Shown here: positions 1 through 63,588 of the stretch, piece after piece | Layout of the letters: every line of letters begins with the position of its first letter | How positions within the stretch are numbered: position 1 is the first letter of the stretch | DNA from: Pseudomonadota bacterium | GTDB taxonomy: Bacteria; Desulfobacterota; Desulfobacteria; Desulfobacterales; Desulfolunaceae | Assembly: GCA_018818835.1 (NCBI GenBank) | Contig: JAHIRD010000096.1 | Coordinates: 1 to 63,588 of the forward strand | Length of the DNA: 63,588 nucleotides | Direction of reading: 5' to 3' | Translations under genes and position numbers: made by a program | Notes under the pieces: generated by a model | What the model saw: only the letters and a program-made list of their open reading frames with translations | What the model was told of the DNA's origin: nothing | Database searches by the model: none

Positions 1-20
1 GGGGGGGGGGGGGGGGGGGG
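1..20. other. Poly-G run at contig edge (probable artefact)
   Basis: The window opens with exactly 20 G residues and then changes abruptly to ordinary mixed sequence. Nothing else in the window looks like it. A terminal G homopolymer is a known artefact of two-colour sequencing chemistry, where no signal is called G. I read it as an assembly-end artefact. Positions 21-77 hold no recognisable feature. Confidence 0.75.
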
Positions 21-77
21 AATACCTCTGGCGACCCTACCTAAAGTCAACCCCCCAACAATACTGGGGCAGGCATT

Positions 78-1988
78 TTACTGGGAAAGTTCTTTAAACC
101 CGTTTCCGTCTGCATTGAGAAGATAAAGTTCTTTCCAGACATCCCCGGTTTCATCCACCGAGGTGACGCCTGTCACGCCCTCGAAGTCTTTGATCTCAAG
201 GAGTCTGTCTCTGAATGTACTGTAGGAGATCGGCTTTTCCCGGACCACCTGAAATATCATCATGGCCGAATCGTACCCGATGGCCTCGATAAAGCCGGGC
301 GTTTCGTTGAAGGTTGCTATAAAATCTCTGACAAAGCGTTGGACCTCTGTTCGTTTGCTGCCCCCAAAAAAACCATCGGGAATCACCGTTCCATGAGCCG
401 CATTGCCTGCCATCCGGATGAGTTTATCCGTATGCCACAGGTTCGTTCCCAGAAGATAGACGTCTCCCACATCATAAAAAGACAGCTGGGGCAGTATAAG
501 CCCCACTTTTTCACAGGAATCAGGAATAAATACGGCGTCAAAATCCATCACAGGACTCTGGGCTTCGGTATCTGCAGGTTCTTTTTTGAGATAATCGGTT
601 TTGTCCACCACAACATCCGGCTCCTGGATCACGGGATAGTACATGCCGATCAACTTTTTAATGGGGACAGCAAAATCCGTGTTCTCAAGGGTATAGGATT
701 CCACCCCCACGATCTCGCCGCCGTAGGCATTCACCTCGTCCCAGAACAGATTCATCAGATCCTGGCCGTACTGTTCTTCAGGATAGAGGATGGCAAAATT
801 ATTGAGTCCCAGGACCTCAAAGGCATAGGATACCACGGATTTCACCTGCATTTCCCTGGTCATAAAGTTTCTGAAAACAAAATCTCCCATGCGTGTTATC
901 CCCTCTTTTCCAGTGAGGGTCATGATGGGGACACCCCGCAACTGGGCTTCCTGAGCCGCTTCTTCCACGGTCCCCACAGGCCCTATGATGGCGCAGACCC
1001 CAAGTTCGGCAAGCTCGCGCACCGCCTCTCTGGTTTTTTCAGGATCCGATTCCGTATCTCTGTAAACAATGCGAAGATCCGTTTCGCTGTCCGTTTCAAC
1101 CAGTGTATTGTAGGCCAGGTCAAACCCCATCTGTGCTCTCAAACCGTAAGATTCGTATTTGCCGCTTGTGGGCATGAGGCAACCCACCAGATTGATCGTG
1201 TATGCCGAACTGGTAAGAGCCTCCTTGATCTTTTCAGCCTCCTTTGCCAAGGGGTGTCTGGCATAGAGCTGGATAAAACGGGTCAAAGCTCCAAGCCCCT
1301 CGTCTTTCTTCCCATCCCTTAATATGTTCCGACAGAGCTGGAATTCAATGAATGCTCGGATTTCATCCTCCCGGGTCCGGTCAAGCAGGGCTGCAATCTC
1401 ATCGGGGGTCAAACGTTCAAGGGCATTTCTCAATTTCAAGGTGATGCCTTCATTTTCTGCGGCCTCACTTCGTTTGTAAGCCCGAAAAAACGCATCCACG
1501 GCATCCATTTTTGCATCAAGTCCCAGAAAGGCATCCCCCATGACCACGTACTTACGGATCAGGTAATCGCTGGGGGTAAGGTTTTCAGGGACATCATAGC
1601 TGCCTTTGATGACCTCGGAATAGAGTCCTTCCTGATAATAAGTCACCAGAATATCCACCATGGCATCAGGAGCATATGGGCTGCCGGGATAATTTTTTAC
1701 AAGAGTCTGGTAAGCCTGACGGGCCTTTTCGTAATGGCCCATGGCCGAATGAATGGCACCGATTTTCAGGAGAGCTGCCGGGGCCAGGGCCTGGTTCGGA
1801 TAGTCGTCAATATACGTGGAGTAAGCCGCCAGGGCCCGGTCATAATCGCCCTGTTCGAATTTCTTTTCAGCCCGGGCAAACACCTTGTCCCCGTCTGCTC
1901 CCACTTTAAGAGTCGATACGGATTTCAGGCCGCAGGAAGCTACAAGAAAAAGGCTGATCATGGCAATAAAATAATTATATGATTTCAT
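78..1988 (-). CDS. Lipoprotein with TPR repeats and a periplasmic ligand-binding domain (LpoA-like)
   Basis: The 636-residue product begins with a short hydrophobic signal ending in a lipobox (VASC, Cys19), so it should be lipid-anchored in the periplasm. Residues about 35-130 contain TPR-like helical pairs, for example GDYDRALAAYSTYIDDYP, with more helices to about 260. From about 265 to the end it resembles a type 1 periplasmic binding fold, with a first-strand motif INLVGCLMPTSGKYES and the loop AIIGPVGTVEEAA. This layout is known from penicillin-binding-protein activators of the LpoA type and from receptors related to branched-chain amino-acid binding proteins. No transporter or PBP gene lies beside it, so the ligand or partner cannot be told. 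miaA lies 131 nt upstream on the same strand. The family call is firm; the exact role is not. Confidence 0.8.
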   Translation of the reverse strand: MKSYNYFIAMISLFLVASCGLKSVSTLKVGADGDKVFARAEKKFEQGDYDRALAAYSTYIDDYPNQALAPAALLKIGAIHSAMGHYEKARQAYQTLVKNYPGSPYAPDAMVDILVTYYQEGLYSEVIKGSYDVPENLTPSDYLIRKYVVMGDAFLGLDAKMDAVDAFFRAYKRSEAAENEGITLKLRNALERLTPDEIAALLDRTREDEIRAFIEFQLCRNILRDGKKDEGLGALTRFIQLYARHPLAKEAEKIKEALTSSAYTINLVGCLMPTSGKYESYGLRAQMGFDLAYNTLVETDSETDLRIVYRDTESDPEKTREAVRELAELGVCAIIGPVGTVEEAAQEAQLRGVPIMTLTGKEGITRMGDFVFRNFMTREMQVKSVVSYAFEVLGLNNFAILYPEEQYGQDLMNLFWDEVNAYGGEIVGVESYTLENTDFAVPIKKLIGMYYPVIQEPDVVVDKTDYLKKEPADTEAQSPVMDFDAVFIPDSCEKVGLILPQLSFYDVGDVYLLGTNLWHTDKLIRMAGNAAHGTVIPDGFFGGSKRTEVQRFVRDFIATFNETPGFIEAIGYDSAMMIFQVVREKPISYSTFRDRLLEIKDFEGVTGVTSVDETGDVWKELYLLNADGNGFKELSQ

Positions 1989-2119
1989 GGTTTCATGGCC
2001 GAAATTAATGGATTAAACATCTGTGAAATGACAATCAAAATACACGCCCCAAGCCCCAGTTGTCAATTAATTGTTGTTATTTGTTCATGCCTCTTGAAAT
2101 TAAACGGGCCAGGGCCAGG

Positions 2120-3058
2120 TCAGGAGGAGGGTTTTCCGAGAAAGATTCTTGCCCTGTCAACCATGGCATCCAGCCTTTGGGGTTCAAACCATTCGATTTC
2201 TGAATCAGCCCTGAACCAGGTCATCTGTCTTTTGGCATAGCGCCGTGAATCACGTTTGAGTGTTCTGACCGCTTCCTCAAAGGTCACATGACCCTGAATG
2301 TACTGAATCATGTGACGGTATCCCAAGGACCCCATGGATTTCAGCAGGGGCGAATATCCCCGTTCAAGAAGGGATTCCACCTCAACCAATAAGCCCTGTT
2401 CAAGCATCAGATCCACCCTCATATTGATCCTCTCATAAAGCAACTCACGATCCATGCAAAGGCCCAGCTTTAAAACCCGATAAGGCTGATCGGAAAAACC
2501 GTGGGCCTCATGGCATTCGGAGATGGGCCGCCCGGTAGTCTCAAATATTTCAAGGGCCCGGATAATCCGAAAGGCATCATTGGGATGGATACGACCCGCG
2601 GCGTGGGGATCCAGTGCTGCCAGTTGCCCATGCAAAGCAGGCGATCCATTTTCAAAGCATTCTTTTTCCAGACGGGCAATGATGGCCTTATCCGCAGGGT
2701 GTGCCCTGAACAAACCGCTGACAAGGGCCTTGATATAGAGTCCTGTTCCCCCGGCCACCACTGGAACCAGACCCTGCTCCCAAAGTGAACGTATCCGAAT
2801 ATCGGCCTGCTTTGAAAAACGAGCCGCATCATAGGGCTCATCCGGATCCACAATATCCACCATATCATGGGGGACCTGTTCCTGCTCTTCGGCTGTGGGC
2901 TTGGCTGTTCCGATATTCATGTACCGGTATATCTGCATGGAATCCGCACTGATAATCCTGCCGCCAAGGGCCTTGGACAGCCCGATGGCCGTGGATGTTT
3001 TACCAATTCCGGTGGGCCCGCAGACCACAACGATGTCAGATTTTTTTATCATGTTCAT
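2120..3058 (-). CDS. miaA: tRNA dimethylallyltransferase MiaA
   Basis: MiaA transfers a dimethylallyl group to N6 of A37 in tRNAs that read codons starting with U. The 312-residue length is normal. Residues 14-21 form the P-loop GPTGIGKT. It is followed by the family signatures ISADSMQIYRYMNIGTAKPT, which binds the substrate, and VVAGGTGLYIKAL. The tRNA-binding tail includes RRYAKRQMTWFR near residue 280. A second Met lies two codons downstream, so the start is uncertain by two residues. The gene may share a transcript with the lipoprotein gene downstream, but the 131-nt gap leaves that open. The assignment is secure. Confidence 0.95.
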   Translation of the reverse strand: MNMIKKSDIVVVCGPTGIGKTSTAIGLSKALGGRIISADSMQIYRYMNIGTAKPTAEEQEQVPHDMVDIVDPDEPYDAARFSKQADIRIRSLWEQGLVPVVAGGTGLYIKALVSGLFRAHPADKAIIARLEKECFENGSPALHGQLAALDPHAAGRIHPNDAFRIIRALEIFETTGRPISECHEAHGFSDQPYRVLKLGLCMDRELLYERINMRVDLMLEQGLLVEVESLLERGYSPLLKSMGSLGYRHMIQYIQGHVTFEEAVRTLKRDSRRYAKRQMTWFRADSEIEWFEPQRLDAMVDRARIFLGKPSS

Positions 3059-3448
3059 GCAACGTATCCGAATAAGCGTACGAGTACCGTCCTTTCAGGA
3101 CTGAGTCCGAGTACGAGTTTTTGGCTCATCAACCTCCTGATCACAGCCTCTCCTGCAAGACCGAGAAAAATCCATTGCCGATTCCTTAACACAACCCTTC
3201 CAAAATTCATACGTTTTAAGAGGATATAATTCTATTGACAAGCCCATGCATTAACGGTAGTAGGTATATTTGCTCAATTTACCTTTAAATTGGTGAAATA
3301 GACTATAATTTATAGTAACCCCATGGAAGCACTACACTTTATTCATTTTATGGGGTTCGTTGGTTTTGGAATAATATTGTAACATTGCAGAGCCGTTCAT
3401 GATCGTCTTGAAGGGGACTCTGCATTATTTTAACAGGAGAAAGAAGCC
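3059..3448. other. 390-nt intergenic region: hairpin repeat, putative promoter and structured leader of the hdrA operon
   Basis: This gap separates divergent miaA and hdrA. It holds a small hairpin (GTCCT-TTC-AGGAC, 3089-3101) resembling one near 37593. A TTGACA lies at 3235-3240 and a perfect TATAAT at 3304-3309. Just after the expected start point is an 8-bp inverted repeat, AACCCCAT (3317-3324) with ATGGGGTT (3350-3357). A second stem pairs TGCAGAG (3386-3392) with CTCTGCA (3418-3424) and is followed by ATTATTTT. hdrA has a clear ribosome-binding site, AGGAGA, about 9 nt before its ATG. The leader may be regulatory, but the hairpins match no riboswitch family I know. Confidence 0.4.
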
Positions 3449-6400
3449 ATGTCTAAGGATGTAATCGGATCCGTAATGGTCGTGGGTGGCGGGATATCAG
3501 GTATGCAGACAGCACTGGATCTTGCCGATTCAGGCTACTATGTGTACCTGGTCGAAAGAGGCCCGTCAATCGGCGGTGTCATGTCCCAACTGGACAAAAC
3601 CTTCCCCACCAATGACTGCGCGATGTGAATTATCTCACCTAAACTGGTCGAGGTCGGCCGGCATCTAAACATCGAGTTAAAAACATTAAGCGACGTCATT
3701 GACATTAAAGGTGAGGCAGGAAATTTTGAGGTCGAACTCAAACAACGCCCCCGCTATGTCAACACTGAAAAATGTATCGCCTGTGGTCTCTGCGCTGAAA
3801 AATGCCCCAAAAAAGTCACAGACCATTACAATGCGAACCTGATTAAACGTAAAGCTATTTATGTGGAGTACGATCAGGCTGTGCCTCTGAAATACGGCAT
3901 TGACCCCACCCAGTGTATCAAGTTGACCAAGGATAAATGCGGGAATTGTGAAAAAGTCTGCCCCACCGGTGCCATTGAATACGATCAAAAAGAAACGACT
4001 GTGACCCTGAACGTGGGTTCCGTTGTTCTTGCCACGGGTTTCAAGCCCTTTGATCCTACAATCTTTGACACATACCAGTACTCTAAATTCCCCAACGTGG
4101 TCACTGCCCTTGAATTCGAACGAATTCTTTCGGCTTCAGGCCCCACAAAAGGTCATCTGATCACCCGGTCCAAAGACCATTCAGAACCCAAGAAAATAGC
4201 CTGGTTCCAGTGCATCGGCTCAAGGGACATGAACAAGTGTGACAATGGTCACTGCTCTTCGGTATGCTGTATGTACGCCACCAAAGAAGCGATCATGGCC
4301 AAGGAGCACAACGGAGACGATCTGGATTGCGCCATCTTCTATATGGACATGCGTACTCCGGGCAAGGACTTTGAAGCATATTATGAAAACGCCAAGAAAA
4401 AAGGCGTTCGATATGTCAAAAGCCGGATTCACACCATCAACCCGATTCCCGAATCCGAGAGCCTGGAAGTCCGCTATGTGACTGAAACCGGTCAAATCGA
4501 TACGGAAATTTTCGATATGATCGTTCTTTCCATCGGTCTTGAATCCCATCCGGAAAGCATTGCCCTTGCAAAAAAACTCAATATTGATCTGACCCGGAGT
4601 AATTTTGCCAAGACCACATCCTTTGAACCTGTAAGCACCTCCAGAAAAGGCATTTATGTCTGCGGTGCATTCCAGGGACCCAAGGATATTCCCGAATCCA
4701 TCGTTGACGCCAGTGCGGCAGCCGCGGATGCTGGGGAGGCACTGTCATCTGCCCGTAACACCCTGACCAAAACAGCTGAAGAGATCATTGAAGCCAATGT
4801 CCAGGGAGAACGTCCCCGGGTTGGCGTATTTGTCTGCAGCTGCGGAACCAACATCGCCGGTACCATCAAGGTGGATGAGGTCGCCAAATATGCGGAAAGC
4901 CTTCCTTACGTTGAATTTGTGACCAACAACCTGTTCTCCTGTTCCCAGGATACCCAGAATAAAATTTCCGAGATCATCAAGGAAAAGAACCTGAACAGAG
5001 TTGTGGTGGCAGCGTGTACACCCAAAACCCATGAAGGTCTGTTCCAGGAAACCCTGCTTGCAGCCGGACTGAACAAATACCTATTTGAAATGGCCAATAT
5101 CCGTAACCATAATTCCTGGGTTCATAAAGACCAACCCGAGATTGCCACGGAAAAAGCCAAGGACACCATCCGCATGTCCGTTGCCAAAGTGGCCTTGTTC
5201 CAGCCCCTTGAAGAAGCCGAGCTGCAGGTTGACCAGACAGCCCTTGTTCTGGGCGGCGGAATCTCAGGTATGTCCACAGCATTGAGCCTTTCACGCCAGG
5301 GTTACAAAACCCATATCGTGGAAAGAAGCGATGTCATGGGCGGCCAGGCCAATAATCTGTTCAAAACAGCCAAGGGTGAAAGCATTCAGGAAAAACTGGC
5401 GGAGCTGGTAGCCGATGTGAACAACGACGGCAACATCACCGTTCACCTGAACACAAGCCTTGAAAATGTCCAGGGATTTGTGGGCAATTTCGAGTCTACC
5501 CTGGTCAGCGGTGGAAAAGAGGAAAACCTGAAACACGGTGTGGCTGTCATGGCCACGGGCGCTTATCCCTACCAGCCCACCGAGTATGCTTACGGTACTG
5601 ATCCCCGGATTGTCACCAGCCAGGAACTGGATCAGAAATTCATTTCAAATGATCCTTCGTTGGGCAGCGTGAAATCAGCGGTGTTCATCCAGTGTGTGGG
5701 TTCCAGAAATACTGAACGGCCCTACTGTTCAAGACTCTGCTGTACCCATTCCGTGGACAATGCCATCGAACTTAAAAAACGGAACCCCGAGGTCAATGTC
5801 TATGTTCTTTACAGAGATATCCGAACCTATGGTGAACGTGAATATCTGTTCCGGGAAGCTCGGGAACTGGGTGTGATTTTTATCCGTCATACCCTGGAAA
5901 GCCTGCCCCAGCTGTCCATCGATAATGGCAAAATTATCATCAAAACCAAAGACCATGTTCTTCACAGGCCCCTTGAGATTGAAGCGGATCTGGTATCCCT
6001 GGCCACAGCCATTGTACCGTACCGGGATGAAAAGATCGCTCAGTTCTTCAAACTGCCCATGAATGCCAACGGGTTCTTCGTGGAACGTCACGCCAAGCTT
6101 GGACCGTCAGAGTTTGCAACAGACGGTGTTTTCCTCTGTGGTATGGCGCACTACCCCAAACCCATTGATGAAGCCGTTTCCCAGGCAAAGGCAGCCGCTT
6201 CACGTGCCATTACCCTTTTGGCCCGTGAAACCATTCACACCAGCGGCCAGGTTGCAAGTGTGAATACCAGTCTCTGCAGTTCATGCGGTGTCTGTGTTTC
6301 CGTTTGTCCCTACTCTGCACCGTCCTTTCTCACGGAAGGTCGCGACGCGGGCAAGGCAAAAATCAATCCGGTTCTCTGCAAAGGCTGCGGCCTCTGTGTG

Positions 6401-6490
6401 GGTTCCTGCAGGTCAGGTGCCATCAACCACAGAGGTTTTGACACGGACCAGATTTTTGCCCAGTTGTATACTCTGAACGAGGCCGTCTAA
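3449..6490 (+). CDS. hdrA: HdrA-like double-module flavin/Fe-S subunit, selenocysteine at residue 60
   Basis: HdrA is the FAD- and 4Fe-4S-binding core of heterodisulfide reductase-type electron-bifurcating complexes in the cytoplasm. Reading the in-frame TGA at 3626-3628 as selenocysteine gives one protein of 1013 residues. Two HdrA modules are fused. Module 1 (about 1-430) has an FAD motif VVGGGISGMQTAL, then NDCAM-Sec-IISPKLVEV, where usual HdrA has Cys, and 4Fe-4S sites near residues 109-119 and 164-171. Module 2 (about 440-1013) has its own N-terminal Cys region, a second FAD motif VLGGGISGMSTAL near 600, and a C-terminal pair of ferredoxin sites (CSSCGVCVSVCP and CKGCGLCVGSCR, about 943-978). 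Both modules carry the family CCxxxA/CCTHS signature. The start has AGGAGA upstream. An annotation that stops at TGA would give only a C-terminal 875-residue protein from 3863. mvhD follows by 71 nt. Confidence 0.92.
3626..3661 (+). promoter_or_regulatory. Selenocysteine codon and SECIS-like hairpin in hdrA
   Basis: The TGA at 3626-3628 sits in the reading frame of hdrA inside the conserved context CAM-x-IISP. Starting 15 nt after it, CTGGTC (3644-3649) pairs with GGCCGG (3656-3661), including two G-U pairs, around the loop GAGGTC. The AGGUC within the loop matches the apical loop of the Escherichia coli fdhF SECIS element, and the spacing is in the bacterial range. Confidence 0.85.
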
Positions 6491-6507
6491 ATTTTGCAAA
6501 TTCGTTT

Positions 6508-6530
6508 CCCGCCCTTGAATCAAGGGCGGG
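6508..6530 (+). other. Perfect hairpin between hdrA and mvhD
   Basis: CCCGCCCTTG (6508-6517) and CAAGGGCGGG (6521-6530) form a perfect 10-bp stem with a 3-nt loop. No run of U follows, so it is probably not a strong terminator. It could stabilise the upstream message or set the ratio between hdrA and the downstream subunits. Confidence 0.5.
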
Positions 6531-6561
6531 CACGATAAATTTTATAAGGAGATAGAATACA

Positions 6562-6993
6562 ATGACTGATTTTGAACCGAAAATAGTCAGTTTCCTGTGC
6601 AACTGGTGCAGCTATGGTGCCGCTGACCTTGCCGGGGTGGGTCGTGCCCAGTATCCCCCCAATGTCAGGGTGGTGAGAATCCCATGCACGGGTCGGATGA
6701 GCCCCAAATTCTTTCTGGTGGCATTGCGTGAAGGTGCCGATGCAGTCTGGGTTTCCGGCTGACATCCCGGCGACTGCCATTACCTGGAAGGTAATTACTA
6801 TGCTCGTCGAAAATTCACCTTGTTGAAAAACCTCATGGAACATATGGGAGTGGAGCCCGGCCGTTTACAGTTCTCATGGATCTCCTCTGCGGAATCCACC
6901 AAATTTGTTGACGTGGTTAAACAGGTCACCGAATCGGTTAAAGAACTGGGACCGAATGAAAAATTCATCAAGAAAACAGTTAAGGTATCATAA
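6562..6993 (+). CDS. mvhD: MvhD/FloxD-type electron-transfer subunit, selenocysteine at residue 67
   Basis: MvhD is the small 2Fe-2S protein that links HdrA to a hydrogenase or flavin oxidoreductase. Read through the TGA at 6760-6762, the protein is 143 residues, the usual family size. It has FLCNWCSYGAADLAG near the N terminus, RIPCTGRM in the middle, then WVSG-Sec-HPGDCHY, where most relatives have Cys. The rest (LEGNYYARRK, GRLQFSWISSAE) is ordinary MvhD, so translation clearly continues past the TGA. The start follows AAGGAGA by about 8 nt. It lies between hdrA and an FrhB-like gene that starts 2 nt after its stop, consistent with one operon. Stopping at TGA would leave a 66-residue fragment. 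A selenocysteine form of this subunit is known in methanogens and sulfate reducers. Confidence 0.93.
6760..6795 (+). promoter_or_regulatory. Selenocysteine codon and SECIS-like hairpin in mvhD
   Basis: TGA at 6760-6762 is followed after 16 nt by a perfect 6-bp stem: ATTACC (6779-6784) and GGTAAT (6790-6795), with the loop TGGAA. Codon usage and conserved family sequence run on without a break to the TAA at 6991. The loop lacks an obvious GU start, so the exact SECIS fold needs modelling, but the position is right. Confidence 0.78.
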
Positions 6994-6995
6994 TT

Positions 6996-7844
6996 ATGGA
7001 TGCATATATTACTAAAATAAAAGAAATATCAGAGCGGCTCCTTAAAGATGGTACAGTGGAAGCTGTGATCGGTTTTCGTCAGGGCACGGTCCCAACGATG
7101 AGCGAACCGTGTATGATCAAACGTTCTGATGACGTCAAAGATCTTGTATGGGATTCGAACTGCCGGATCAATCTGTGCAACTACCTGACCAACCGCAAGG
7201 AAAAACTGGCCATAGTTGCAAAGGGATGCGATTCCAGAAACATCGTCACCCATATCATAGAAAATAAAATCAAACGGGATCAACTGTTTATTATCGGCGT
7301 CCCCTGCAAAGGGATGAACGACAAGAACACGGGTGAGCTTCAGGACAACTGCGGCACCTGCACCCATCGGAACCCTGTCATCTACGATGAACTTGTGGGC
7401 GATCTGGTTGAAGAGCAGACGGATGTGGACAAATACGCGGATGTCAAAAAGGTGGAAGCCCTGAGCTCCGATGAAAAATGGAATTTTTTCAACGACCTCT
7501 ACTCCTCCTGCACACGCTGCCATGCCTGCAGAAATGCCTGTCCCTTGTGCTACTGCCCCACCTGTTTTGTGGATGAATCAAAACCCCAGTGGGTCGGTAA
7601 GGCGGATGATGCCGTTGATATCAGAACCTATCATTTTCTCAGGGCTTACCATTGTGCCGGCCGTTGTACGGACTGCGGTTCATGCGAAGCAGCATGTCCC
7701 CAGAACATCAAGGTCCGTCAGATGACAAAAAAGCTTGAAAAAGACTGTTCTGAACTCTATGGCTGGGAAGCTGGACTGACGCTCGATGAACGTCCACCGC
7801 TTGATACATTCAAAGTCGACGATCGGGAAGACTTTATCAAGTAA
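6996..7844 (+). CDS. FrhB/FdhB-like 4Fe-4S protein of the Flox-Hdr operon
   Basis: A 282-residue cytoplasmic Fe-S protein. The N-terminal half resembles the beta subunit of F420-dependent hydrogenase/formate dehydrogenase (AIVAKGCDSRNIV, FIIGVPCKGM). The C-terminal half carries two 4Fe-4S motifs: CTRCHACRNACPLCYCPTC from about residue 172 and CTDCGSCEAACP from about 224. It starts 2 nt after mvhD. In the described FloxABCD-HdrABC clusters of sulfate reducers, Fe-S proteins of this kind carry electrons between the NAD(P)H-oxidising flavoprotein and HdrA/MvhD. I infer that role from context. Which Flox letter applies is not certain, so no symbol is given. Confidence 0.82.
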   Translation: MDAYITKIKEISERLLKDGTVEAVIGFRQGTVPTMSEPCMIKRSDDVKDLVWDSNCRINLCNYLTNRKEKLAIVAKGCDSRNIVTHIIENKIKRDQLFIIGVPCKGMNDKNTGELQDNCGTCTHRNPVIYDELVGDLVEEQTDVDKYADVKKVEALSSDEKWNFFNDLYSSCTRCHACRNACPLCYCPTCFVDESKPQWVGKADDAVDIRTYHFLRAYHCAGRCTDCGSCEAACPQNIKVRQMTKKLEKDCSELYGWEAGLTLDERPPLDTFKVDDREDFIK

Positions 7845-7895
7845 GAGTCTTCGATCTGATTTATGAATGAAACATTATCTATAAGGGCTAATATT

Positions 7896-8936
7896 ATGAA
7901 GGTCATAAACATTGACAAAGAAAAATGGGCCAGCGGTGTAGAGAGTCTCACCAGTACCTACCGTTTATTTGGTCCGGTTAAGGAAGATGATTCCCATAAC
8001 TTCAAGGAACTCAAAAAAGGTGAGCTCCCCGATCTTGCATACGGCAATTCCAAATTGTCCCCCAAGTCGGCTGTGTTTCCCCCATCGGAAGCCATGTTCA
8101 CCTACAGCCTTGATGAAAAAAATGAGAATCATCATATCTTGAATGATGTAAAAAAAGATTATTCTCCCCGGGCTGTTCTGGGGATCAGACCCTGCGATGC
8201 CAAGGCCGTGAGTCTGGTCAGAATGAACTTTGATACCAAGGAATACCGGGACCCCTACTGGATGGATGCATTTGAGGCAACCACCTTTGTGGGTCTTGCC
8301 TGTGACAATCCCTGCTCCACCTGCTTCTGTACAAGCACCGGATGCGGTCCGTTCAGCGAAGAAGGACTGGATGTTCTTCTGGTTGAAAACGGTAATGCCT
8401 ACATTGCCAAAGCACTGACAGCTAAGGGTGAAAAACTCATGGATGCCGCCGGTTTCAAGACTGCCGGTGACGACAGTGCCATTGCCGCAAAAAAAGCCGC
8501 GGCCGAAGCCAAAATCACCGCTTCCATTGAAACAGACAAACTCAGTGAAAAAGTGATCATGGATCTCTACGATGCGCCCATATGGGACGACATTTCGTTC
8601 TCATGCATCAACTGCTGCACCTGTACCTACGCATGCCCCACCTGCTGGTGTTTTGACATCCAGGATGAAAACAAAGGTCTTTCAGGCGTCCGCATGCGTA
8701 ACTGGGACAGTTGTATGACTCCTCTGTTCACCATGCATGGTTCCGGTCACAACCCAAGATCACAAAAGAAGCAACGGGTTCGTCAGCGTTTCATGCACAA
8801 GCTGAAATACTTCCTGGACAAATACCAGAAAGGCATCATGTGCGTGGGTTGCGGTCGATGTGTGCAGCAGTGTCCGGTAAATATCGACATTCGCACCGTC
8901 AGTAAAAAAATGAACGATTACGTGGCTGCCAGCTGA
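7896..8936 (+). CDS. AsrA-like 4Fe-4S protein of the Flox-Hdr operon
   Basis: This 346-residue protein resembles the A subunit of anaerobic sulfite reductase and the beta subunits of sulfhydrogenases. It has the signature AVLGIRPCDAKAV, a Cys-rich loop CDNPCSTCFCTSTGCGP, and two 4Fe-4S sites, CINCCTCTYACPTCWC from about residue 237 and CVGCGRCVQQCP from about 316. An ATG 33 nt upstream is in frame, but the ATG at 7896 has a ribosome-binding site (AAGGG) at a normal distance and is preferred. Its partner gene, coding for an AsrB-like flavoprotein, follows by 22 nt. The pair would form the NAD(P)H-linked electron input or output of the complex. Confidence 0.85.
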   Translation: MKVINIDKEKWASGVESLTSTYRLFGPVKEDDSHNFKELKKGELPDLAYGNSKLSPKSAVFPPSEAMFTYSLDEKNENHHILNDVKKDYSPRAVLGIRPCDAKAVSLVRMNFDTKEYRDPYWMDAFEATTFVGLACDNPCSTCFCTSTGCGPFSEEGLDVLLVENGNAYIAKALTAKGEKLMDAAGFKTAGDDSAIAAKKAAAEAKITASIETDKLSEKVIMDLYDAPIWDDISFSCINCCTCTYACPTCWCFDIQDENKGLSGVRMRNWDSCMTPLFTMHGSGHNPRSQKKQRVRQRFMHKLKYFLDKYQKGIMCVGCGRCVQQCPVNIDIRTVSKKMNDYVAAS

Positions 8937-8958
8937 AGCGAACAAAAGGAGGAGTACT

Positions 8959-9807
8959 GTGGAAAATCCATATAAGGCATATCCGGTTCGCATCGATAGT
9001 ATCGACGTTGCGACACAGGATAAATCACTCAGAACATTTAAGTTCGTCTTTTTGAATGAGGGCGATGAAGAAAAGTTTGCCTACGAATCCGGTCAGTTTG
9101 CCGAGCTTTCCATTCCGGGCAAAGGCGAAATCCCCATCGGGATCGCTTCATCCCCCACTGAAAAAGGCTTTGTCAAATTCACCGTTTTCAGAACAGGGCT
9201 TGTCACCAATCATCTTCACAACATGAAGGTGGGTGATATCATGGGTGTCCGGGGTCCCTTGGGCAACTCCTATCCCCTGAAAGACCTGGAAGGGAAAAAC
9301 ATCGTCATCATCGGTGCGGGTTTTGCGTTTACAACCCTGCGGTCCACCATCGTGTACCTGCTCGATCCCAAAAACAGATCACGATTCGGCAACATTGACG
9401 TGATCTACGGCGCAAGAAACCCCGGTATGATTCTATACAAGGATGAACTGACCGTATGGGAAAAACGCGATGATATCAATATGCACATCACCGTGGATTC
9501 AACGGATGACCCCAGCTGGACATACCACACGGGTTTCGTTCCCACCATCACCGAGACACAGGCTCCCAAAGCAGATGAAAACACCTACGCTATTATGTGT
9601 GGGCCTCCCATGATGCTTAAATTCACAAAGCCTGTTCTTGACAAACTCGGCTACAGCCATGACAAAATCATCATGTCCCTTGAAAACAGGATGAAATGCG
9701 GAATTGGTATCTGCGGTCGGTGCAACATCGGTAAGGAACTTATCTGTAAGGACGGCCCTGTTTTTACCCTTGAACAGCTGAAACATATGCCGGAAGAAGA
9801 TACCTGA
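8959..9807 (+). CDS. AsrB/FloxA-like FAD- and NAD(P)-binding oxidoreductase
   Basis: A 282-residue ferredoxin-NADP reductase-type flavoprotein. Residues about 10-100 form the FAD domain (ESGQFAELSIPG; PIGIASSPTE). About 105-230 is the nucleotide domain, with IVIIGAGFAFTTLRS in place of the usual glycine-rich loop and YAIMCGPPMM near its end. The C-terminal cluster CGIGICGRCNIG...C (from about 247) is the 2Fe-2S motif of AsrB, HydG and PyrK. The start is a GTG with a very strong AAAGGAGGAG 5 nt upstream. Its expected job is NAD(P)H oxidation or NAD(P)+ reduction coupled to the HdrA/MvhD module. It ends the operon before a separate dsrC promoter. Confidence 0.87.
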   Translation: MENPYKAYPVRIDSIDVATQDKSLRTFKFVFLNEGDEEKFAYESGQFAELSIPGKGEIPIGIASSPTEKGFVKFTVFRTGLVTNHLHNMKVGDIMGVRGPLGNSYPLKDLEGKNIVIIGAGFAFTTLRSTIVYLLDPKNRSRFGNIDVIYGARNPGMILYKDELTVWEKRDDINMHITVDSTDDPSWTYHTGFVPTITETQAPKADENTYAIMCGPPMMLKFTKPVLDKLGYSHDKIIMSLENRMKCGIGICGRCNIGKELICKDGPVFTLEQLKHMPEEDT

Positions 9808-9828
9808 TACCATTATGATTCATTCGGG

Positions 9829-9856
9829 TTGACATAAAAAACAAATTGTTATAACG
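9829..9856 (+). promoter_or_regulatory. Putative sigma-70 promoter of dsrC
   Basis: A perfect TTGACA (9829-9834) is followed after 15-16 nt by TATAACG (-10 region, 9850-9856). It lies in the 120-nt gap before dsrC, so dsrC can be transcribed on its own, which fits its usually high expression in sulfate reducers. Confidence 0.55.
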
Positions 9857-9927
9857 TAGGCATTCCATAAATTTGGAATTATAGGGATAAGCCTTAATAT
9901 ATATCATTTAACAGGAGGTTTTGTACG

Positions 9928-10248
9928 ATGGCTGAAACAGTAGAATACAATGGTGTTAGCTTTGAAGTCGACGAAGACGGTTTCATGCTTGACTTTAATC
10001 AGTTTGCTCCGGAATGGATTGAGATCGTTAAAAAAGAAGAAGGTATTTCCGAGCTGACTGACGAACACACAATGGTGATTGACGTTCTCCAAGATTACTA
10101 CAAGAAAAACGGTATTGCACCCATGGTTCGTGTTCTTTCCAAATTGACTGGCTTCAAGCTCAAACACATCTATGAACTTTTTCCATCAGGACCGGGCAAA
10201 GGAGCTTGCAAAATGGCTGGCCTTCCCAAGCCCACAGGATGTGTATAA
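9928..10248 (+). CDS. dsrC: DsrC, dissimilatory sulfite reductase-associated sulfur carrier
   Basis: DsrC takes up sulfur from DsrAB as a trisulfide between two conserved cysteines on its flexible C-terminal arm, and the trisulfide is then reduced at the membrane. The protein has 106 residues and both catalytic cysteines, Cys94 and the penultimate Cys105, in GACKMAGLPKPTGCV. This separates true DsrC from TusE-like relatives. The start has AGGAGG about 10 nt upstream. It has its own promoter and a strong terminator. Its position directly after an HdrA/MvhD/Flox operon suggests that the soluble complex may exchange electrons with DsrC; that link is inference. Confidence 0.96.
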   Translation: MAETVEYNGVSFEVDEDGFMLDFNQFAPEWIEIVKKEEGISELTDEHTMVIDVLQDYYKKNGIAPMVRVLSKLTGFKLKHIYELFPSGPGKGACKMAGLPKPTGCV

Positions 10249-10289
10249 GACATTTGCCACACCCGATTTTATAGAATGATGTTCCAAGA

Positions 10290-10322
10290 CGGCCCTGCAA
10301 ATCACCTTGCAGGGCCGTTTTA
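10290..10322 (+). terminator. Rho-independent terminator after dsrC
   Basis: CGGCCCTGCAA (10290-10300) and TTGCAGGGCCG (10307-10317) form a perfect 11-bp stem with a 6-nt loop, followed by TTTTA. It lies 42 nt after the dsrC stop codon. Confidence 0.9.
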
Positions 10323-10373
10323 TTCTGCTTTGCCCTTATGAATCAGGTTTATCAAAGGCGAAAAGATCTGCTT

Positions 10374-10760
10374 ATGGATATTACCGTCACATCCGCATCA
10401 CGGACCGCGTTGATTGACATCACTGCATCCATCCAGGAAAAAATCCGTTTATCCGGGATTCAAGAGGGTCTTTGTTTTGTTTTTGTTCCCCATACCACCG
10501 CTGCCGTGACCATCAATGAAAATGCCGACCCCGATGTCAAAACAGATATTCTAAGTACTCTGAAAAGGGTTTTTCCCCAGGATCCATCGTACAGGCACCG
10601 TGAAGGCAACTCCGATGCCCATGTGAAGTCATCTCTGGTCGGTGCGTCAGAAACCCTTATCATTCAGGATGGCCGTCTTGTACTTGGCACCTGGCAGAGC
10701 GTCTTTTTTTGTGAATTTGACGGACCCAGAACCCGAAAAGTTCTGATCCGAATCCAGTGA
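10374..10760 (+). CDS. YjbQ family protein (UPF0047)
   Basis: A 128-residue protein of the YjbQ/UPF0047 family, whose members can show weak thiamine-phosphate synthase activity and whose true role is unsettled. Visible signatures are CFVFVPHTTAAVTINENADPDV (shown here in part: VPHTTAAVTINENADPDV), HREGNSDAHVKSSLVGAS and LGTWQSVFFCEFDGPR, with the conserved His and Glu residues that bind a metal or substrate. I place the start at the ATG at 10374, which gives the usual family length. An ATG 36 nt upstream is also in frame. The next gene begins 11 nt after the stop. Confidence 0.88.
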   Translation: MDITVTSASRTALIDITASIQEKIRLSGIQEGLCFVFVPHTTAAVTINENADPDVKTDILSTLKRVFPQDPSYRHREGNSDAHVKSSLVGASETLIIQDGRLVLGTWQSVFFCEFDGPRTRKVLIRIQ

Positions 10761-10771
10761 GGAAACCCATC

Positions 10772-11224
10772 ATGCATTCTATCGATGAAACCGACAAACG
10801 AATCATAAACCGCATTCAATCCAATTTCCCCATCTGCCTTCGGCCCTACCATGTCATTGCCCAGGAGCTGAACCTTGACGAATCTGACGTGATTGATCGG
10901 ATACAGCGCCTGAAAAAAATTGGGATTATTCGTCGCATCGGGGGGAATTTCAGCCCTGAAAAGCTCGGTTTTTTCAGCACCTTGTGCGCAGCAAAGGTCT
11001 CTTCCGATAAAATCGACGCCTTTGCGGACGTTGTGAATTCCTATCCGGGCGTTACCCATAACTATGTCCGGGAAAACAGTTACAATGTCTGGTTCACCTT
11101 CATCGCCCCGTCCCGTGATGACATCGAATCCAGCCTGCTCGAGATCAAAGATCGAACTGGTATTGAGACTATCAATTTGCCGGCAACCCGTGTATTCAAA
11201 ATCAGCGCCCAATTTAAACTCTGA
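10772..11224 (+). CDS. Siroheme decarboxylase subunit (AhbA/AhbB family, Lrp-like fold)
   Basis: A 150-residue protein with an N-terminal AsnC/Lrp-type helix-turn-helix (IDETDKRIINRIQ, then DVIDRIQRLKKIGIIRRIGG) and a C-terminal ferredoxin-like domain. These are features of the AhbA/AhbB and NirDGHL siroheme decarboxylases, which convert siroheme to 12,18-didecarboxysiroheme in the alternative haem pathway of sulfate reducers. The GGNFSPEKLGFFSTLCAAKV stretch and the PGVTHNYVRENSYNVWFTFI region (20 residues) are typical of the enzymes rather than of regulators. AGGA lies 8 nt before the chosen ATG. I cannot tell AhbA from AhbB, and the partner gene is not in the window. Confidence 0.82.
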   Translation: MHSIDETDKRIINRIQSNFPICLRPYHVIAQELNLDESDVIDRIQRLKKIGIIRRIGGNFSPEKLGFFSTLCAAKVSSDKIDAFADVVNSYPGVTHNYVRENSYNVWFTFIAPSRDDIESSLLEIKDRTGIETINLPATRVFKISAQFKL

Positions 11225-11285
11225 TTTAAACGCAAACAAAAATCGGCCCAAAGGGTTTTCCCATGCCCGGGGCCAGGGGTATGAT

Positions 11286-12089
11286 ATGGACGATATTCGT
11301 GTGGCGGCCGTAATCTTCAACTCACCATTGGGAGAGGTTGAAAACAACCTGGACCGAATGGAAAGCCACATCCTCCATGCCCGCCATTCCGATGTATCCC
11401 TGATCTGTTTTCCTGAAATGGCTGTAACGGGCTACTGTTCGGATGAACGGATCAAAAACGTTGCCCTTGAGGATGCTGATGGCGTGATTCTAAGGCTCCA
11501 GGACCTGGCCGAACGTGAAAAAATAACCATCCTCACGGGCCTTGCGGAAAAAGACACCCAGGGAAACATCTACGCCAGTCATTTTGTGTTCATCCCCGGC
11601 AAGAACCCTGAAAAATATCGAAAAATCCATGTGGCCCCTCCTGAACAAACCATTTTCAGCCCAGGCAACACCATTCCCATTTTTAAAACCCAGGGCTTTT
11701 GTTTTGGTATCCAGCTTTGCTACGATGCCCACTTCCCCTTCCTGTCCACCCGCATGGCAGAAAAAGGCGTGGATGCCATTTTCATGCCCCATGCCTCACC
11801 CCGTGGCACATCCCGGGAAAAGTTCAATTCATGGATGCGCCATATTACAGCACGCTCCTACGACAACGGCGTCTTTGTCATTGCCTGCAACCAATGCGGC
11901 AAAAACAAAAACGGCCTGTCTTTTCCAGGCCTTGCCTTTGTCACCGACCCCTCCGGTGAAATCCTTGCCAAGGACATCAGCGGCAACGAAGGCATTCTCT
12001 TGGCCGATCTTAAAAAAGACGCCTTGGATCATGTTCGTGACCACCGCATGCGCTATTTTCTTCCAAATACCCGCAGGGATCTTGTTTGA
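11286..12089 (+). CDS. Carbon-nitrogen hydrolase (nitrilase superfamily)
   Basis: A 267-residue cytoplasmic hydrolase with the complete nitrilase catalytic triad: Glu44 in FPEMAVTGYC, Lys113 in YRKIHVAPPEQ and Cys145 in IQLCYDAHFP. This superfamily cleaves amides, carbamoyl groups or nitriles. The substrate here is not evident; omega-amidase or N-carbamoyl-amino-acid hydrolase types are possible. The ATG at 11286 has AGGGG just upstream. The gene lies 61 nt after the Ahb-type gene and may be cotranscribed with it. A 41-nt repeat shared with position 13926 starts 15 nt after its stop. Confidence 0.87.
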   Translation: MDDIRVAAVIFNSPLGEVENNLDRMESHILHARHSDVSLICFPEMAVTGYCSDERIKNVALEDADGVILRLQDLAEREKITILTGLAEKDTQGNIYASHFVFIPGKNPEKYRKIHVAPPEQTIFSPGNTIPIFKTQGFCFGIQLCYDAHFPFLSTRMAEKGVDAIFMPHASPRGTSREKFNSWMRHITARSYDNGVFVIACNQCGKNKNGLSFPGLAFVTDPSGEILAKDISGNEGILLADLKKDALDHVRDHRMRYFLPNTRRDLV

Positions 12090-12104
12090 AATCAAACCTG
12101 ATGG

Positions 12105-12145
12105 TTTTTCCCTTACGTTATATAACTTCTAACGACCCGCTCCCG
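12105..12145 (+). repeat. Intergenic repeat, copy 1
   Basis: This stretch, with the core CTTACGTTATATA and the end CCGCTCCCG, recurs with one gap and a few changes at 13926-13965. Both copies start a few nucleotides after the stop codon of a plus-strand gene. The rest of the gap to 12363 holds GC-rich short hairpins (CCCCGCCTTCGCGGGG) and no gene. Confidence 0.65.
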
Positions 12146-12363
12146 ATTTAACGCTGAAGAACACGAAGAAAGAGCCTCCGGCGGCCAGCTCCCCGCCTTC
12201 GCGGGGACAAGCTTTAAAAAGCTGGGCCGGTCTTCGCCCAAGCTTCGCCCGACACGCAAATGGGTTGTGGTACTTGGCTTTTTTCACTCATACCCCATTA
12301 AAAGATATGCCTCCCTGACAAAAAAACATTTACAAAATTATATTTTAGAATATAATTCTAATT

Positions 12364-12978
12364 ATGAAAAAACTCAACACAACGCATTCAAATACGGACA
12401 ATCGTAAAAAGGCCATCATCCATGGGGCACTTGAGTGTTTTATCAGCACAGGCATTTCCGAGACATCCATCAGTGATATCTGCAAAAAATCAAACTCCAG
12501 CACCGGAAGTCTGTATCATCATTTCGGGAGCAAAGAGAAGCTTGCAGCCAAGGTGTATCTCGAAGGCATCCAGGACTATCAGAAAGGCTTTGTCCACGCC
12601 CTGGAAGCCAGTACGGATGCAAAATCCGGAATTTTTGGAGTCATTGCCTATCACCTTAAGTGGGTGGTGGATCATCCCGCCTGGGCCATCTTTCTGTTCA
12701 GGGAACGCCACTCGGGGTTTATGGGCCAGAGCGAACATGAGCTGCATCAGTTGAATGGTGAATTCGTAAATAAAATATCTGTATGGTTTTTCGGCCATGT
12801 TGCGTCAGGCACCTTGAGAAAACTGAAGCCCGATGTATATCAGCCCATCCTGCTTGGCCCTGTGCAGGAATATGTCCGGCATTATGTGTCGTGCGCTCAC
12901 AAACCCGATATAAAAAATGTGGCCGAAGAGCTTGCGCTTGCAGCCTGGCTGTCTCTGGGCAGCGAACAGAAGGAATAA
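12364..12978 (+). CDS. TetR/AcrR family transcriptional regulator
   Basis: A 204-residue regulator with a typical TetR helix-turn-helix at about residues 20-65 (SISDICKKSNSSTGSLYHHF, with GSLYHHFGSKEKL as the recognition region) and a helical effector domain. The gene has a poor ribosome-binding site but a clear AT-rich upstream region with TATAATTC at 12352-12359. It lies 50 nt before a MaoC-like gene and probably controls it or shares its promoter. The ligand is unknown; a fatty-acyl-CoA would suit the neighbour, but that is inference. Confidence 0.9.
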   Translation: MKKLNTTHSNTDNRKKAIIHGALECFISTGISETSISDICKKSNSSTGSLYHHFGSKEKLAAKVYLEGIQDYQKGFVHALEASTDAKSGIFGVIAYHLKWVVDHPAWAIFLFRERHSGFMGQSEHELHQLNGEFVNKISVWFFGHVASGTLRKLKPDVYQPILLGPVQEYVRHYVSCAHKPDIKNVAEELALAAWLSLGSEQKE

Positions 12979-13028
12979 AAACCGATACGTGTTAATAATT
13001 TAAACTCCCAGCCAATAAAGGAGGCATC

Positions 13029-13910
13029 ATGAGCACATCGGATATTCATCTGACATTCAACAAACGGCCTTCAAATATTGCAGGCCTTGTCAAAGGCTTT
13101 TGGGGAAGAATCGTCAGTGCCAGTCGGAATGGCCAGGGGCCACACATTGACGCCTTGATCACCGATCAAACGGTTGATTTTTCCCACCTCCGGGCCTTCA
13201 ATGCCATGTGTGGAATTCACGATTCACCTTGGATTCATCCCCTTTATCCCATGACCTATGTCTACCCCTTGGTCATACGGATACTGAGCCATAAAAAAAG
13301 TACAGTGGATATTTTCAAATCCCTCAATGTCAGGTCATGGATCAGCCAGAAAAAAAGGATCTCGGTCTCGGACACCTTTAGCATTACCTGTGGCATCAAA
13401 GACCGGCGGACAGTAAGCACCGGAGTGGAAGCCGATATCGTTGCAGAGGTTTTAGTTGCTGGAATGGTGGTATGGGAATGCTGCTATACCTTTTTCTACC
13501 GGGGAAAAACAGAGGAGACAGCTGCCCAGACGCCTCCTGTGGAACTTCGTCCCATTCCCCATGCCCCCATCGTCGGGGAATGGTTTCTTGAAGATGGAAA
13601 AGGATTTCAATTTGCCCGGATATCCGGAGACACCAACGGAATCCATTTCTGGGGACCCTATGCCCGGATGTTCGGATTCAAGGGCGCATTTGCCCAGCCG
13701 CTTCTTGTGCTTACCCGAACGTTCCAAACGCTATCCGAACCTGTCACAGAATCATTCCGCCTTGACCAGAAGCTGAAAGGACCGGTTTATTATAACAACA
13801 AAATCCATATCAACGGCGATCGTGACAAAGAGTCCAACCGCTTCGATATTTATTGCGGAGATAATCCCAAACCCTGCATCTGCTGCAATATTCACTATGA
13901 TCAGGCCTGA
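13029..13910 (+). CDS. MaoC-like hotdog-fold dehydratase domain protein
   Basis: A 293-residue double-hotdog protein. The C-terminal half contains the MaoC hydratase signature FARISGDTNGIHFWGPYARM, with the catalytic Asp and His, followed by FKGAFAQPLLVL. The N-terminal half looks like a second, degenerate hotdog. Such proteins hydrate enoyl-CoA or act as related dehydratases in fatty-acid or polyketide chemistry. AAAGGAGG precedes the ATG. The preceding TetR gene is probably its regulator. The pair is bracketed by two copies of an intergenic repeat (12105 and 13926). Confidence 0.82.
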   Translation: MSTSDIHLTFNKRPSNIAGLVKGFWGRIVSASRNGQGPHIDALITDQTVDFSHLRAFNAMCGIHDSPWIHPLYPMTYVYPLVIRILSHKKSTVDIFKSLNVRSWISQKKRISVSDTFSITCGIKDRRTVSTGVEADIVAEVLVAGMVVWECCYTFFYRGKTEETAAQTPPVELRPIPHAPIVGEWFLEDGKGFQFARISGDTNGIHFWGPYARMFGFKGAFAQPLLVLTRTFQTLSEPVTESFRLDQKLKGPVYYNNKIHINGDRDKESNRFDIYCGDNPKPCICCNIHYDQA

Positions 13911-13925
13911 TGGCTTTAATCCCGC

Positions 13926-13965
13926 TTTTTCCTTACGTTATATAGCATCTCACCGCCCGCTCCCG
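13926..13965 (+). repeat. Intergenic repeat, copy 2
   Basis: Second copy of the repeat at 12105-12145 (shared CTTACGTTATATA and CCGCTCCCG). It lies 15 nt after the MaoC-like gene. Confidence 0.65.
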
Positions 13966-14024
13966 GTGGTTGCTGACGTTCAATCGGCTGGAGTTATAGC
14001 GATTTTCATAAGTCTCATAAGTCC

Positions 14025-14064
14025 TATAGGTCCCATGGGACGTATGAGACCCATGGGACCTATA
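14025..14064. repeat. 15-bp perfect inverted repeat between convergent genes
   Basis: TATAGGTCCCATGGG (14025-14039) is exactly the reverse complement of 14050-14064, with a 10-nt loop. Each arm also contains the self-palindrome CCCATGGG. Degenerate CATAAGTC units precede it. It sits between the plus-strand MaoC-like gene and minus-strand rsgA and could end transcription from both sides, although it lacks long T runs. Confidence 0.7.
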
Positions 14065-14153
14065 TAGCTCGGAAAGATTATTTTTTCACAGGTAGTGTAA
14101 ACCACCAGCCAGGGTACAGAAGAGTCCCCATCGAAAAAGGTTGCCGAATATAT

Positions 14154-15212
14154 TCATTTCTTGATTTGCTTCTTTACCGATTTAACATAGCGTCCAAAGG
14201 CCCTGTCTTTTTTTCGTTTGTCCAGGTACGACATCTCGTGGTAATCAGACTCTTTCTTGAGCTTTATATAGCTGGAATAACGATCTTCATTTAATATACC
14301 GTCTTTTACAGCGGCTATGACCGAACAGCCGGACTCATATTCGTGACTGCAATTTGCAAAACGACAGCCTTCGGAAAGGAGGAGAATATCTTCAAAGCCT
14401 TGGTTGAACCCATCCTCGACACCAAGAAGGCCCAGCTCCCGCATTCCGGGTGTATCAACCAGCATGGCCCCTTGACCAAGGACAATAAGCTGCCTGCGCG
14501 AGGTCGTATGGGTGCCTTCCCCGGTTCCACTCACAGTGTTTGTGTCAAACGCATCCTGACCGATTAATCGGTTGATGAGGGTCGTCTTCCCAACACCCGA
14601 CGAACCAAGCAGGCAGTAGGTCTTTCCCGGGACGAGCATGGATTGCAACTCATCAAACCCGACACCGCTGACATTGCTCATGGCAAGGACTCTGGCTGAA
14701 ATCGCTGTAGATTTGGTGATAGCCAGCTTTTGTTCCAGTTCATCGCAGCTGATCAAATCCGTCTTTGTAAGGATGACAACCGGTTCAACCTTTCCATCGG
14801 CGGCCATGACCAGATACCGATCCAATCGCCTGGGATTGAAGTCAAAATGGCATGACTGAACAATGAAAGCACAGTCGATGTTGGCCGCAATCATCTGAAA
14901 GTCGACATTTTCACCGACGGTCTTGCGGCGCAAGAACGTCTTTCGTGGAAACACGCCGTGGATAATTGCTTCGGTGTCATCATTATAATATTGCACCGTC
15001 ACCCAATCACCCACACATGGCAGGTCAAGGGGGCTTTCAATCTGGTAAGAAAACTTCCCTGCGAGTTCAGCAGGAACGTCTCCGGTTTCATTTATAATAC
15101 GGTATGATCCACGGTCAACGGCCGATATACGGGCAATACAGCGCCCCACCTGATGCAACGCGCTGATCTGCTCCTCAAACCACGGGTCAAAACCAAGATT
15201 GCTCAATTTCAT
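14154..15212 (-). CDS. rsgA: Small ribosomal subunit biogenesis GTPase RsgA
   Basis: RsgA is a circularly permuted GTPase that assists late 30S maturation. The 352-residue protein shows an N-terminal OB-fold region, then the G motifs in permuted order: TKTD (G4), the P-loop GSSGVGKTTL (G1), GEGTHTTS (G2) and DTPGMRE (G3). A C-terminal zinc site follows, in CRFANCSHEYESGC. I chose the Met at 15212 (MKLSNLGFDPWFEEQ) because it fits the family start; an in-frame ATG five codons upstream is possible. The C terminus is Lys-rich. It stands alone on this strand and faces the MaoC-like gene. Confidence 0.93.
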   Translation of the reverse strand: MKLSNLGFDPWFEEQISALHQVGRCIARISAVDRGSYRIINETGDVPAELAGKFSYQIESPLDLPCVGDWVTVQYYNDDTEAIIHGVFPRKTFLRRKTVGENVDFQMIAANIDCAFIVQSCHFDFNPRRLDRYLVMAADGKVEPVVILTKTDLISCDELEQKLAITKSTAISARVLAMSNVSGVGFDELQSMLVPGKTYCLLGSSGVGKTTLINRLIGQDAFDTNTVSGTGEGTHTTSRRQLIVLGQGAMLVDTPGMRELGLLGVEDGFNQGFEDILLLSEGCRFANCSHEYESGCSVIAAVKDGILNEDRYSSYIKLKKESDYHEMSYLDKRKKDRAFGRYVKSVKKQIKK

Positions 15213-15275
15213 ATTGTCACATTCCATATCCCAGCCGAGTTTTTACGGGTTTATAAGTACTGGATGTCCCAGGCC

Positions 15276-15734
15276 TTACGTGATTTTAACTGCCGTCACT
15301 TCTGCACGCGCAGTCATATCGCCTGAAGGACCCAGTTCGCAAATAACATTCACCTTTCTATCGATCCCCCCTTCAACCCACGCTTTGAGATGTAATGGCT
15401 TGGATATGGGAGTCGGTTTAATAAACGTAATAGACAATTTGCCGGTAACACAAAGAATCAAAGGTTCGCTTCCCAAAATGCGATTTTCCGATTTATAAGC
15501 AAAGGCAATGGCCGTCCATATTGAATGGCAGTCTACTAATGATGCCACCGTACCTCCGTACATCACATCAGGCATTCCTGAATTATATTTGGCATCTGCC
15601 AAATATTCAGCAATCACAAATTGGCCATCATCAGACCAACGGCTTTTTATATGCATTCCATCATGATTAGCAGGGCCACATCCGTAACATGTATTTCCCA
15701 TCCATACGTCTTGAAAGCAAGTGTTTTCATTCAT
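15276..15734 (-). CDS. PaaI/YigI-like hotdog thioesterase
   Basis: A 152-residue hotdog protein. CYGCGPANHDGMHIKSRW and MYGGTVASLVDCHSIWTAIA are typical of the PaaI-like acyl-CoA thioesterase branch that begins with a Cys-x-x-Cys-Gly motif. The start at 15734 is chosen because AAAGGA lies about 9 nt upstream. That ribosome-binding region is a near copy of the brnT/brnA junction at 17703-17743, so the leader was probably acquired by a duplication. It follows the yjjJ gene by 59 nt. The substrate is unknown. Confidence 0.82.
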   Translation of the reverse strand: MNENTCFQDVWMGNTCYGCGPANHDGMHIKSRWSDDGQFVIAEYLADAKYNSGMPDVMYGGTVASLVDCHSIWTAIAFAYKSENRILGSEPLILCVTGKLSITFIKPTPISKPLHLKAWVEGGIDRKVNVICELGPSGDMTARAEVTAVKIT

Positions 15735-15741
15735 ACAAGCG

Positions 15742-15782
15742 TCCTTTTCGTTCTTTTTTGGTGGCCTTTCGTACCGATATGA
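15742..15782. repeat. Copy of the brnT-brnA junction upstream of the thioesterase
   Basis: These 41 nt match 17703-17743 with one change (GTACCGATATGA versus GTGCCGATATGA at one end). In the brn locus the sequence codes for the end of BrnT and the ribosome-binding site of BrnA. Here it supplies the ribosome-binding site of the thioesterase. Confidence 0.85.
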
Positions 15783-15793
15783 CAAAAAGACCA

Positions 15794-17122
15794 TCATATA
15801 AGCCTGTCCATCAAATCAACGGGATTTCCATGTTCAAAATATCGCTTGAATTCATCTGATATTCTGTTGTCATTGGAAACCCTCTCCCAGAAATCATGAG
15901 CCATATGCTTGCTCAACTCAACCATATCCTCACTAAGATTCACTCGTTTAGGCACGGAAGGTACAAAGCCATAAGGGGTTACTTCACCACCGCTTTTGGG
16001 TGCAAATCCCATGGAACACATGTCATAGAGAGGTAATAACCTGAACACATTTCCCTCGATTGCTAAACTTATATTACCCAAATGCATGTCGGTATTATTA
16101 ATCAGATGTCCAAAACACCATAACATTTCTGTATCGAAAACATGCTGCCAACCAATCAACTCTTTTTCGTGCAGGGCGTTTAGGACTATGGGCCAATGAC
16201 TTCCCATTCCTGTAAATTCAGCATCAACAGACCGAAGGGAGATCATGGACATTCTTCCATATTCGCCTGATCTGTCAAACCGTTGAGACTCCAAAAAAAG
16301 TCTGCCACCCTTTTCAATAAGCCTGGTTTCAGCAGCAGGGTAATTTTCTGCAAGGATCGCTTGTGTTGCGTGATATTCCGTAATTAAGACATCACGCCAT
16401 CTCATGGCAATTTCGTTATTTCCTTTAGGGGAAAATTTAACGATGACATGAGCGGAGCTGCGGCTGCTAAACGCTGTGAATTTGGGTTGTTCGCCGCCAG
16501 CAGATGAGCCTGGTATAACACCACTCATAACACTGTCAGCAAGCGCCGGGTACTGATCATCCGAAACCCTGGCTGGCTTTCTCCTGACACGTAATAATGC
16601 TTGCTCTCCAAATTTAAAGTTGCCTGGCAAATCATCTCCATTAGACACCAGATAGCGCCCAATATGATTTGTATTCCAATTTCTTGGGTCATTGGGGAAG
16701 TCATCTGAGTGCGCAGCCATTTCTTCCGCAATTTTCCGGCCAAGAAATCCCTGTGGGCTTAAATCGTACAAGAAATAAGGCAAATCACCATACAAGCCAT
16801 CGTTGCTCTCACCCAATAGCAACGGGGGCATCCCTGTGGCTGGTTCAATAAAAAAACCTCCATGGACCAATGGGCGGAGATATGCCGCCAAGACTGTATT
16901 TCCACAAGCATCCACCATACCCAAAGGCAGCCTGTCGTTTCCTCCGAAGGCGTTGCGAGTGGCGGCATATCTTGGAGACCGGCCATTAGCCAGCTTGACA
17001 ACCGTGTCTCCCATGTCCCTCAGCTGACGAGAAACAACGGGCTGGCTTAACCCAGTTGCCCCTTGAATTTCTTTCGATGTTGCGGGGCCTCGATTTAGAT
17101 ATTCTTTGATAGACAACGACAT
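15794..17122 (-). CDS. yjjJ: HipA-family kinase, YjjJ type, with fused winged-helix N terminus
   Basis: A 442-residue HipA-like serine/threonine kinase. Residues 1-60 form a winged helix-turn-helix (SKEIQGATGLSQPVVSRQL), as in E. coli YjjJ, which works without a separate HipB antitoxin gene. The kinase part shows GSSAGGEQPKFTAF, the nucleotide loop, then INNTDMHLGNISL, the catalytic loop, and LLPLYDMCSMGF, the metal-binding Asp. Length agrees with YjjJ. No hipB lies upstream; the fused DNA-binding domain presumably supplies autoregulation. The region upstream (17123-17305) is AT-rich and non-coding. It is the largest gene in a patch of toxin-antitoxin genes. Confidence 0.88.
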   Translation of the reverse strand: MSLSIKEYLNRGPATSKEIQGATGLSQPVVSRQLRDMGDTVVKLANGRSPRYAATRNAFGGNDRLPLGMVDACGNTVLAAYLRPLVHGGFFIEPATGMPPLLLGESNDGLYGDLPYFLYDLSPQGFLGRKIAEEMAAHSDDFPNDPRNWNTNHIGRYLVSNGDDLPGNFKFGEQALLRVRRKPARVSDDQYPALADSVMSGVIPGSSAGGEQPKFTAFSSRSSAHVIVKFSPKGNNEIAMRWRDVLITEYHATQAILAENYPAAETRLIEKGGRLFLESQRFDRSGEYGRMSMISLRSVDAEFTGMGSHWPIVLNALHEKELIGWQHVFDTEMLWCFGHLINNTDMHLGNISLAIEGNVFRLLPLYDMCSMGFAPKSGGEVTPYGFVPSVPKRVNLSEDMVELSKHMAHDFWERVSNDNRISDEFKRYFEHGNPVDLMDRLI

Positions 17123-17305
17123 ATCACAGCCTTTAAATTCATAATGTGACTGATATTGTGAATAGAAAACAGATTTATATATATCACATAAAACTAAATA
17201 GTATCAAGATATTAAATAATTTATATTCCAAATAATGATTTGAATATTGAATAGCTTTTGAAGAGGGGGCACGCTCGTGCTTTCTTGATCCATGCGGACG
17301 GACCA
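17123..17305. other. AT-rich non-coding region upstream of yjjJ
   Basis: This stretch contains TATAT-rich sequence and the likely minus-strand promoter of yjjJ. I see no gene. It ends at the truncated copy of the 57-residue ORF. Confidence 0.4.
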
Positions 17306-17418
17306 GCCAACTCGACGCGCTCATCAGAGCCCCCTACTTCGAGGATTTTACCGAAATCATCTACAACCTTGAAAAGGACGTGGACACTCAATTGGATGGC
17401 GTCTCAAATCCATCCGAA
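17306..17418 (+). pseudogene. Truncated copy of the 57-residue ORF at 19033
   Basis: These 113 nt match 19091-19203 with about five differences. They encode the last 37 or so residues of the small protein (QLDALIR..., FEDFTEIIYNLEKDV) but lack its start and ribosome-binding site. The native TAA is changed to CAA, so the frame would run on. It is a broken duplicate left beside brnA. Confidence 0.88.
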
Positions 17419-17425
17419 CAACCCT

Positions 17426-17695
17426 CTATGAATGAGAAACGGATTGGCCTTTATGATCATTCATATAATGCCGTAATGCCTTGTTGATGGCTGTCTGATA
17501 TTGATCGTTTTGATCCCTGAACCACTCAAGAACGTCGGCGTCGATTCGGATGGTGACCCGTTTCTTGATAGGTCTGAAAAAACGTCCTCGGACACCGGCA
17601 TCCCAATTGATCACTTCCGGGATGTCTGACGTGTCAATGGCGTCATCCGACATTTTGGACAAAGCGTTCAATTCCTTATTCGTATTTTTCTCCAT
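17426..17695 (-). CDS. brnA: BrnA antitoxin
   Basis: An 89-residue ribbon-helix-helix antitoxin. The C-terminal region KKRVTIRIDADVLEWFRDQ is the BrnA DNA-binding and dimerisation core, preceded by DTSDIPEVINWD, which binds the toxin. brnT lies upstream and overlaps it by 20 nt, the normal brnTA order. BrnA represses the operon together with BrnT; a palindrome directly upstream of brnT is the likely operator. Confidence 0.92.
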   Translation of the reverse strand: MEKNTNKELNALSKMSDDAIDTSDIPEVINWDAGVRGRFFRPIKKRVTIRIDADVLEWFRDQNDQYQTAINKALRHYMNDHKGQSVSHS

Positions 17696-17969
17696 ACTCG
17701 TATCCTTTTCGTTCTTTTTTGGTGGCCTTTCGTGCCGATATGATTCTTACAATCTCTTGTCCGCCTTCTTCCTTATATGTATGAGCGAGAATCAAAACCA
17801 CCATGCCCCAGATCTGCCCGATGGTTAGCCACCGTTCCTCCCCATCCACAATCCGATCCACCATGCTGAGGTGATAGGGATCATCAAAAACAAGCACGGC
17901 ATTCTCAAAACTGACACCATGCTTGGCCTGATTGATCTTATTTTTGACCGGGTCCCATAAAAATTTCAT
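17676..17969 (-). CDS. brnT: BrnT toxin
   Basis: A 97-residue RelE-fold ribonuclease toxin. FLWDPVKNKINQAKHGVSFENA is the family N terminus (core: KNKINQAKHGVSFENA), followed by FDDPYHLSMVDRIVDGEERWLTIG (core: DGEERWLTIG), and IVRIISARKATKKER near the C terminus, which carries the catalytic Arg and Lys residues. It overlaps brnA, which follows. The ATG lies immediately downstream of an 8-bp inverted repeat. The length and all motifs are intact, so the toxin is probably active. Confidence 0.93.
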   Translation of the reverse strand: MKFLWDPVKNKINQAKHGVSFENAVLVFDDPYHLSMVDRIVDGEERWLTIGQIWGMVVLILAHTYKEEGGQEIVRIISARKATKKERKGYEYGEKYE

Positions 17970-17970
17970 A

Positions 17971-17994
17971 TGTACATATTAATATGTATGTACA
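17971..17994 (-). promoter_or_regulatory. Likely BrnA operator
   Basis: TGTACATA (17971-17978) and TATGTACA (17987-17994) form an inverted repeat with an 8-nt spacer, one nucleotide from the brnT start codon. Binding there would block initiation. Autorepression by BrnTA is known for the family; the exact site is inferred. The remainder up to 18148 is AT-rich and non-coding. Confidence 0.6.
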
Positions 17995-18148
17995 TTTTTG
18001 TCAACAGGGGTCATTTCTTCAAAAAATCAGGACCGCCTACCCTGAATCCTTTTTTTTATAAAAATACATATTATAACAATGGTATAATATGTATTACAAA
18101 TAGTTACAAAACAATACGACTTCTTTAAACCATCCTAAATAATCAAAA

Positions 18149-18179
18149 AAAAGGGCACAGTATCATGCTGTGCCCTTTT
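18149..18179 (-). terminator. Terminator of the RelE/Xre pair
   Basis: AAAAGGGCACAG (18149-18160) pairs with CTGTGCCCTTTT (18168-18179). Read on the minus strand it ends in a run of eight T. A related hairpin lies at 19212-19242, and both are followed by CCTGTTTAATTTGGGA, so the two are duplicates. Confidence 0.88.
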
Positions 18180-18229
18180 GCGTCCGATTCTCTCCGATTT
18201 CCCTGTTTAATTTGGGAAATCACAGTTAA

Positions 18230-18532
18230 TCACCCCAAAACAACCAACCCTTTTCGGTCAATAAGATCAAGCAAACGCCTTGCCGCTCCGCTTGGTTTCT
18301 TCTGCCCCATTTCCCACTGTTGAACAGTTGTTTTCCCTATGCCAAGAAAAGCGGCAAAAACCGCTTGGCTAACATGATTTGCCTTTCGTATCCGCTTAAC
18401 ATCTTCGGGCAGAAAAGGATGTAACGGCGGTAAGCAAAGCGCATCAATTTTGCGCATGGTGATTTCATCCATAGCGCCGACCTTCACCAAGTCTTGCCCC
18501 ATTTCACGGGCAATGTTTAAAATTTCACTCAT
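18230..18532 (-). CDS. Xre-family antitoxin (NadS/HigA-like)
   Basis: A 100-residue protein with a C-terminal helix-turn-helix, VSQAVFAAFLGIGKTTVQQW, followed by EMGQKKPSGAARRLLDLI. This is the layout of antitoxins that partner RelE/HigB toxins in the reversed (toxin-first) order. Its start overlaps the toxin gene by 8 nt, so the two are translationally coupled. It should neutralise the toxin and repress the operon. Confidence 0.9.
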   Translation of the reverse strand: MSEILNIAREMGQDLVKVGAMDEITMRKIDALCLPPLHPFLPEDVKRIRKANHVSQAVFAAFLGIGKTTVQQWEMGQKKPSGAARRLLDLIDRKGLVVLG

Positions 18533-18905
18533 GTTTTTTTACCTCCCATATTGACCCAATTTCTAAGAGTGTTTTAAGCTGTGCGGTGGTCGTTGAAATA
18601 AAGTTTTCCGCAACGATGCTTAAAGCGGCTTCTTCTTTGGTTGAAATGTTGGCGCGGGCATTCTTGGCAAAGGCATATATAAAAATAATCCGCTCTTCAT
18701 TTGGTTTTTTATAACCGACAATAACACGGTATCCGCCGCTTTTACCTGACCCTTTCAAGGGCAACCGCTTCTTGAACAAATAGCCCCCAAGATCGGCTTC
18801 AACCCTGCCCGCCACTATTTCAACGGCGGCGTTGTGCAAGGCTTCATCCGAAACACCTTCTTTTCGTGCCCAACGCTCAAACCACTTGTTTTTGAATACT
18901 CTCAT
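18525..18905 (-). CDS. RelE/HigB-like toxin
   Basis: A 126-residue protein of the RelE/ParE superfamily, in the branch where the toxin precedes an Xre antitoxin. Key sequence is FKKRLPLKGSGKSGGYRVIV and RIIFIYAFAKNARANIS, the two core strands with basic catalytic residues. I use the ATG at 18905; a GTG six codons upstream is also possible. The family cuts mRNA at the ribosome, but activity here cannot be judged. The other side of the gene, up to 19032, holds no other gene. Confidence 0.85.
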   Translation of the reverse strand: MRVFKNKWFERWARKEGVSDEALHNAAVEIVAGRVEADLGGYLFKKRLPLKGSGKSGGYRVIVGYKKPNEERIIFIYAFAKNARANISTKEEAALSIVAENFISTTTAQLKTLLEIGSIWEVKKHE

Positions 18906-19032
18906 CAATGGATGGTATCTCACTTAGTGAGACACATCAAGAAAAATATTGCAGATCAAATCCACTTCCCCACTTTTTCTTTTTTGGCGACATCGTCTGA
19001 ACGAAAAAACCATAAGACAGGAGGATTTACAC

Positions 19033-19206
19033 ATGGATCAAAAATACAAGGAAGAAGTCCAGATTGCCTTTACCATCTGGGAACTCCTCGGCCAACTCGA
19101 CGCGCTCATCAGAGACCGCTATTTCGAGGATTTTACCGAAATCATCTACAACCTTGAAAAGGACGTGAACACTCAATTGGATGACGTCTCAAATCCATCC
19201 GAATAA
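19033..19206 (+). CDS. Small protein of unknown function (57 residues)
   Basis: I do not recognise the family. The 57-residue product is acidic and helical (EEVQIAFTIWELLGQLDALI, then FEDFTEIIYNLEKDV), with no signal peptide or Cys. It is credible as a gene because it has a consensus AGGAGG about 9 nt before the ATG, its own rho-independent terminator, and a broken second copy at 17306-17418 in which most differences are base substitutions. Its place among toxin-antitoxin genes makes an antitoxin or regulator possible, but nothing proves it. Confidence 0.7.
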   Translation: MDQKYKEEVQIAFTIWELLGQLDALIRDRYFEDFTEIIYNLEKDVNTQLDDVSNPSE

Positions 19207-19211
19207 ATAAA

Positions 19212-19242
19212 AAAAGGGCACAGCTTTTCGCTGTGTCCTTTT
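19212..19242 (+). terminator. Terminator of the 57-residue ORF
   Basis: AAAAGGGCACAG and CTGTGTCCTTTT pair around TTTTCG, 5 nt after the stop codon. It is a paralogue of the hairpin at 18149-18179. From here to 19461 I see no gene. Confidence 0.85.
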
Positions 19243-19461
19243 GGGTCAGATGTTTTTCAATTTACCTGTTTAATTTGGGAGAGGTTATGATAATAATTTA
19301 AAAAATCACAATTAAATCAGGTGCAAGCAATTTATGCTTGCCCATAAAACAACCACATTCGACAACCTTTTTAAACAAGCCTGTCCCAGCGAAGTGAGGT
19401 GTTGGCCCCCGCAGGAGTGGCCTTGGCCAGTTTATTAGCTTTCTTCTATCTTGATAATTTT

Positions 19462-20148
19462 TCAAATAAAATCAAGATAATAGCACCCGTTTTTCTCTTC
19501 AATTTTCATATTGAACATGGCGATGGTTTCCATGAAGGGTCGGCCCAGGAGAAAGGGGAGCATGGCTTTATCCACCTTGGCTTTTTCAACCAGGGTTTCT
19601 CTGAGGCTGTTGTCATAAGCGATCATTTCATTAATTTCCACGAGCACGGTCCCATCGGTATCCCCACTGAGTTTTTCGGTCAACTCCTTCATTTTGGCAT
19701 AGGAGCATCGTCCCTGGTGGTCTGAAATAAGATCCCACAGACCGTCCACATCGCCGAGAAGGTCCTCGCGCTGCAAGGGGTCTTCCGAATACTTCATTTC
19801 AATCTCAGTGGTGTCCCAGCATTTGAAGGCCCGGCATTCTGTTGGACGTGTCGTGTATATCTCGCATTGGTTGCGGTCTTTCAGATAAATACATTCCATG
19901 GTTTTTTTGGTGACATTGATCTTGATCAGATCCGTCGTGACAGGCACCATGGCCATTTTATCCCGGTCAAACAAAAATTCACCTTTACGAATGGTGTAAA
20001 GATTTGCCGACGGAATTTTACCGGTGCGAATCAGATGCGCATCGGCAAATCGAAGAATGGGACCGCCCCCGACGCAGCAGGAACTGCACCGGTCACAGGA
20101 TGTTTTGAAACCTTTGCCATCATCGCTGGTGATGTTACCCAGATCCAT
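19462..20148 (-). CDS. YkgJ-like cysteine-cluster protein
   Basis: A 228-residue cytoplasmic protein of the YkgJ (zinc- or iron-chelating Cys cluster) family. The N-terminal CDRCSSCCVGGGP and the central CIYLKDRNQCEIYTTRPTEC plus FKCW supply about eight conserved Cys. The family's biochemical role is unknown. The C-terminal 100 residues are helical and not conserved in the short family members. It lies downstream of the pyruvate:ferredoxin oxidoreductase gene on the same strand, but a terminator separates the two. Confidence 0.8.
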   Translation of the reverse strand: MDLGNITSDDGKGFKTSCDRCSSCCVGGGPILRFADAHLIRTGKIPSANLYTIRKGEFLFDRDKMAMVPVTTDLIKINVTKKTMECIYLKDRNQCEIYTTRPTECRAFKCWDTTEIEMKYSEDPLQREDLLGDVDGLWDLISDHQGRCSYAKMKELTEKLSGDTDGTVLVEINEMIAYDNSLRETLVEKAKVDKAMLPFLLGRPFMETIAMFNMKIEEKNGCYYLDFI

Positions 20149-20187
20149 GCACGTACCTCCCTTAAACCCACTGTGTTTTATGAATAC

Positions 20188-20225
20188 AAAAGGTCACCTT
20201 CCTTAAAATGGAAGGTGACCTTTTT
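20188..20225 (-). terminator. Terminator after pyruvate:ferredoxin oxidoreductase
   Basis: AAAAGGTCACCTTCC (20188-20202) and GGAAGGTGACCTTTT (20210-20224) form a perfect 15-bp stem with T/A runs on both ends, so it works in either direction. It lies about 60 nt past the end of the oxidoreductase gene. Confidence 0.92.
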
Positions 20226-20284
20226 ATAATACCTTAAATCCCGTCATATTACCATGGCCCCAAGGCCATGGGCCGGACAAAATT

Positions 20285-24348
<4,064 letters not shown>

Positions 24349-24777
24349 ATGAAGAATGCAGCGATTTTAATTGTGCTTTTTCTGGCGGCCTGCACATCCG
24401 GTGGGTCACACCCATACACCAACCACGTGGGTGAGACTGCGGCACCGGAATGGAGCCATGGTGAAAAACTGAGCATCTCGGGAACCATCTGGCCGTCCGC
24501 AGCCCGGACTAAGTATTACATCACCACCATTGACGGCAAATCAGCCCATCTCAAGGGAGATGCCATTGACCGTCTCAAACCCGGGACCAAAGTCATGCTC
24601 CACGGCCGTGTGGAATATGTCAATTCATTCGGCACAGCCGGCGCAAGCGATGTGGCCCATACCCAGACTTTTTTTTATGTGAATGTATCTGATTATAAAA
24701 TCATCAATGATGCGGCCTGGGACATCGAATTCCAAAACGCGGTGGACCCGGACAAGCCTGACTATTCGATCAGGTAG
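24349..24777 (+). CDS. Small lipoprotein of unknown function
   Basis: A 142-residue product with a signal peptide and lipobox (LAAC, Cys15), so it is an envelope lipoprotein. The mature part is rich in beta strands (KLSISGTIWP, KYYITTIDGKSAHL, KVMLHGRVEYV, QTFFYVNVSDYKII) and resembles an OB-type barrel, but I do not recognise the family. AAAGGA lies about 8 nt before the ATG. It faces the MBL-fold gene across 12 nt. Confidence 0.7.
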   Translation: MKNAAILIVLFLAACTSGGSHPYTNHVGETAAPEWSHGEKLSISGTIWPSAARTKYYITTIDGKSAHLKGDAIDRLKPGTKVMLHGRVEYVNSFGTAGASDVAHTQTFFYVNVSDYKIINDAAWDIEFQNAVDPDKPDYSIR

Positions 24778-24789
24778 CCCCATGCCGGT

Positions 24790-25803
24790 TTAATGATCAG
24801 GGTGAATGAGATAGCGTATCACCCTGTTCCGATCATCTCTTGAAACCCGACTGTCCCTGACAAGAACCTGAAGGTGGGTGTAGACCTCTGACAGTGCGAT
24901 GTATATGGGAAATCCCATCCTGACGTTCAATACCTTTGGAAAAATCTTTTTGACAATCTCATAAACAGAACATGGCCCGTGAACCAGGGCACGAATTATT
25001 TTCTCGTCCTTTTTTTTATACTCTGTCCTGTACCGTCTGATCACATTATCCATATCCTGTATTTCATCCCCGTGCCCCGGGAAAATCCGGCATGGTTTTA
25101 AATCCGCCACCCGACCAAGGGATTCGAAGAATTCTATCTGATTGAAACGTTCCTTGATACCGTTGAAATGAAAAAGAAAGGGGTCGCTATGCGGGAGATA
25201 GGGCAGGATGTGGTCGGATGAAAAAAACAAGTGTTGTCCGGGAAGATAAAGGCATACAAGTCCTTTGCAATGCCCCGGTGTCTCGATCAGTTGGCAGGGA
25301 TAATCTCCGGCCAGGAGAGTGTCGCCCTTTGCCATGAAAACATCCGTCTTGATTTTCCCTGCAAAGGTATTGAAAACATGGGCGATCAGTACAACCGGGA
25401 TCCGAAGCCAAAGGGGCAAGCCTGTTTGCTTGAGAAATTGCAAAAGCTCATTTTGTGTCAGCCCAAGGCCATTCCCCTTTGCCAGCATCAGTACCGCATC
25501 GGGATGGGCCAGAACCGGAATGGGTTTTCCGGCATGTTTTAAAATGGAGGCAGCCGCTCCGTAGTGGTCAAAATGGCCATGGGACAGGATGATCTGTCCC
25601 AGGTCCGAGAATTCCATATTGAGGTGTTTAAAGGCGGCGCAAAGATCAGGGAAAGTCCGATTCATCCCCGTATCAAACAATAGGGGGTGCTTGCCTTTAA
25701 ACAGATAGGCATTGACATGATCAGGCTTGTCACCTGGGAGGGGGAGTGGGATTCGAAAAATTCCGGGATGGATTTCACTGATTTCATGATTTCCGGATTT
25801 CAT
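24790..25803 (-). CDS. MBL-fold metallohydrolase with C-terminal helical domain
   Basis: A 337-residue metallo-beta-lactamase-fold protein. The metal motif HxHxDH is seen as SHGHFDHYGAA, with further ligands in TPGHCKGLV and FPGHGDEI. A C-terminal winged-helix-like region (KDEKIIRALVHGPCSVYEIV) resembles the LACTB2-type group of ribonucleases and thioesterases. The start at 25803 has AAGGAAAG upstream. The substrate cannot be told. The preceding YfaZ-like gene is on the same strand, 46 nt away. Confidence 0.85.
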   Translation of the reverse strand: MKSGNHEISEIHPGIFRIPLPLPGDKPDHVNAYLFKGKHPLLFDTGMNRTFPDLCAAFKHLNMEFSDLGQIILSHGHFDHYGAAASILKHAGKPIPVLAHPDAVLMLAKGNGLGLTQNELLQFLKQTGLPLWLRIPVVLIAHVFNTFAGKIKTDVFMAKGDTLLAGDYPCQLIETPGHCKGLVCLYLPGQHLFFSSDHILPYLPHSDPFLFHFNGIKERFNQIEFFESLGRVADLKPCRIFPGHGDEIQDMDNVIRRYRTEYKKKDEKIIRALVHGPCSVYEIVKKIFPKVLNVRMGFPIYIALSEVYTHLQVLVRDSRVSRDDRNRVIRYLIHPDH

Positions 25804-25849
25804 GGTCTTTCCTTGTTCCCAGCCCGGCTCTGCCACGTTTAAACGGGCA

Positions 25850-26452
25850 TCAGAGCCTTAAGGTCAGACCTGCCGTGACAATGGTGTCATCCCTGTCCCA
25901 TTCCCCGTGATCCGTATCTTTGAAATTGAATTTTCTGTATTTGCATTCCACTGAAATAAAGGCACTTTCAAGAAGATAAAAACGCAAGCCCCCTTTATAC
26001 TCCTGATATTGTTCGGTGTCTTCCAAGACAAGGGGCGAGGGTGCGTAACAAAGGCCCACATAGGCTTCTATCGGGACTTCCACGGGATTGAACGCCGATG
26101 TCAGCTCATAGTCCACGTCAACCATAAAGCCAAGGGCTGCAAAAATCCCGTCATAATTCCCGCCTTCCTCGTCCACGCTTCCGTAATACCCCTTGAATCC
26201 CAACCCGTAGCGGAGTCCGGGTAAAAGCCGGTCACTTCGAAGGGCCACCATGGCTTCGCCAATGGTATAATCACCGTTGGCAAAGGAAATGCCGCCACCT
26301 CCTGCAAGAATACCGTAGGTTTGTCTGGACTGGACTTCCACATTGGCTACGACCACATCACCACTTGCAACAATGCCAAATTGGAGGGTCTCTGAAAAAG
26401 CATTCCCGCTGAGACATAAAAAAACAACCACAGAAATTGCGATCTTTTTCAT
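25850..26452 (-). CDS. YfaZ-like outer-membrane beta-barrel protein
   Basis: A 200-residue protein with a Sec signal peptide (cleavage after NAFS-) and repeated amphipathic strands ending in the aromatic/leucine C terminus TAGLTLRL. It resembles the YfaZ family of small outer-membrane proteins. I place the start at 26452, which gives a normal signal peptide, with AAGG 8 nt upstream. An in-frame ATG lies 63 nt further up. The function is unknown. Confidence 0.72.
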   Translation of the reverse strand: MKKIAISVVVFLCLSGNAFSETLQFGIVASGDVVVANVEVQSRQTYGILAGGGGISFANGDYTIGEAMVALRSDRLLPGLRYGLGFKGYYGSVDEEGGNYDGIFAALGFMVDVDYELTSAFNPVEVPIEAYVGLCYAPSPLVLEDTEQYQEYKGGLRFYLLESAFISVECKYRKFNFKDTDHGEWDRDDTIVTAGLTLRL

Positions 26453-26572
26453 AGTGCACCTTATTTTTTTCATTGAATTTAACTCCATGAGAAAATACCA
26501 TGATTTATTTGCCACCCTTTAACTGCCACAGTCTGTCAAAAATTGCAACTGCGGATTAGGAGGTTTTCATCC

Positions 26573-26833
26573 ATGCTTACGGTGTACTCAGCGTTCTGGT
26601 GTCCCCACTGCATTAAGACCGAAAAATTTTTAAACGAAAAACACATCCCGTTCACGTCCATCAACATTGAGACAGCCTCCGAAGATACGGTGCGAAAAGT
26701 TGTTGAGGTGAATGGGGGCGTGGAGTGGGTGGTTCCCACCCTTGAATTTAATGGAAAATGGCGGCCGGGAAAGGTGTTTAATGCGGTGGAATTGGAAAAA
26801 GATTTGAGGGATATGGGGGTTGTGGGGGGTTAG
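26573..26833 (+). CDS. Glutaredoxin-like protein
   Basis: An 86-residue thioredoxin-fold protein with the redox motif CPHC (residues 10-13) in VYSAFWCPHCIKTEKFL, the cis-Pro motif VVPTLEF and a C-terminal helix. Size and sequence fit glutaredoxin/NrdH, thiol reductants for ribonucleotide reductase or other enzymes. AGGAGG lies about 10 nt before the ATG. It is convergent with the TIGR04219-like gene, with an unusual repeat between. Confidence 0.9.
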   Translation: MLTVYSAFWCPHCIKTEKFLNEKHIPFTSINIETASEDTVRKVVEVNGGVEWVVPTLEFNGKWRPGKVFNAVELEKDLRDMGVVGG

Positions 26834-26983
26834 TGGGGTTTGTGGAGTTTGTGGACAGTGGACTTAGTGGACGTTGTGGACATAGTAGACAGTGGACGTT
26901 GTGGACTGTCCACCTCGTCCACTGTCCACCCCGTCCACACTGTCCACCCCGTCCACTGTCCACCCCGTCCACACTGTCCACAC
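26834..26983. repeat. GTGGAC/GTCCAC repeat tract forming a long imperfect palindrome
   Basis: About 75 nt of GTGGAC-containing units (spaced 3-9 nt) are followed directly by about 80 nt of GTCCAC-containing units, meeting at GTGGACTGTCCAC near 26902-26914. The transcript from either strand could fold into a long G-C-rich hairpin. It fills the gap between the stop codons of two convergent genes, so it may act as a bidirectional terminator. Confidence 0.9.
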
Positions 26984-26993
26984 ATTCAACAAT

Positions 26994-27755
26994 CTAAAAC
27001 TTTAGACCAACCTCGGCAAAGGGGCCGCTGATGGTGATGTCGGCTTCGAAATCATCTTTGTCCACGGACATGTCTTCGTAACGGTAGCCTGCGGTGACAA
27101 AAACAGGTCCCAGGGCATTGATCCTAAGACGGGCAATGGCACTGACCACCGAACCGTATCCCACGGAAAGGGCCCTTATTTCGGCTTCAATGGCAAACAT
27201 ATCCACAGGGCTCACATCGGCGGACAGATAGAGCATGGGCAGGGGAATGGTCATGTCCATGGAGTCAGAGACAGAAAGGTCCTCAGACTGAATATCGGCC
27301 TTGGCCTGGATCAGCCGCACGTTGATACCCGCGTTCACATGCACCGTACCCAGGGTAGCCAGTCCAAGAAAGGGGACTCCGTAGTACAAGGCAAGATCGT
27401 ACTGGTTAAAGGTGAGTTTGGTTTTCGCTCCGGTTGTAAAATCCTGACCATTAAAATTAAAGGATTGTTTGGCATCTCCTTTAAACTCCATGGGAGTGGC
27501 CATCAGATAGATGACAGGAATCACGGGAAGGTCCAGCTTGACCCGGCCCATGGCAAAGGCCTCATCCTCAAAGCCAAAACTGTCCTCAAGGTCCGATTTA
27601 ATGCCATCGTTTGCTTTGTACTTCATGGTTCCCGAAGGTGTGGCGTACCACCCACCCACTGCGGCTTCAAAATCCACAACACCCAAAAGGGCAAAGGACG
27701 ATGCCGGAACCGAAAGAAGAAAAACAAGGCACAACACCATGGTCATTTTTTTCAT
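26994..27755 (-). CDS. TIGR04219-like outer-membrane beta-barrel protein
   Basis: A 253-residue protein with a clear signal peptide (cleavage near SSFA-) and alternating beta strands. GVVDFEAAVGGWYATPSGT near the mature N terminus, a strand LALYYGVPFLGLATLGTVHV and a final GPFAEVGLKF agree with the TIGR04219 family of outer-membrane proteins. Function is unknown. The ribosome-binding site is AGGAG, about 6 nt upstream of the ATG. Confidence 0.8.
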   Translation of the reverse strand: MKKMTMVLCLVFLLSVPASSFALLGVVDFEAAVGGWYATPSGTMKYKANDGIKSDLEDSFGFEDEAFAMGRVKLDLPVIPVIYLMATPMEFKGDAKQSFNFNGQDFTTGAKTKLTFNQYDLALYYGVPFLGLATLGTVHVNAGINVRLIQAKADIQSEDLSVSDSMDMTIPLPMLYLSADVSPVDMFAIEAEIRALSVGYGSVVSAIARLRINALGPVFVTAGYRYEDMSVDKDDFEADITISGPFAEVGLKF

Positions 27756-27843
27756 AATCCGCTCCTGTTTTTTTTTGTATTTAACATGTGAGCCGGCACG
27801 ATTCGGGCTACCGGTTTTTCAAGAATTGCATTTCCCCCAACAA

Positions 27844-28000
27844 TGATGAACTCGTAAAAAATCGACAAATGGATGGCTATGGAAAAAGGTCCATAGGCAA
27901 GGCATAGTGTTTGGCCGGGCGTTACGGCATACTTGGTCGTATGTCGAACGTCCGGCCAAACACTATAACGCCGCATATGGGACTTTTTACGACGCCATCA
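27844..28000. mobile_element. MITE-like element with terminal inverted repeats
   Basis: The ends TGATGAACTCGTAAAAAATC and the reverse complement of 27981-28000 agree at 16 of 20 positions. Inside, ATAGTGTTTGGCCGG (27904-27918) pairs exactly with 27952-27966. No transposase is encoded, so it is a non-autonomous element of about 157 bp. Its right 50 nt recur at 35963-36012 with about four differences. The rest of the 27756-28185 gap is AT-rich, with the citrate synthase ribosome-binding site AAGGAGG near its end. Confidence 0.82.
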
Positions 28001-28185
28001 ATAATCATTTATTAATTTATATTCTACTTCGCTAATCCGGTCAAGCTTCTCCCTCGATATTTTTGGCCCGTTGTCCTTGCTCCGGATCGTTTTAAATACC
28101 TTTTTTATCATCACCAAATCCCATTCTTGACCTTTACGATTTATTATTATATAAATTATAGTTCGCAGCAAAAAAGGAGGATACC

Positions 28186-29469
28186 ATGGAAGAAACTGCA
28201 AAACTGATTCTTGAGGGTAAAACGTACGAACTGCCTATTGTTGTCGGCTCGGAAGGCGAGAAAGCCATCGATATAACCAGCCTGAGGCAACAGTCCGGAT
28301 ACATTACACTGGATCCGGGTTACGGAAACACGGGAAGCTGTATTTCCGAAATCACATTTATGAACGGCGAAAAAGGCATTTTAAGGTACAGGGGCATCCC
28401 TGTGGAGCAACTGGCGGAAAAATCCACATTTGTCGAAACCTCCTTTCTCCTGATCAACGGCAGGCTCCCGTCACAAGAAGAATTCATCACCACCAGCGTG
28501 GCCTTGAATGATTATTCTCTGGTCCACGAGGACATGCAGATTTTTTTCCAAAATTTCCCAAGGAGAGCGCACCCCATGGGTATTCTGTCGTCCATGGTGA
28601 ATGCGCTCAAGAGCTTTTATCCCGAGTTGGACAACACCCTGGAAGAAGCCAACAAAACTTACTTGAGACTGATTTCAAAGATCAGAACCATGGCAGCCAT
28701 GTCCTATAAGATTTCAAGGGGTCAGAAAGTTGTCTATCCAAGACCGGACTTTTCCTATTGTGCCAATTTCCTGAACATGATGTTCGACTCACCGGTGAAA
28801 CCCTATGTGATTGATCCGGATATTGTCCAGGCATTAAATGTGTTCTGGATTCTCCATGCAGATCACGAACAGAACTGTTCCACAGCAGCGGTTCGCGTTG
28901 TTGGAAGCGGCCGAGTCAATATCTATGCCGCCATATCTGCAGGCATCGCAGCGTTGTGGGGTCCCTTGCACGGAGGCGCCAACCAGGCGGTCCTTGAAAT
29001 GCTCAAGGAAATCCACAATAGCGGTGCGACCATTGATGATATGGTGAAAAAAGCCAAGGACAAAAACGATCCCTTCCGGCTTATGGGATTCGGTCACAGG
29101 GTTTACAAAACCTATGATCCCAGGGCCAAGATCATGAAACAAATGTGCGATACGGTCCTTGCCAAGCTCAAGCTGGAAGACCCGCTTCTGGACATTGCCA
29201 AACGGCTGGAGGAAGTGGCACTGACCGACCCGTATTTTGTCGAGAAGAACCTGTATCCCAACGTGGATTTTTACAGCGGCATCGTTCTTCGCGCCCTGGG
29301 CATTCCCGAAAATATGTTCACGGTTATGTTTGCCATTGGCAGGCTGCCGGGATGGATCAGCCAATGGAAGGAAGGCGCCGAAGACCCCGACTGGAAGATC
29401 AGTCGCCCCAGACAGATTTACATGGGTGAGAACGTCAGGGATTACATCCCATTGAACGAACGGAAATAA
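28186..29469 (+). CDS. gltA: Citrate synthase (Si type, GltA)
   Basis: A 427-residue citrate synthase that joins oxaloacetate and acetyl-CoA. The length and the N-terminal beta region (AKLILEGKTYELPIVVGSEG) fit the type II hexameric enzymes of Gram-negative bacteria. Catalytic motifs are HADHEQNCSTAAVRVVGS, GPLHGGANQAVLEML and MGFGHRVYKTYDPRA. AAGGAGG precedes the ATG and a terminator follows. In complete-oxidising sulfate reducers it feeds the oxidative TCA cycle. Confidence 0.96.
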   Translation: MEETAKLILEGKTYELPIVVGSEGEKAIDITSLRQQSGYITLDPGYGNTGSCISEITFMNGEKGILRYRGIPVEQLAEKSTFVETSFLLINGRLPSQEEFITTSVALNDYSLVHEDMQIFFQNFPRRAHPMGILSSMVNALKSFYPELDNTLEEANKTYLRLISKIRTMAAMSYKISRGQKVVYPRPDFSYCANFLNMMFDSPVKPYVIDPDIVQALNVFWILHADHEQNCSTAAVRVVGSGRVNIYAAISAGIAALWGPLHGGANQAVLEMLKEIHNSGATIDDMVKKAKDKNDPFRLMGFGHRVYKTYDPRAKIMKQMCDTVLAKLKLEDPLLDIAKRLEEVALTDPYFVEKNLYPNVDFYSGIVLRALGIPENMFTVMFAIGRLPGWISQWKEGAEDPDWKISRPRQIYMGENVRDYIPLNERK

Positions 29470-29490
29470 CCTTTCTTTTGTAAAAACAAC

Positions 29491-29526
29491 AAAGCCCGGA
29501 TAGACATAGTCTATTCGGGCTTTTTT
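29491..29526 (+). terminator. Terminator after gltA
   Basis: AAAGCCCGGATAGAC and GTCTATTCGGGCTTT pair around ATA, with one G-U pair, and are followed by TTTT. It lies 21 nt after the stop. Confidence 0.92.
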
Positions 29527-29532
29527 ATGTGA

Positions 29533-29616
29533 TCAATCTTCGGTTTTCGATCCGGGCAGCACCAGATTGAGAACCAGACCCAGCAAACCAGCCAGACCAA
29601 TCTTCTCAATGGAAAA
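29533..29616 (-). pseudogene. uraA: Remnant of uraA (uracil permease C terminus)
   Basis: In the +1 frame relative to upp, this stretch encodes 27 residues, [20 protein letters not shown] and then PGSKTED with a stop. This is the usual last transmembrane helix and tail of a uracil-xanthine permease. The remaining 380 or so residues are missing, and it abuts truncated upp directly. It is the downstream side of a deletion in a upp-uraA operon. Confidence 0.78.
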
Positions 29617-29983
29617 ACTGCCTATCGCTGGTCATTTTTTCGTAGTAGGCAACGGGTTCGAGGGTTTCCTCGTCCCTGTAAAGTCCGATGACACTGACCT
29701 TTGCAGAGGGGATAAGATCAATGACCCCGTTCATCATACCCAGTCCTGCCCGGAGAATGGGCACGATGGTGATCTTCTTTCCCTTAATCCGGTCAACTTC
29801 CACAGGCCCGGCCCATCCGTCGACGGTTCTCTTTTCCGTTTCAATATCCTTGGTGGCCTCATAGGTCAAAAGCCGTGCGACCTCTGCAGCCAGATCCCTG
29901 AAATCCTTGGTTGATATATTTTTCTTCCGCATCAGACCCAGCTTATGCCGTATCAGCGGATGTGTCGCAACAAAAACAGTCAT
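29606..29983 (-). pseudogene. upp: Truncated uracil phosphoribosyltransferase
   Basis: The first 122 or so residues match UPRT well ([61 protein letters not shown]). The frame then ends after TSDRQFFH at residue 125. Normal Upp has about 208 residues, and the missing part includes the PRPP-binding loop DPMLATGGS, so the product should be inactive. The start at 29983 has AGGAGGGGG upstream. The break joins directly to the end of a uraA-like frame. Either a genomic deletion or a misassembly removed about 1.4 kb. Confidence 0.88.
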
Positions 29984-30233
29984 AAGGCATTCCCCCTCCT
30001 TGGTAATGGTTTCATTCTTTCTTAACAGCACGTTATAAATAGTTGGATAGATTATTTCAACCTCTACCTTCCAAGGGTTGGCCCAGTCTTTTTAAAAAGC
30101 CCTGTCCGTGTATCTTTGAGATATTTTTTTTATCCGGCCGAATCCAATCTTTCCTTGAGGCTTATTGATCGACTATGGTATTCCATCATAAATATGGGCT
30201 CTATTCTTTTACCGCTTTTTTCAAAAAAATGTC

Positions 30234-32687
30234 ATGGGCATGAACGAATCTGACACATACATTGATGTTGCCATAAGTCTTCCGGCCTGGAAGACATACC
30301 TGTACTCTGTCCCAAAGGACATGAAAGACCTGATCACGGTGGGCCAACGTGTCCTTGTACCCTTCAATAACCGGAGGGTGACTGGCTACGTGCTTTCTGA
30401 AAGCATTGCCCCGGCCCAGGAGAATTTCAAGGTCAAAGCCATCATCGACATTCTGGATGACAGCCCCTTGTTCCATGGGTCTCAGATCCCCTTTTTTTTA
30501 TGGATTTCAAACTATTACATGTACCCTTTGGGTGAGGTCATCAAAAGTGCCCTTCCCGGCGGCATCAATACCCAGGACTCCCTTTGGGTAAGCCTGACAG
30601 ACCTTGGGAAAGAGGCCCTTCTGCAGAATAAGCTTTCCCCCAAGGAAAAACAGGTCCTTACCCTGCTTGAAACAGGAGACAAACGTTCAGGAGCCTTGAT
30701 ACGCGCCTGTGAGCCAGGCCTGTCCGCATCCATGATCAGCACCATGGCCCGGAAAAATCTTGTGAGCCTGACCCGTGAACTTAAAAAAGGAGCCGGGGGC
30801 CACCGATTCGAATTGTATGTCCAATCTGCCATAGATCACCGTTCCAGTGACCATTACAGCGATAAACGGAAAGAGGTTCTGGCCTATATCCAAGAGCACC
30901 AGGACCTGTCCGTCAGGGAACTGAAGGTCATATTCCCAAACGTCCAGGCCCAGGTCCGTTTTCTTGAAAAAGAAGGACAGGTGATCTGTACCCAAAAAAA
31001 AATCTACAGGGATCCCTTTGGCGACGCCATTCCTCTGGACACCCCACCTGCTTTAACCCTTGAGCAGAAACACACCGTCTCCCAGATGGGTGAACAGCTG
31101 GGCCTTGGTTTTTCGCCCTTTCTTCTGGCCGGTGTCACCGGAAGCGGAAAAACAGAAGTCTATTTGCAACTTGTTGAGCAAGCCCGTGAAAAAAAGATGT
31201 CCGCCCTTGTGCTGGTGCCTGAAATTGCCCTGATTTCCCAGACTGAAAGGCGATTCCGCATGCGCTTTGGTGAAAACATTGCTGTCCTGCACAGCGGACT
31301 TTCACACGGAGAAAAATTTGACCAGTGGATGCGGATTGCCCAAAAGGAGGTGTTTATTGTCATCGGTGCACGCTCCGCCATTTTTGCCCCCCTCGAAAAC
31401 CTGGGACTGGTGATTGTGGATGAAGAACATGACAACTCCTATAAGCAGGAAAACGGTCTGAAATACAATGCCAGGGATCTGGCCATCCTCAGGGCGAAGT
31501 TATCCGATGCGGTCTGTGTTCTGGGCTCGGCCACACCCTCTATCCAGTCCTATTATAACACGGTATCAGGAAAATTCCGGGAGCTTCGGCTCACCAAGCG
31601 TGTCAGCGACCGCCCCATGCCGGAAATCCAGGTGGTGGATCTTAAACCCTACAGGGACTACCCGGGCATTCGAAGTTTTATTACCCCCCCCCTTGAAGAG
31701 GCCATGGCCCGGACGCTCCACAACAAGGAGCAGATCCTTCTTTTCCTGAATCGTCGGGGTTATGCCAATTATCCGGTCTGTGCCAACTGCGGTGAGGCCA
31801 TGAAATGCGTGAGCTGCGACGTATCCCTGACCCTCCATCAATCCCGGAATGCGTATCGTTGCCATATGTGCAGTTATATGATTCCATCCAATTCCAAATG
31901 CAAAATCTGTAATTCGTCCAATATCAAGCACCTGGGATTTGGTACGGAAAAAATCGAAGCAGCGGTCAAAGCCCTGTTCCCTGAGGCTGTGGTGGCACGT
32001 ATGGACCAGGACACCACCACACGCAAAGGCTCGGTTCTCAGACTGCTCAAGGATATCAAAGAACGAAAAACCGATATTCTGGTGGGCACCCAGATGATTG
32101 CAAAAGGCCATGATTTCCCGGGGATCACCCTGGTGGGCATTATCTGCGCGGATCAGTCCCTCAATTTTCCTGATTTCAGGGCCTGCGAGAGAACGTTCCA
32201 GCTGCTTGCCCAGGTGGCCGGACGGGCCGGACGTGGTGACCAGCCCGGCAATGTCATCATGCAGACTTACAATCCCGATCATTTCAGTATTCAAGCCGCT
32301 GAGAAGCAAGATTTCTTCGAGTTTTACAATCAGGAAATCACCTTCCGGGAAAGTTTGGGCTACCCGCCCTATTCCCGCATGGTTCAGGTGAGGCTATCCG
32401 GCAAAAACCGTCAGAGTGTCAAGGATCAGGCCCTTCGGCTGGGTCACTATATCACGGCCCAGGTCTTTGAAAAGCAGCCTTTTTTTGACGGTCTCGGGGT
32501 CCTGGGCCCCATTGAGGCTCCCATACCCAAACTGGCGGACCATTACCGCTGGCAGATACTTTTAAAGTGCGGGGCACAGCGCCCCCTACACAGGATGGCC
32601 CGACTGATTGTTAAGGCCTCCTTCTCAGAATTGAAAAAAGACGGCGTTCGAATCACAACAGACATTGACCCCTATTATCTTATGTGA
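30234..32687 (+). CDS. priA: Primosomal replication restart helicase PriA
   Basis: PriA reloads the replisome at stalled forks. The 817-residue protein has an N-terminal DNA-binding domain (SLPAWKTYLYSVP), a helicase core with Walker A GVTGSGKTEV, the DEEH box (IVDEEHDNSYKQ) and motif TPSIQSYYN, a zinc region with eight Cys from CANCGEAMKCVSC to CKICNSSN, and the C-terminal motifs GTQMIAKGHDFPG and AGRAGRGDQPGN. All are intact. The start has weak initiation signals; an ATG two codons downstream is equally possible. The next gene begins 6 nt after its stop. Confidence 0.96.
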   Translation: MGMNESDTYIDVAISLPAWKTYLYSVPKDMKDLITVGQRVLVPFNNRRVTGYVLSESIAPAQENFKVKAIIDILDDSPLFHGSQIPFFLWISNYYMYPLGEVIKSALPGGINTQDSLWVSLTDLGKEALLQNKLSPKEKQVLTLLETGDKRSGALIRACEPGLSASMISTMARKNLVSLTRELKKGAGGHRFELYVQSAIDHRSSDHYSDKRKEVLAYIQEHQDLSVRELKVIFPNVQAQVRFLEKEGQVICTQKKIYRDPFGDAIPLDTPPALTLEQKHTVSQMGEQLGLGFSPFLLAGVTGSGKTEVYLQLVEQAREKKMSALVLVPEIALISQTERRFRMRFGENIAVLHSGLSHGEKFDQWMRIAQKEVFIVIGARSAIFAPLENLGLVIVDEEHDNSYKQENGLKYNARDLAILRAKLSDAVCVLGSATPSIQSYYNTVSGKFRELRLTKRVSDRPMPEIQVVDLKPYRDYPGIRSFITPPLEEAMARTLHNKEQILLFLNRRGYANYPVCANCGEAMKCVSCDVSLTLHQSRNAYRCHMCSYMIPSNSKCKICNSSNIKHLGFGTEKIEAAVKALFPEAVVARMDQDTTTRKGSVLRLLKDIKERKTDILVGTQMIAKGHDFPGITLVGIICADQSLNFPDFRACERTFQLLAQVAGRAGRGDQPGNVIMQTYNPDHFSIQAAEKQDFFEFYNQEITFRESLGYPPYSRMVQVRLSGKNRQSVKDQALRLGHYITAQVFEKQPFFDGLGVLGPIEAPIPKLADHYRWQILLKCGAQRPLHRMARLIVKASFSELKKDGVRITTDIDPYYLM

Positions 32688-32693
32688 GGCATT

Positions 32694-33209
32694 ATGAAAA
32701 TCGCCATCATGAGCGACAGCCATGACAATATCTGGAATCTGGAAAAGGCTCTTTCGTTAATTAAGACAGAAGAGGCATCAATGATTGTCCACTGCGGCGA
32801 CTTTGTAGCACCCTTCATGCTCCGGGAACTTGAAAAGGCCGGCATTCCAGTTTACGGTGTTCTGGGCAACAATGACGGCAGTCAGTTTCTTCTGGCCCAG
32901 ACAGCCTTGACTGTCTTGAAAAACATCCACCTTTTTGAGTTGATCGGCACTGTGGAGGCGGATGGTTTTCGAATCTGCTTCACCCACCAGCGGGAGGTTG
33001 CCGAAGGCCTGGCTTTCACCGGCCGCTATGATCTGGTCTGCTATGGACATTCCCATCAGTACAATCTTGAAAAAATCAAGGATACAATTCTTCTCAACCC
33101 CGGTGAAATCATGGGCAAAAACAAAGAGCCTGGTTTTTGTCTGGTGGACACGGAAAATCGTCATGTCAGACGACTGATCCTTGATGTCCCGCGAGGAATA
33201 GAAGCTTGA
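32694..33209 (+). CDS. YfcE/MJ0936-type metallophosphoesterase
   Basis: A 171-residue cytoplasmic phosphoesterase with the full metal-binding set: DSHDN (residues 8-12), GDF, GNND, and the late GHSHQYN. This is the compact YfcE-like family of broad phosphodiesterases. The gene starts 6 nt after priA and probably shares its transcript. The physiological substrate is unknown. Confidence 0.9.
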   Translation: MKIAIMSDSHDNIWNLEKALSLIKTEEASMIVHCGDFVAPFMLRELEKAGIPVYGVLGNNDGSQFLLAQTALTVLKNIHLFELIGTVEADGFRICFTHQREVAEGLAFTGRYDLVCYGHSHQYNLEKIKDTILLNPGEIMGKNKEPGFCLVDTENRHVRRLILDVPRGIEA

Positions 33210-33288
33210 CATTCTAATGCCGGAAGCCTAAGTTATGTGGTGCAGTTGTTCACTAAATGTTCATTTATTCTGGCACAGGACATGTATT

Positions 33289-34401
33289 ATGAATAAAAAA
33301 AGAGTGTTACATTGTTTCATTTTTGTTTTTGTTTTTTTTAGCCTTACCCTTCCAGGGTACGCTGGACAAAACCCCACTGAAACAGTTTATTTTGATCCTT
33401 TTGCGGCCACGCCCAGTATCGATTCCATGAATGCCCTTGAGACTATCAAACAAAAACTCAGCGAAAACCCCGAACTTCAGATCCTGATCGAGGGCCATGC
33501 CGATGCCGGCGAAGTCCGGCCCGAGGAAAAGGATGCTGTCTCATATCTCAAGAGCCTCTCCCGCATGAGAGCAGACTTTGTTTCCAACTGGTTGAAATCA
33601 GCGCTGGGCAACACAGCCTTAATCAGCCAGGTGGCCAGCTACGGGACCGAACGGCAGGGGGATAAATCGCTTCTGAAAGATCAGCATGCATCCAACAGAC
33701 GGGTGGATTTGACGATTTACACCAAAGACGCACCCCCTGAAGGTCTTTCTTCAGGTGACAGCCCCAAGGTCCTTGTCCCTGAAATGGTCCATGAATTTGA
33801 AGGTGTCCTTGAAAATACCAAGGTCACCTATGATTATCTGATCAAAAACACAGGGACAGCCACCCTGGACATCCTCAGCGTCAAACCCGGCTGAGGCTGC
33901 ACCGCTGTTTCGTACTCGAAACACATCCCTCCCGGCGGTGAGGGAACAATCACAATCAGCGTCAATACTCGTGGCTATGGCGGCAGGATACTTAAAAAAA
34001 ATATCCAGGTAACAACCAATGATCCGGCTAACAGCCATTTTGCCCTGACCATTACCGGTCAGATTAAAGCGTACGCAAGCATCAAACCAAACAGGGTGAG
34101 GTTTTCCGGAAAACTCAATGAAAAATTAAGCCGAACCATAACTATTATTCCTGACAAGGATTATCCCTTTAAAATCAGCACCCTATCTCTCAAAAACAAA
34201 ACAGAGGGTGTTCAGTTCAGCTTCACCAACCACACGGGTGAATCAGGGCCGGAATACACAGTGACCCTGGATGCGGCCAGTGACAAACCCGGCAGTTTCA
34301 GTGACACTCTGATTGTCAAAACAGACAGTTCCGACATCCCGGAAATCATGATTCCCTTGTCAGGCTATATCATGCCTCCCCCCCGGGATAACGGGAAATA
34401 G
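33289..34401 (+). CDS. Selenoprotein: OmpA-like domain fused to a DUF1573 domain, Sec202
   Basis: Read through the TGA at 33892-33894 this is a 370-residue exported protein. It has a signal peptide (residues 1-25), an OmpA/MotB-type peptidoglycan-binding domain (about 30-150: LIEGHADAGE, SRMRADFVSNWL, ASNRRVDLTIY), then a DUF1573 immunoglobulin-like domain (about 160-265) with NTGTATLDILSVKPG, Sec-GCT, and IPPGGEGTITISV, ITTNDP-like VTTNDP. DUF1573 normally has CGCT, so Sec replaces the first Cys. A further beta domain of unknown type runs to the end. The start at 33289 is chosen because a normal signal peptide follows and CAGGA lies 8 nt upstream. A gene caller would split it into a 201-residue and a 101-residue protein in the same frame. 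The pair Sec-Gly-Cys could be redox active in the periplasm. Confidence 0.88.
33892..33923 (+). promoter_or_regulatory. Selenocysteine codon and SECIS-like hairpin in the OmpA-DUF1573 gene
   Basis: Exactly 11 nt after the TGA (33892-33894), TGTTTCG (33906-33912) pairs perfectly with CGAAACA (33917-33923). If the top G-C pair is left open the loop is GUACUC and begins with GU. The 11-nt spacing is that of the E. coli fdhF SECIS mini-hairpin. The same reading frame stays open for another 168 codons. Confidence 0.85.
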
Positions 34402-34402
34402 G

Positions 34403-35035
34403 ATGGTTTCAACCTTAAACAATATGGTCAAGGTGGTTGTTTTCGATTGCGACGGTGTGATGTTTGATACGGAAAATGCCAACCGGATGTACTACAACAC
34501 CATTCTTTTGCATTTCAAACGTCCGCCCTTGAGCCAGGATCAGTTTGTCTATGTCCATATGAGTACGGTCAAAGAAGCCATCGCTTTCCTTTTCAATGAC
34601 CGGGAGGATCTGACCGATGTTTTCGATTTCTGCAAGACGATGAGCTATGACCCACTCATCCCCCATATGAGAATCGAACCGAACCTTATGCCCCTTCTTT
34701 CGGGCCTGAAATCGCACTACAAAACAGCCATTGCCACCAATCGTTCCAACACCATGCCCGCCGTCTTAAACCATTTCAAATTAGACCCGTTCTTTGATAT
34801 GGTGGTCACCTCCCTTGATGTTGAAAACCCAAAACCCCATCCGGAGCAACTGATTAAAATCATGAATCATTTTCATGCCAAACCGGATGAAATACTTTAT
34901 ATCGGTGACTCTAAAACCGATGAACAAGCCGCAAATAAAGCCCGGGTTCTTTTTGTTTCCTTTAACAATCCTTCCCTTGAAGCCCACTATCATGTCCGGG
35001 ATCTCAAGGAAGTGGAAACGCTACTGAACCTGTGA
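34403..35035 (+). CDS. HAD-family phosphatase (Gph/PGP-like)
   Basis: A 210-residue haloacid dehalogenase-type hydrolase. Motif I is VVFDCDGVMFDTE, motif II/Lys region is IATNRSN and NPKPHPEQL, and motif IV is YIGDSKTDEQAA. The alpha-helical cap is of the phosphoglycolate phosphatase type. It begins 1 nt after the selenoprotein stop codon, so the two are probably cotranslated. An ATG seven codons downstream is a possible alternative start. The substrate is unknown. Confidence 0.9.
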   Translation: MVSTLNNMVKVVVFDCDGVMFDTENANRMYYNTILLHFKRPPLSQDQFVYVHMSTVKEAIAFLFNDREDLTDVFDFCKTMSYDPLIPHMRIEPNLMPLLSGLKSHYKTAIATNRSNTMPAVLNHFKLDPFFDMVVTSLDVENPKPHPEQLIKIMNHFHAKPDEILYIGDSKTDEQAANKARVLFVSFNNPSLEAHYHVRDLKEVETLLNL

Positions 35036-35093
35036 TATGTCCAAAGGATAACACTATTCGAATAACGTATTTTAAAACCACAAGGAGCTTCAC

Positions 35094-35867
35094 ATGAAAA
35101 ACCCTCTTTTGATCGCTGTCCTGCTTGTCCCTTTTCTGGCTCTCTCCGGTTGTTCGGACTCCATGGGAGGCAAGAGCTCACCCAAAGTCACTGAGCTTAA
35201 AACCCAACCTGAAAAACTCGGTTATGCACTGGGTTCGGATCTGGGGAAAAATTTCAAAAAAAATGAAATGGAAATTGACCAGAACGCCTTTATCCAGGGC
35301 TTCGAAGACGGGCTGAACGATGCCAAGCCCCTGTTGACCCCCGAAGAAACCAAAGCCATCCAGCAGAGCGCCATTGCAGAGATGAGAACCAAAATGAATG
35401 AAAAACGGAAGCTGGCCTTTGAAACGAATAAAAAAGAGGGCGAAGAATTCCTTGCAGAAAATGCCAAGAAAGAGGGCGTGGTAACCACCGCAAGCGGTCT
35501 TCAGTACGAAGTTTTGACCGAAGGAGCAGGACCTGTTCCCACAGAAACGGACCGTGTTCAGGTCAATTATGCGGGTAAACTTCTTGACGGAACCGAATTT
35601 GACAGCTCCTATCAGCGAGGAAAACCTTCAACCTTCGGCGTTAAAGGTGTGATTCAAGGATGGACCGAAGCCCTTACAATGATGAAAACGGGAAGTAAAT
35701 GGCGGATCTATGTCCCCAGCGAACTGGCCTACAAAGATCGAGGAGCCGGACAAAAAATCGGCCCCAACGCCGCCCTGATCTTTGATATCGAACTGATCTC
35801 CATCGAAGGAAGCCCTGAAGCAAAAACAGAAGAAACACCCGCAACCGAACCTGAAAAAAAATCCTGA
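35094..35867 (+). CDS. FKBP-type peptidyl-prolyl isomerase lipoprotein (FkpA/Mip-like)
   Basis: A 257-residue lipoprotein with lipobox LSGC (Cys20 region). The N-terminal helical dimerisation domain (KLGYALGSDLGKNFKKNEME and the long helix to about 120) precedes the FKBP domain (about 145-235: VQVNYAGKLLDGTEFDSSY, GVIQGWTEAL, GPNAALIFDIELI). This is the FkpA/Mip layout for folding periplasmic or outer-membrane proteins. The acidic Pro/Thr/Glu tail is unusual but harmless. AAGGAG precedes the ATG. A hairpin follows the stop. Confidence 0.93.
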   Translation: MKNPLLIAVLLVPFLALSGCSDSMGGKSSPKVTELKTQPEKLGYALGSDLGKNFKKNEMEIDQNAFIQGFEDGLNDAKPLLTPEETKAIQQSAIAEMRTKMNEKRKLAFETNKKEGEEFLAENAKKEGVVTTASGLQYEVLTEGAGPVPTETDRVQVNYAGKLLDGTEFDSSYQRGKPSTFGVKGVIQGWTEALTMMKTGSKWRIYVPSELAYKDRGAGQKIGPNAALIFDIELISIEGSPEAKTEETPATEPEKKS

Positions 35868-35875
35868 TCAACCTG

Positions 35876-35906
35876 CTGTCCGGGCATGGAATCCATGCCC
35901 GGACAG
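35876..35906 (+). terminator. Hairpin after the FKBP gene
   Basis: CTGTCCGGGCATG (35876-35888) and CATGCCCGGACAG (35894-35906) form a perfect 13-bp stem with a 5-nt loop. Only a weak T-rich stretch follows, so termination strength is uncertain. Confidence 0.75.
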
Positions 35907-35962
35907 CGTTAACCTTTATTATAAACCGCGACGGTCCTGTTCATTTTTTTACCCATATGTTA

Positions 35963-36012
35963 TCCGGCAAAACACCATAACGCCGCATATGGTGCTTTTT
36001 ACGACGCCATCA
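35963..36012. repeat. Partial copy of the MITE-like element's right end
   Basis: These 50 nt match 27951-28000 at about 46 positions. The end of the repeat (CATCA) supplies the stop codon of the minus-strand sensor gene. The left half of the element is absent here. Confidence 0.85.
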
Positions 36013-37263
36013 CGGTTCCAGTTCAGGATAAATTCTCTGAATACAATCCGGACACAGACTATGGCTGAACTCGGCTGATGAACGGGCAGAAATATAGGAC
36101 TCGATCTGTTCCCAATAGCCTTTGTCATCACGTATTTTTTTGCAGGAGGCACAGATGGGAATCAAACCCGACAGAGTCTGGACTTGGTCCAGGGCCTCGT
36201 TAAGCTGTGAGTTCTGGCTGACCAATTCTTTATTTTTAGCTATGATTTCATCGTGTTGCCCCAGGTTGATCAGCCGAAGATCCCGTTCTTCCTTGACCAT
36301 GATTTCAAGTTTCTTCCGGTAAGCATTAATCAGCAACCTGACCAGAAAAACCACAAGCAGAGTGATCACAAGGCAGAGTCCCAGATTGACCATCAAAGCC
36401 GTGTGAATCTGACGGATCCGCCCTTTCTCAGCCTGTTCCACCCAGAGAAACCATTTCAGTTCAGGGATATAGCGGGTATTCAGATGAACAATATCCCCCT
36501 TGTGTTTGTACGTCAGGCTGGATCCTTGTCCGGATAGAATACCCGAAGCCAGATCATTCAGGCCAGGCATATCCCTGACCGAGTTGACGTCTCTGGACAT
36601 ATTGGAGCTGCTGATAAGAATGGTCCCCTTTGAATCCGTAAAAAAAATATCGCGATTGAAGGTTTTCTGATATTTTTCAACCAACAACCTGACCGAGTCA
36701 ATGGTCAGTCCCACTCCGGTTGCTCCCAGATAATTGCCCTGGAATCCAAAGACTTTATGATTAATGAAAATGGTCATGGTGTCTTTGTTGCCCATGTCCG
36801 GATCCACATTGATCTCATAGTCAAAAGGCATGTCCCGGACTCTGTAATACCAAAGGTCCCGCTCCTCAGATGGACTGATTTGTTTAAGAATTCCCCATGC
36901 ATTGTAGTAATTATGCGTTTTTTCAGATATAAGAAAACTGGTAACTGTATTATATTTATTCTTGATTTCAGATAGATACTGAATTATTTCTGTCTCATCT
37001 GCCTCTCCTGAAAGCATCCAGTTACGCAGAAACGTGTCATTGGCCATCAGTGAGGAGATAAAAATGGGCCTTAACAGGTCTTTCTGGATCTCCGAATAGA
37101 TATTATCACTGGTCAAGGGGAGTTCCGTGGAAAGAATCTGGGTCCTCAGGCTTTTCCGTGACACAAAATAACTGCCAAGGCTGGTCATCAAAAATCCGGC
37201 CGTAAGAAGAAGGGTGAGCACCAAAAATAATTTTTTCCTGTATTGATCCTGATCAACCGCCAT
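36010..37263 (-). CDS. Membrane sensor with Cache domain, coiled coil and C-terminal Cys motifs
   Basis: A 417-residue membrane protein. A transmembrane helix (about 10-30), a periplasmic dCache-like ligand domain (about 35-280, with GNYLGATGVGLTIDSVRLLV), a second transmembrane helix (about 288-312) and a cytoplasmic coiled coil (about 318-370) are visible. The C terminus is ICASCKKIRDDKGYWEQIES, then CPDC, a tail found on many deltaproteobacterial PAS and response-regulator proteins; it may bind metal. There is no kinase, GGDEF or methyl-accepting domain, so it must signal through a partner. The stop codon lies inside the repeat at 35963-36012, so the native end may have been altered. Confidence 0.8.
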   Translation of the reverse strand: MAVDQDQYRKKLFLVLTLLLTAGFLMTSLGSYFVSRKSLRTQILSTELPLTSDNIYSEIQKDLLRPIFISSLMANDTFLRNWMLSGEADETEIIQYLSEIKNKYNTVTSFLISEKTHNYYNAWGILKQISPSEERDLWYYRVRDMPFDYEINVDPDMGNKDTMTIFINHKVFGFQGNYLGATGVGLTIDSVRLLVEKYQKTFNRDIFFTDSKGTILISSSNMSRDVNSVRDMPGLNDLASGILSGQGSSLTYKHKGDIVHLNTRYIPELKWFLWVEQAEKGRIRQIHTALMVNLGLCLVITLLVVFLVRLLINAYRKKLEIMVKEERDLRLINLGQHDEIIAKNKELVSQNSQLNEALDQVQTLSGLIPICASCKKIRDDKGYWEQIESYISARSSAEFSHSLCPDCIQRIYPELEP

Positions 37264-37640
37264 GGGAAGTGATGCCTCCTCTGATAGTTACTTTTTTAAA
37301 CATCTGTTTTATCGAAAATAAATGGGATTGAATGCATAGAGAATCGATAGATGCAAACCGGTACTGGCTGTTTTATTTCTCGTCTTTGAATGATTAAAAG
37401 GTCTTTTCCGAATAGCTCATGAATGGAGTCACCTGATATTTCTGAATTATAACAAAATGCTTTGGGAAAAACAATATCTTAAAGCCAAGGCCAGGTGTAT
37501 TCACATGTTCCCGGCGTATCTCCCAAGCGTAAGGCGCGCATATTTTTAGCGTCGGCTCCAGCTGTTGGGGATCCAAAAAGTCGGACGCGACCGTCCTTCG
37601 GGACTAAGTATGAGTGTTCCGGATCGCCACCTATACCCTA
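37264..37640. other. 377-nt intergenic region with a UUCG hairpin
   Basis: No gene is seen. A short GTCC-TTCG-GGAC hairpin (37593-37604), followed by ACTAAGTATGAG, resembles the hairpin at 3089-3101 followed by TGAGTCCGAGTACGAG. They may be related extragenic palindromes. The remainder is AT-rich and could hold the sensor promoter. Confidence 0.4.
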
Positions 37641-39128
37641 TCAAAAGCCATCAAGTGACGGAACACGATCCGCCCAGGGACGTTCCTTTTCAAGCTGGCT
37701 GGCCAATCTGAACAATGTTGATTCCTCACACATTCGCCCTGTGAAAAGCATTCCCAGGGGCAATCCGTCCTTTGTCCAGTGCAGGGGGATAGACACACTG
37801 GGAAGACCGGTAATATTACCCAGGACCGTAAAACCCATCCTGCACAAAGTTTTTTTAGAGAACTGTTTGATCAAGCCGCTTTTCATAAGAAATCGTCCAA
37901 TGGGGACCCTGCTGCTAAGGCTCATGGACATTTCTTCAATGGCCGAGGGGTTCACCGAACCGTGGGGCAAGGGAGGGCAGACCAGGGTTGGTGTCAGAAA
38001 CACATCGTAACCGGTGAGAAAACGTCCCATGGCCAGCTGGGCAAGATGCCACCCCATGCGGGCCAGAACCAGATCACAGGCTGTGAGCGACCGTCCGATC
38101 ATGGCCATGGATAAGGTGGACGGTTCCATCCGTGAGACAGCCCCCTTGCCCAGATCCGCCCTGACGGTCACAGCAGTCGCAGCCACATGGGCTGAAACCG
38201 AAGTGATATAGTCCCTCCATAAACGATTTCTGTCAACGTCCGGGTCGGCTTCTTCCACATGGTGGCCCAGGGATTCAAGGAGGCGTGCTGTTTTTTCCAA
38301 ACCATCGATGGATTCGGGATGGACGTTGGTTTCAACAAAGGGTTTTCGCGAAAAGGCGATGCGCAGGGGTGACGGTGCCTGCCTGCTTGCCTCAAGATAG
38401 CTGTTTGTGTCACGACTCACCCGATAGGGAGCCCCAATTTCCGGCCCTGCGGTCTGATCCAGCATGGCCGCACTGTCCCGGACCGACCGGGTAATAATAT
38501 GTGCTGCCACGGCACCATCCCAGGCATCCCCCTGTTCAGGCCCCATGGGGTTCAAGCCCCGTGAGGGCTTCATCCCGAACACACCACAGCAGGCTGAAGG
38601 GAAACGAATGGAGCCGCCACCGTCCGATCCCGATGCCATGGGAACGATACCCGCAGCAACGGCTGCGGCCGAACCACCGGATGACCCTCCGGTACTCGTA
38701 CCCTTCTTCCAGGGGTTGTGAGACGGCCCATGGGACTTGGGCTCTGTTGTGATTGTCAGCCCAAGTTCCGGCGTATTGGTTTTGCCAAAGGGCACCACAC
38801 CGGCCTTCACATACCGATTGACCAGCTCACTATGTTCATCGGGGATATAACGAATACCACGGCTTCCCATGCAGATGGGCTCACCCTTGTAATTGTCCAT
38901 CAAATCCTTGAGTAAAAAGGGTACACCCTTAAATGGACCGTCAGGCAGATCACCGTCAGCCTGTTGTCGAGCCCTGTCATAAAAGGTATGAACAATCACG
39001 TTCAGATGGGGATTAAGGGTTTCGGCCTTCTTAATGGCTGCCTCCATCAACTCCCTTGGATGGACCTCTCCTGATTTTACAAGCTGAGCCAGTCCCAAAC
39101 CATCATATTGCTCATATTCCTTGAACAT
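37641..39128 (-). CDS. Amidase signature-family hydrolase
   Basis: A 495-residue amidase. The Ser-cisSer-Lys triad is visible: Lys in FLLKDLMDN, cis-Ser in [10 protein letters not shown] and nucleophile Ser in [12 protein letters not shown]. It is related to GatA and aliphatic amidases, but no gatB or gatC neighbours are present, so a general amidase is more likely. The start at 39128 has AGGAGGGGG 4 nt upstream; a longer version beginning 21 codons earlier lacks one. The substrate cannot be told. Confidence 0.9.
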
Positions 39129-39387
39129 GCCCCCTCCTTTTTTGTAGCCCTTTCGCCTGATTGTTTCAATGTAATAACGCTCCAATGCCAACCACGGAAA
39201 AACACATCTGTAACCTGTTTAATTTAACAGGGTTCATTTCGCTGAATGTTGTTGGAGGTTACTTCAGGCATATCACAAAAAAAGGAAGAATCGCAAGATA
39301 AACTAACACGACCATAAGTCCCATGAGTCCCATAGCATGATTATTTGCAGCATTGCCGCCCTATGTTCAGCGAATAAAAGGCGCCAA

Positions 39388-40323
39388 TTAAAAACAGCCC
39401 GTCAATGCCAGCCCCGGTCTCAAGTGAGAATCCGGCCCAGGGCCCATGGAAAGAAACGGAGAAATGTGGTTTTTCAGTTTCGAAATAAAATCCCTATCAG
39501 CCTGCCGATTGAATTTATGGGCGCTGGATGCAGACCCATAGATATTTCCCGCATAAAACCCAAACCCCACGAAGGTGATGACACCGCCCAGGGCATTGTG
39601 GTCATGATCAAAAGATTCAACGGCAGCCAAAATCAGGCCACCGTTCAATAAAAAGGAGACCAGGGCATCCCTGTATCGTCCGCAGTAGAGGAAACCGGCC
39701 CCGGGAACGATGGACAGGGTTCCGGCAAGTTTCGGGTTTTTATGGGGGATATCAGGTGTTTTTGACAGGGCATCGACAATGATGTCCACCTTGTAGTGGT
39801 CTTTTTCCTCGGGGCTGATGCGGCCAAGGAAAATTCTTGCCCTATTCCATTGTCCCGTTTCCAGACCTTGCCAGGCCAGGGCGTTTTCGGCCCTGTCTTT
39901 GAGAGCCTGGTCCGTGCTCCTCTGGATGAGATTCTTCAGACAGATTTCGCCCAGAACAGGATTTCCCGTTCGCATATGGCATTGGGCCGCCATGAAACCG
40001 GATTCAATGCCCCAGGTCCCGCTTTGCTCATCGTTAATCAATTCTTCAAAACACATCAAGGCCTGCTGGGGATTGCCTTGATCAAACAAGGCTTTTCCTA
40101 TGGTGAACCGTGCTTCAAAGACCCGTTTGTCCTCGGGGAAAAAACGGACAAACCGCTTGAATTCAACTTGGGCGGTTTCATAGTCTTTTTGTGAATAAAG
40201 ATCCGAGGCATAGGTGAACTGGCGGTCAGAATCCAGACAAAGGGTCTCGGACCGGACCTGCCCCCCAGAAAATATGGCAAGGACAAACAGAGTAAAAATC
40301 AGGTTCCGCATACGGCATGTCAT
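39388..40323 (-). CDS. TPR and transmembrane protein at the end of the secretion operon
   Basis: A 311-residue exported protein with a signal segment (about 5-25), TPR-like repeats (about 35-180: YASDLYSQKDYETAQVEFKR, FEARFTIGKALFDQGNPQQA) and two or three C-terminal hydrophobic stretches (GTLSIVPGAGFLYCGRYRDA, FLLNGGLILAAV, GGVITFVGFGFYAGNIYG). It starts on the overlapping ATGA of the YidD-like gene, so the two are translationally coupled. YidD-like partners of this kind suggest a role in the cell envelope. The exact function is unknown. The region 39129-39387 upstream of the amidase holds no gene. Confidence 0.72.
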   Translation of the reverse strand: MTCRMRNLIFTLFVLAIFSGGQVRSETLCLDSDRQFTYASDLYSQKDYETAQVEFKRFVRFFPEDKRVFEARFTIGKALFDQGNPQQALMCFEELINDEQSGTWGIESGFMAAQCHMRTGNPVLGEICLKNLIQRSTDQALKDRAENALAWQGLETGQWNRARIFLGRISPEEKDHYKVDIIVDALSKTPDIPHKNPKLAGTLSIVPGAGFLYCGRYRDALVSFLLNGGLILAAVESFDHDHNALGGVITFVGFGFYAGNIYGSASSAHKFNRQADRDFISKLKNHISPFLSMGPGPDSHLRPGLALTGCF

Positions 40324-40703
40324 GGGTGTTCGTCTCCCCACCAAAAATCGTTGTTTTCAATGGGATCATAACAGTAGGATTGCCCGCCCAGCATCAACAC
40401 TTCACTGTGATAAAGCTCATCATGACCGCAGCGCATCAGGCGATCACAGGCCATAATCCAGCCCATGAAAAATCCATGCTTAAGGATCGCTTCCTCACCA
40501 TAGGCTGAACAGGAGGGAAGCATCATACACCGATCACCATCCGCCGGTGATATCAAGGTCTGAAACATATGAAGGGATGATAGAGAGAGATCCTTGAGCG
40601 GCTGTCTGTCGCCTTGGGGAGAATGGGTCGTGCAGGAACAAAGACAAACCAGTAGAAAGCACACAATCAGATCTTCCGGGCCAGGAAAAAATCCCTTAGC
40701 CAT
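40320..40703 (-). CDS. YidD-like protein with a lipoprotein signal
   Basis: A 127-residue protein whose core LHMFQTLISPADGDRCMMLP, then SCSAYGEEAILKHGFFMG and RLMRCGHDEL, matches the YidD membrane-insertion efficiency factor pattern (SPxxGxxCxxxPxCSxYxxxAIxxHG). Unlike ordinary YidD it begins with a signal peptide and lipobox (LCSC, about Cys24), so it should lie on the periplasmic side. It overlaps gspE by 8 nt and the following gene by an ATGA. I infer a role linked to the secretion system or to its TPR/membrane partner. Confidence 0.78.
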   Translation of the reverse strand: MAKGFFPGPEDLIVCFLLVCLCSCTTHSPQGDRQPLKDLSLSSLHMFQTLISPADGDRCMMLPSCSAYGEEAILKHGFFMGWIMACDRLMRCGHDELYHSEVLMLGGQSYCYDPIENNDFWWGDEHP

Positions 40704-42438
40704 GGGTTACCCGAAGGACTTCCTCAATGGTGGTGATCCCCTCGATAAGTTTTTTGAGGCCGTCGATTCTCAAGGTTTTCATGCCCCGTTTAATGGCATG
40801 GGTCTTGATGACATTGGAATCCGAGGTCTTGAGAATCAGACTTTTGATATATTGGTCCATCACCATGATTTCCATGATGGCCACACGGCCTTTATAGCCG
40901 GTCTGAAAACAATTATCGCAGCCCTTGGCCCTGTAAAAGGGTATGTTTTTGCATTTATCCAGGGGGAGACCTGCCAGGTTGATCATATGGGCATCAGGAC
41001 GGTATTCTTCCCGACAGTGGAGACACAGGGTCCTGACCAGGCGTTGGGCCACAATGGCGTTCAGAGCCGAAGAGAGCAGAAAAGGCTCCATCCCGATATC
41101 CACCAGACGAGTCACCGCACTGGCCGAATCGTTGGTATGCAAGGTCGAAAAAACGAGATGGCCTGTCAAGGCTGATTGAATAGCGATTTCCGCTGTTTCG
41201 CCATCACGGATTTCCCCCACCAGAATCACATCCGGGTCCTGGCGGACAATGGATCTGAGACCGCTTGCAAAGGTCAGATCGATTTTGGGATTCACCTGGA
41301 TCTGGCCGATGCCGTTCAACTGGTATTCAACTGGATCTTCAATGGTTATGATATTGACAGCCGGTGAATTGATGGCCGAGAGAATGGCATAAAGGGTGGT
41401 TGTTTTTCCGCTTCCCGTAGGGCCCGTGACAAGGATGATGCCGTTGGGCTCCCTGATCAGCGTGTTCAGGGTATCAATTTTCTCCTGGGAAAGCCCGAAT
41501 TCAGTTAAGGTCAGAAGGGAACCGGACTTGCTCAAAAGCCTCAAAACCACGCGTTCGCCAAAGGTGGTGGGGACCGTGGACACACGAATATCCACATCAT
41601 TTTCCCCGATACGAACATCAATTCGGCCGTCCTGGGGCAAACGCTTTTCCGCAATGTTGAGTTTGGCCATAACCTTGATACGGGATATCAGGGATGACTG
41701 AATCCACTTGGGGGGCTTCAACAGGTCGTAAAGAATTCCATCCACCCGGTAACGGACCTTGAAACTGTCCTGGTACGGCTCAATATGGATATCACTGGCC
41801 CGGGCCTTGATGGACTGGGATATGATATGGTTGACCAGTTTAATGATCTGGGAATCGCTGGTATCATCAAGAAGATCGGCTGTTTCCTCGATTTCGCTGA
41901 TAATGGTCCGGCTACTTTCCTCCATGTCCTGGACCAGTTGCTGGGCTGAATCCCGGCTCAGGTCATAGGCTTTGTTGATCACAGAAACAATGGCTTCACG
42001 GGTGGCAAGAACGGTCTCGTAGCGATCAATACTGAGAAGGCGGGCCAGGTCGTCCAGTTGGTGCACATGAAGGGGATCATTCACGGCAATGGCTATAATT
42101 CTTTCTTTTTCACCATCCCCTTTGTCATCGATTGCATCGTCCTTGGTGTCCTTTTTTCCAAGTATCATGGGAACCATGTGGTTCTTTTTCAAGAACTGAA
42201 TGGACACTTTGGAGGTGAAGGATGTGTCCATGGTCTCCGAAGAAAGATCCGGCCAGAATGGCATCTGGTACTGTTCACCCACGGCTTCAAGAAACTCGGC
42301 CTCGGTTACGATGTTTTTCTTGATCAGAATTTCGCTGAGCTTAAGATTCTGATCCCGTCCAAGGTCCCTGGCTTCGTTGAAAAGCTTGGGGGAGACATCG
42401 AATTTTTCCGCAAGAATCTGTGAAAGTTGTTTTCTCAT
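40696..42438 (-). CDS. gspE: Type II secretion ATPase GspE
   Basis: A 580-residue hexameric ATPase that drives pseudopilus assembly from the cytoplasm. An N-terminal MshEN-type domain (about 1-150) precedes the ATPase core with Walker A GPTGSGKTTT, the Asp box ITIEDPVEYQL, Walker B ILVGEIRDGETAEIA and the His box LVFSTLHTNDSA. The four-Cys zinc motif is CLHC...CDNC. It starts 9 nt after gspD ends and is the last canonical secretion gene in the operon. Confidence 0.96.
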   Translation of the reverse strand: MRKQLSQILAEKFDVSPKLFNEARDLGRDQNLKLSEILIKKNIVTEAEFLEAVGEQYQMPFWPDLSSETMDTSFTSKVSIQFLKKNHMVPMILGKKDTKDDAIDDKGDGEKERIIAIAVNDPLHVHQLDDLARLLSIDRYETVLATREAIVSVINKAYDLSRDSAQQLVQDMEESSRTIISEIEETADLLDDTSDSQIIKLVNHIISQSIKARASDIHIEPYQDSFKVRYRVDGILYDLLKPPKWIQSSLISRIKVMAKLNIAEKRLPQDGRIDVRIGENDVDIRVSTVPTTFGERVVLRLLSKSGSLLTLTEFGLSQEKIDTLNTLIREPNGIILVTGPTGSGKTTTLYAILSAINSPAVNIITIEDPVEYQLNGIGQIQVNPKIDLTFASGLRSIVRQDPDVILVGEIRDGETAEIAIQSALTGHLVFSTLHTNDSASAVTRLVDIGMEPFLLSSALNAIVAQRLVRTLCLHCREEYRPDAHMINLAGLPLDKCKNIPFYRAKGCDNCFQTGYKGRVAIMEIMVMDQYIKSLILKTSDSNVIKTHAIKRGMKTLRIDGLKKLIEGITTIEEVLRVTHG

Positions 42439-42447
42439 AAATAAGGA

Positions 42448-44523
42448 CTACTCTTCCGTGCTGGTTTCTACATCCAGATTTTCAACAACCGGGCCGATAT
42501 CCAGGGATTTGTCAAGCCCACCACTCTTCTGTTTGTCACCGGGATACATTTTGATATGGCCTTCTTTGAGCTGCTTGATTTCATCGTATTTCTTTTCATA
42601 CAACTCCTTGGCCTCTCCGCTGTTTTCAACCACATGGGACGTCAGAAAAATATAAAGGTTGGTCTTGGACTGGGACTTTCCAATGGAACTGAACAGGTAT
42701 TTAATAATGGGAATATCTCCCAGACAAGGTACCTTATAGCGTGAGTCCGTGAAGCTTTCATCAATAAGCCCACCTAAGACCACTGTACTTCCATCGGCCA
42801 CGATCACGGTGGTATCAATGGTCCGTTTGAGTGTGGATGGTGAAAGGCTCTGGGTGTCCCCCAGAACACGACTGGTTTCCTGGGCTATTTTTAACCTTAT
42901 TTTCCTGTCTTCGTTGATATGGGGGGTGATTTTCAGTGAAATACCCACATCCTTGTATTCGTAGTTGTTGTAATTGGTATCGCCACTCACATCCTTGGTC
43001 AGATAGGGAATTTTCTTTCCAACGGATATGCTGGCTTCTTCATTGTCCGTGGTCAGAATCTGGGGTGTTGAAAGAATCTCCACATCCTCATCTTTTTTAT
43101 AGGCCTGGATCACAGCACCCAAACTGGGGAAGGACACATCCCCGATTTTTAAGGCTTCGGCAAAAACTCCCAGGGAAAAACCCGTGGGCAAAACACTGAC
43201 ACCGGGCGCTGTTGGATTCATGCCCGATAGCCCCGCCGTATTCGAATATCCGCTGCCCCCGTCAAAACCCACGCCGACTCCGGCGGCTTTGCCGTCAATG
43301 GTGGTATCATTACCCACAGCCCATTCCATGCCCAGGTTAAAGGTCTTGTCCACATTGACCTCCATGATCAGGCATTCGATGTAAACCATGGTCCTGGGGA
43401 TATCGAGTTGCTTGATCACATCTTCAAGCACCACATAATCGCTTTTCTCGGCGATGATAATCAAGCTGTTGGTGGATTTATCTGCGGTAATCTGAACATT
43501 TTCGCTCTGGATGGGGGCTTTTTTTCCTTTTTCCGCTCCGACGGGTTTTTTGGATAAATTTTGAAGCACAGTGGCCAGATCTTCGGCCGAGCCATTTTCA
43601 AGATAATACACATGGATCTTTTCCTTGCCCCGGGGCACTTCCTTGTCCAGCATTCGGACAAGGCTTGTAATATTTTCCGTCTCCCCTTTGCTGGCCATGA
43701 CCACCACGCTGTTTGTCCGGTCATCCGCCACGAACTGTATGTTTTTTAGGGCCTTGTTTTTACCCCCGGCCTGTGACTTGAACACGGTGTTCAGCAGGGT
43801 GGTGAATTTGCTGGAATCGGCAAATTCCAGGGGGATCACCGTGATTTCCTGTCCGATTCCCGTCACATCGATGGTGTCCAGTATCTTCATCAGACGTTGA
43901 ATATTGGATGCAAGGTCCGTGATGATCAGCATGTTTGTGGGATCATAGGACAAAATACTGCTGTTCCGACTGATAAGGGGTGTAAACAGTCGTTTGATTT
44001 CATTGGGTTCTGCGTATTTCAAGGGGATCAACTGGGTCACCACGCGATCGTCCGCAGGGCCTGCCTCCTTTTTGAGACGGGTCACAATATTTTTCTGCAA
44101 GGCATCCTTGGCAGGAACGATCTTAACCATCTTTCCAGCCTTGACCGCTGCGAAATCATGGACTTCCAAAACAGACTCAAAGACCCTGTAAGCCTCGTTA
44201 ATGGTCACGGCACCCGGAGAAATGATTGAAATCTTTCCGGTCACTTTCCTGTCAATCACAAAATTCTGACCGGTTATTTCACTGATGAATTTGATAAAAA
44301 CCCGGATGTCCACATCGTTGAAATCAAGGTGCACCAGCTCATTTTTTTCAGCCTTATCAGGCTGTGCTGCCGGGGTGGCGTTGCCATCCTTTGCAGGAGG
44401 TGCGGACCAGACAATGCCAGTCATAAAAAATATCAGAAGAAAAACCATGGCCGTTCCCATGATGACCCGCCCTTTGTTTTCCATCGACCCTGTCCCTTTT
44501 TCGTTCTGTTTGATCCGTGTCAT
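42448..44523 (-). CDS. gspD: Type II secretion outer-membrane secretin GspD
   Basis: A 691-residue secretin subunit. A signal segment (about 18-40), the N0 domain (HLDFNDVDIRVFIKFISEIT), three KH-like N domains, and the C-terminal secretin core (LSTPQILTTDNEEASISVGK, TVVLGGLIDESFTDSRYKVP, GDIPIIKYLFSS) are in the usual order. The acidic Lys/Gly tail could bind a pilotin. I use the ATG at 44523; the apparent frame start further up is a TTG. It lies between gspC and gspE. Confidence 0.95.
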   Translation of the reverse strand: MTRIKQNEKGTGSMENKGRVIMGTAMVFLLIFFMTGIVWSAPPAKDGNATPAAQPDKAEKNELVHLDFNDVDIRVFIKFISEITGQNFVIDRKVTGKISIISPGAVTINEAYRVFESVLEVHDFAAVKAGKMVKIVPAKDALQKNIVTRLKKEAGPADDRVVTQLIPLKYAEPNEIKRLFTPLISRNSSILSYDPTNMLIITDLASNIQRLMKILDTIDVTGIGQEITVIPLEFADSSKFTTLLNTVFKSQAGGKNKALKNIQFVADDRTNSVVVMASKGETENITSLVRMLDKEVPRGKEKIHVYYLENGSAEDLATVLQNLSKKPVGAEKGKKAPIQSENVQITADKSTNSLIIIAEKSDYVVLEDVIKQLDIPRTMVYIECLIMEVNVDKTFNLGMEWAVGNDTTIDGKAAGVGVGFDGGSGYSNTAGLSGMNPTAPGVSVLPTGFSLGVFAEALKIGDVSFPSLGAVIQAYKKDEDVEILSTPQILTTDNEEASISVGKKIPYLTKDVSGDTNYNNYEYKDVGISLKITPHINEDRKIRLKIAQETSRVLGDTQSLSPSTLKRTIDTTVIVADGSTVVLGGLIDESFTDSRYKVPCLGDIPIIKYLFSSIGKSQSKTNLYIFLTSHVVENSGEAKELYEKKYDEIKQLKEGHIKMYPGDKQKSGGLDKSLDIGPVVENLDVETSTEE

Positions 44524-44578
44524 AGTGTCCCGTTCCAATGATTACGTAAGTACCCATCCGATACATTCCGGACAGCCA

Positions 44579-45457
44579 CTATTTTATATCAAAATCAAGG
44601 GTTTGAACCTGCCCTCGCCGCTTGATTTCCACTTTCATGTTTTCCATGTTTTTTAGACCGCCATAGAGTTTCATGGCGTCATCCACGGACTCAATCTTGC
44701 TCCCATCCACACCCAAGATGATATCACCGTTTCTCAGTCCCAGTTTTTTAAACACAGAGTCACCCCGGATACCGCTGATGATCAACCCGTCCGCCTCTCC
44801 ATCCTTGAAATGGGGCCTGATCCGGACATCTTTCATCAGGTTGTTCAAATCCTTAAGCGATTCATCAATCATTTCGCGTTCCACAGTGATCTTATTTGCC
44901 GGGCCATCCCCGCCTTGGTCAGCAAAATCCCGCATAGGTCCCGGACTCCGTCTGGGACCCGTACTCTGCCGACCATCGTCATCGACCTCCAGAATCTGGT
45001 CTTTCCCGTTCACGTTGAGGACCACTTTATTACGAAGAACATGAGTAAGAACACCGTCTTGTATGGTATCACCCACTTTGTAGAGGGCCTGCTCACGGGT
45101 CTTTTTTTCTTCGATAATGGCCCAGGCAAACGTGTCACCACCGGCGATGGTTCCCCAGAGCGTCAATTGAAGCTCGGTTTTTTCCATATCTTCCAGTTTC
45201 AGTTCATCCGTGCTGCTTTTGGACGCATCGTCCGAGTCCACCTTAAACAGATTGCGTCTGGCCACCTGACTGTACGAAGCCAAGGACTGTTTCTTGAATG
45301 TGCCTGGATTCATGGATTTCCTGGTCACTTTTTTGGACGACTGGACGTCCTGAATCACCATGGACTGTGTGATCACCTTGTAGAACGTTCCGGTGCTGAT
45401 GGCCACAAATACCGTGATCAGAATGATGTTGATAAGGGTGAAATACCTTTCAGCCAT
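44579..45457 (-). CDS. gspC: Type II secretion protein GspC with PDZ domain
   Basis: A 292-residue inner-membrane protein: one transmembrane helix (about 8-28), a periplasmic homology region (QLTLWGTIAGGDTFAWAIIE) that contacts GspD, and a C-terminal PDZ domain (about 205-292: GLIISGIRGDSVFKKLGLRN, GDIILGVDGSKIESVDDA). This is the layout of GspC and PulC, which link the secretin to the inner-membrane platform and help recruit substrates. It lies between gspN and gspD. Confidence 0.93.
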   Translation of the reverse strand: MAERYFTLINIILITVFVAISTGTFYKVITQSMVIQDVQSSKKVTRKSMNPGTFKKQSLASYSQVARRNLFKVDSDDASKSSTDELKLEDMEKTELQLTLWGTIAGGDTFAWAIIEEKKTREQALYKVGDTIQDGVLTHVLRNKVVLNVNGKDQILEVDDDGRQSTGPRRSPGPMRDFADQGGDGPANKITVEREMIDESLKDLNNLMKDVRIRPHFKDGEADGLIISGIRGDSVFKKLGLRNGDIILGVDGSKIESVDDAMKLYGGLKNMENMKVEIKRRGQVQTLDFDIK

Positions 45458-45478
45458 AAATTCATTTAACCTCTTACA

Positions 45479-46369
45479 CTATTTCAACGAGTATCTGGGT
45501 GCACTGGCCACCCCGGAAATGCTGAACGGAATTTCGCCGTCTGCATTCATTTTTTTACCGATCAAGGCTTCAATGGGAACATTGGCTCCCAATTTTTCCA
45601 TAAAGGTTTTTTCAGGTTTCAGCGTTCCGGAAAGACGTAAGGTACTCCTGTCAAACGGATTCCGGATAAACACCGAGCCACTCAGTGTCCCGTCCACTTC
45701 TTTTCCGTCAATCACACACCGTTCGATCTGTACTTTCTTGCTTTTGATCTCCATTTCAACTGATATTTCAGGAAATGTCAGATCCTTGATTGTGAAAAAA
45801 GGTTTTTCTGCCGCCACAACCAGGTCCTTGACCAACAGATTCAAAGCCCCGTTGCCTCTTCCATCTGATGAATAGTCACCCGTGGCATCAAGTTCCCCCT
45901 TAAGGGTGTAACCCGGAAGATAGTCTGTTAAAATATCTTTGAGTTCAAAAAGATCCAGCCCTGAAATACGGATCGATTCCACCGAGGGTTTTTTCGGATT
46001 TTTCTCCGGAAAAGTGACGGTTCCCGAGACCTTGCCGCCAAAAATCCTCGAAGAAAATGAGACCTTAGGATTCACGCCGAACAGCGATATCAATCCCGGA
46101 CTGATCCTGAGTGATTCGGCCTTGAGCATGGGGCCACCCGGTATCTCTCCCTCCACCCCCTTCAAGGAAAGGGCAAAAGGAAGTGAGGGTCTTGCCTCCT
46201 TGATGGTCACAACCACGCCCTGCCCTTGCTGTTGAATCAGGGTTTCCAGGTAATCGGCAAAAAAATCCGAAGGAAAAAGGAACCACAAAAAAAAGAGAAA
46301 GGCTCCCATGGCGTACAGAGCATAAAATGTGTTTTTTTTATTGAGAATAGCCATGTTATGTTTAATCAT
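45479..46369 (-). CDS. gspN: Type II secretion protein GspN
   Basis: A 296-residue protein with an N-terminal transmembrane helix (about 18-38) and a long periplasmic beta-rich region (SLKGVEGEIPGGPMLKAESL, GTVTFPEK, LKGELDATGDY), as in the GspN/AsmA-like family that is optional in type II systems. The position between gspM and gspC supports the call. Start alternatives at residues 1 and 6 cannot be resolved. Confidence 0.85.
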   Translation of the reverse strand: MIKHNMAILNKKNTFYALYAMGAFLFFLWFLFPSDFFADYLETLIQQQGQGVVVTIKEARPSLPFALSLKGVEGEIPGGPMLKAESLRISPGLISLFGVNPKVSFSSRIFGGKVSGTVTFPEKNPKKPSVESIRISGLDLFELKDILTDYLPGYTLKGELDATGDYSSDGRGNGALNLLVKDLVVAAEKPFFTIKDLTFPEISVEMEIKSKKVQIERCVIDGKEVDGTLSGSVFIRNPFDRSTLRLSGTLKPEKTFMEKLGANVPIEALIGKKMNADGEIPFSISGVASAPRYSLK

Positions 46370-46402
46370 TCACCCTTGGTTTGTTGTGACACACCCATGA
46401 TA

Positions 46403-46936
46403 TCAGCTCTCCTGCTTAACTGTCTCAATCTGCAGAATGGCCGTTAAAAGTTTTTTATCCTTACCGGTTTTAGTCAGGGAGATCCCCCTTATAAAAACGC
46501 CGTTCGGTGATGTTTCCACTTCATAAAGAAATTGCACAAGCTTTTTAAGATCCACATTCTGAAGCTTCATTTCCACCAGGGACAGTTCCACCTGTGTGTC
46601 TTTCTGGACTGTGGTGGAGGGCTTCATATAGCTGATATTCTCTTTGACACCTGTACTGCCGGACAGCTTTTCAAGAAAAGAAAACAACGTGAAATTCATA
46701 TCCTTGTCCCCGGACATGGCCTGAATCGACCGGGTCTTTTCCACCAGTGCCCGGTATTCGTCCCCCAGCTCTCTCATCTCGTCAAGTTGGAGTTTTTTTT
46801 CAGTAATCAGTCTTTTTTTTCTCTCTTTACCATCCATAAAGGGGGTAATCATAAATTGATACACCACAAATACAGTGATCAGGCTTGCTGCAAATCCAAC
46901 AAAGTACTTTTCCCTGTTGCTCATCTGTATGGCCAT
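46403..46936 (-). CDS. gspM: Type II secretion protein GspM
   Basis: A 177-residue bitopic inner-membrane protein: a short cytoplasmic segment, one transmembrane helix (about 12-30: FVGFAASLITVFVVYQFMI), a coiled coil (about 40-70) and a ferredoxin-like periplasmic domain. It fits GspM, which forms the inner-membrane platform with GspL. The gene lies 30 nt after gspL. Confidence 0.85.
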   Translation of the reverse strand: MAIQMSNREKYFVGFAASLITVFVVYQFMITPFMDGKERKKRLITEKKLQLDEMRELGDEYRALVEKTRSIQAMSGDKDMNFTLFSFLEKLSGSTGVKENISYMKPSTTVQKDTQVELSLVEMKLQNVDLKKLVQFLYEVETSPNGVFIRGISLTKTGKDKKLLTAILQIETVKQES

Positions 46937-46966
46937 ACTTAAAAAAGCCCCTTTAGCCCATGTGCC

Positions 46967-48448
46967 TTAAAAATCAATCTTGAGTTTGAAATGAACCTGT
47001 TTGTCGCTTTGCCCCCCGGAGGTGGAGGTAATTACAACCCCTTTAAAATAATCAATTTTTTCAAGCCGGGTCTTCATGTCATCCACGGTGGCATAGGTGT
47101 CTGTGCTGCCGGAAATCTTCAGATCATCATTTCCAAGGACAAAGCGATCAAATTCGATGTCCAGGGAATCCGGCAATGTTTTGCTGATATCATTGACAAG
47201 ATCAATGATCCGTATATTGCCTGCATTGCTGTCCCCAAAGGCTGATTTTTTCCTCTCTTCAGCCACATTGGCCTTCATCTGATTATAGGGATCAATGATT
47301 TTCGTTGCCGCCGGAAAGGCTTCCTTGAAAATGGCGACCATTTCACGGTCATAATTCCGAATGGTCCTGTTGACGGAATAACTTTCAAAGACCACACTGC
47401 CCAGAAGGACCACGAGCACCATGGCAAGAAAAATCCCGCTCTGAATGATCTGATTTTTGTAGTCTGAAAAGTACTTGGTAAGGGCCACAAAACGTTCGCT
47501 CAGGCGGAGCCCCTTGATACCGTAAATCCCTGAATAGCAAAGAGCCAGAGCATTCTGGTACAGAGACTCATCCCAGAGGTCTGTGATACGCTCATCAATA
47601 CTGAATCCCATGGGCTTGAGAACGTCAACGGATTCCACAGGCATACCCGTGGCTCCCCCAAGTATCTCATGAACGCCATGGCCACGACTGCCCGGACCCG
47701 TGATATAGAGCATGTCCGGCTGATAGTCCATGTCGTTCTGCTCGCAAAAAGCCAGAACCGTCCGTGAAATACTCAGCCCATTTTCCTCCAGGCCTTCAGC
47801 CAAAAAGGATCGTATGCTGGCAATCTGATTGTCATGGATCAGAAAAAGTGTGGCCGACTGAAGCCCCATATCAAGGAAAAGATAGTTCCGGTAAGACTCA
47901 CATGATTTTACAAGAAATTCCGCTGTGGCAGAGCCTCCGGGAAGAATAGCCTGAACAGAAAGGCCCCCGCGTTTCAGGCAGGACTCGAAAGACTCCAGAA
48001 GGTTACTGTTCACTGCAGCAGAAACCAGATGGGTCTCGTCCTCATCCGTGGGTTTTTCCAGCACGATAAAATCAACGGTCAGCTCATCCACTGAGCCCGG
48101 CATCACCGGTTCAAGCTCAAAGGGAAGGATCTGTCTGATTTTCTTTTTGTTTTTGAATGGCGTTGATACGTTACGGAAAGACATGTCAATGGAGGGGAAA
48201 GACACAAAGCAATCGACGTCGGAAAAACTAATGGTCTGAGCAAGCTTCTCGATCATGGCCAGAAGGCGTTCACCGCGCTCATCTCCTTCCATGTCAAGGG
48301 TCCGGGTGTCTTGTTCCTGAGAAGACGGGCCCGTCCTTAAATCAATGTGGGCAAGGCCCTCAATCACATGGCCCTGAAGTGTTCCTTGAATAAGTACGAC
48401 AGAAAGTGAGTCCCGTCTTATGTCCAGCCCCAGAATTTTTCTACTCAT
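46967..48448 (-). CDS. gspL: Type II secretion protein GspL (PilM-like actin fold)
   Basis: A 493-residue inner-membrane protein. The cytoplasmic part (about 1-320) has the actin/PilM fold (GLDIRRDSLSVVLIQG, LPFELEPVMPGS, NYLFLDMGLQSATLFLIHDN), which docks GspE. A transmembrane helix (about 340-360) and a periplasmic ferredoxin-like domain follow, as in GspL. The gene order K-L-M agrees. Confidence 0.92.
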   Translation of the reverse strand: MSRKILGLDIRRDSLSVVLIQGTLQGHVIEGLAHIDLRTGPSSQEQDTRTLDMEGDERGERLLAMIEKLAQTISFSDVDCFVSFPSIDMSFRNVSTPFKNKKKIRQILPFELEPVMPGSVDELTVDFIVLEKPTDEDETHLVSAAVNSNLLESFESCLKRGGLSVQAILPGGSATAEFLVKSCESYRNYLFLDMGLQSATLFLIHDNQIASIRSFLAEGLEENGLSISRTVLAFCEQNDMDYQPDMLYITGPGSRGHGVHEILGGATGMPVESVDVLKPMGFSIDERITDLWDESLYQNALALCYSGIYGIKGLRLSERFVALTKYFSDYKNQIIQSGIFLAMVLVVLLGSVVFESYSVNRTIRNYDREMVAIFKEAFPAATKIIDPYNQMKANVAEERKKSAFGDSNAGNIRIIDLVNDISKTLPDSLDIEFDRFVLGNDDLKISGSTDTYATVDDMKTRLEKIDYFKGVVITSTSGGQSDKQVHFKLKIDF

Positions 48449-48569
48449 AAGTTGTCCACTGGTATTCGCACCCTGATCGATAGTGAGCTGGAGATAAACA
48501 ATACGTCAATCTCCCCCCCCGCCCATTTTTGAAAAATAAGGATCTTTGCAAACACTGTTAACATATAGC

Positions 48570-49679
48570 CTATTCCGCTTTCCAACTCAAGACCGTATAT
48601 TTCCCTTTTTTATCATCCCGCCGAACCACAGCCGTGATGGTCCGCTGAGTTTCCGTTGTTGCCGCTGTGCATATAATTGAAAAAACATCACTTGTTGTTG
48701 TGATCAAATCCTTTCGTATGCCGCTGTCTTCACACCCCGGACAATTCAGGTACCATTGGCCTGACAGTGCATTGACAAAGCCATCTTCGGTTCTCTCACC
48801 CCGAAAGTCATATATGGCCTGGGCAGCAATGGAATTTTCAAGATCCGATTTGCTATCCGGCATCAGGGCCATGATAACTGGAAGATCTGCTGTATTTATA
48901 TTTACTTTCCCCGGATAAGTAAACAAAGTTTTTTTTTCAGTATCATCACTTTTCTTTTCTGTCTGGGCCATTCCATAGACGGTCATCAGATCACTCAGGC
49001 GGTAACCCATCTCCACACGGTCCACCATGGCCCGGGTAATCCCCTTGACTAAAACCAGCTCATCCAGTGCCCTGAAAGGGCCATTGGCAGCCTTATATGG
49101 CGGGTTCAGGGCTTCGTAATACTCACTTTCCACACCATTGATACCGGTGGATGCATCGTCATCCCCCGAGTCCAGCCAGTCTTTGATGCAATTGATGATA
49201 TCCCCGTTTTCTCCCAGGCTGTCAATGGATTCATCCGGAGGATTCAACATCTTCAAAAACGATTCCCAAAGGAGTTTCTGGGCAGGATTGAATTCTTTTC
49301 CTTCGGGGTATGCCACCAGGGCATTCATCTGAATCTTTCCCAACTCATCAACAATGGCCAGCTTAACCGTTCCGTCGCTAAACGGAAAATCCGCAAGAAG
49401 TTCATCAATTTTCACCGGATCAGCCCAGTTTTCCTGTATGGTGTCCACATCCGTGGTCCGTTTGTCTTCCATGAGAAGGGCAATCCCGATGTTGATCCCG
49501 GATGTGGCCAATTCCGAAAGCCGGGCCCGTTCCATGGACATGTGGGTTTTTTCCACAGATGCCCTCACATTTCGGTTCACCTCGGAAACAAGGGCAAAAA
49601 TCACGAAAAGAACGGTAATGGTCATCAACAGGGCAACGCCCTTCTGATTATTCATCCCCGTTTTTTCACAATCCGTCAT
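48570..49679 (-). CDS. gspK: Type II secretion minor pseudopilin GspK
   Basis: A 369-residue protein with a prepilin-like N terminus, NQKGVALLMTITVLFVIFAL, in which the residue after the cleavage Gly is Val and the usual Glu5 is absent, as is common for GspK at the pseudopilus tip. The large inserted helical domain (about 110-300) and the C-terminal beta domain are typical. I use the ATG at 49679 because AAGGGG lies about 8 nt upstream. It begins 11 nt after gspJ. Confidence 0.92.
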   Translation of the reverse strand: MTDCEKTGMNNQKGVALLMTITVLFVIFALVSEVNRNVRASVEKTHMSMERARLSELATSGINIGIALLMEDKRTTDVDTIQENWADPVKIDELLADFPFSDGTVKLAIVDELGKIQMNALVAYPEGKEFNPAQKLLWESFLKMLNPPDESIDSLGENGDIINCIKDWLDSGDDDASTGINGVESEYYEALNPPYKAANGPFRALDELVLVKGITRAMVDRVEMGYRLSDLMTVYGMAQTEKKSDDTEKKTLFTYPGKVNINTADLPVIMALMPDSKSDLENSIAAQAIYDFRGERTEDGFVNALSGQWYLNCPGCEDSGIRKDLITTTSDVFSIICTAATTETQRTITAVVRRDDKKGKYTVLSWKAE

Positions 49680-49690
49680 GCCCATACCCC

Positions 49691-50383
49691 TTACTCTGTT
49701 TTTTCCCGGACACATTTCAACTGAATCCTTATCTCAAACGGCAGGACCCTGTCATCATCTTCGATTTCCAGCCAGATCCCCACAGCCGAGGGAGTGGCAT
49801 AACGGTATTCATCGGATTCAGAATCCCAGTCATCATGTTCGCCTCCTTCGGCATCGTAATATTTCACCGTAAATGTTTTGATTTTTCTTAATAAAACAGG
49901 ATGTGATTTTTTTTTCACAAACTCCTCTGAAAAAAATATCCTGTCCGAGCGCCTGAGAACAAATCCGTATTCTTCACTTTCATCCATATAATAGACAACC
50001 TCAGCGATCCCTCCCCGATTGTCCCGATTGACAGGAAGGTGAGACAAGGTGGTGAATCGGATTTTAGGAAACACCGTATTCCCGGTCAGTTCCGTTCCCC
50101 CTTCAAAACGACAGGGATCCGGATCTGCATCAAATCCCGGTTTTTGATAACCGGGCTTCTGCTCAACAAAAACAGACTCCAGGTCACGTGTCATGATGCA
50201 CATGGCTCCGTTGGCCATTTCATATACATGCCCGGTTTTATTTATAACTCCCGCGCTGAAGGCAATTTCCCGGAAGCTGGTAAATACCACGGTCACCACC
50301 ATGGCGAAAATAACAATGGCAATCAGGACCTCGATGAGGGTAAACCCTTTGATATTATCACTGGTGCCTGTCTTATCGCTCAT
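49691..50383 (-). CDS. gspJ: Type II secretion minor pseudopilin GspJ
   Basis: A 230-residue type IV-pilin-like protein with the N-terminal cleavage motif KGFTLIEVLIAIVIF (Gly-Phe site and Glu at +5). Length, the beta-rich C-terminal domain and position between gspI and gspK fit GspJ. The ATG at 50383 is used. The gene overlaps gspI by 11 nt. Confidence 0.92.
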   Translation of the reverse strand: MSDKTGTSDNIKGFTLIEVLIAIVIFAMVVTVVFTSFREIAFSAGVINKTGHVYEMANGAMCIMTRDLESVFVEQKPGYQKPGFDADPDPCRFEGGTELTGNTVFPKIRFTTLSHLPVNRDNRGGIAEVVYYMDESEEYGFVLRRSDRIFFSEEFVKKKSHPVLLRKIKTFTVKYYDAEGGEHDDWDSESDEYRYATPSAVGIWLEIEDDDRVLPFEIRIQLKCVREKTE

Positions 50384-50780
50384 CGCTCCCCGCAAACCTG
50401 TATGCCGTTACATCGTAAGAATTTTCCCCTTCATTCAACCCGATTTGCAGTTCAATTTTTTTCATTTTCACGGCCGACTCACCCAGGATTTCATTCTCAA
50501 TATCAGAGACAGTCACTTTATAGGCGTACCCGGTATAGTCATCCCCGAAATCCCCGCTGGAATCGGATAACTGGCTGAGATTGGATTCAAGTTCAGACAT
50601 TTTTTTCTGGGCCAAAAGCGGCGCCTTGGTGTAAAACCTCACGGAGTTGCTCACCGCAAGTGTCTGGATATGGAGGGAATACACCGCAATAAAACCCGTG
50701 GCAATGATGGCCATTGCAATGACAACCTCAAGAAGCGTAAATCCCGATTCCCTGCGATCTCCTATCTCCATTCTCACCAT
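50373..50780 (-). CDS. gspI: Type II secretion minor pseudopilin GspI
   Basis: A 135-residue minor pseudopilin with the cleavage motif SGFTLLEVVIAMAIIATGF and a compact C-terminal domain. Its short size and position between gspH and gspJ identify it as GspI, which initiates the pseudopilus tip complex. Confidence 0.9.
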   Translation of the reverse strand: MVRMEIGDRRESGFTLLEVVIAMAIIATGFIAVYSLHIQTLAVSNSVRFYTKAPLLAQKKMSELESNLSQLSDSSGDFGDDYTGYAYKVTVSDIENEILGESAVKMKKIELQIGLNEGENSYDVTAYRFAGSDER

Positions 50781-50847
50781 CAAAGCTTATCCTTCGAAAT
50801 GTTCATCAAACCACACGACAATGGCCCCATAGGGTTTGGAACAAACC

Positions 50848-51375
50848 CTATTCATCGAAAAGCACAAACCCGTCCCGAATGCCCACCGGGGGAAGAAAGG
50901 GCTCGATCACAAAAGACATTTTTTCCTTGTCATCATTCTCCATATGAATGATGGCGTTATCGCAATACCCCTGGGTATAGAAATAAATTTCCCCTCGTTC
51001 ATCCTCCTCCTTGCCCTCAAAGGGGTAGATGATATCCATGATCCGGATATCCGAAGGAAGGGTGTAGCCGCTCTTCCGTGCCTGGTCAAGGGCCTCCTCC
51101 TCCATGCCGTCCTCGGAGATCCATAAGGTATTTGCAGGGATATCCACGTGAAGGATATGCCGTGTCTGTTTTTTCAGGGAAAGATTTTTCAGGTTTTCCA
51201 CATTCAGGACAACCCAGCGGGAAACCCTGTCCCGGTTGTCCATGTAAAGCAGGTTATCCATCTTGGGCAGGGCAAAACTGAACATCAGGCCAATCAGAAC
51301 AATCACCACAATGAGTTCGATAAATGTGAAGCCACGCTGGTTTGTCATGCCGCCATACCGGGGGACGTTCATCAT
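50848..51375 (-). CDS. gspH: Type II secretion minor pseudopilin GspH
   Basis: A 175-residue pseudopilin with the motif RGFTFIELIVVIVLIGL. GspH position right after gspG (3-nt gap) and before gspI supports the call. The Met at residue 10 gives a more usual 6-residue leader, so the true start may be 51348. Confidence 0.88.
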   Translation of the reverse strand: MMNVPRYGGMTNQRGFTFIELIVVIVLIGLMFSFALPKMDNLLYMDNRDRVSRWVVLNVENLKNLSLKKQTRHILHVDIPANTLWISEDGMEEEALDQARKSGYTLPSDIRIMDIIYPFEGKEEDERGEIYFYTQGYCDNAIIHMENDDKEKMSFVIEPFLPPVGIRDGFVLFDE

Positions 51376-51378
51376 GCT

Positions 51379-51825
51379 CTATTCGATTTCCCAGTTGTTG
51401 ATATCCTTGTCTTCATCCTCGCCTCCGCTCATGCCGTCTTTGCCATAGGAGGTGATGTCGTAGTCGCCATGGGCACCCGGACAGATGTAGACATAGTCAT
51501 TTTTCCAAGGGTCCTGGGGAACTTTGTTTTTCTGGAGATAGCCCCCTTTTTTCCATTTCTTGGGTAAGGTTCCTGAGCTGGGGGCCTCAACCAGGGCCTG
51601 GAGTCCCTGCTCCGTATCCGGATAGATTCCGTTATCCAGTTTGTACATCCCAAGCGCAGTTTCAAAGGATACGATATTGGCTTTGGCAGATTCGATTTTA
51701 GCATCATCCACCCGACCAAGAATTTTTGGAGCAATAATCCCGGCAAGGAGTCCCAGCACCACAATCACCACCAGAAGCTCAATCAGGGTAAAACCTTTAC
51801 TATCAATCAATCTGCTTTGTTTCAT
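51379..51825 (-). CDS. gspG: Type II secretion major pseudopilin GspG
   Basis: A 148-residue major pseudopilin with leader cleavage at KGFTLIELLVVIVVLGLL, the family helix APKILGRVDDAKIESAKANI and the C-terminal calcium-binding loop region (KDPW-like QDPWKNDYVYICPG, then Asp/Glu-rich EDEDKDINNW). It is the first gene of the operon. The gene for GspF is not found beside it. Confidence 0.95.
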   Translation of the reverse strand: MKQSRLIDSKGFTLIELLVVIVVLGLLAGIIAPKILGRVDDAKIESAKANIVSFETALGMYKLDNGIYPDTEQGLQALVEAPSSGTLPKKWKKGGYLQKNKVPQDPWKNDYVYICPGAHGDYDITSYGKDGMSGGEDEDKDINNWEIE

Positions 51826-52436
51826 GGTCTTCCATTCTCCACATCATAAACTATTTAAAATTTGCGAAACGACCGATGCTGACTTGCCCATATTACACGA
51901 AAGGGTATCCAAAATCGTTGCCAGTATATTTTGTCTATATATATTTTCAATATAGCATTGAAGCCCAAAGATCAAGGACGATTCAATGGTATAAACGAGA
52001 AACTGTCAAGGTTTTAAAGCTTTTAAGGCAACTTTCCCATTTTTTTTTATTGGGGCGGGGTTCCCTGGCGTGTCCCAAAGGAATTCAATCATCATCATAT
52101 CAATCAACGTTTTCATTGTTTTAAATCGACATAACCACACAAACACATTGACATTCAGGACATTTCAAACTATGAAATTAAAAAACATGTATACAAATTG
52201 TCTGGATATTTCCCATTGAACCAGAGATGATAATCGGATGTGACTCGCAAAATGTCTTTTTCGTCACGGATCTTTTGCCAAAGAACTGATTCACATCCGG
52301 GTCATGCATATTTCTTGCTCAATGATGCATCCGGGCCATGCCCATACAGGGGGGCACTGTTGTTTTTTAAGGGGGGGAGAAAATGTTTTTCAACTACCGT
52401 TTCTACCCGCATCGTTTTTTTTAATTTTCTTTATTT
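51826..52436. other. Divergent intergenic region between the secretion operon and the riboswitch
   Basis: About 610 nt with no credible gene. Several stretches are AT-rich (TATATATATTTTC at 51936) and could hold the divergent promoters. A few short open frames cross it, but they lack ribosome-binding sites and family signatures. Confidence 0.45.
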
Positions 52437-52520
52437 TTTTGGCCAAACCCATCGTGAGGTGGGGACGGAAAGCCACGGATCTTGCTCAGGGTTGAAGATG
52501 GCCGGGTTGCCGGGATTGGT
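52437..52520 (+). promoter_or_regulatory. Cyclic-di-GMP-I (GEMM-I) riboswitch
   Basis: The conserved core is present in order: GGCCAAACC at 52441, then a P2 hairpin, GGGACGGAAAGCC (52461-52473), and the P3 side with GGCCGGGTTGCC (52500-52511). Aligned with the Vc2 aptamer of Vibrio cholerae, the position equal to G21 is C and that equal to C46 is G, a compensatory change that supports a real RNA. The position equal to G20 is G, which favours c-di-GMP over the cGAMP-binding variant. CGGGTT (52503-52508) could instead pair with AACCCG (52569-52574), which precedes ATTTTT, giving a possible terminator switch. Confidence 0.88.
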
Positions 52521-52712
52521 TTGCCTTATCAAATCATTCACGTTCTGCCCACAGGTTGTTCTTGTTTAAACCCGATTTTTCAAATCCTTAGCATCTTCCA
52601 ATGCGACGTGTGCATTGACATGGTTTTCCTGTCTGACGACAACGTCATCCTCACATTAAAAAAACACTGAAAATCCCTGCACACAAAAACGTTGAAAAGG
52701 GGGAAGAACACG

Positions 52713-55193
52713 TTGACAAACCATTATACATTCACAAAACGATCATGTGTCTATTGCCTGGCTGGGGCCATAATGTTCCTTTCAGCCTGCAGCAGCAGTG
52801 ATAACACACCCGCTGCACCTGGACCTGTGGCCTACACCGGAAGCACATCCCAGGCCGCCATCACCGCAGACAATGCAGAGCAACTGACCACCGAAGCCCT
52901 GGGCTTCGGACTTCTGGGCGCCTCGTCAACCCAGGCCGACACCTTGGCCAAAGCGTCCAAGACCCTTGTCAGTAATGACACCAATGATCTGACCCTGGCT
53001 AAAGGACTTTCCAAGGACATGGGTTATGGCGGGTATGGCGGGTATTTTACAGGTTATGGCGGCCTTGCCTACGAGGTCAGTGCCAGGGATTTGTTCTACA
53101 GTATAGGACAGGAGGGATTCCCCAACATCTCGGGACCGGATACATTTTCAAACACCGTAACCATGACCGTGGCCACCGAGGCAACACCTCCCACCATCAC
53201 ATTCCAAGGGACCATAACATTCACGGATGCCCAGCACTGCAATGACAGAGGGTTTGATTCAAGCACACCTGAAAGCCTGTGCAGTGATGTCACCCGCATC
53301 AATGCAAGCCAGTCAAACCTCAATCTGGTTTTCGACATTTCCGGCTACCTGGGCCAGCCCCAGATGATTGAGGAACTGAGCGCACTCACACCCCTTAAGG
53401 CCATCAGTGAGCTGTTTGATGGGACCTATCGGGGTTATTATTATTCCGGTTATAATACCGGGACCTATAATTTCCCTTATGGTCTTACCATGGATCTGAA
53501 CGGGACCTTATCCTTTGTCAATAACGGTGACGTCATGGATACAAAATCCGATATGCCCGCCCTGGACATGGAATCGGAACGTTGGAATGGCGCCCTTTCC
53601 CTTTCTTCAACAGTGAAATACGACTACCCTCTGGACACGGAAACTTACCCGGATGAGGGATACGGCGGGTACAACCGAAGCGGTTATGGCGGGAATGAAG
53701 ATCGTGACACCACGGTGTTCAACGGCGACATGGAAGCAGCTCTTGACTATGAGTCCTACGGTTACCAGTACTCCAAACATGTCACAGCCATTGACAGTGC
53801 TATGACCCTTTCTTCCGAATATGTGACTGAATATGAGACATCCGACGACGGGACCACCACCACGATGCTTATGGGGCAAAAAAGCCCACAGAACGTGGTA
53901 ATCCAGGGAACCATGACCATCACGGAAACAGAAACAGCTGACGGTTTATCCAAAGGACCTGCCCCCCAAGGAAATATGGCCCGAACCCTTAGGGTAACAG
54001 GGGACTACTCAGAAGATTATATGGCCAATTCCTGGGAAAGACGCAACCTGTCAAGCATTGATACCTATGAAAGCACATACACAAGCCAAAATGATGATCT
54101 CCATATCAGCTTCAGCGGTGATGCCGCCTTTGACATGACCCAGACCGTAAACGTTCTCTCGCCCGTGACCCAGACCCTTTCCATGACGCTTTCGGACGGT
54201 GCCGTTTCCTATGCCTCAACCCCTAACAGTTATGTAAGTATCTTTAAAAGCTATGATTCTGCTGAGGCCGGTGATAATCTCAATTATTATATCAATACCT
54301 ACAATGATGAGTCCATGACCACATCGGGCTCGCTTTCCATTAATTCCGGTGACAATTTCTTCACCCTTTCGGGCTCATGCGTGGCCGACGGAAAACAGGT
54401 TTATAAACACGATTATCTTTTAGAGCCTTCTGCTGATTACCAGAGTGAAGACTATACCGTCGCAACGGTCACCGCCGATCAGGTCCGTATCACCGAAAAC
54501 AATCTCAACCTGGGTTTTGACGGAAGTCTCATTGTAAAAAAAGGACTTGAATGGGATGACGAGGCCGGTAAATACAAGGATCCCGAAACAGGAGAGCCCA
54601 TGGACCTCCTTGCCGAAGACATCACCAACGCAAAAAGCAAAACCGTGATGGACATTGATCTTGTGGTTGCCAACAACCTGACCGGCCAGACATTCTGGTT
54701 TGAAAATTATCGCCTTGTATCCCGGAATGTCGATGGAGACATGGCCGCTGACCCGGATACCCAGGCCTTTTATTATTTCAACAAGACAGTACTGGCCATC
54801 ACCGGGACCTACCACAATTCCGATCTGGGTTATGTGACCCTTGCAACCAGCACGGATTTACCCTTTGCTTACAATCTTGAGGGCCTGACCCCGGGAAAAA
54901 GTCTGGCCATGGACATGCTTTCGGAAATTGACACACCGGTGTTCGGCCAGCTTGAACTGACCGGATCAAACGGGACCGCCTATCTGACCGCCACCCAGTA
55001 CACAGAAACGTCTCCCCCCACAGCCAAAGGATACACGGTGTCCTTTGATGCCAATGGCAATACCACCATTGATGATGGAGAAACCACAAGCGGAACCTGG
55101 CCGGACAACGATGGGGATTCCTTATTTTCAAATATCTGGCTGTTCAACATGAGCTGGAATCTGGAAGAGATCATTCCCGAACCCACCTTCTGA
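52713..55193 (+). CDS. Gly/Tyr-rich outer-membrane lipoprotein under c-di-GMP riboswitch control
   Basis: An 826-residue lipoprotein with lipobox LSAC near residue 29. The mature protein begins with VAYTGSTSQAAITADNAEQL, a motif shared with its neighbour, then runs through Gly/Tyr-rich segments (GYGGYGGYFTGYGG near 100, more near 240 and 320) and long beta-rich stretches with Ser/Thr/Asp. I do not recognise a named family. The start is probably the TTG at 52713, since AAGGGGGAAGA lies about 8 nt upstream and no ATG fits. The next gene is a paralogue 72 nt downstream. The riboswitch makes a surface-matrix or adhesion role plausible. Confidence 0.8.
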   Translation: MTNHYTFTKRSCVYCLAGAIMFLSACSSSDNTPAAPGPVAYTGSTSQAAITADNAEQLTTEALGFGLLGASSTQADTLAKASKTLVSNDTNDLTLAKGLSKDMGYGGYGGYFTGYGGLAYEVSARDLFYSIGQEGFPNISGPDTFSNTVTMTVATEATPPTITFQGTITFTDAQHCNDRGFDSSTPESLCSDVTRINASQSNLNLVFDISGYLGQPQMIEELSALTPLKAISELFDGTYRGYYYSGYNTGTYNFPYGLTMDLNGTLSFVNNGDVMDTKSDMPALDMESERWNGALSLSSTVKYDYPLDTETYPDEGYGGYNRSGYGGNEDRDTTVFNGDMEAALDYESYGYQYSKHVTAIDSAMTLSSEYVTEYETSDDGTTTTMLMGQKSPQNVVIQGTMTITETETADGLSKGPAPQGNMARTLRVTGDYSEDYMANSWERRNLSSIDTYESTYTSQNDDLHISFSGDAAFDMTQTVNVLSPVTQTLSMTLSDGAVSYASTPNSYVSIFKSYDSAEAGDNLNYYINTYNDESMTTSGSLSINSGDNFFTLSGSCVADGKQVYKHDYLLEPSADYQSEDYTVATVTADQVRITENNLNLGFDGSLIVKKGLEWDDEAGKYKDPETGEPMDLLAEDITNAKSKTVMDIDLVVANNLTGQTFWFENYRLVSRNVDGDMAADPDTQAFYYFNKTVLAITGTYHNSDLGYVTLATSTDLPFAYNLEGLTPGKSLAMDMLSEIDTPVFGQLELTGSNGTAYLTATQYTETSPPTAKGYTVSFDANGNTTIDDGETTSGTWPDNDGDSLFSNIWLFNMSWNLEEIIPEPTF

Positions 55194-55265
55194 TAAAAAC
55201 CTGTGCGGCGGGTTACACCGCCGCCATAAACGAACATGACCATACCTAATTTCAAGGAGATCATT

Positions 55266-57425
55266 TTGAAACATATACCGGAAAACACACGTTACAGAAC
55301 GGCACTTGCTTTTATGCTCGCCCTTTTTCTTTCAGCCTGCGGAGGCAACGGCACCCCGAATACGGACAGCACGCCATCCTACACCGGCATCACTGACCAG
55401 GCCGCCATAACGGCCGGCAATGCCCTGAACATTTCATCCAAAGCCATGGGCGCAGGCTTTCTCGATGGCATGGGATCTGCCCAAGGTGGGGTGACAAAGT
55501 CTCTGACCAAACGAATCATCGGCCCCGAGGATGCCCTGCTCCAATTCATGGGGGAAGCCATGGGCGCCGCCTCTGATACTCTTTACACTGACAGTGAAGA
55601 GGTGAACCTGCTCCCCGAAAGCATGTTCGAGTCCATGGACAATGATGATTTCCCGAATATATCCGGTTCCTACCTGAGAACTGTGGCATCGGATGACGAA
55701 AAGACATTCACCATCTCCCACACCTTCACCCAGGCCGTTCATGTTTCAGGATCAGCCGAAAACCGGACAAAAGACACCCTAAATGGCGTGGTCACTGAAA
55801 TTGTCACATTCGACTATGCCGATTCGGATTTCTCTTTTGAAAATGAAACCCTGGAACAGAGGTTCGATATCCTTGATGATGATCTGAACCCGACACAGAG
55901 AACCCTGACCTGCAATGCCTTTACCCACAATGGAAATCATCTGTGGAGTCCTGATTATGACACCTTCACCCAAGGGCTGTTCAAAGAGGCTGATGGGGGG
56001 GGTTATGGCGGACTTGACGGATATGACATCTACAACGAGACCCAGGAATATGTCTACACCCTTGACGGGGACTATTCCAGGGAAGAGATCGATACGGATA
56101 CCATGGTTGACGGTTTAGGCCAAAAAACATGGCGCCTTCAAAATAATTTCGAAGGTTCTCTGGATATCAGGGATCATTACCTGAACAAATATATGGATTC
56201 CGAAAACACCCTGACCCTTTCCATGGCCCAGGGTTCACTTTCCCATAAACTGGCTGAAATGGACAGCGCTGAACAGACCGATGATGTCATAAGCACCAGC
56301 TCCAATGACTATGAGTTTGACAGCCCCATGGCTTTCTCTTTGCCGGATTGCGACCTGACCCTGTCCCTTACGGGCAGAATGTCTTTAACCTATTCATCAC
56401 GCCAGGATCTTAAAAACCAAGAGATCACCATTGATCTTTCCAATACAGCCGAAGCCATGGTCGCCCTGGACAAGATCGCCCTGGTGACGAGTTCATACAA
56501 TGCCGACACCCATGATGCTATCAGTAACCATGACAACATCGACACAACCATCACAGTTCTGGGCAATGCCGCGATTGACTATGCCAAGACCGTCATCCCA
56601 TTTACAACGCCGGTGACACAGACCATAACTGTTTCAGCCACATCAGGGAAACTGTTGTTCACCCAAAACAATATGTCAGATACCCAGTATATCACCGAGG
56701 ACGAAACCCTCCACACCACGTATACCATAGACAACCATCAGGGCATGCTTCTTTCGGGCAATCTCAGCATCACACGGCCGGATGATTTTTTAAAACTAAG
56801 CGGTGAAATCACCTTGAACTCCTCCAGAAACCTGGATCAGCGTGATGGAATTTCCAGTCTGAATGAAGAATCCACCCTGGTGACACTGAACAATCTCAAT
56901 TTGAAATCAAACACCTACGATGTCTCGTTACAGGGAACCGTTGAAAACACCCTGAATTTTAATGACGATTCCAATTTCAAGACGGAAAAACTGAATCTGA
57001 TTTTCTCGGATAATTTCAGGGACAAAGCCTATCAGTTCAGCGACTATATGATCTCTGTACCCGATTACAACGCGGATAAGGGTTCAAAACTAATGGCCAC
57101 CGAGGAACTCCATATCTCGGGCCGGTTCTTCCACCCGGATTATGGCTATGTGGATGTGACAACGGGGCATACACCCTTTGTTATGCAGTTCCCCTACCCC
57201 GTTGACGGAACCCTTACCGTTACAGGTAGCCATAACAGCAAAGCGGTTCTGGATGTTATTTACTCAGAGGATGAAACCCTGGCAGGCTATATTGTGAAAG
57301 CCGATGCCGATGGGAACGGAACCTTTGAAGCTGGCCCCTATTTACGCTACTGGCCTGAGCTGGATGGCCCCATGGCCTTGGCCTGGCAGTACATCTACAT
57401 GTCCTTGTTTTCTTCGCCCCGATAA
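55266..57425 (+). CDS. Paralogous Gly-rich outer-membrane lipoprotein
   Basis: A 719-residue lipoprotein with lipobox LSAC. Its mature N terminus PSYTGITDQAAITAGNALNI matches the neighbour's YTGxTxQAAITAxNA motif, and short Gly/Tyr segments (GGGYGGLDGYDIYN) and beta-rich repeats recur. The start is taken as the TTG at 55266 because AAGGAG lies 7 nt upstream; an in-frame ATG at 55236 has no such site. It arose by duplication of the preceding gene and is probably expressed from the same riboswitch-controlled transcript. A terminator follows 30 nt after the stop. The function is unknown. Confidence 0.8.
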   Translation: MKHIPENTRYRTALAFMLALFLSACGGNGTPNTDSTPSYTGITDQAAITAGNALNISSKAMGAGFLDGMGSAQGGVTKSLTKRIIGPEDALLQFMGEAMGAASDTLYTDSEEVNLLPESMFESMDNDDFPNISGSYLRTVASDDEKTFTISHTFTQAVHVSGSAENRTKDTLNGVVTEIVTFDYADSDFSFENETLEQRFDILDDDLNPTQRTLTCNAFTHNGNHLWSPDYDTFTQGLFKEADGGGYGGLDGYDIYNETQEYVYTLDGDYSREEIDTDTMVDGLGQKTWRLQNNFEGSLDIRDHYLNKYMDSENTLTLSMAQGSLSHKLAEMDSAEQTDDVISTSSNDYEFDSPMAFSLPDCDLTLSLTGRMSLTYSSRQDLKNQEITIDLSNTAEAMVALDKIALVTSSYNADTHDAISNHDNIDTTITVLGNAAIDYAKTVIPFTTPVTQTITVSATSGKLLFTQNNMSDTQYITEDETLHTTYTIDNHQGMLLSGNLSITRPDDFLKLSGEITLNSSRNLDQRDGISSLNEESTLVTLNNLNLKSNTYDVSLQGTVENTLNFNDDSNFKTEKLNLIFSDNFRDKAYQFSDYMISVPDYNADKGSKLMATEELHISGRFFHPDYGYVDVTTGHTPFVMQFPYPVDGTLTVTGSHNSKAVLDVIYSEDETLAGYIVKADADGNGTFEAGPYLRYWPELDGPMALAWQYIYMSLFSSPR

Positions 57426-57453
57426 ATGACATAGAATAGACATTATCACTACA

Positions 57454-57482
57454 AAAGCCTCCCCCCACGGGGAGGTTTTTTG
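57454..57482 (+). terminator. Terminator after the lipoprotein pair
   Basis: CCTCCCC (57458-57464) and GGGGAGG (57469-57475) form a stem with a 4-nt loop, followed by six T. It separates the c-di-GMP-controlled pair from the next operon. From 57483 to 57644 there is AT-rich sequence with the next promoter but no gene. Confidence 0.9.
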
Positions 57483-57644
57483 TTTTATAGCGCATATAAA
57501 GCCATTGTCTTTTTTTATTAATTATGATTTATAAAAATGTGCTCAGTGTAACGTTTATGATTGACACCCTCAATCGTTTAATGCTAACTGGGCATATATT
57601 CCACTGAACAATGTATAATTTGATGATTTTATTTGAGGTTTTTT

Positions 57645-58040
57645 ATGACCCATGGTGATGATCCCAAATCTGACAATGAGCCCCCGAAAATATTTCGCAT
57701 TGCTGAAATAAAAGGACCGGGTCATACAACGCGACGAAAGTTCATTAAGAACTCCCTTAAAACAGCAGCCGGCGCAGGTCTTCTGGCTGCCACCGGGTGT
57801 GCGGATTCCGAATTCGATGTCTTGAAAAACACCCAGGGTGAATGTTCCTGCCATGTGGTCTGTACCTGTGATGCCGAGTCAGAGGACAACAACGAAGGTT
57901 CCGAATACGGTGCCCAGTTTACAGGAACCGTCTGTACCTGTGACCTGGTCTGTACCTGCAATACGGTGTGCACATGCAATTCAGATTCATCCGACAGCGG
58001 CGGCGGATCTTATTATTACACATACTGGTATCCAAACTGA
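57645..58040 (+). CDS. Tat-leader cysteine-rich protein with CxC hexapeptide repeats (putative modified substrate)
   Basis: A 131-residue protein. TTRRKFIKNSLKTAAGAGLL (from residue 28) is a twin-arginine signal with RRKFIK, and a lipobox-like LAATGC ends at Cys52. After that there are ten further Cys, all in CxC pairs: 67/69, 73/75, 97/99, 103/105 and 109/111. They form tandem hexapeptides of the type CTC(D/N)xV. The tail GGGSYYYTYWYPN is aromatic. I do not recognise the family. Cotranscription with a PqqD-like and a radical SAM gene suggests a RiPP-like or otherwise modified substrate, or a metal-binding lipoprotein. The ATG at 57645 has GAGG 6 nt upstream. The next gene overlaps its stop. 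Confidence 0.82.
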   Translation: MTHGDDPKSDNEPPKIFRIAEIKGPGHTTRRKFIKNSLKTAAGAGLLAATGCADSEFDVLKNTQGECSCHVVCTCDAESEDNNEGSEYGAQFTGTVCTCDLVCTCNTVCTCNSDSSDSGGGSYYYTYWYPN

Positions 58041-58576
58041 TGAAAACACACAAACACTATCAATTAATTGTTGCTTTTTTGATGATTTTTTCCTTGCTCG
58101 GCCTGGAACAGGCCCAGGCTGAAACGCCCTTTAAAATCAAAGCAAAATACGGAAAAATCTGGGGAAAGGGAGAAGGCGACAACGAATTTTCCATGACCCC
58201 AGGTGTGATCCTCGCTCTGTCGAATATGAATAAAAAAAATGGGGCCTCCTGGTCTGTGGGCTACCAGAAACTGGAAAATAAGGTGGGTGACAGCAAGGCC
58301 GAGGGAGCGTTGTATACCCTCAGTCAGTTTGATTTTTACTTTTCCCTTTTTAAAATCCCCAACCTCTACTGGTCCATAGGCATAGGCTGGGACATGATGG
58401 GGTTTGATGACACCTCCAAGTATGACCATATGTACACCCTGCCGGTGGGTCTTGTTTACCGTTTGAAAGTCTGGAAACGATACATGGACATCAGCGCAAC
58501 CGGAAGGTACATCTGGGACAATTCCCTTGAGCAGGACATGGGCTTTGATGTTGCCCTGTCCCTTCCATTCAAGTAA
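58040..58576 (+). CDS. Small outer-membrane beta-barrel protein
   Basis: A 178-residue exported protein with a signal peptide (cleavage after QAQA-) and eight or so amphipathic strands, ending in the aromatic-terminal pattern VALSLPFK. It resembles small outer-membrane barrels of the OmpW/YfaZ size but no named family is clear. The ATG shares one nucleotide with the TGA of the Cys-rich gene (TGATG), so they are coupled. It may export or anchor the neighbouring product; this is inference. Confidence 0.75.
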   Translation: MKTHKHYQLIVAFLMIFSLLGLEQAQAETPFKIKAKYGKIWGKGEGDNEFSMTPGVILALSNMNKKNGASWSVGYQKLENKVGDSKAEGALYTLSQFDFYFSLFKIPNLYWSIGIGWDMMGFDDTSKYDHMYTLPVGLVYRLKVWKRYMDISATGRYIWDNSLEQDMGFDVALSLPFK

Positions 58577-58640
58577 ATCATGTCAAGGGACCGGAACAAG
58601 ATATTCGCCAGGAAAGCCAGGAAAAACAGATGAGGACACC

Positions 58641-59018
58641 ATGAAAAATAAAGCCATCTCCCGCAGGGATCTTTTTGGGTTGTTATTACAAAAAGCCGCA
58701 ACACCGGAAAATACCCTTTCAATATACAGCATCGATGACATCCTTTCCGTGAGGTTTGCCTGGAGGCCCCACACCAAATGGGCTGAAAACAACCGAGTCC
58801 TCTCCGTTTCAGGTGAGGATGACTCGCTCTTGTTCTCCGAACAACTCACAGATCTCCAGCTTTATGTCTCACGGCACCTGGACGGCACAAAAACCGTTTC
58901 CGAGTTGTGTGACGATGCCGGCCTTTCTTTTACCATGACCCAGTCCGCCATCCATGAACAGGTGCTCCAGTATATCTGCCTGGCTCTGAAATACAAATTG
59001 ATCGAAACCAAAAAATGA
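58641..59018 (+). CDS. PqqD-like peptide-chaperone protein
   Basis: A 125-residue protein whose C-terminal 60 residues (DLQLYVSRHLDGTKTVSELC and following helices) have the PqqD/RRE pattern of one sheet and three helices that hands precursor peptides to radical SAM enzymes. The N terminus MKNKAISRRDLFGLLLQKA looks like a Tat-type motif (SRRDLFG) but lacks a long hydrophobic stretch; it may bind rather than cross the membrane. TGAGGA precedes the ATG. Its stop overlaps the next start by 4 nt (ATGA). Confidence 0.68.
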   Translation: MKNKAISRRDLFGLLLQKAATPENTLSIYSIDDILSVRFAWRPHTKWAENNRVLSVSGEDDSLLFSEQLTDLQLYVSRHLDGTKTVSELCDDAGLSFTMTQSAIHEQVLQYICLALKYKLIETKK

Positions 59019-60346
59019 TGCAGGACCGTTTTGGCGAGTGTCTTGGGAAGGACATCTTTGCCCTGGTCCTTGAAGACAACCGCGAATTAATCTATGCGCC
59101 CCTTATCGGAATGGCGTTGATTGTGAACACATCTTACCGGAAACTCCTGGTCAGGGCATTGCAGGGAGACATAAAGGCCAGACATGACCTGGGCCTTGAT
59201 CATGATACGGTTTTAAGTTTAGGCTCCAGCCAGTTTCACCTGAACAATCCTGTGAATGAATCTCCTTTGCCTGATCCATTAGAGCCGTCTCCCCTGACAC
59301 TTTTCCTGACAAACACCTGCACCATGCGCTGCCGGTATTGTTATGCCGGGGATGCAAAGGCCCGGACCATGCCGAAACGCATGGTGGAAAACATGATTGA
59401 ACGGGCTGTGACCCAGACCTGCCGCATAGGGAAAAGCGATCATTTTGCATTGAATATCCATGGCCGTGATGTGGGGGCCTGCTGGCCCCTTTTTGTCCAT
59501 ACCATGGAATTTGCCAAAGGAATCTGCCATGAAAAGGGTTTAAAGCTTCAGACCACCATGGGCACCAATGCGGTGTACAACCAGAAGCAGATTGAATATA
59601 TTGCGGCCAATATTACCGGCGCAACGGTTTCCATCGACGGGACACCCAAGGTTCATGATGCCTATCGGATCCTTGCCCATGGCGGGCCGTCTTCGAAAAA
59701 AGTGCTTCGGACCTTATCGGAATTTGACCGGCTGGGTTTCAATTATTCTGTTCGGATGACGGTTCTGGAAGATACGGTTGAGGATCTCCCCGAGAGTGTG
59801 GCCTTTGTCCTTGCCCATACCCGGGCCAAAAAAATCAAAGTTGAACCTCTTTATATGAGGGGCCATGCATTACACAGCTGTTTGAGGCCCCCGGAGCCTC
59901 ACCGTTTTGTGGAATTCTTTATCAAGGCCCAGGGCCTGGCTCATAAAAAAAACGTTGAACTCAGTTATTCAGGGGCACGATCTGGCATCGTCACCAAAAC
60001 CTTCTGTTCCGCATGCCAGCCGATCTTTGGTGTGACTCCCGAAGGTTATCTGACGGCCTGTTATGAAGTCCTTGATCATCATGACCCCCTTTCCGATTAT
60101 TTTATTTACGGCCAGTATGATCCTGCCAAAGACGGACTCACAGTCCAGAGAGATGTTGTGACAAAGCTCAGGAAAGCCACGTCAGACCGGCTTGAATCCT
60201 GTGGGGATTGTTTTTGTAAATGGAGCTGCGGGGGAGATTGTCCTGCCAAATTTTTACTCACCCAGACCTCCGATTCTGACTCGATTCCCGACCGGTGCAT
60301 CATCACACGGGCACTGACAAAACATCAGGTGCTGTCGTCTCTATAG
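59015..60346 (+). CDS. Radical SAM/SPASM peptide maturase-like protein
   Basis: A 443-residue radical SAM enzyme. An N-terminal helical region (about 1-85) precedes the radical SAM core, with the cluster motif CTMRCRYC (about 105-112) in LTNTCTMRCRYCYAGDAKAR. The C-terminal SPASM region has further cysteines, CSACQPIFGVTPEGYLTAC and CGDCFCKWSCGGDC, for auxiliary 4Fe-4S clusters. This layout is that of RiPP maturases such as those making thioether or C-C cross-links. It overlaps the PqqD-like gene and is the last gene of the plus-strand operon; its stop meets the convergent operon's stop at CTATAG. Confidence 0.9.
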   Translation: MMQDRFGECLGKDIFALVLEDNRELIYAPLIGMALIVNTSYRKLLVRALQGDIKARHDLGLDHDTVLSLGSSQFHLNNPVNESPLPDPLEPSPLTLFLTNTCTMRCRYCYAGDAKARTMPKRMVENMIERAVTQTCRIGKSDHFALNIHGRDVGACWPLFVHTMEFAKGICHEKGLKLQTTMGTNAVYNQKQIEYIAANITGATVSIDGTPKVHDAYRILAHGGPSSKKVLRTLSEFDRLGFNYSVRMTVLEDTVEDLPESVAFVLAHTRAKKIKVEPLYMRGHALHSCLRPPEPHRFVEFFIKAQGLAHKKNVELSYSGARSGIVTKTFCSACQPIFGVTPEGYLTACYEVLDHHDPLSDYFIYGQYDPAKDGLTVQRDVVTKLRKATSDRLESCGDCFCKWSCGGDCPAKFLLTQTSDSDSIPDRCIITRALTKHQVLSSL

Positions 60347-61342
60347 CCTGGCCTGGTCCTTGATCAGAGTTCGTGGAAAGCCCTTTTCCAAGGGAGGCAT
60401 GAACACGATCTTCTGATAGAGATCGTTTAGGACTTCCTGGTCAGGATGAACAAACATACCCGGTTCCACATAATCCGGATCTTCTGTCACAGACATGATG
60501 CACTTTTTTTGGCAATAGGTTTCAAGAAGCCCCTGAAATGTGATCCGTTCCCAAGGCCTTACAACACGTCTGGCGTTGTTGATTCTTCGGTGACGCATCT
60601 GCTCTTCCTTTTGATTGATGGAACAATCGTTGATACGAATGGGCAAATCCGAAGCATCACAGAAATCAATGATTTTCTGCGTATTTTCCCTGCTTTTTGA
60701 ATCATAGTCCAGATGCCCGACCAGATTGAAACACCGTGTTTTTCGCCGCCCCCCCAAGGGATCATTGGGACCCAGAATCAGTTCATGCATGTTCAAATAC
60801 TGAACACCCATATCCGCATACTTAGGCAAAACCCTGGTCAGCACAGAAAAATCCTCGGGTATGGATGGAATTTCTATGGCCACATGGCTGACCAGGTCAA
60901 CGGCAGCCCGAATGTGGGAAAGGACCTGCTGATGATCGTATCCTGTGGCGGCCGTATTAAATCTGATTTCGTTCAAGCCCAGGACGGACAAGCGTTTCAC
61001 GATGTCGGGTTTGGCTTCAAGGCCGTTTGTATACACCCAGTAATAGATTGAGGGATTATGTCCATGCAAATGCCCCAGCCATGTTTCAAGGCGCTGGGGA
61101 ACAAGAAAACAATCTCCCCCTGAAAATCCCACACCCCGGTATTGACCGGTTTCCAGTGCCGCCAAAACATCATCAACCTTTGGTCCGAATTCCGTCCAGA
61201 TGCGGTCATCGTTATGCGGCGCAGGGCAGAACGAACATCCGGCCTGACAGAGATAGGTTAAAAAAACACAGACCCATTGCCCTGCCTGGCAATACTGACA
61301 TCCTTTTGAGCCCTCATTTTGTGGGGTATCCGCGTCACTCAT
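60341..61342 (-). CDS. Radical SAM protein of the convergent operon
   Basis: A 333-residue radical SAM enzyme with the cluster motif CQAGCSFC near residue 32. An additional N-terminal pair CQYC sits before it. The core includes GVGFSGGDCF, INDCSINQKEEQMRHRRINN and a late CQKKC. A SPASM domain is not obvious. It starts on the ATGA overlap with the U32-like gene and is the last gene of a three-gene operon. The substrate is unknown. It could modify the Cys-rich protein or act on a different target. Confidence 0.85.
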   Translation of the reverse strand: MSDADTPQNEGSKGCQYCQAGQWVCVFLTYLCQAGCSFCPAPHNDDRIWTEFGPKVDDVLAALETGQYRGVGFSGGDCFLVPQRLETWLGHLHGHNPSIYYWVYTNGLEAKPDIVKRLSVLGLNEIRFNTAATGYDHQQVLSHIRAAVDLVSHVAIEIPSIPEDFSVLTRVLPKYADMGVQYLNMHELILGPNDPLGGRRKTRCFNLVGHLDYDSKSRENTQKIIDFCDASDLPIRINDCSINQKEEQMRHRRINNARRVVRPWERITFQGLLETYCQKKCIMSVTEDPDYVEPGMFVHPDQEVLNDLYQKIVFMPPLEKGFPRTLIKDQARL

Positions 61343-62307
61343 GGCGTCTTTCCAGTCAATCTCCGGGGTGTTTTTTCTTGCCAATAATCTTTGCACACCG
61401 TACATGCCATGCAATTCTTATCGCAGGCAAGGGTCTTGATATAGAACATTTCATCAAGGTCCAGGGGGCAACAGACACCCGCAGGCCCCCCACCGATTTC
61501 ATGGGGAAGAAGGGGGATCCGCTGGACATAATGTTTCAAAACATGGCGATACCGGGATGGATTTGACAAAGAAATCCGTCCTGATAATTTCAATTGGTCA
61601 TAAAGCCCGTCAAACAAATGGAGGTGCTGGGGCAATACCCATGATCCGGTCAGTCTCATCCATGGATATTTGACAAGGAAATCTTCGCACAGCGATCTGG
61701 GAAAGACGATCTCAGGCCGTGTCATTTCGAAAAAATGCTGGGTCCGCAACGGACACGATGGCAAACAGGCTTCATTGACCATCAAACGGATGTCACCGTG
61801 GAACGCCTGTTTGAGGCGATACAAGGCATCAGGATTTCGAGTGATGCGCGTTGAGGGCACAAGAACATCCAGGTCAGACAGGAACATGACCTGGGAGGGT
61901 GAATCAATCTCCATAAGGGTTGACCCGGCAAGGGCAAGATCCGGGAAATCCGATTTCAGCAAGGGGGCCAGGGCGATGTTTGTCAGGGTGATTTCCGTGA
62001 TACGCCAGGTTGAAATGGCTTGTTCAAGCATGGGCCCCATGGATGCATAAACATCCTGGACAGGCTGGGGCAACACCAGGGCGTTGATCAGGATCGATAC
62101 GGGAAACAACCGGCTGTTTAAAAAGTCTATCACATATTTATCAGGCTGCTTTGGCCGCCCCGACCCTGTTTTCATGCCGGGGAGGGGCAGATAAACCGAT
62201 TTGATATGCCCCTGGTAAGCGTGGTGAAGCTCTTCCCAGAAGGCCATGGGCTGGTCAATATAGGGCACGGTCCATGTGGGAGAAGGAGCAGGTTTATGGG
62301 ACGGCAT
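61339..62307 (-). CDS. U32/UbiV-like TIM-barrel protein
   Basis: A 322-residue protein with the pattern of peptidase family U32 relatives (UbiU/UbiV, RlhA): TEITLTNIALAPLLKSDFPD, then NEACLPSCPLRTQHFF, and a C-terminal Cys set, CC at about residue 280 and CDKNCMACTVC near 305. These Cys can bind a 4Fe-4S cluster, as in UbiUV, which hydroxylates without oxygen. It overlaps both neighbours (by 14 nt and 4 nt), so it is tightly coupled to two radical SAM genes. The target is unknown. Confidence 0.72.
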   Translation of the reverse strand: MPSHKPAPSPTWTVPYIDQPMAFWEELHHAYQGHIKSVYLPLPGMKTGSGRPKQPDKYVIDFLNSRLFPVSILINALVLPQPVQDVYASMGPMLEQAISTWRITEITLTNIALAPLLKSDFPDLALAGSTLMEIDSPSQVMFLSDLDVLVPSTRITRNPDALYRLKQAFHGDIRLMVNEACLPSCPLRTQHFFEMTRPEIVFPRSLCEDFLVKYPWMRLTGSWVLPQHLHLFDGLYDQLKLSGRISLSNPSRYRHVLKHYVQRIPLLPHEIGGGPAGVCCPLDLDEMFYIKTLACDKNCMACTVCKDYWQEKTPRRLTGKTP

Positions 62308-63280
62308 GGGCGCTTGTCCTTCGGGTATGTACGCGGTTCATTTTCAGGGCCAGGCAGCCCCCATGGCATCCGTTTTTAAACAGATGGCAGGACCTGCAAT
62401 GGGAAAAAATCCCAATATCCTTATAAATGGATCTCTCTTCATTGAATGCCTGAATCAGGGACAATGCCGTGGTTTCAGGCGTCAATGGGAACTGCCCCAT
62501 ATTGTTCAGGGGATAACAGGCGATAAACCGACCATCGGGCAGAAGGTCAAGATTGGGGTTGCAGCACACCCCGCTTTTCTCAAATAAGGGTTTCAACTCC
62601 TTGGCCATGTCCGTTGGAAACATGCAGGGCACAAACCCGCAATCAAGACCGATACGGATGCCGTATTGTTTTGCCTTGAAAAAAAGATCCACAATCCCCT
62701 CACCCACCTGGGCATAAAACTTGGGCATCAAATAACGATTTCCGCCAGAGAGCACCGGATGGGCGATCCCGATACGGATCTCCGGGAATAAGTCATGGTC
62801 TTTCACCGCATCAATCAGGTAATCAAGATCCTGACCGCGGGTGTAGATATTGACTCCGGCCATGGCTTTTCTGCCCAGGGCAGCCATGGTTTTTCTCTGC
62901 TGCTTAATTCCCCTGGGATTGGTTTCCAAAGGGTGTATGGTATTGAGCAAAACCCTTATCTTTTCAGTGGGAATGGAGACAAGATAGTCCAGAACCTCTG
63001 AAGACATAAGGCCATTGGAAAAAATCATCACGGTGAAATCCTGCAAAAGGGCCTGGTCGAGCATCCAGATAAAATCCCCATGGAGTGTGGGTTCACCCCC
63101 AAGCAACCGCACCTGGCCAATGCCGGATCGTTTCAGGTACTTAAGGGCCTCATGAAAGGTGTTTCGGCTCATATCTCCGAAGGTGGCTTTCTCGCTGCGG
63201 GAATCTCCTGCAAAGCAATAAGGACACTGTTTGTTGCACCGGGTTGTGATGGACAGATTGGACATCGCTACCTTAATCAT
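62294..63280 (-). CDS. Radical SAM/SPASM protein
   Basis: A 328-residue radical SAM enzyme. The cluster motif CNKQCPYC (residues 15-22) follows LSITTR, then RLLGGEPTLHGDF, the usual GGEP motif. The C-terminal SPASM-like set is CCNPNLDLLPDGRFIACYPL and CRSCHLFKNGCHGGC. It is the first gene of the minus-strand operon. It and the plus-strand maturase are the two SPASM proteins of the locus. Confidence 0.9.
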   Translation of the reverse strand: MIKVAMSNLSITTRCNKQCPYCFAGDSRSEKATFGDMSRNTFHEALKYLKRSGIGQVRLLGGEPTLHGDFIWMLDQALLQDFTVMIFSNGLMSSEVLDYLVSIPTEKIRVLLNTIHPLETNPRGIKQQRKTMAALGRKAMAGVNIYTRGQDLDYLIDAVKDHDLFPEIRIGIAHPVLSGGNRYLMPKFYAQVGEGIVDLFFKAKQYGIRIGLDCGFVPCMFPTDMAKELKPLFEKSGVCCNPNLDLLPDGRFIACYPLNNMGQFPLTPETTALSLIQAFNEERSIYKDIGIFSHCRSCHLFKNGCHGGCLALKMNRVHTRRTSAHAVP

Positions 63281-63588
63281 TTCTAAATTTATGTTTCTTT
63301 ATCCACCACTCGTTCGCTATGCTCACTGAAGAACACGAAGAGCCTGATGACGTATCAATGGGAATATGGCCTTGGGCGGAACATAGTTTTTTTATCAACC
63401 ACCCACTCCCGTCGGTCGCTTGCGAACACGAAGAACAAGCGCGGCAGACAGTGTTCCAATGTCCGTGGCAGTCCGTGGTCGTCTGTGTTCGTCCACGAAA
63501 GAAATAGCCTGGACAAACACGGACTGTCACAGACAAACACGGACATGTTCCGCAGACGGTGTTGCAAGGTTAAACTGCTTTTTTTCAA
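63281..63588. repeat. Contig-end region with degenerate inverted repeats
   Basis: No gene is credible here. The segment about 63446-63560 contains GTCCGTG units on one side and CACGGAC units on the other (GGACAAACACGGAC, GACAAACACGGACA), forming a loose palindrome. CTGAAGAACACGAAGA at 63327 recurs near 12153. It may be part of a larger repeat family or of a broken element. Short open frames here have no ribosome-binding site. Confidence 0.55.

Follow-up and report, generated by a model that had tools for sequence, protein, structure and literature searches.

The question raised by this locus is whether an in-frame TGA in the window (the whole stretch of 63,588 nucleotides that was analysed) ends a protein or encodes one of its residues. 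The frame running from ATG 33289 to TAG 34399–34401 contains two stops in all, the terminal TAG and the TGA at 33892–33894, which is its sole internal stop. This TGA is codon 202, comes after 201 codons, is followed by Gly-Cys-Thr and holds the place of residue 1 in the DUF1573 motif CGCT, i.e., (Sec/Cys)-Gly-Cys-Thr. A previous sequence-only reading had taken it for a selenocysteine codon, and re-reading of the letters confirmed that two open frames lie in the same frame around the TGA, that the TGA falls on the first Cys of the motif and that a perfect 7-bp hairpin (7/7 Watson-Crick pairs) begins after a spacer of 11 nt. The next Met, which had been placed 67 codons further on, did not stand, as the codon at 34096 is GTG and the nearest in-frame ATG 3' of the TGA is at 34348. 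Because the first ATG comes only there, the part 3' of the TGA lacks a good start codon. Under the standard code the gene would appear as a short OmpA-like protein with a fragment behind it, whereas the joined frame gives an architecture that recurs. The features are collected in Table 1.

Table 1. Coordinates of the features discussed, in window positions unless a contig or locus is named.
Feature	Position	Strand	Basis
YfcE-family phosphodiesterase, upstream neighbour	32694..33209	+	TIGR00040, 102.5 bits; homologue in 22/167 loci
Shine-Dalgarno-like AGGA	33277..33280	+	sequence reading; 8 nt 5' of ATG
CDS, OmpA-DUF1573 selenoprotein (OS_HP2 family), 370 residues, probable Sec202, stop TAG	33289..34401	+	frame and profile matches
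Probable signal peptide, residues 1–25	33289..33363	+	by eye, cleavage after Ala25; model helix at residues 3–20
OmpA-like domain PF00691, residues 43–137	33415..33699	+	Pfam 28.0 bits and fold match
DUF1573/OS_HP2 Ig-like domain, residues 165–259	33781..34065	+	PF07610, 72.1 bits; NF041425, 128.1 bits
In-frame TGA, very probably read as selenocysteine (Sec202 of Sec-Gly-Cys-Thr)	33892..33894	+	frame and homologue alignment
Codon for Cys204, likely resolving cysteine	33898..33900	+	invariant across the 62-row alignment
Bacterial SECIS-like hairpin, 7 bp	33906..33923 (arms 33906–33912/33917–33923; loop TACT 33913–33916)	+	sequence and covariation
Second Ig-like domain, residues 262–362	34072..34374	+	aligned across the entire 62-row set; model
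HAD-family hydrolase, downstream neighbour	34403..35035	+	adjoins 38/62 loci; homologue in 128/167 loci
MauE-DUF1573 fusions	L072:1495–2640; L177:1498–2667	-	profile matches and reading
Second SelB and second UCA tRNA	G000:C160:18003–19643 and about 19976–20067	-	locus L183:6001–8068

Conservation of the TGA codon and of the segment behind it

Homologues were searched in 58 genomes, including that of the window, and 67 matches at E 1e-8 or better were obtained from 53 of them. The codon corresponding to residue 202 was TGA in 53 matches and Cys in a CGC motif in 11, in line with the Cys homologues that the sequence-only reading had proposed to look for at this position, and three distant paralogues contained CCG or CCGC. 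A true stop was found in none of them, all 67 continuing through to residue 348 or further. In the alignment A1, which comprises 62 of the 67 matches, the sole invariant columns were N187, G189, residue 202, G203 and C204. The TGA copy L081 has the motif UGC, and L082 (G056:C39:16999–17619), which lies outside A1, is an OS_HP2 copy with Sec-Ala-Ser (UAS) that has kept Sec and lost the partner Cys; thus, the partner Cys is not always required. The window's own genome holds no other copy of the protein at E 0.01.

A match at E 1e-15 was obtained in at least 174 of the 194 sampled genomes of the order. Among named genomes, a first scan using a single protein as query found no relative, and the scan with ten aligned rows returned 317 loci; among the best 80 of these 317, which were examined, 77 have TGA and three have Cys. 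These 80 include records of Desulfosarcina, Desulfatitalea, Desulfocicer and Olavius symbionts, and the complete chromosomes of Desulfosarcina widdelii (L136) and D. alkanivorans (L113) carry the same TGA. The highest-ranking named match, the MAG Desulforapulum autotrophicum FI88_52_17 (L083), is identical around the motif to L004, a copy from a genome of the window's own family (G001).

Neutral evolution of the part downstream of the TGA, which had been named as a counter-indication, was not observed. The dN/dS 3' of the TGA was 0.09–0.31 in seven of the eight pairs, i.e., in all pairs where dS was computable (L010/L016, where it was not, is left out of the range). The values were about 0.18 for L028/L064, 0.23 for L061/L062, 0.22 for L060/L028, 0.18 for L060/L064, 0.09 for L167/L168 and 0.31 for L031/L051, a pair of Cys copies. 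The sole pair using the window's own gene (L001/L004) gave 0.25, near saturation. In the pairs compared, purifying selection acts on the segment 3' of the TGA.

The downstream hairpin and the decoding machinery

The hairpin of the window is by itself unremarkable (z -0.95; 35 of 200 shuffles fold equally well), and its covariation was monitored over five core pairs in a fixed register in 129 distinct Sec copies and 13 Cys copies, a set that leaves out L081 and L082 (both Sec) and the three distant paralogues. All five pairs were complete in 95 of the 129 Sec copies and incomplete in 34, against 38% expected to be complete under re-dealt synonymous codons (sd 2.5%, at most 46% in any of 1000 shuffles), a shuffle that does not preserve kinship among the sequences. 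In contrast, only 1 of the 13 Cys copies was fully paired in register (Fisher p 4e-6, relatedness ignored). A 5-bp stem in any register was present in 123/129 Sec copies and 4/13 Cys copies. Pairs 17-30 and 18-29, numbered from the T of the TGA, swap C-G and T-A freely. Among the Cys copies, the hairpin is perfect in L150 and retains four of the five pairs in L007, L047 and L106; L150/L177 and L106 may represent recent Sec-to-Cys changes. The Rfam model SECIS_1 (RF00031) matched nowhere, and its silence is uninformative because the controls also gave no match.

A genome without selA, selB or selC had earlier been said to speak against selenocysteine. All three are present in the window's genome, and selD too: it encodes SelB, a tRNA-Sec (74.1 bits), SelA (607 bits) and SelD (363.5 bits), the gene of the latter having its own in-frame TGA in the context AAGUAAKI.

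The same genome encodes a second SelB that shares 28.9% identity with the main one and adjoins a second UCA tRNA. SelB of this second type was found in 6 of 39 other genomes searched (7/40 with the window's own), with 34–49% identity to the second SelB of the window's genome as compared with 26–30% for other SelB matches. The tRNA beside it was detected by ARAGORN at six of the seven loci and by Rfam at gathering score at five; L189 is cut at a contig end. All six of these tRNAs have U73 and an encoded CCA, whereas the main tRNA-Sec has G73. In G001, a formate-dehydrogenase-like ORF (by eye; L184:3314–5938, minus strand) adjoins the second SelB and contains Cys in RVCHAP, presumably at the place where formate dehydrogenase usually has Sec. 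Since U73 is an identity base of CysRS, another amino acid is possible for the second pair, which may insert it, perhaps Cys, at some UGA codons. According to the available passages of PMC5330540, G73 is essential for tRNA-Sec, and several bacteria have two tRNA-Sec genes. The phrase 'two SelB' was absent from the literature on the subject, among the matches listed, and no mention of a second SelB was found in PMC5424206.

Three alternatives to selenocysteine at this codon were weighed. If the TGA were a genuine stop, the locus would encode a 201-residue OmpA-like protein plus a decaying or separately started fragment; standard translation does terminate at 33892–33894, and GTG 34096 could begin the frame of 101 residues. 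This is very improbable, as 53/67 matches have TGA at the identical codon and read on in frame, the dN/dS behind it is well below 1 in the computable pairs, the stop would split an Ig domain modelled at a pLDDT of about 97, and the first in-frame ATG is as distant as 34348. The stop or pseudogene explanation was rejected on the shared and read-through TGA of the homologues and the purifying selection downstream. An error of sequencing or assembly in a TGT or TGC codon would agree with the Cys found at this position in 11/67 matches and with a genome assembled in 334 contigs, and yet it has hardly any probability left and was rejected, because the same TGA is shared by dozens of other genomes including the two complete Desulfosarcina chromosomes. 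The UGA might also be read by the second SelB/UCA-tRNA pair to give another amino acid, perhaps Cys, for which the divergent SelB and the U73 of its tRNA in the window's own genome would speak. However, the second SelB occurs in just 7 of 40 genomes and TGA copies of OS_HP2 in most of those searched, so the ordinary Sec system suffices elsewhere, and decoding by this pair is a very unlikely explanation here. The occurrence of TGA and Cys at residue 202 in the homologues, the covariation of the hairpin, the purifying selection and the presence of the machinery together argue that UGA 33892–33894 is very probably decoded as selenocysteine, as the sequence-only reading had it.

Family identity, domains and the OmpA fusion

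The protein was matched by the NCBIfam model NF041425, 'OS_HP2 family (seleno)protein', at 128.1 bits (cut-off 100), and the same model matched 62 of 62 members of A1 at E 0.01 or better. It is a member of a known family with an unusual OmpA-like architecture, and the earlier proposal of a new selenoprotein does not hold, as OS_HP2 was in print in 2008 and has an NCBIfam model of its own. The OS_HP2 selenoprotein is reportedly traced to a 2007 paper of Zhang and Gladyshev, going by tables and reference lists. In the passages available, OS_HP2 is listed with pfam07610 and UxC (PMC2398784, 2008), and the DUF1573 selenoprotein is listed with UGC in two review tables (PMC9312934, 2022; PMC13188914, 2026), the latter citing the 2007 Olavius algarvensis paper. 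DUF1573 is absent from the accessible main text of PMC12013277, and the available passages on the family do not state a function of OS_HP2.

Export and domain content were then judged from the profile matches and a predicted structure. No lipobox was seen by eye in residues 1–25. The PF00691 match is marginal (28.0 bits against the Pfam cut-off of 27.2), and Asp72 (GHAD) and Arg94 (LSRMRA) occupy, by reading, the usual places of the OmpA-like motif, where Asp and Arg hold diaminopimelate. The AlphaFold2 model built from A1 had a mean pLDDT of 88.4, with 91–98 in blocks of ten over residues 161–360 and 47–91 over the OmpA-like part, and it puts residue 202 in the turn joining strands 193–200 and 204–209. 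When the Foldseek hits were re-aligned, residues 26–145 matched the OmpA C-terminal-like domain 9uu2 (Z 11.1, 2.7 Å over 107 residues) and Pal (Z 10.6 for 5n2c, and 10.2); for residues 160–261 the matches were to Ig domains, that of VesC at Z 12.1 and that of VesB at Z 12.0, both at about 2 Å. A sequence search of solved structures gave a weak best match to 2qsv (E 0.0025) and weaker ones, e.g., troponin I. OmpA-like and DUF1573 domains had been expected in one exported protein and both were detected by Pfam; an exported two-Ig protein bearing an OmpA-fold domain is predicted with high confidence.

The fusion is not known as a described selenoprotein, and we found no description of it in the literature on DUF1573, OS_HP2 and peptidoglycan-binding selenoproteins. 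DUF1573 together with OmpA returned a single paper, on iron deficiency in Bacteroidetes, whose abstract points to a different topic, and selenoprotein together with peptidoglycan-binding returned only a P. gingivalis CRISPR study, represented by its abstract. The fusion recurs within the order, with at least 10 cases among the 194 genomes sampled (the window, L004, L005, L017 and L163–L168), spread over families f1, f19, f28, f56 and f66. The presence of the N-terminal domain was judged by the length of the open frame 5' of the motif, and only some copies were read letter by letter (sets of 30 and 9, plus the N-terminal parts of 28). Nine of the ten fused proteins pass the PF00691 cut-off and L163 scores 26.2; the Asp is lost in four of them (L017, L163, L167 and L168), whereas the window's protein keeps Asp72 and Arg94. 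In genus g3 of family f1, five of the six genomes have a copy without the OmpA domain, and G007 has no match. In a quick tree the four fused rows require three changes, with the window and L004 pairing at a support of 96; a single origin of the fusion may still be compatible with this tree.

Gene neighbourhood and putative function

The gene order in the window is a PriA-like helicase (by eye), the YfcE phosphodiesterase, the OmpA-DUF1573 gene, the HAD hydrolase and an FKBP isomerase. Neighbours were counted over 167 loci, in which some records are repeated; a PriA homologue is present in 80 of them, many flanks being short. The HAD and YfcE neighbours are silent on a redox role. MauE homologues were found in 9 of the 167 loci (seven distinct ones, L123/L171 and L150/L177 each being a single record), and eight of the nine also have a rhodanese. 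A MauE membrane domain is fused to the DUF1573 (OS_HP2) domain in L072, where the motif is UGC, and in L177, where it is CGC, and the MauE proteins at OS_HP2 loci bear, by reading, a CGC of their own. A thiol-redox role is suggested by these fusions and neighbours, all from the loci of other copies. The MauE/rhodanese copies lie elsewhere than the priA-HAD type of locus that the window has, and at L001, the locus of the window itself (window 31789–35898), the search for a MauE homologue was negative.

Trx_3 homologues occur in 4 of the 167 loci. At L076, a methyltransferase gene, which we take to resemble arsenite methyltransferase, and a small Trx_3/ArsD-like protein lie about 0.3–1.4 kb before the Sec codon. 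The sole Rfam match in the window at gathering scores is a c-di-GMP-I riboswitch at 52432–52514 (plus strand, 59.9 bits).

The best overall reading, which we consider likely, is a peptidoglycan-tethered periplasmic Sec-Gly-Cys redox protein of the OS_HP2 family. The ribosome would read UGA 33892–33894 as selenocysteine using SelB, tRNA-Sec and the downstream hairpin, the signal peptide would export the protein, and the OmpA-like domain would probably bind peptidoglycan. The first of the two Ig-like domains would then present Sec202-Gly-Cys204 in the inter-strand turn, where Sec202 may attack an oxidant of the periplasm such as a disulfide, a polysulfide or a peroxide. Resolution by Cys204 may give a selenenylsulfide, and the pair could be reset by a thiol-redox protein of the membrane, of the MauE/DoxX type. 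Taken separately, the putative peptidoglycan tether through the OmpA-like domain is quite probable, the putative thiol/selenol redox role of the window's protein is plausible and mildly favoured, and a MauE-type partner for the window's own copy is doubtful.

Binding of a metal or metalloid (e.g., Hg, As or Cu) by Sec-Gly-Cys, rather than redox cycling, was also considered, as CXC-type motifs can bind metals and the L076 copy adjoins the arsenite-methyltransferase-like and ArsD-like genes. It is judged unlikely: the MauE and rhodanese neighbours and fusions indicate thiol chemistry, the Sec copy L082 is without a Cys ligand, and no metal gene is among the window neighbours examined. Returning to redox cycling, it is conceivable, though rather improbable in full, that the wall-held Sec-Gly-Cys passes electrons with an inner-membrane CGC protein of the MauE/DoxX type and treats periplasmic sulfur, selenium or arsenic species of sulfate reducers. 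If so, the fusion of MauE with DUF1573 would combine this relay in a single chain. With the OmpA-DUF1573 architecture, the Sec centre is probably anchored at the cell wall. The MauE-DUF1573 fusions, for their part, offer a concrete candidate partner for the OS_HP2 family.

Compared with known systems, the window's protein shares with OS_HP2 (NF041425, PF07610) the DUF1573 domain, the UGC motif and Sec where other members have the first Cys, but most relatives seen have only a signal-peptide-like stretch before two Ig domains, whereas the window's protein adds an N-terminal OmpA-like domain. This domain resembles those of Pal and the OmpA C-terminus in PF00691, in its fold (Z 10–11) and, by reading, in the places of Asp72 and Arg94, and differs from them in being divergent (28.0 bits) and fused to a Sec-bearing Ig domain. 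CGC membrane proteins of the MauE/DoxX type are fused to or lie beside other OS_HP2 copies (L072, L177, L015 and L070), whereas no MauE homologue was found at the window's locus.
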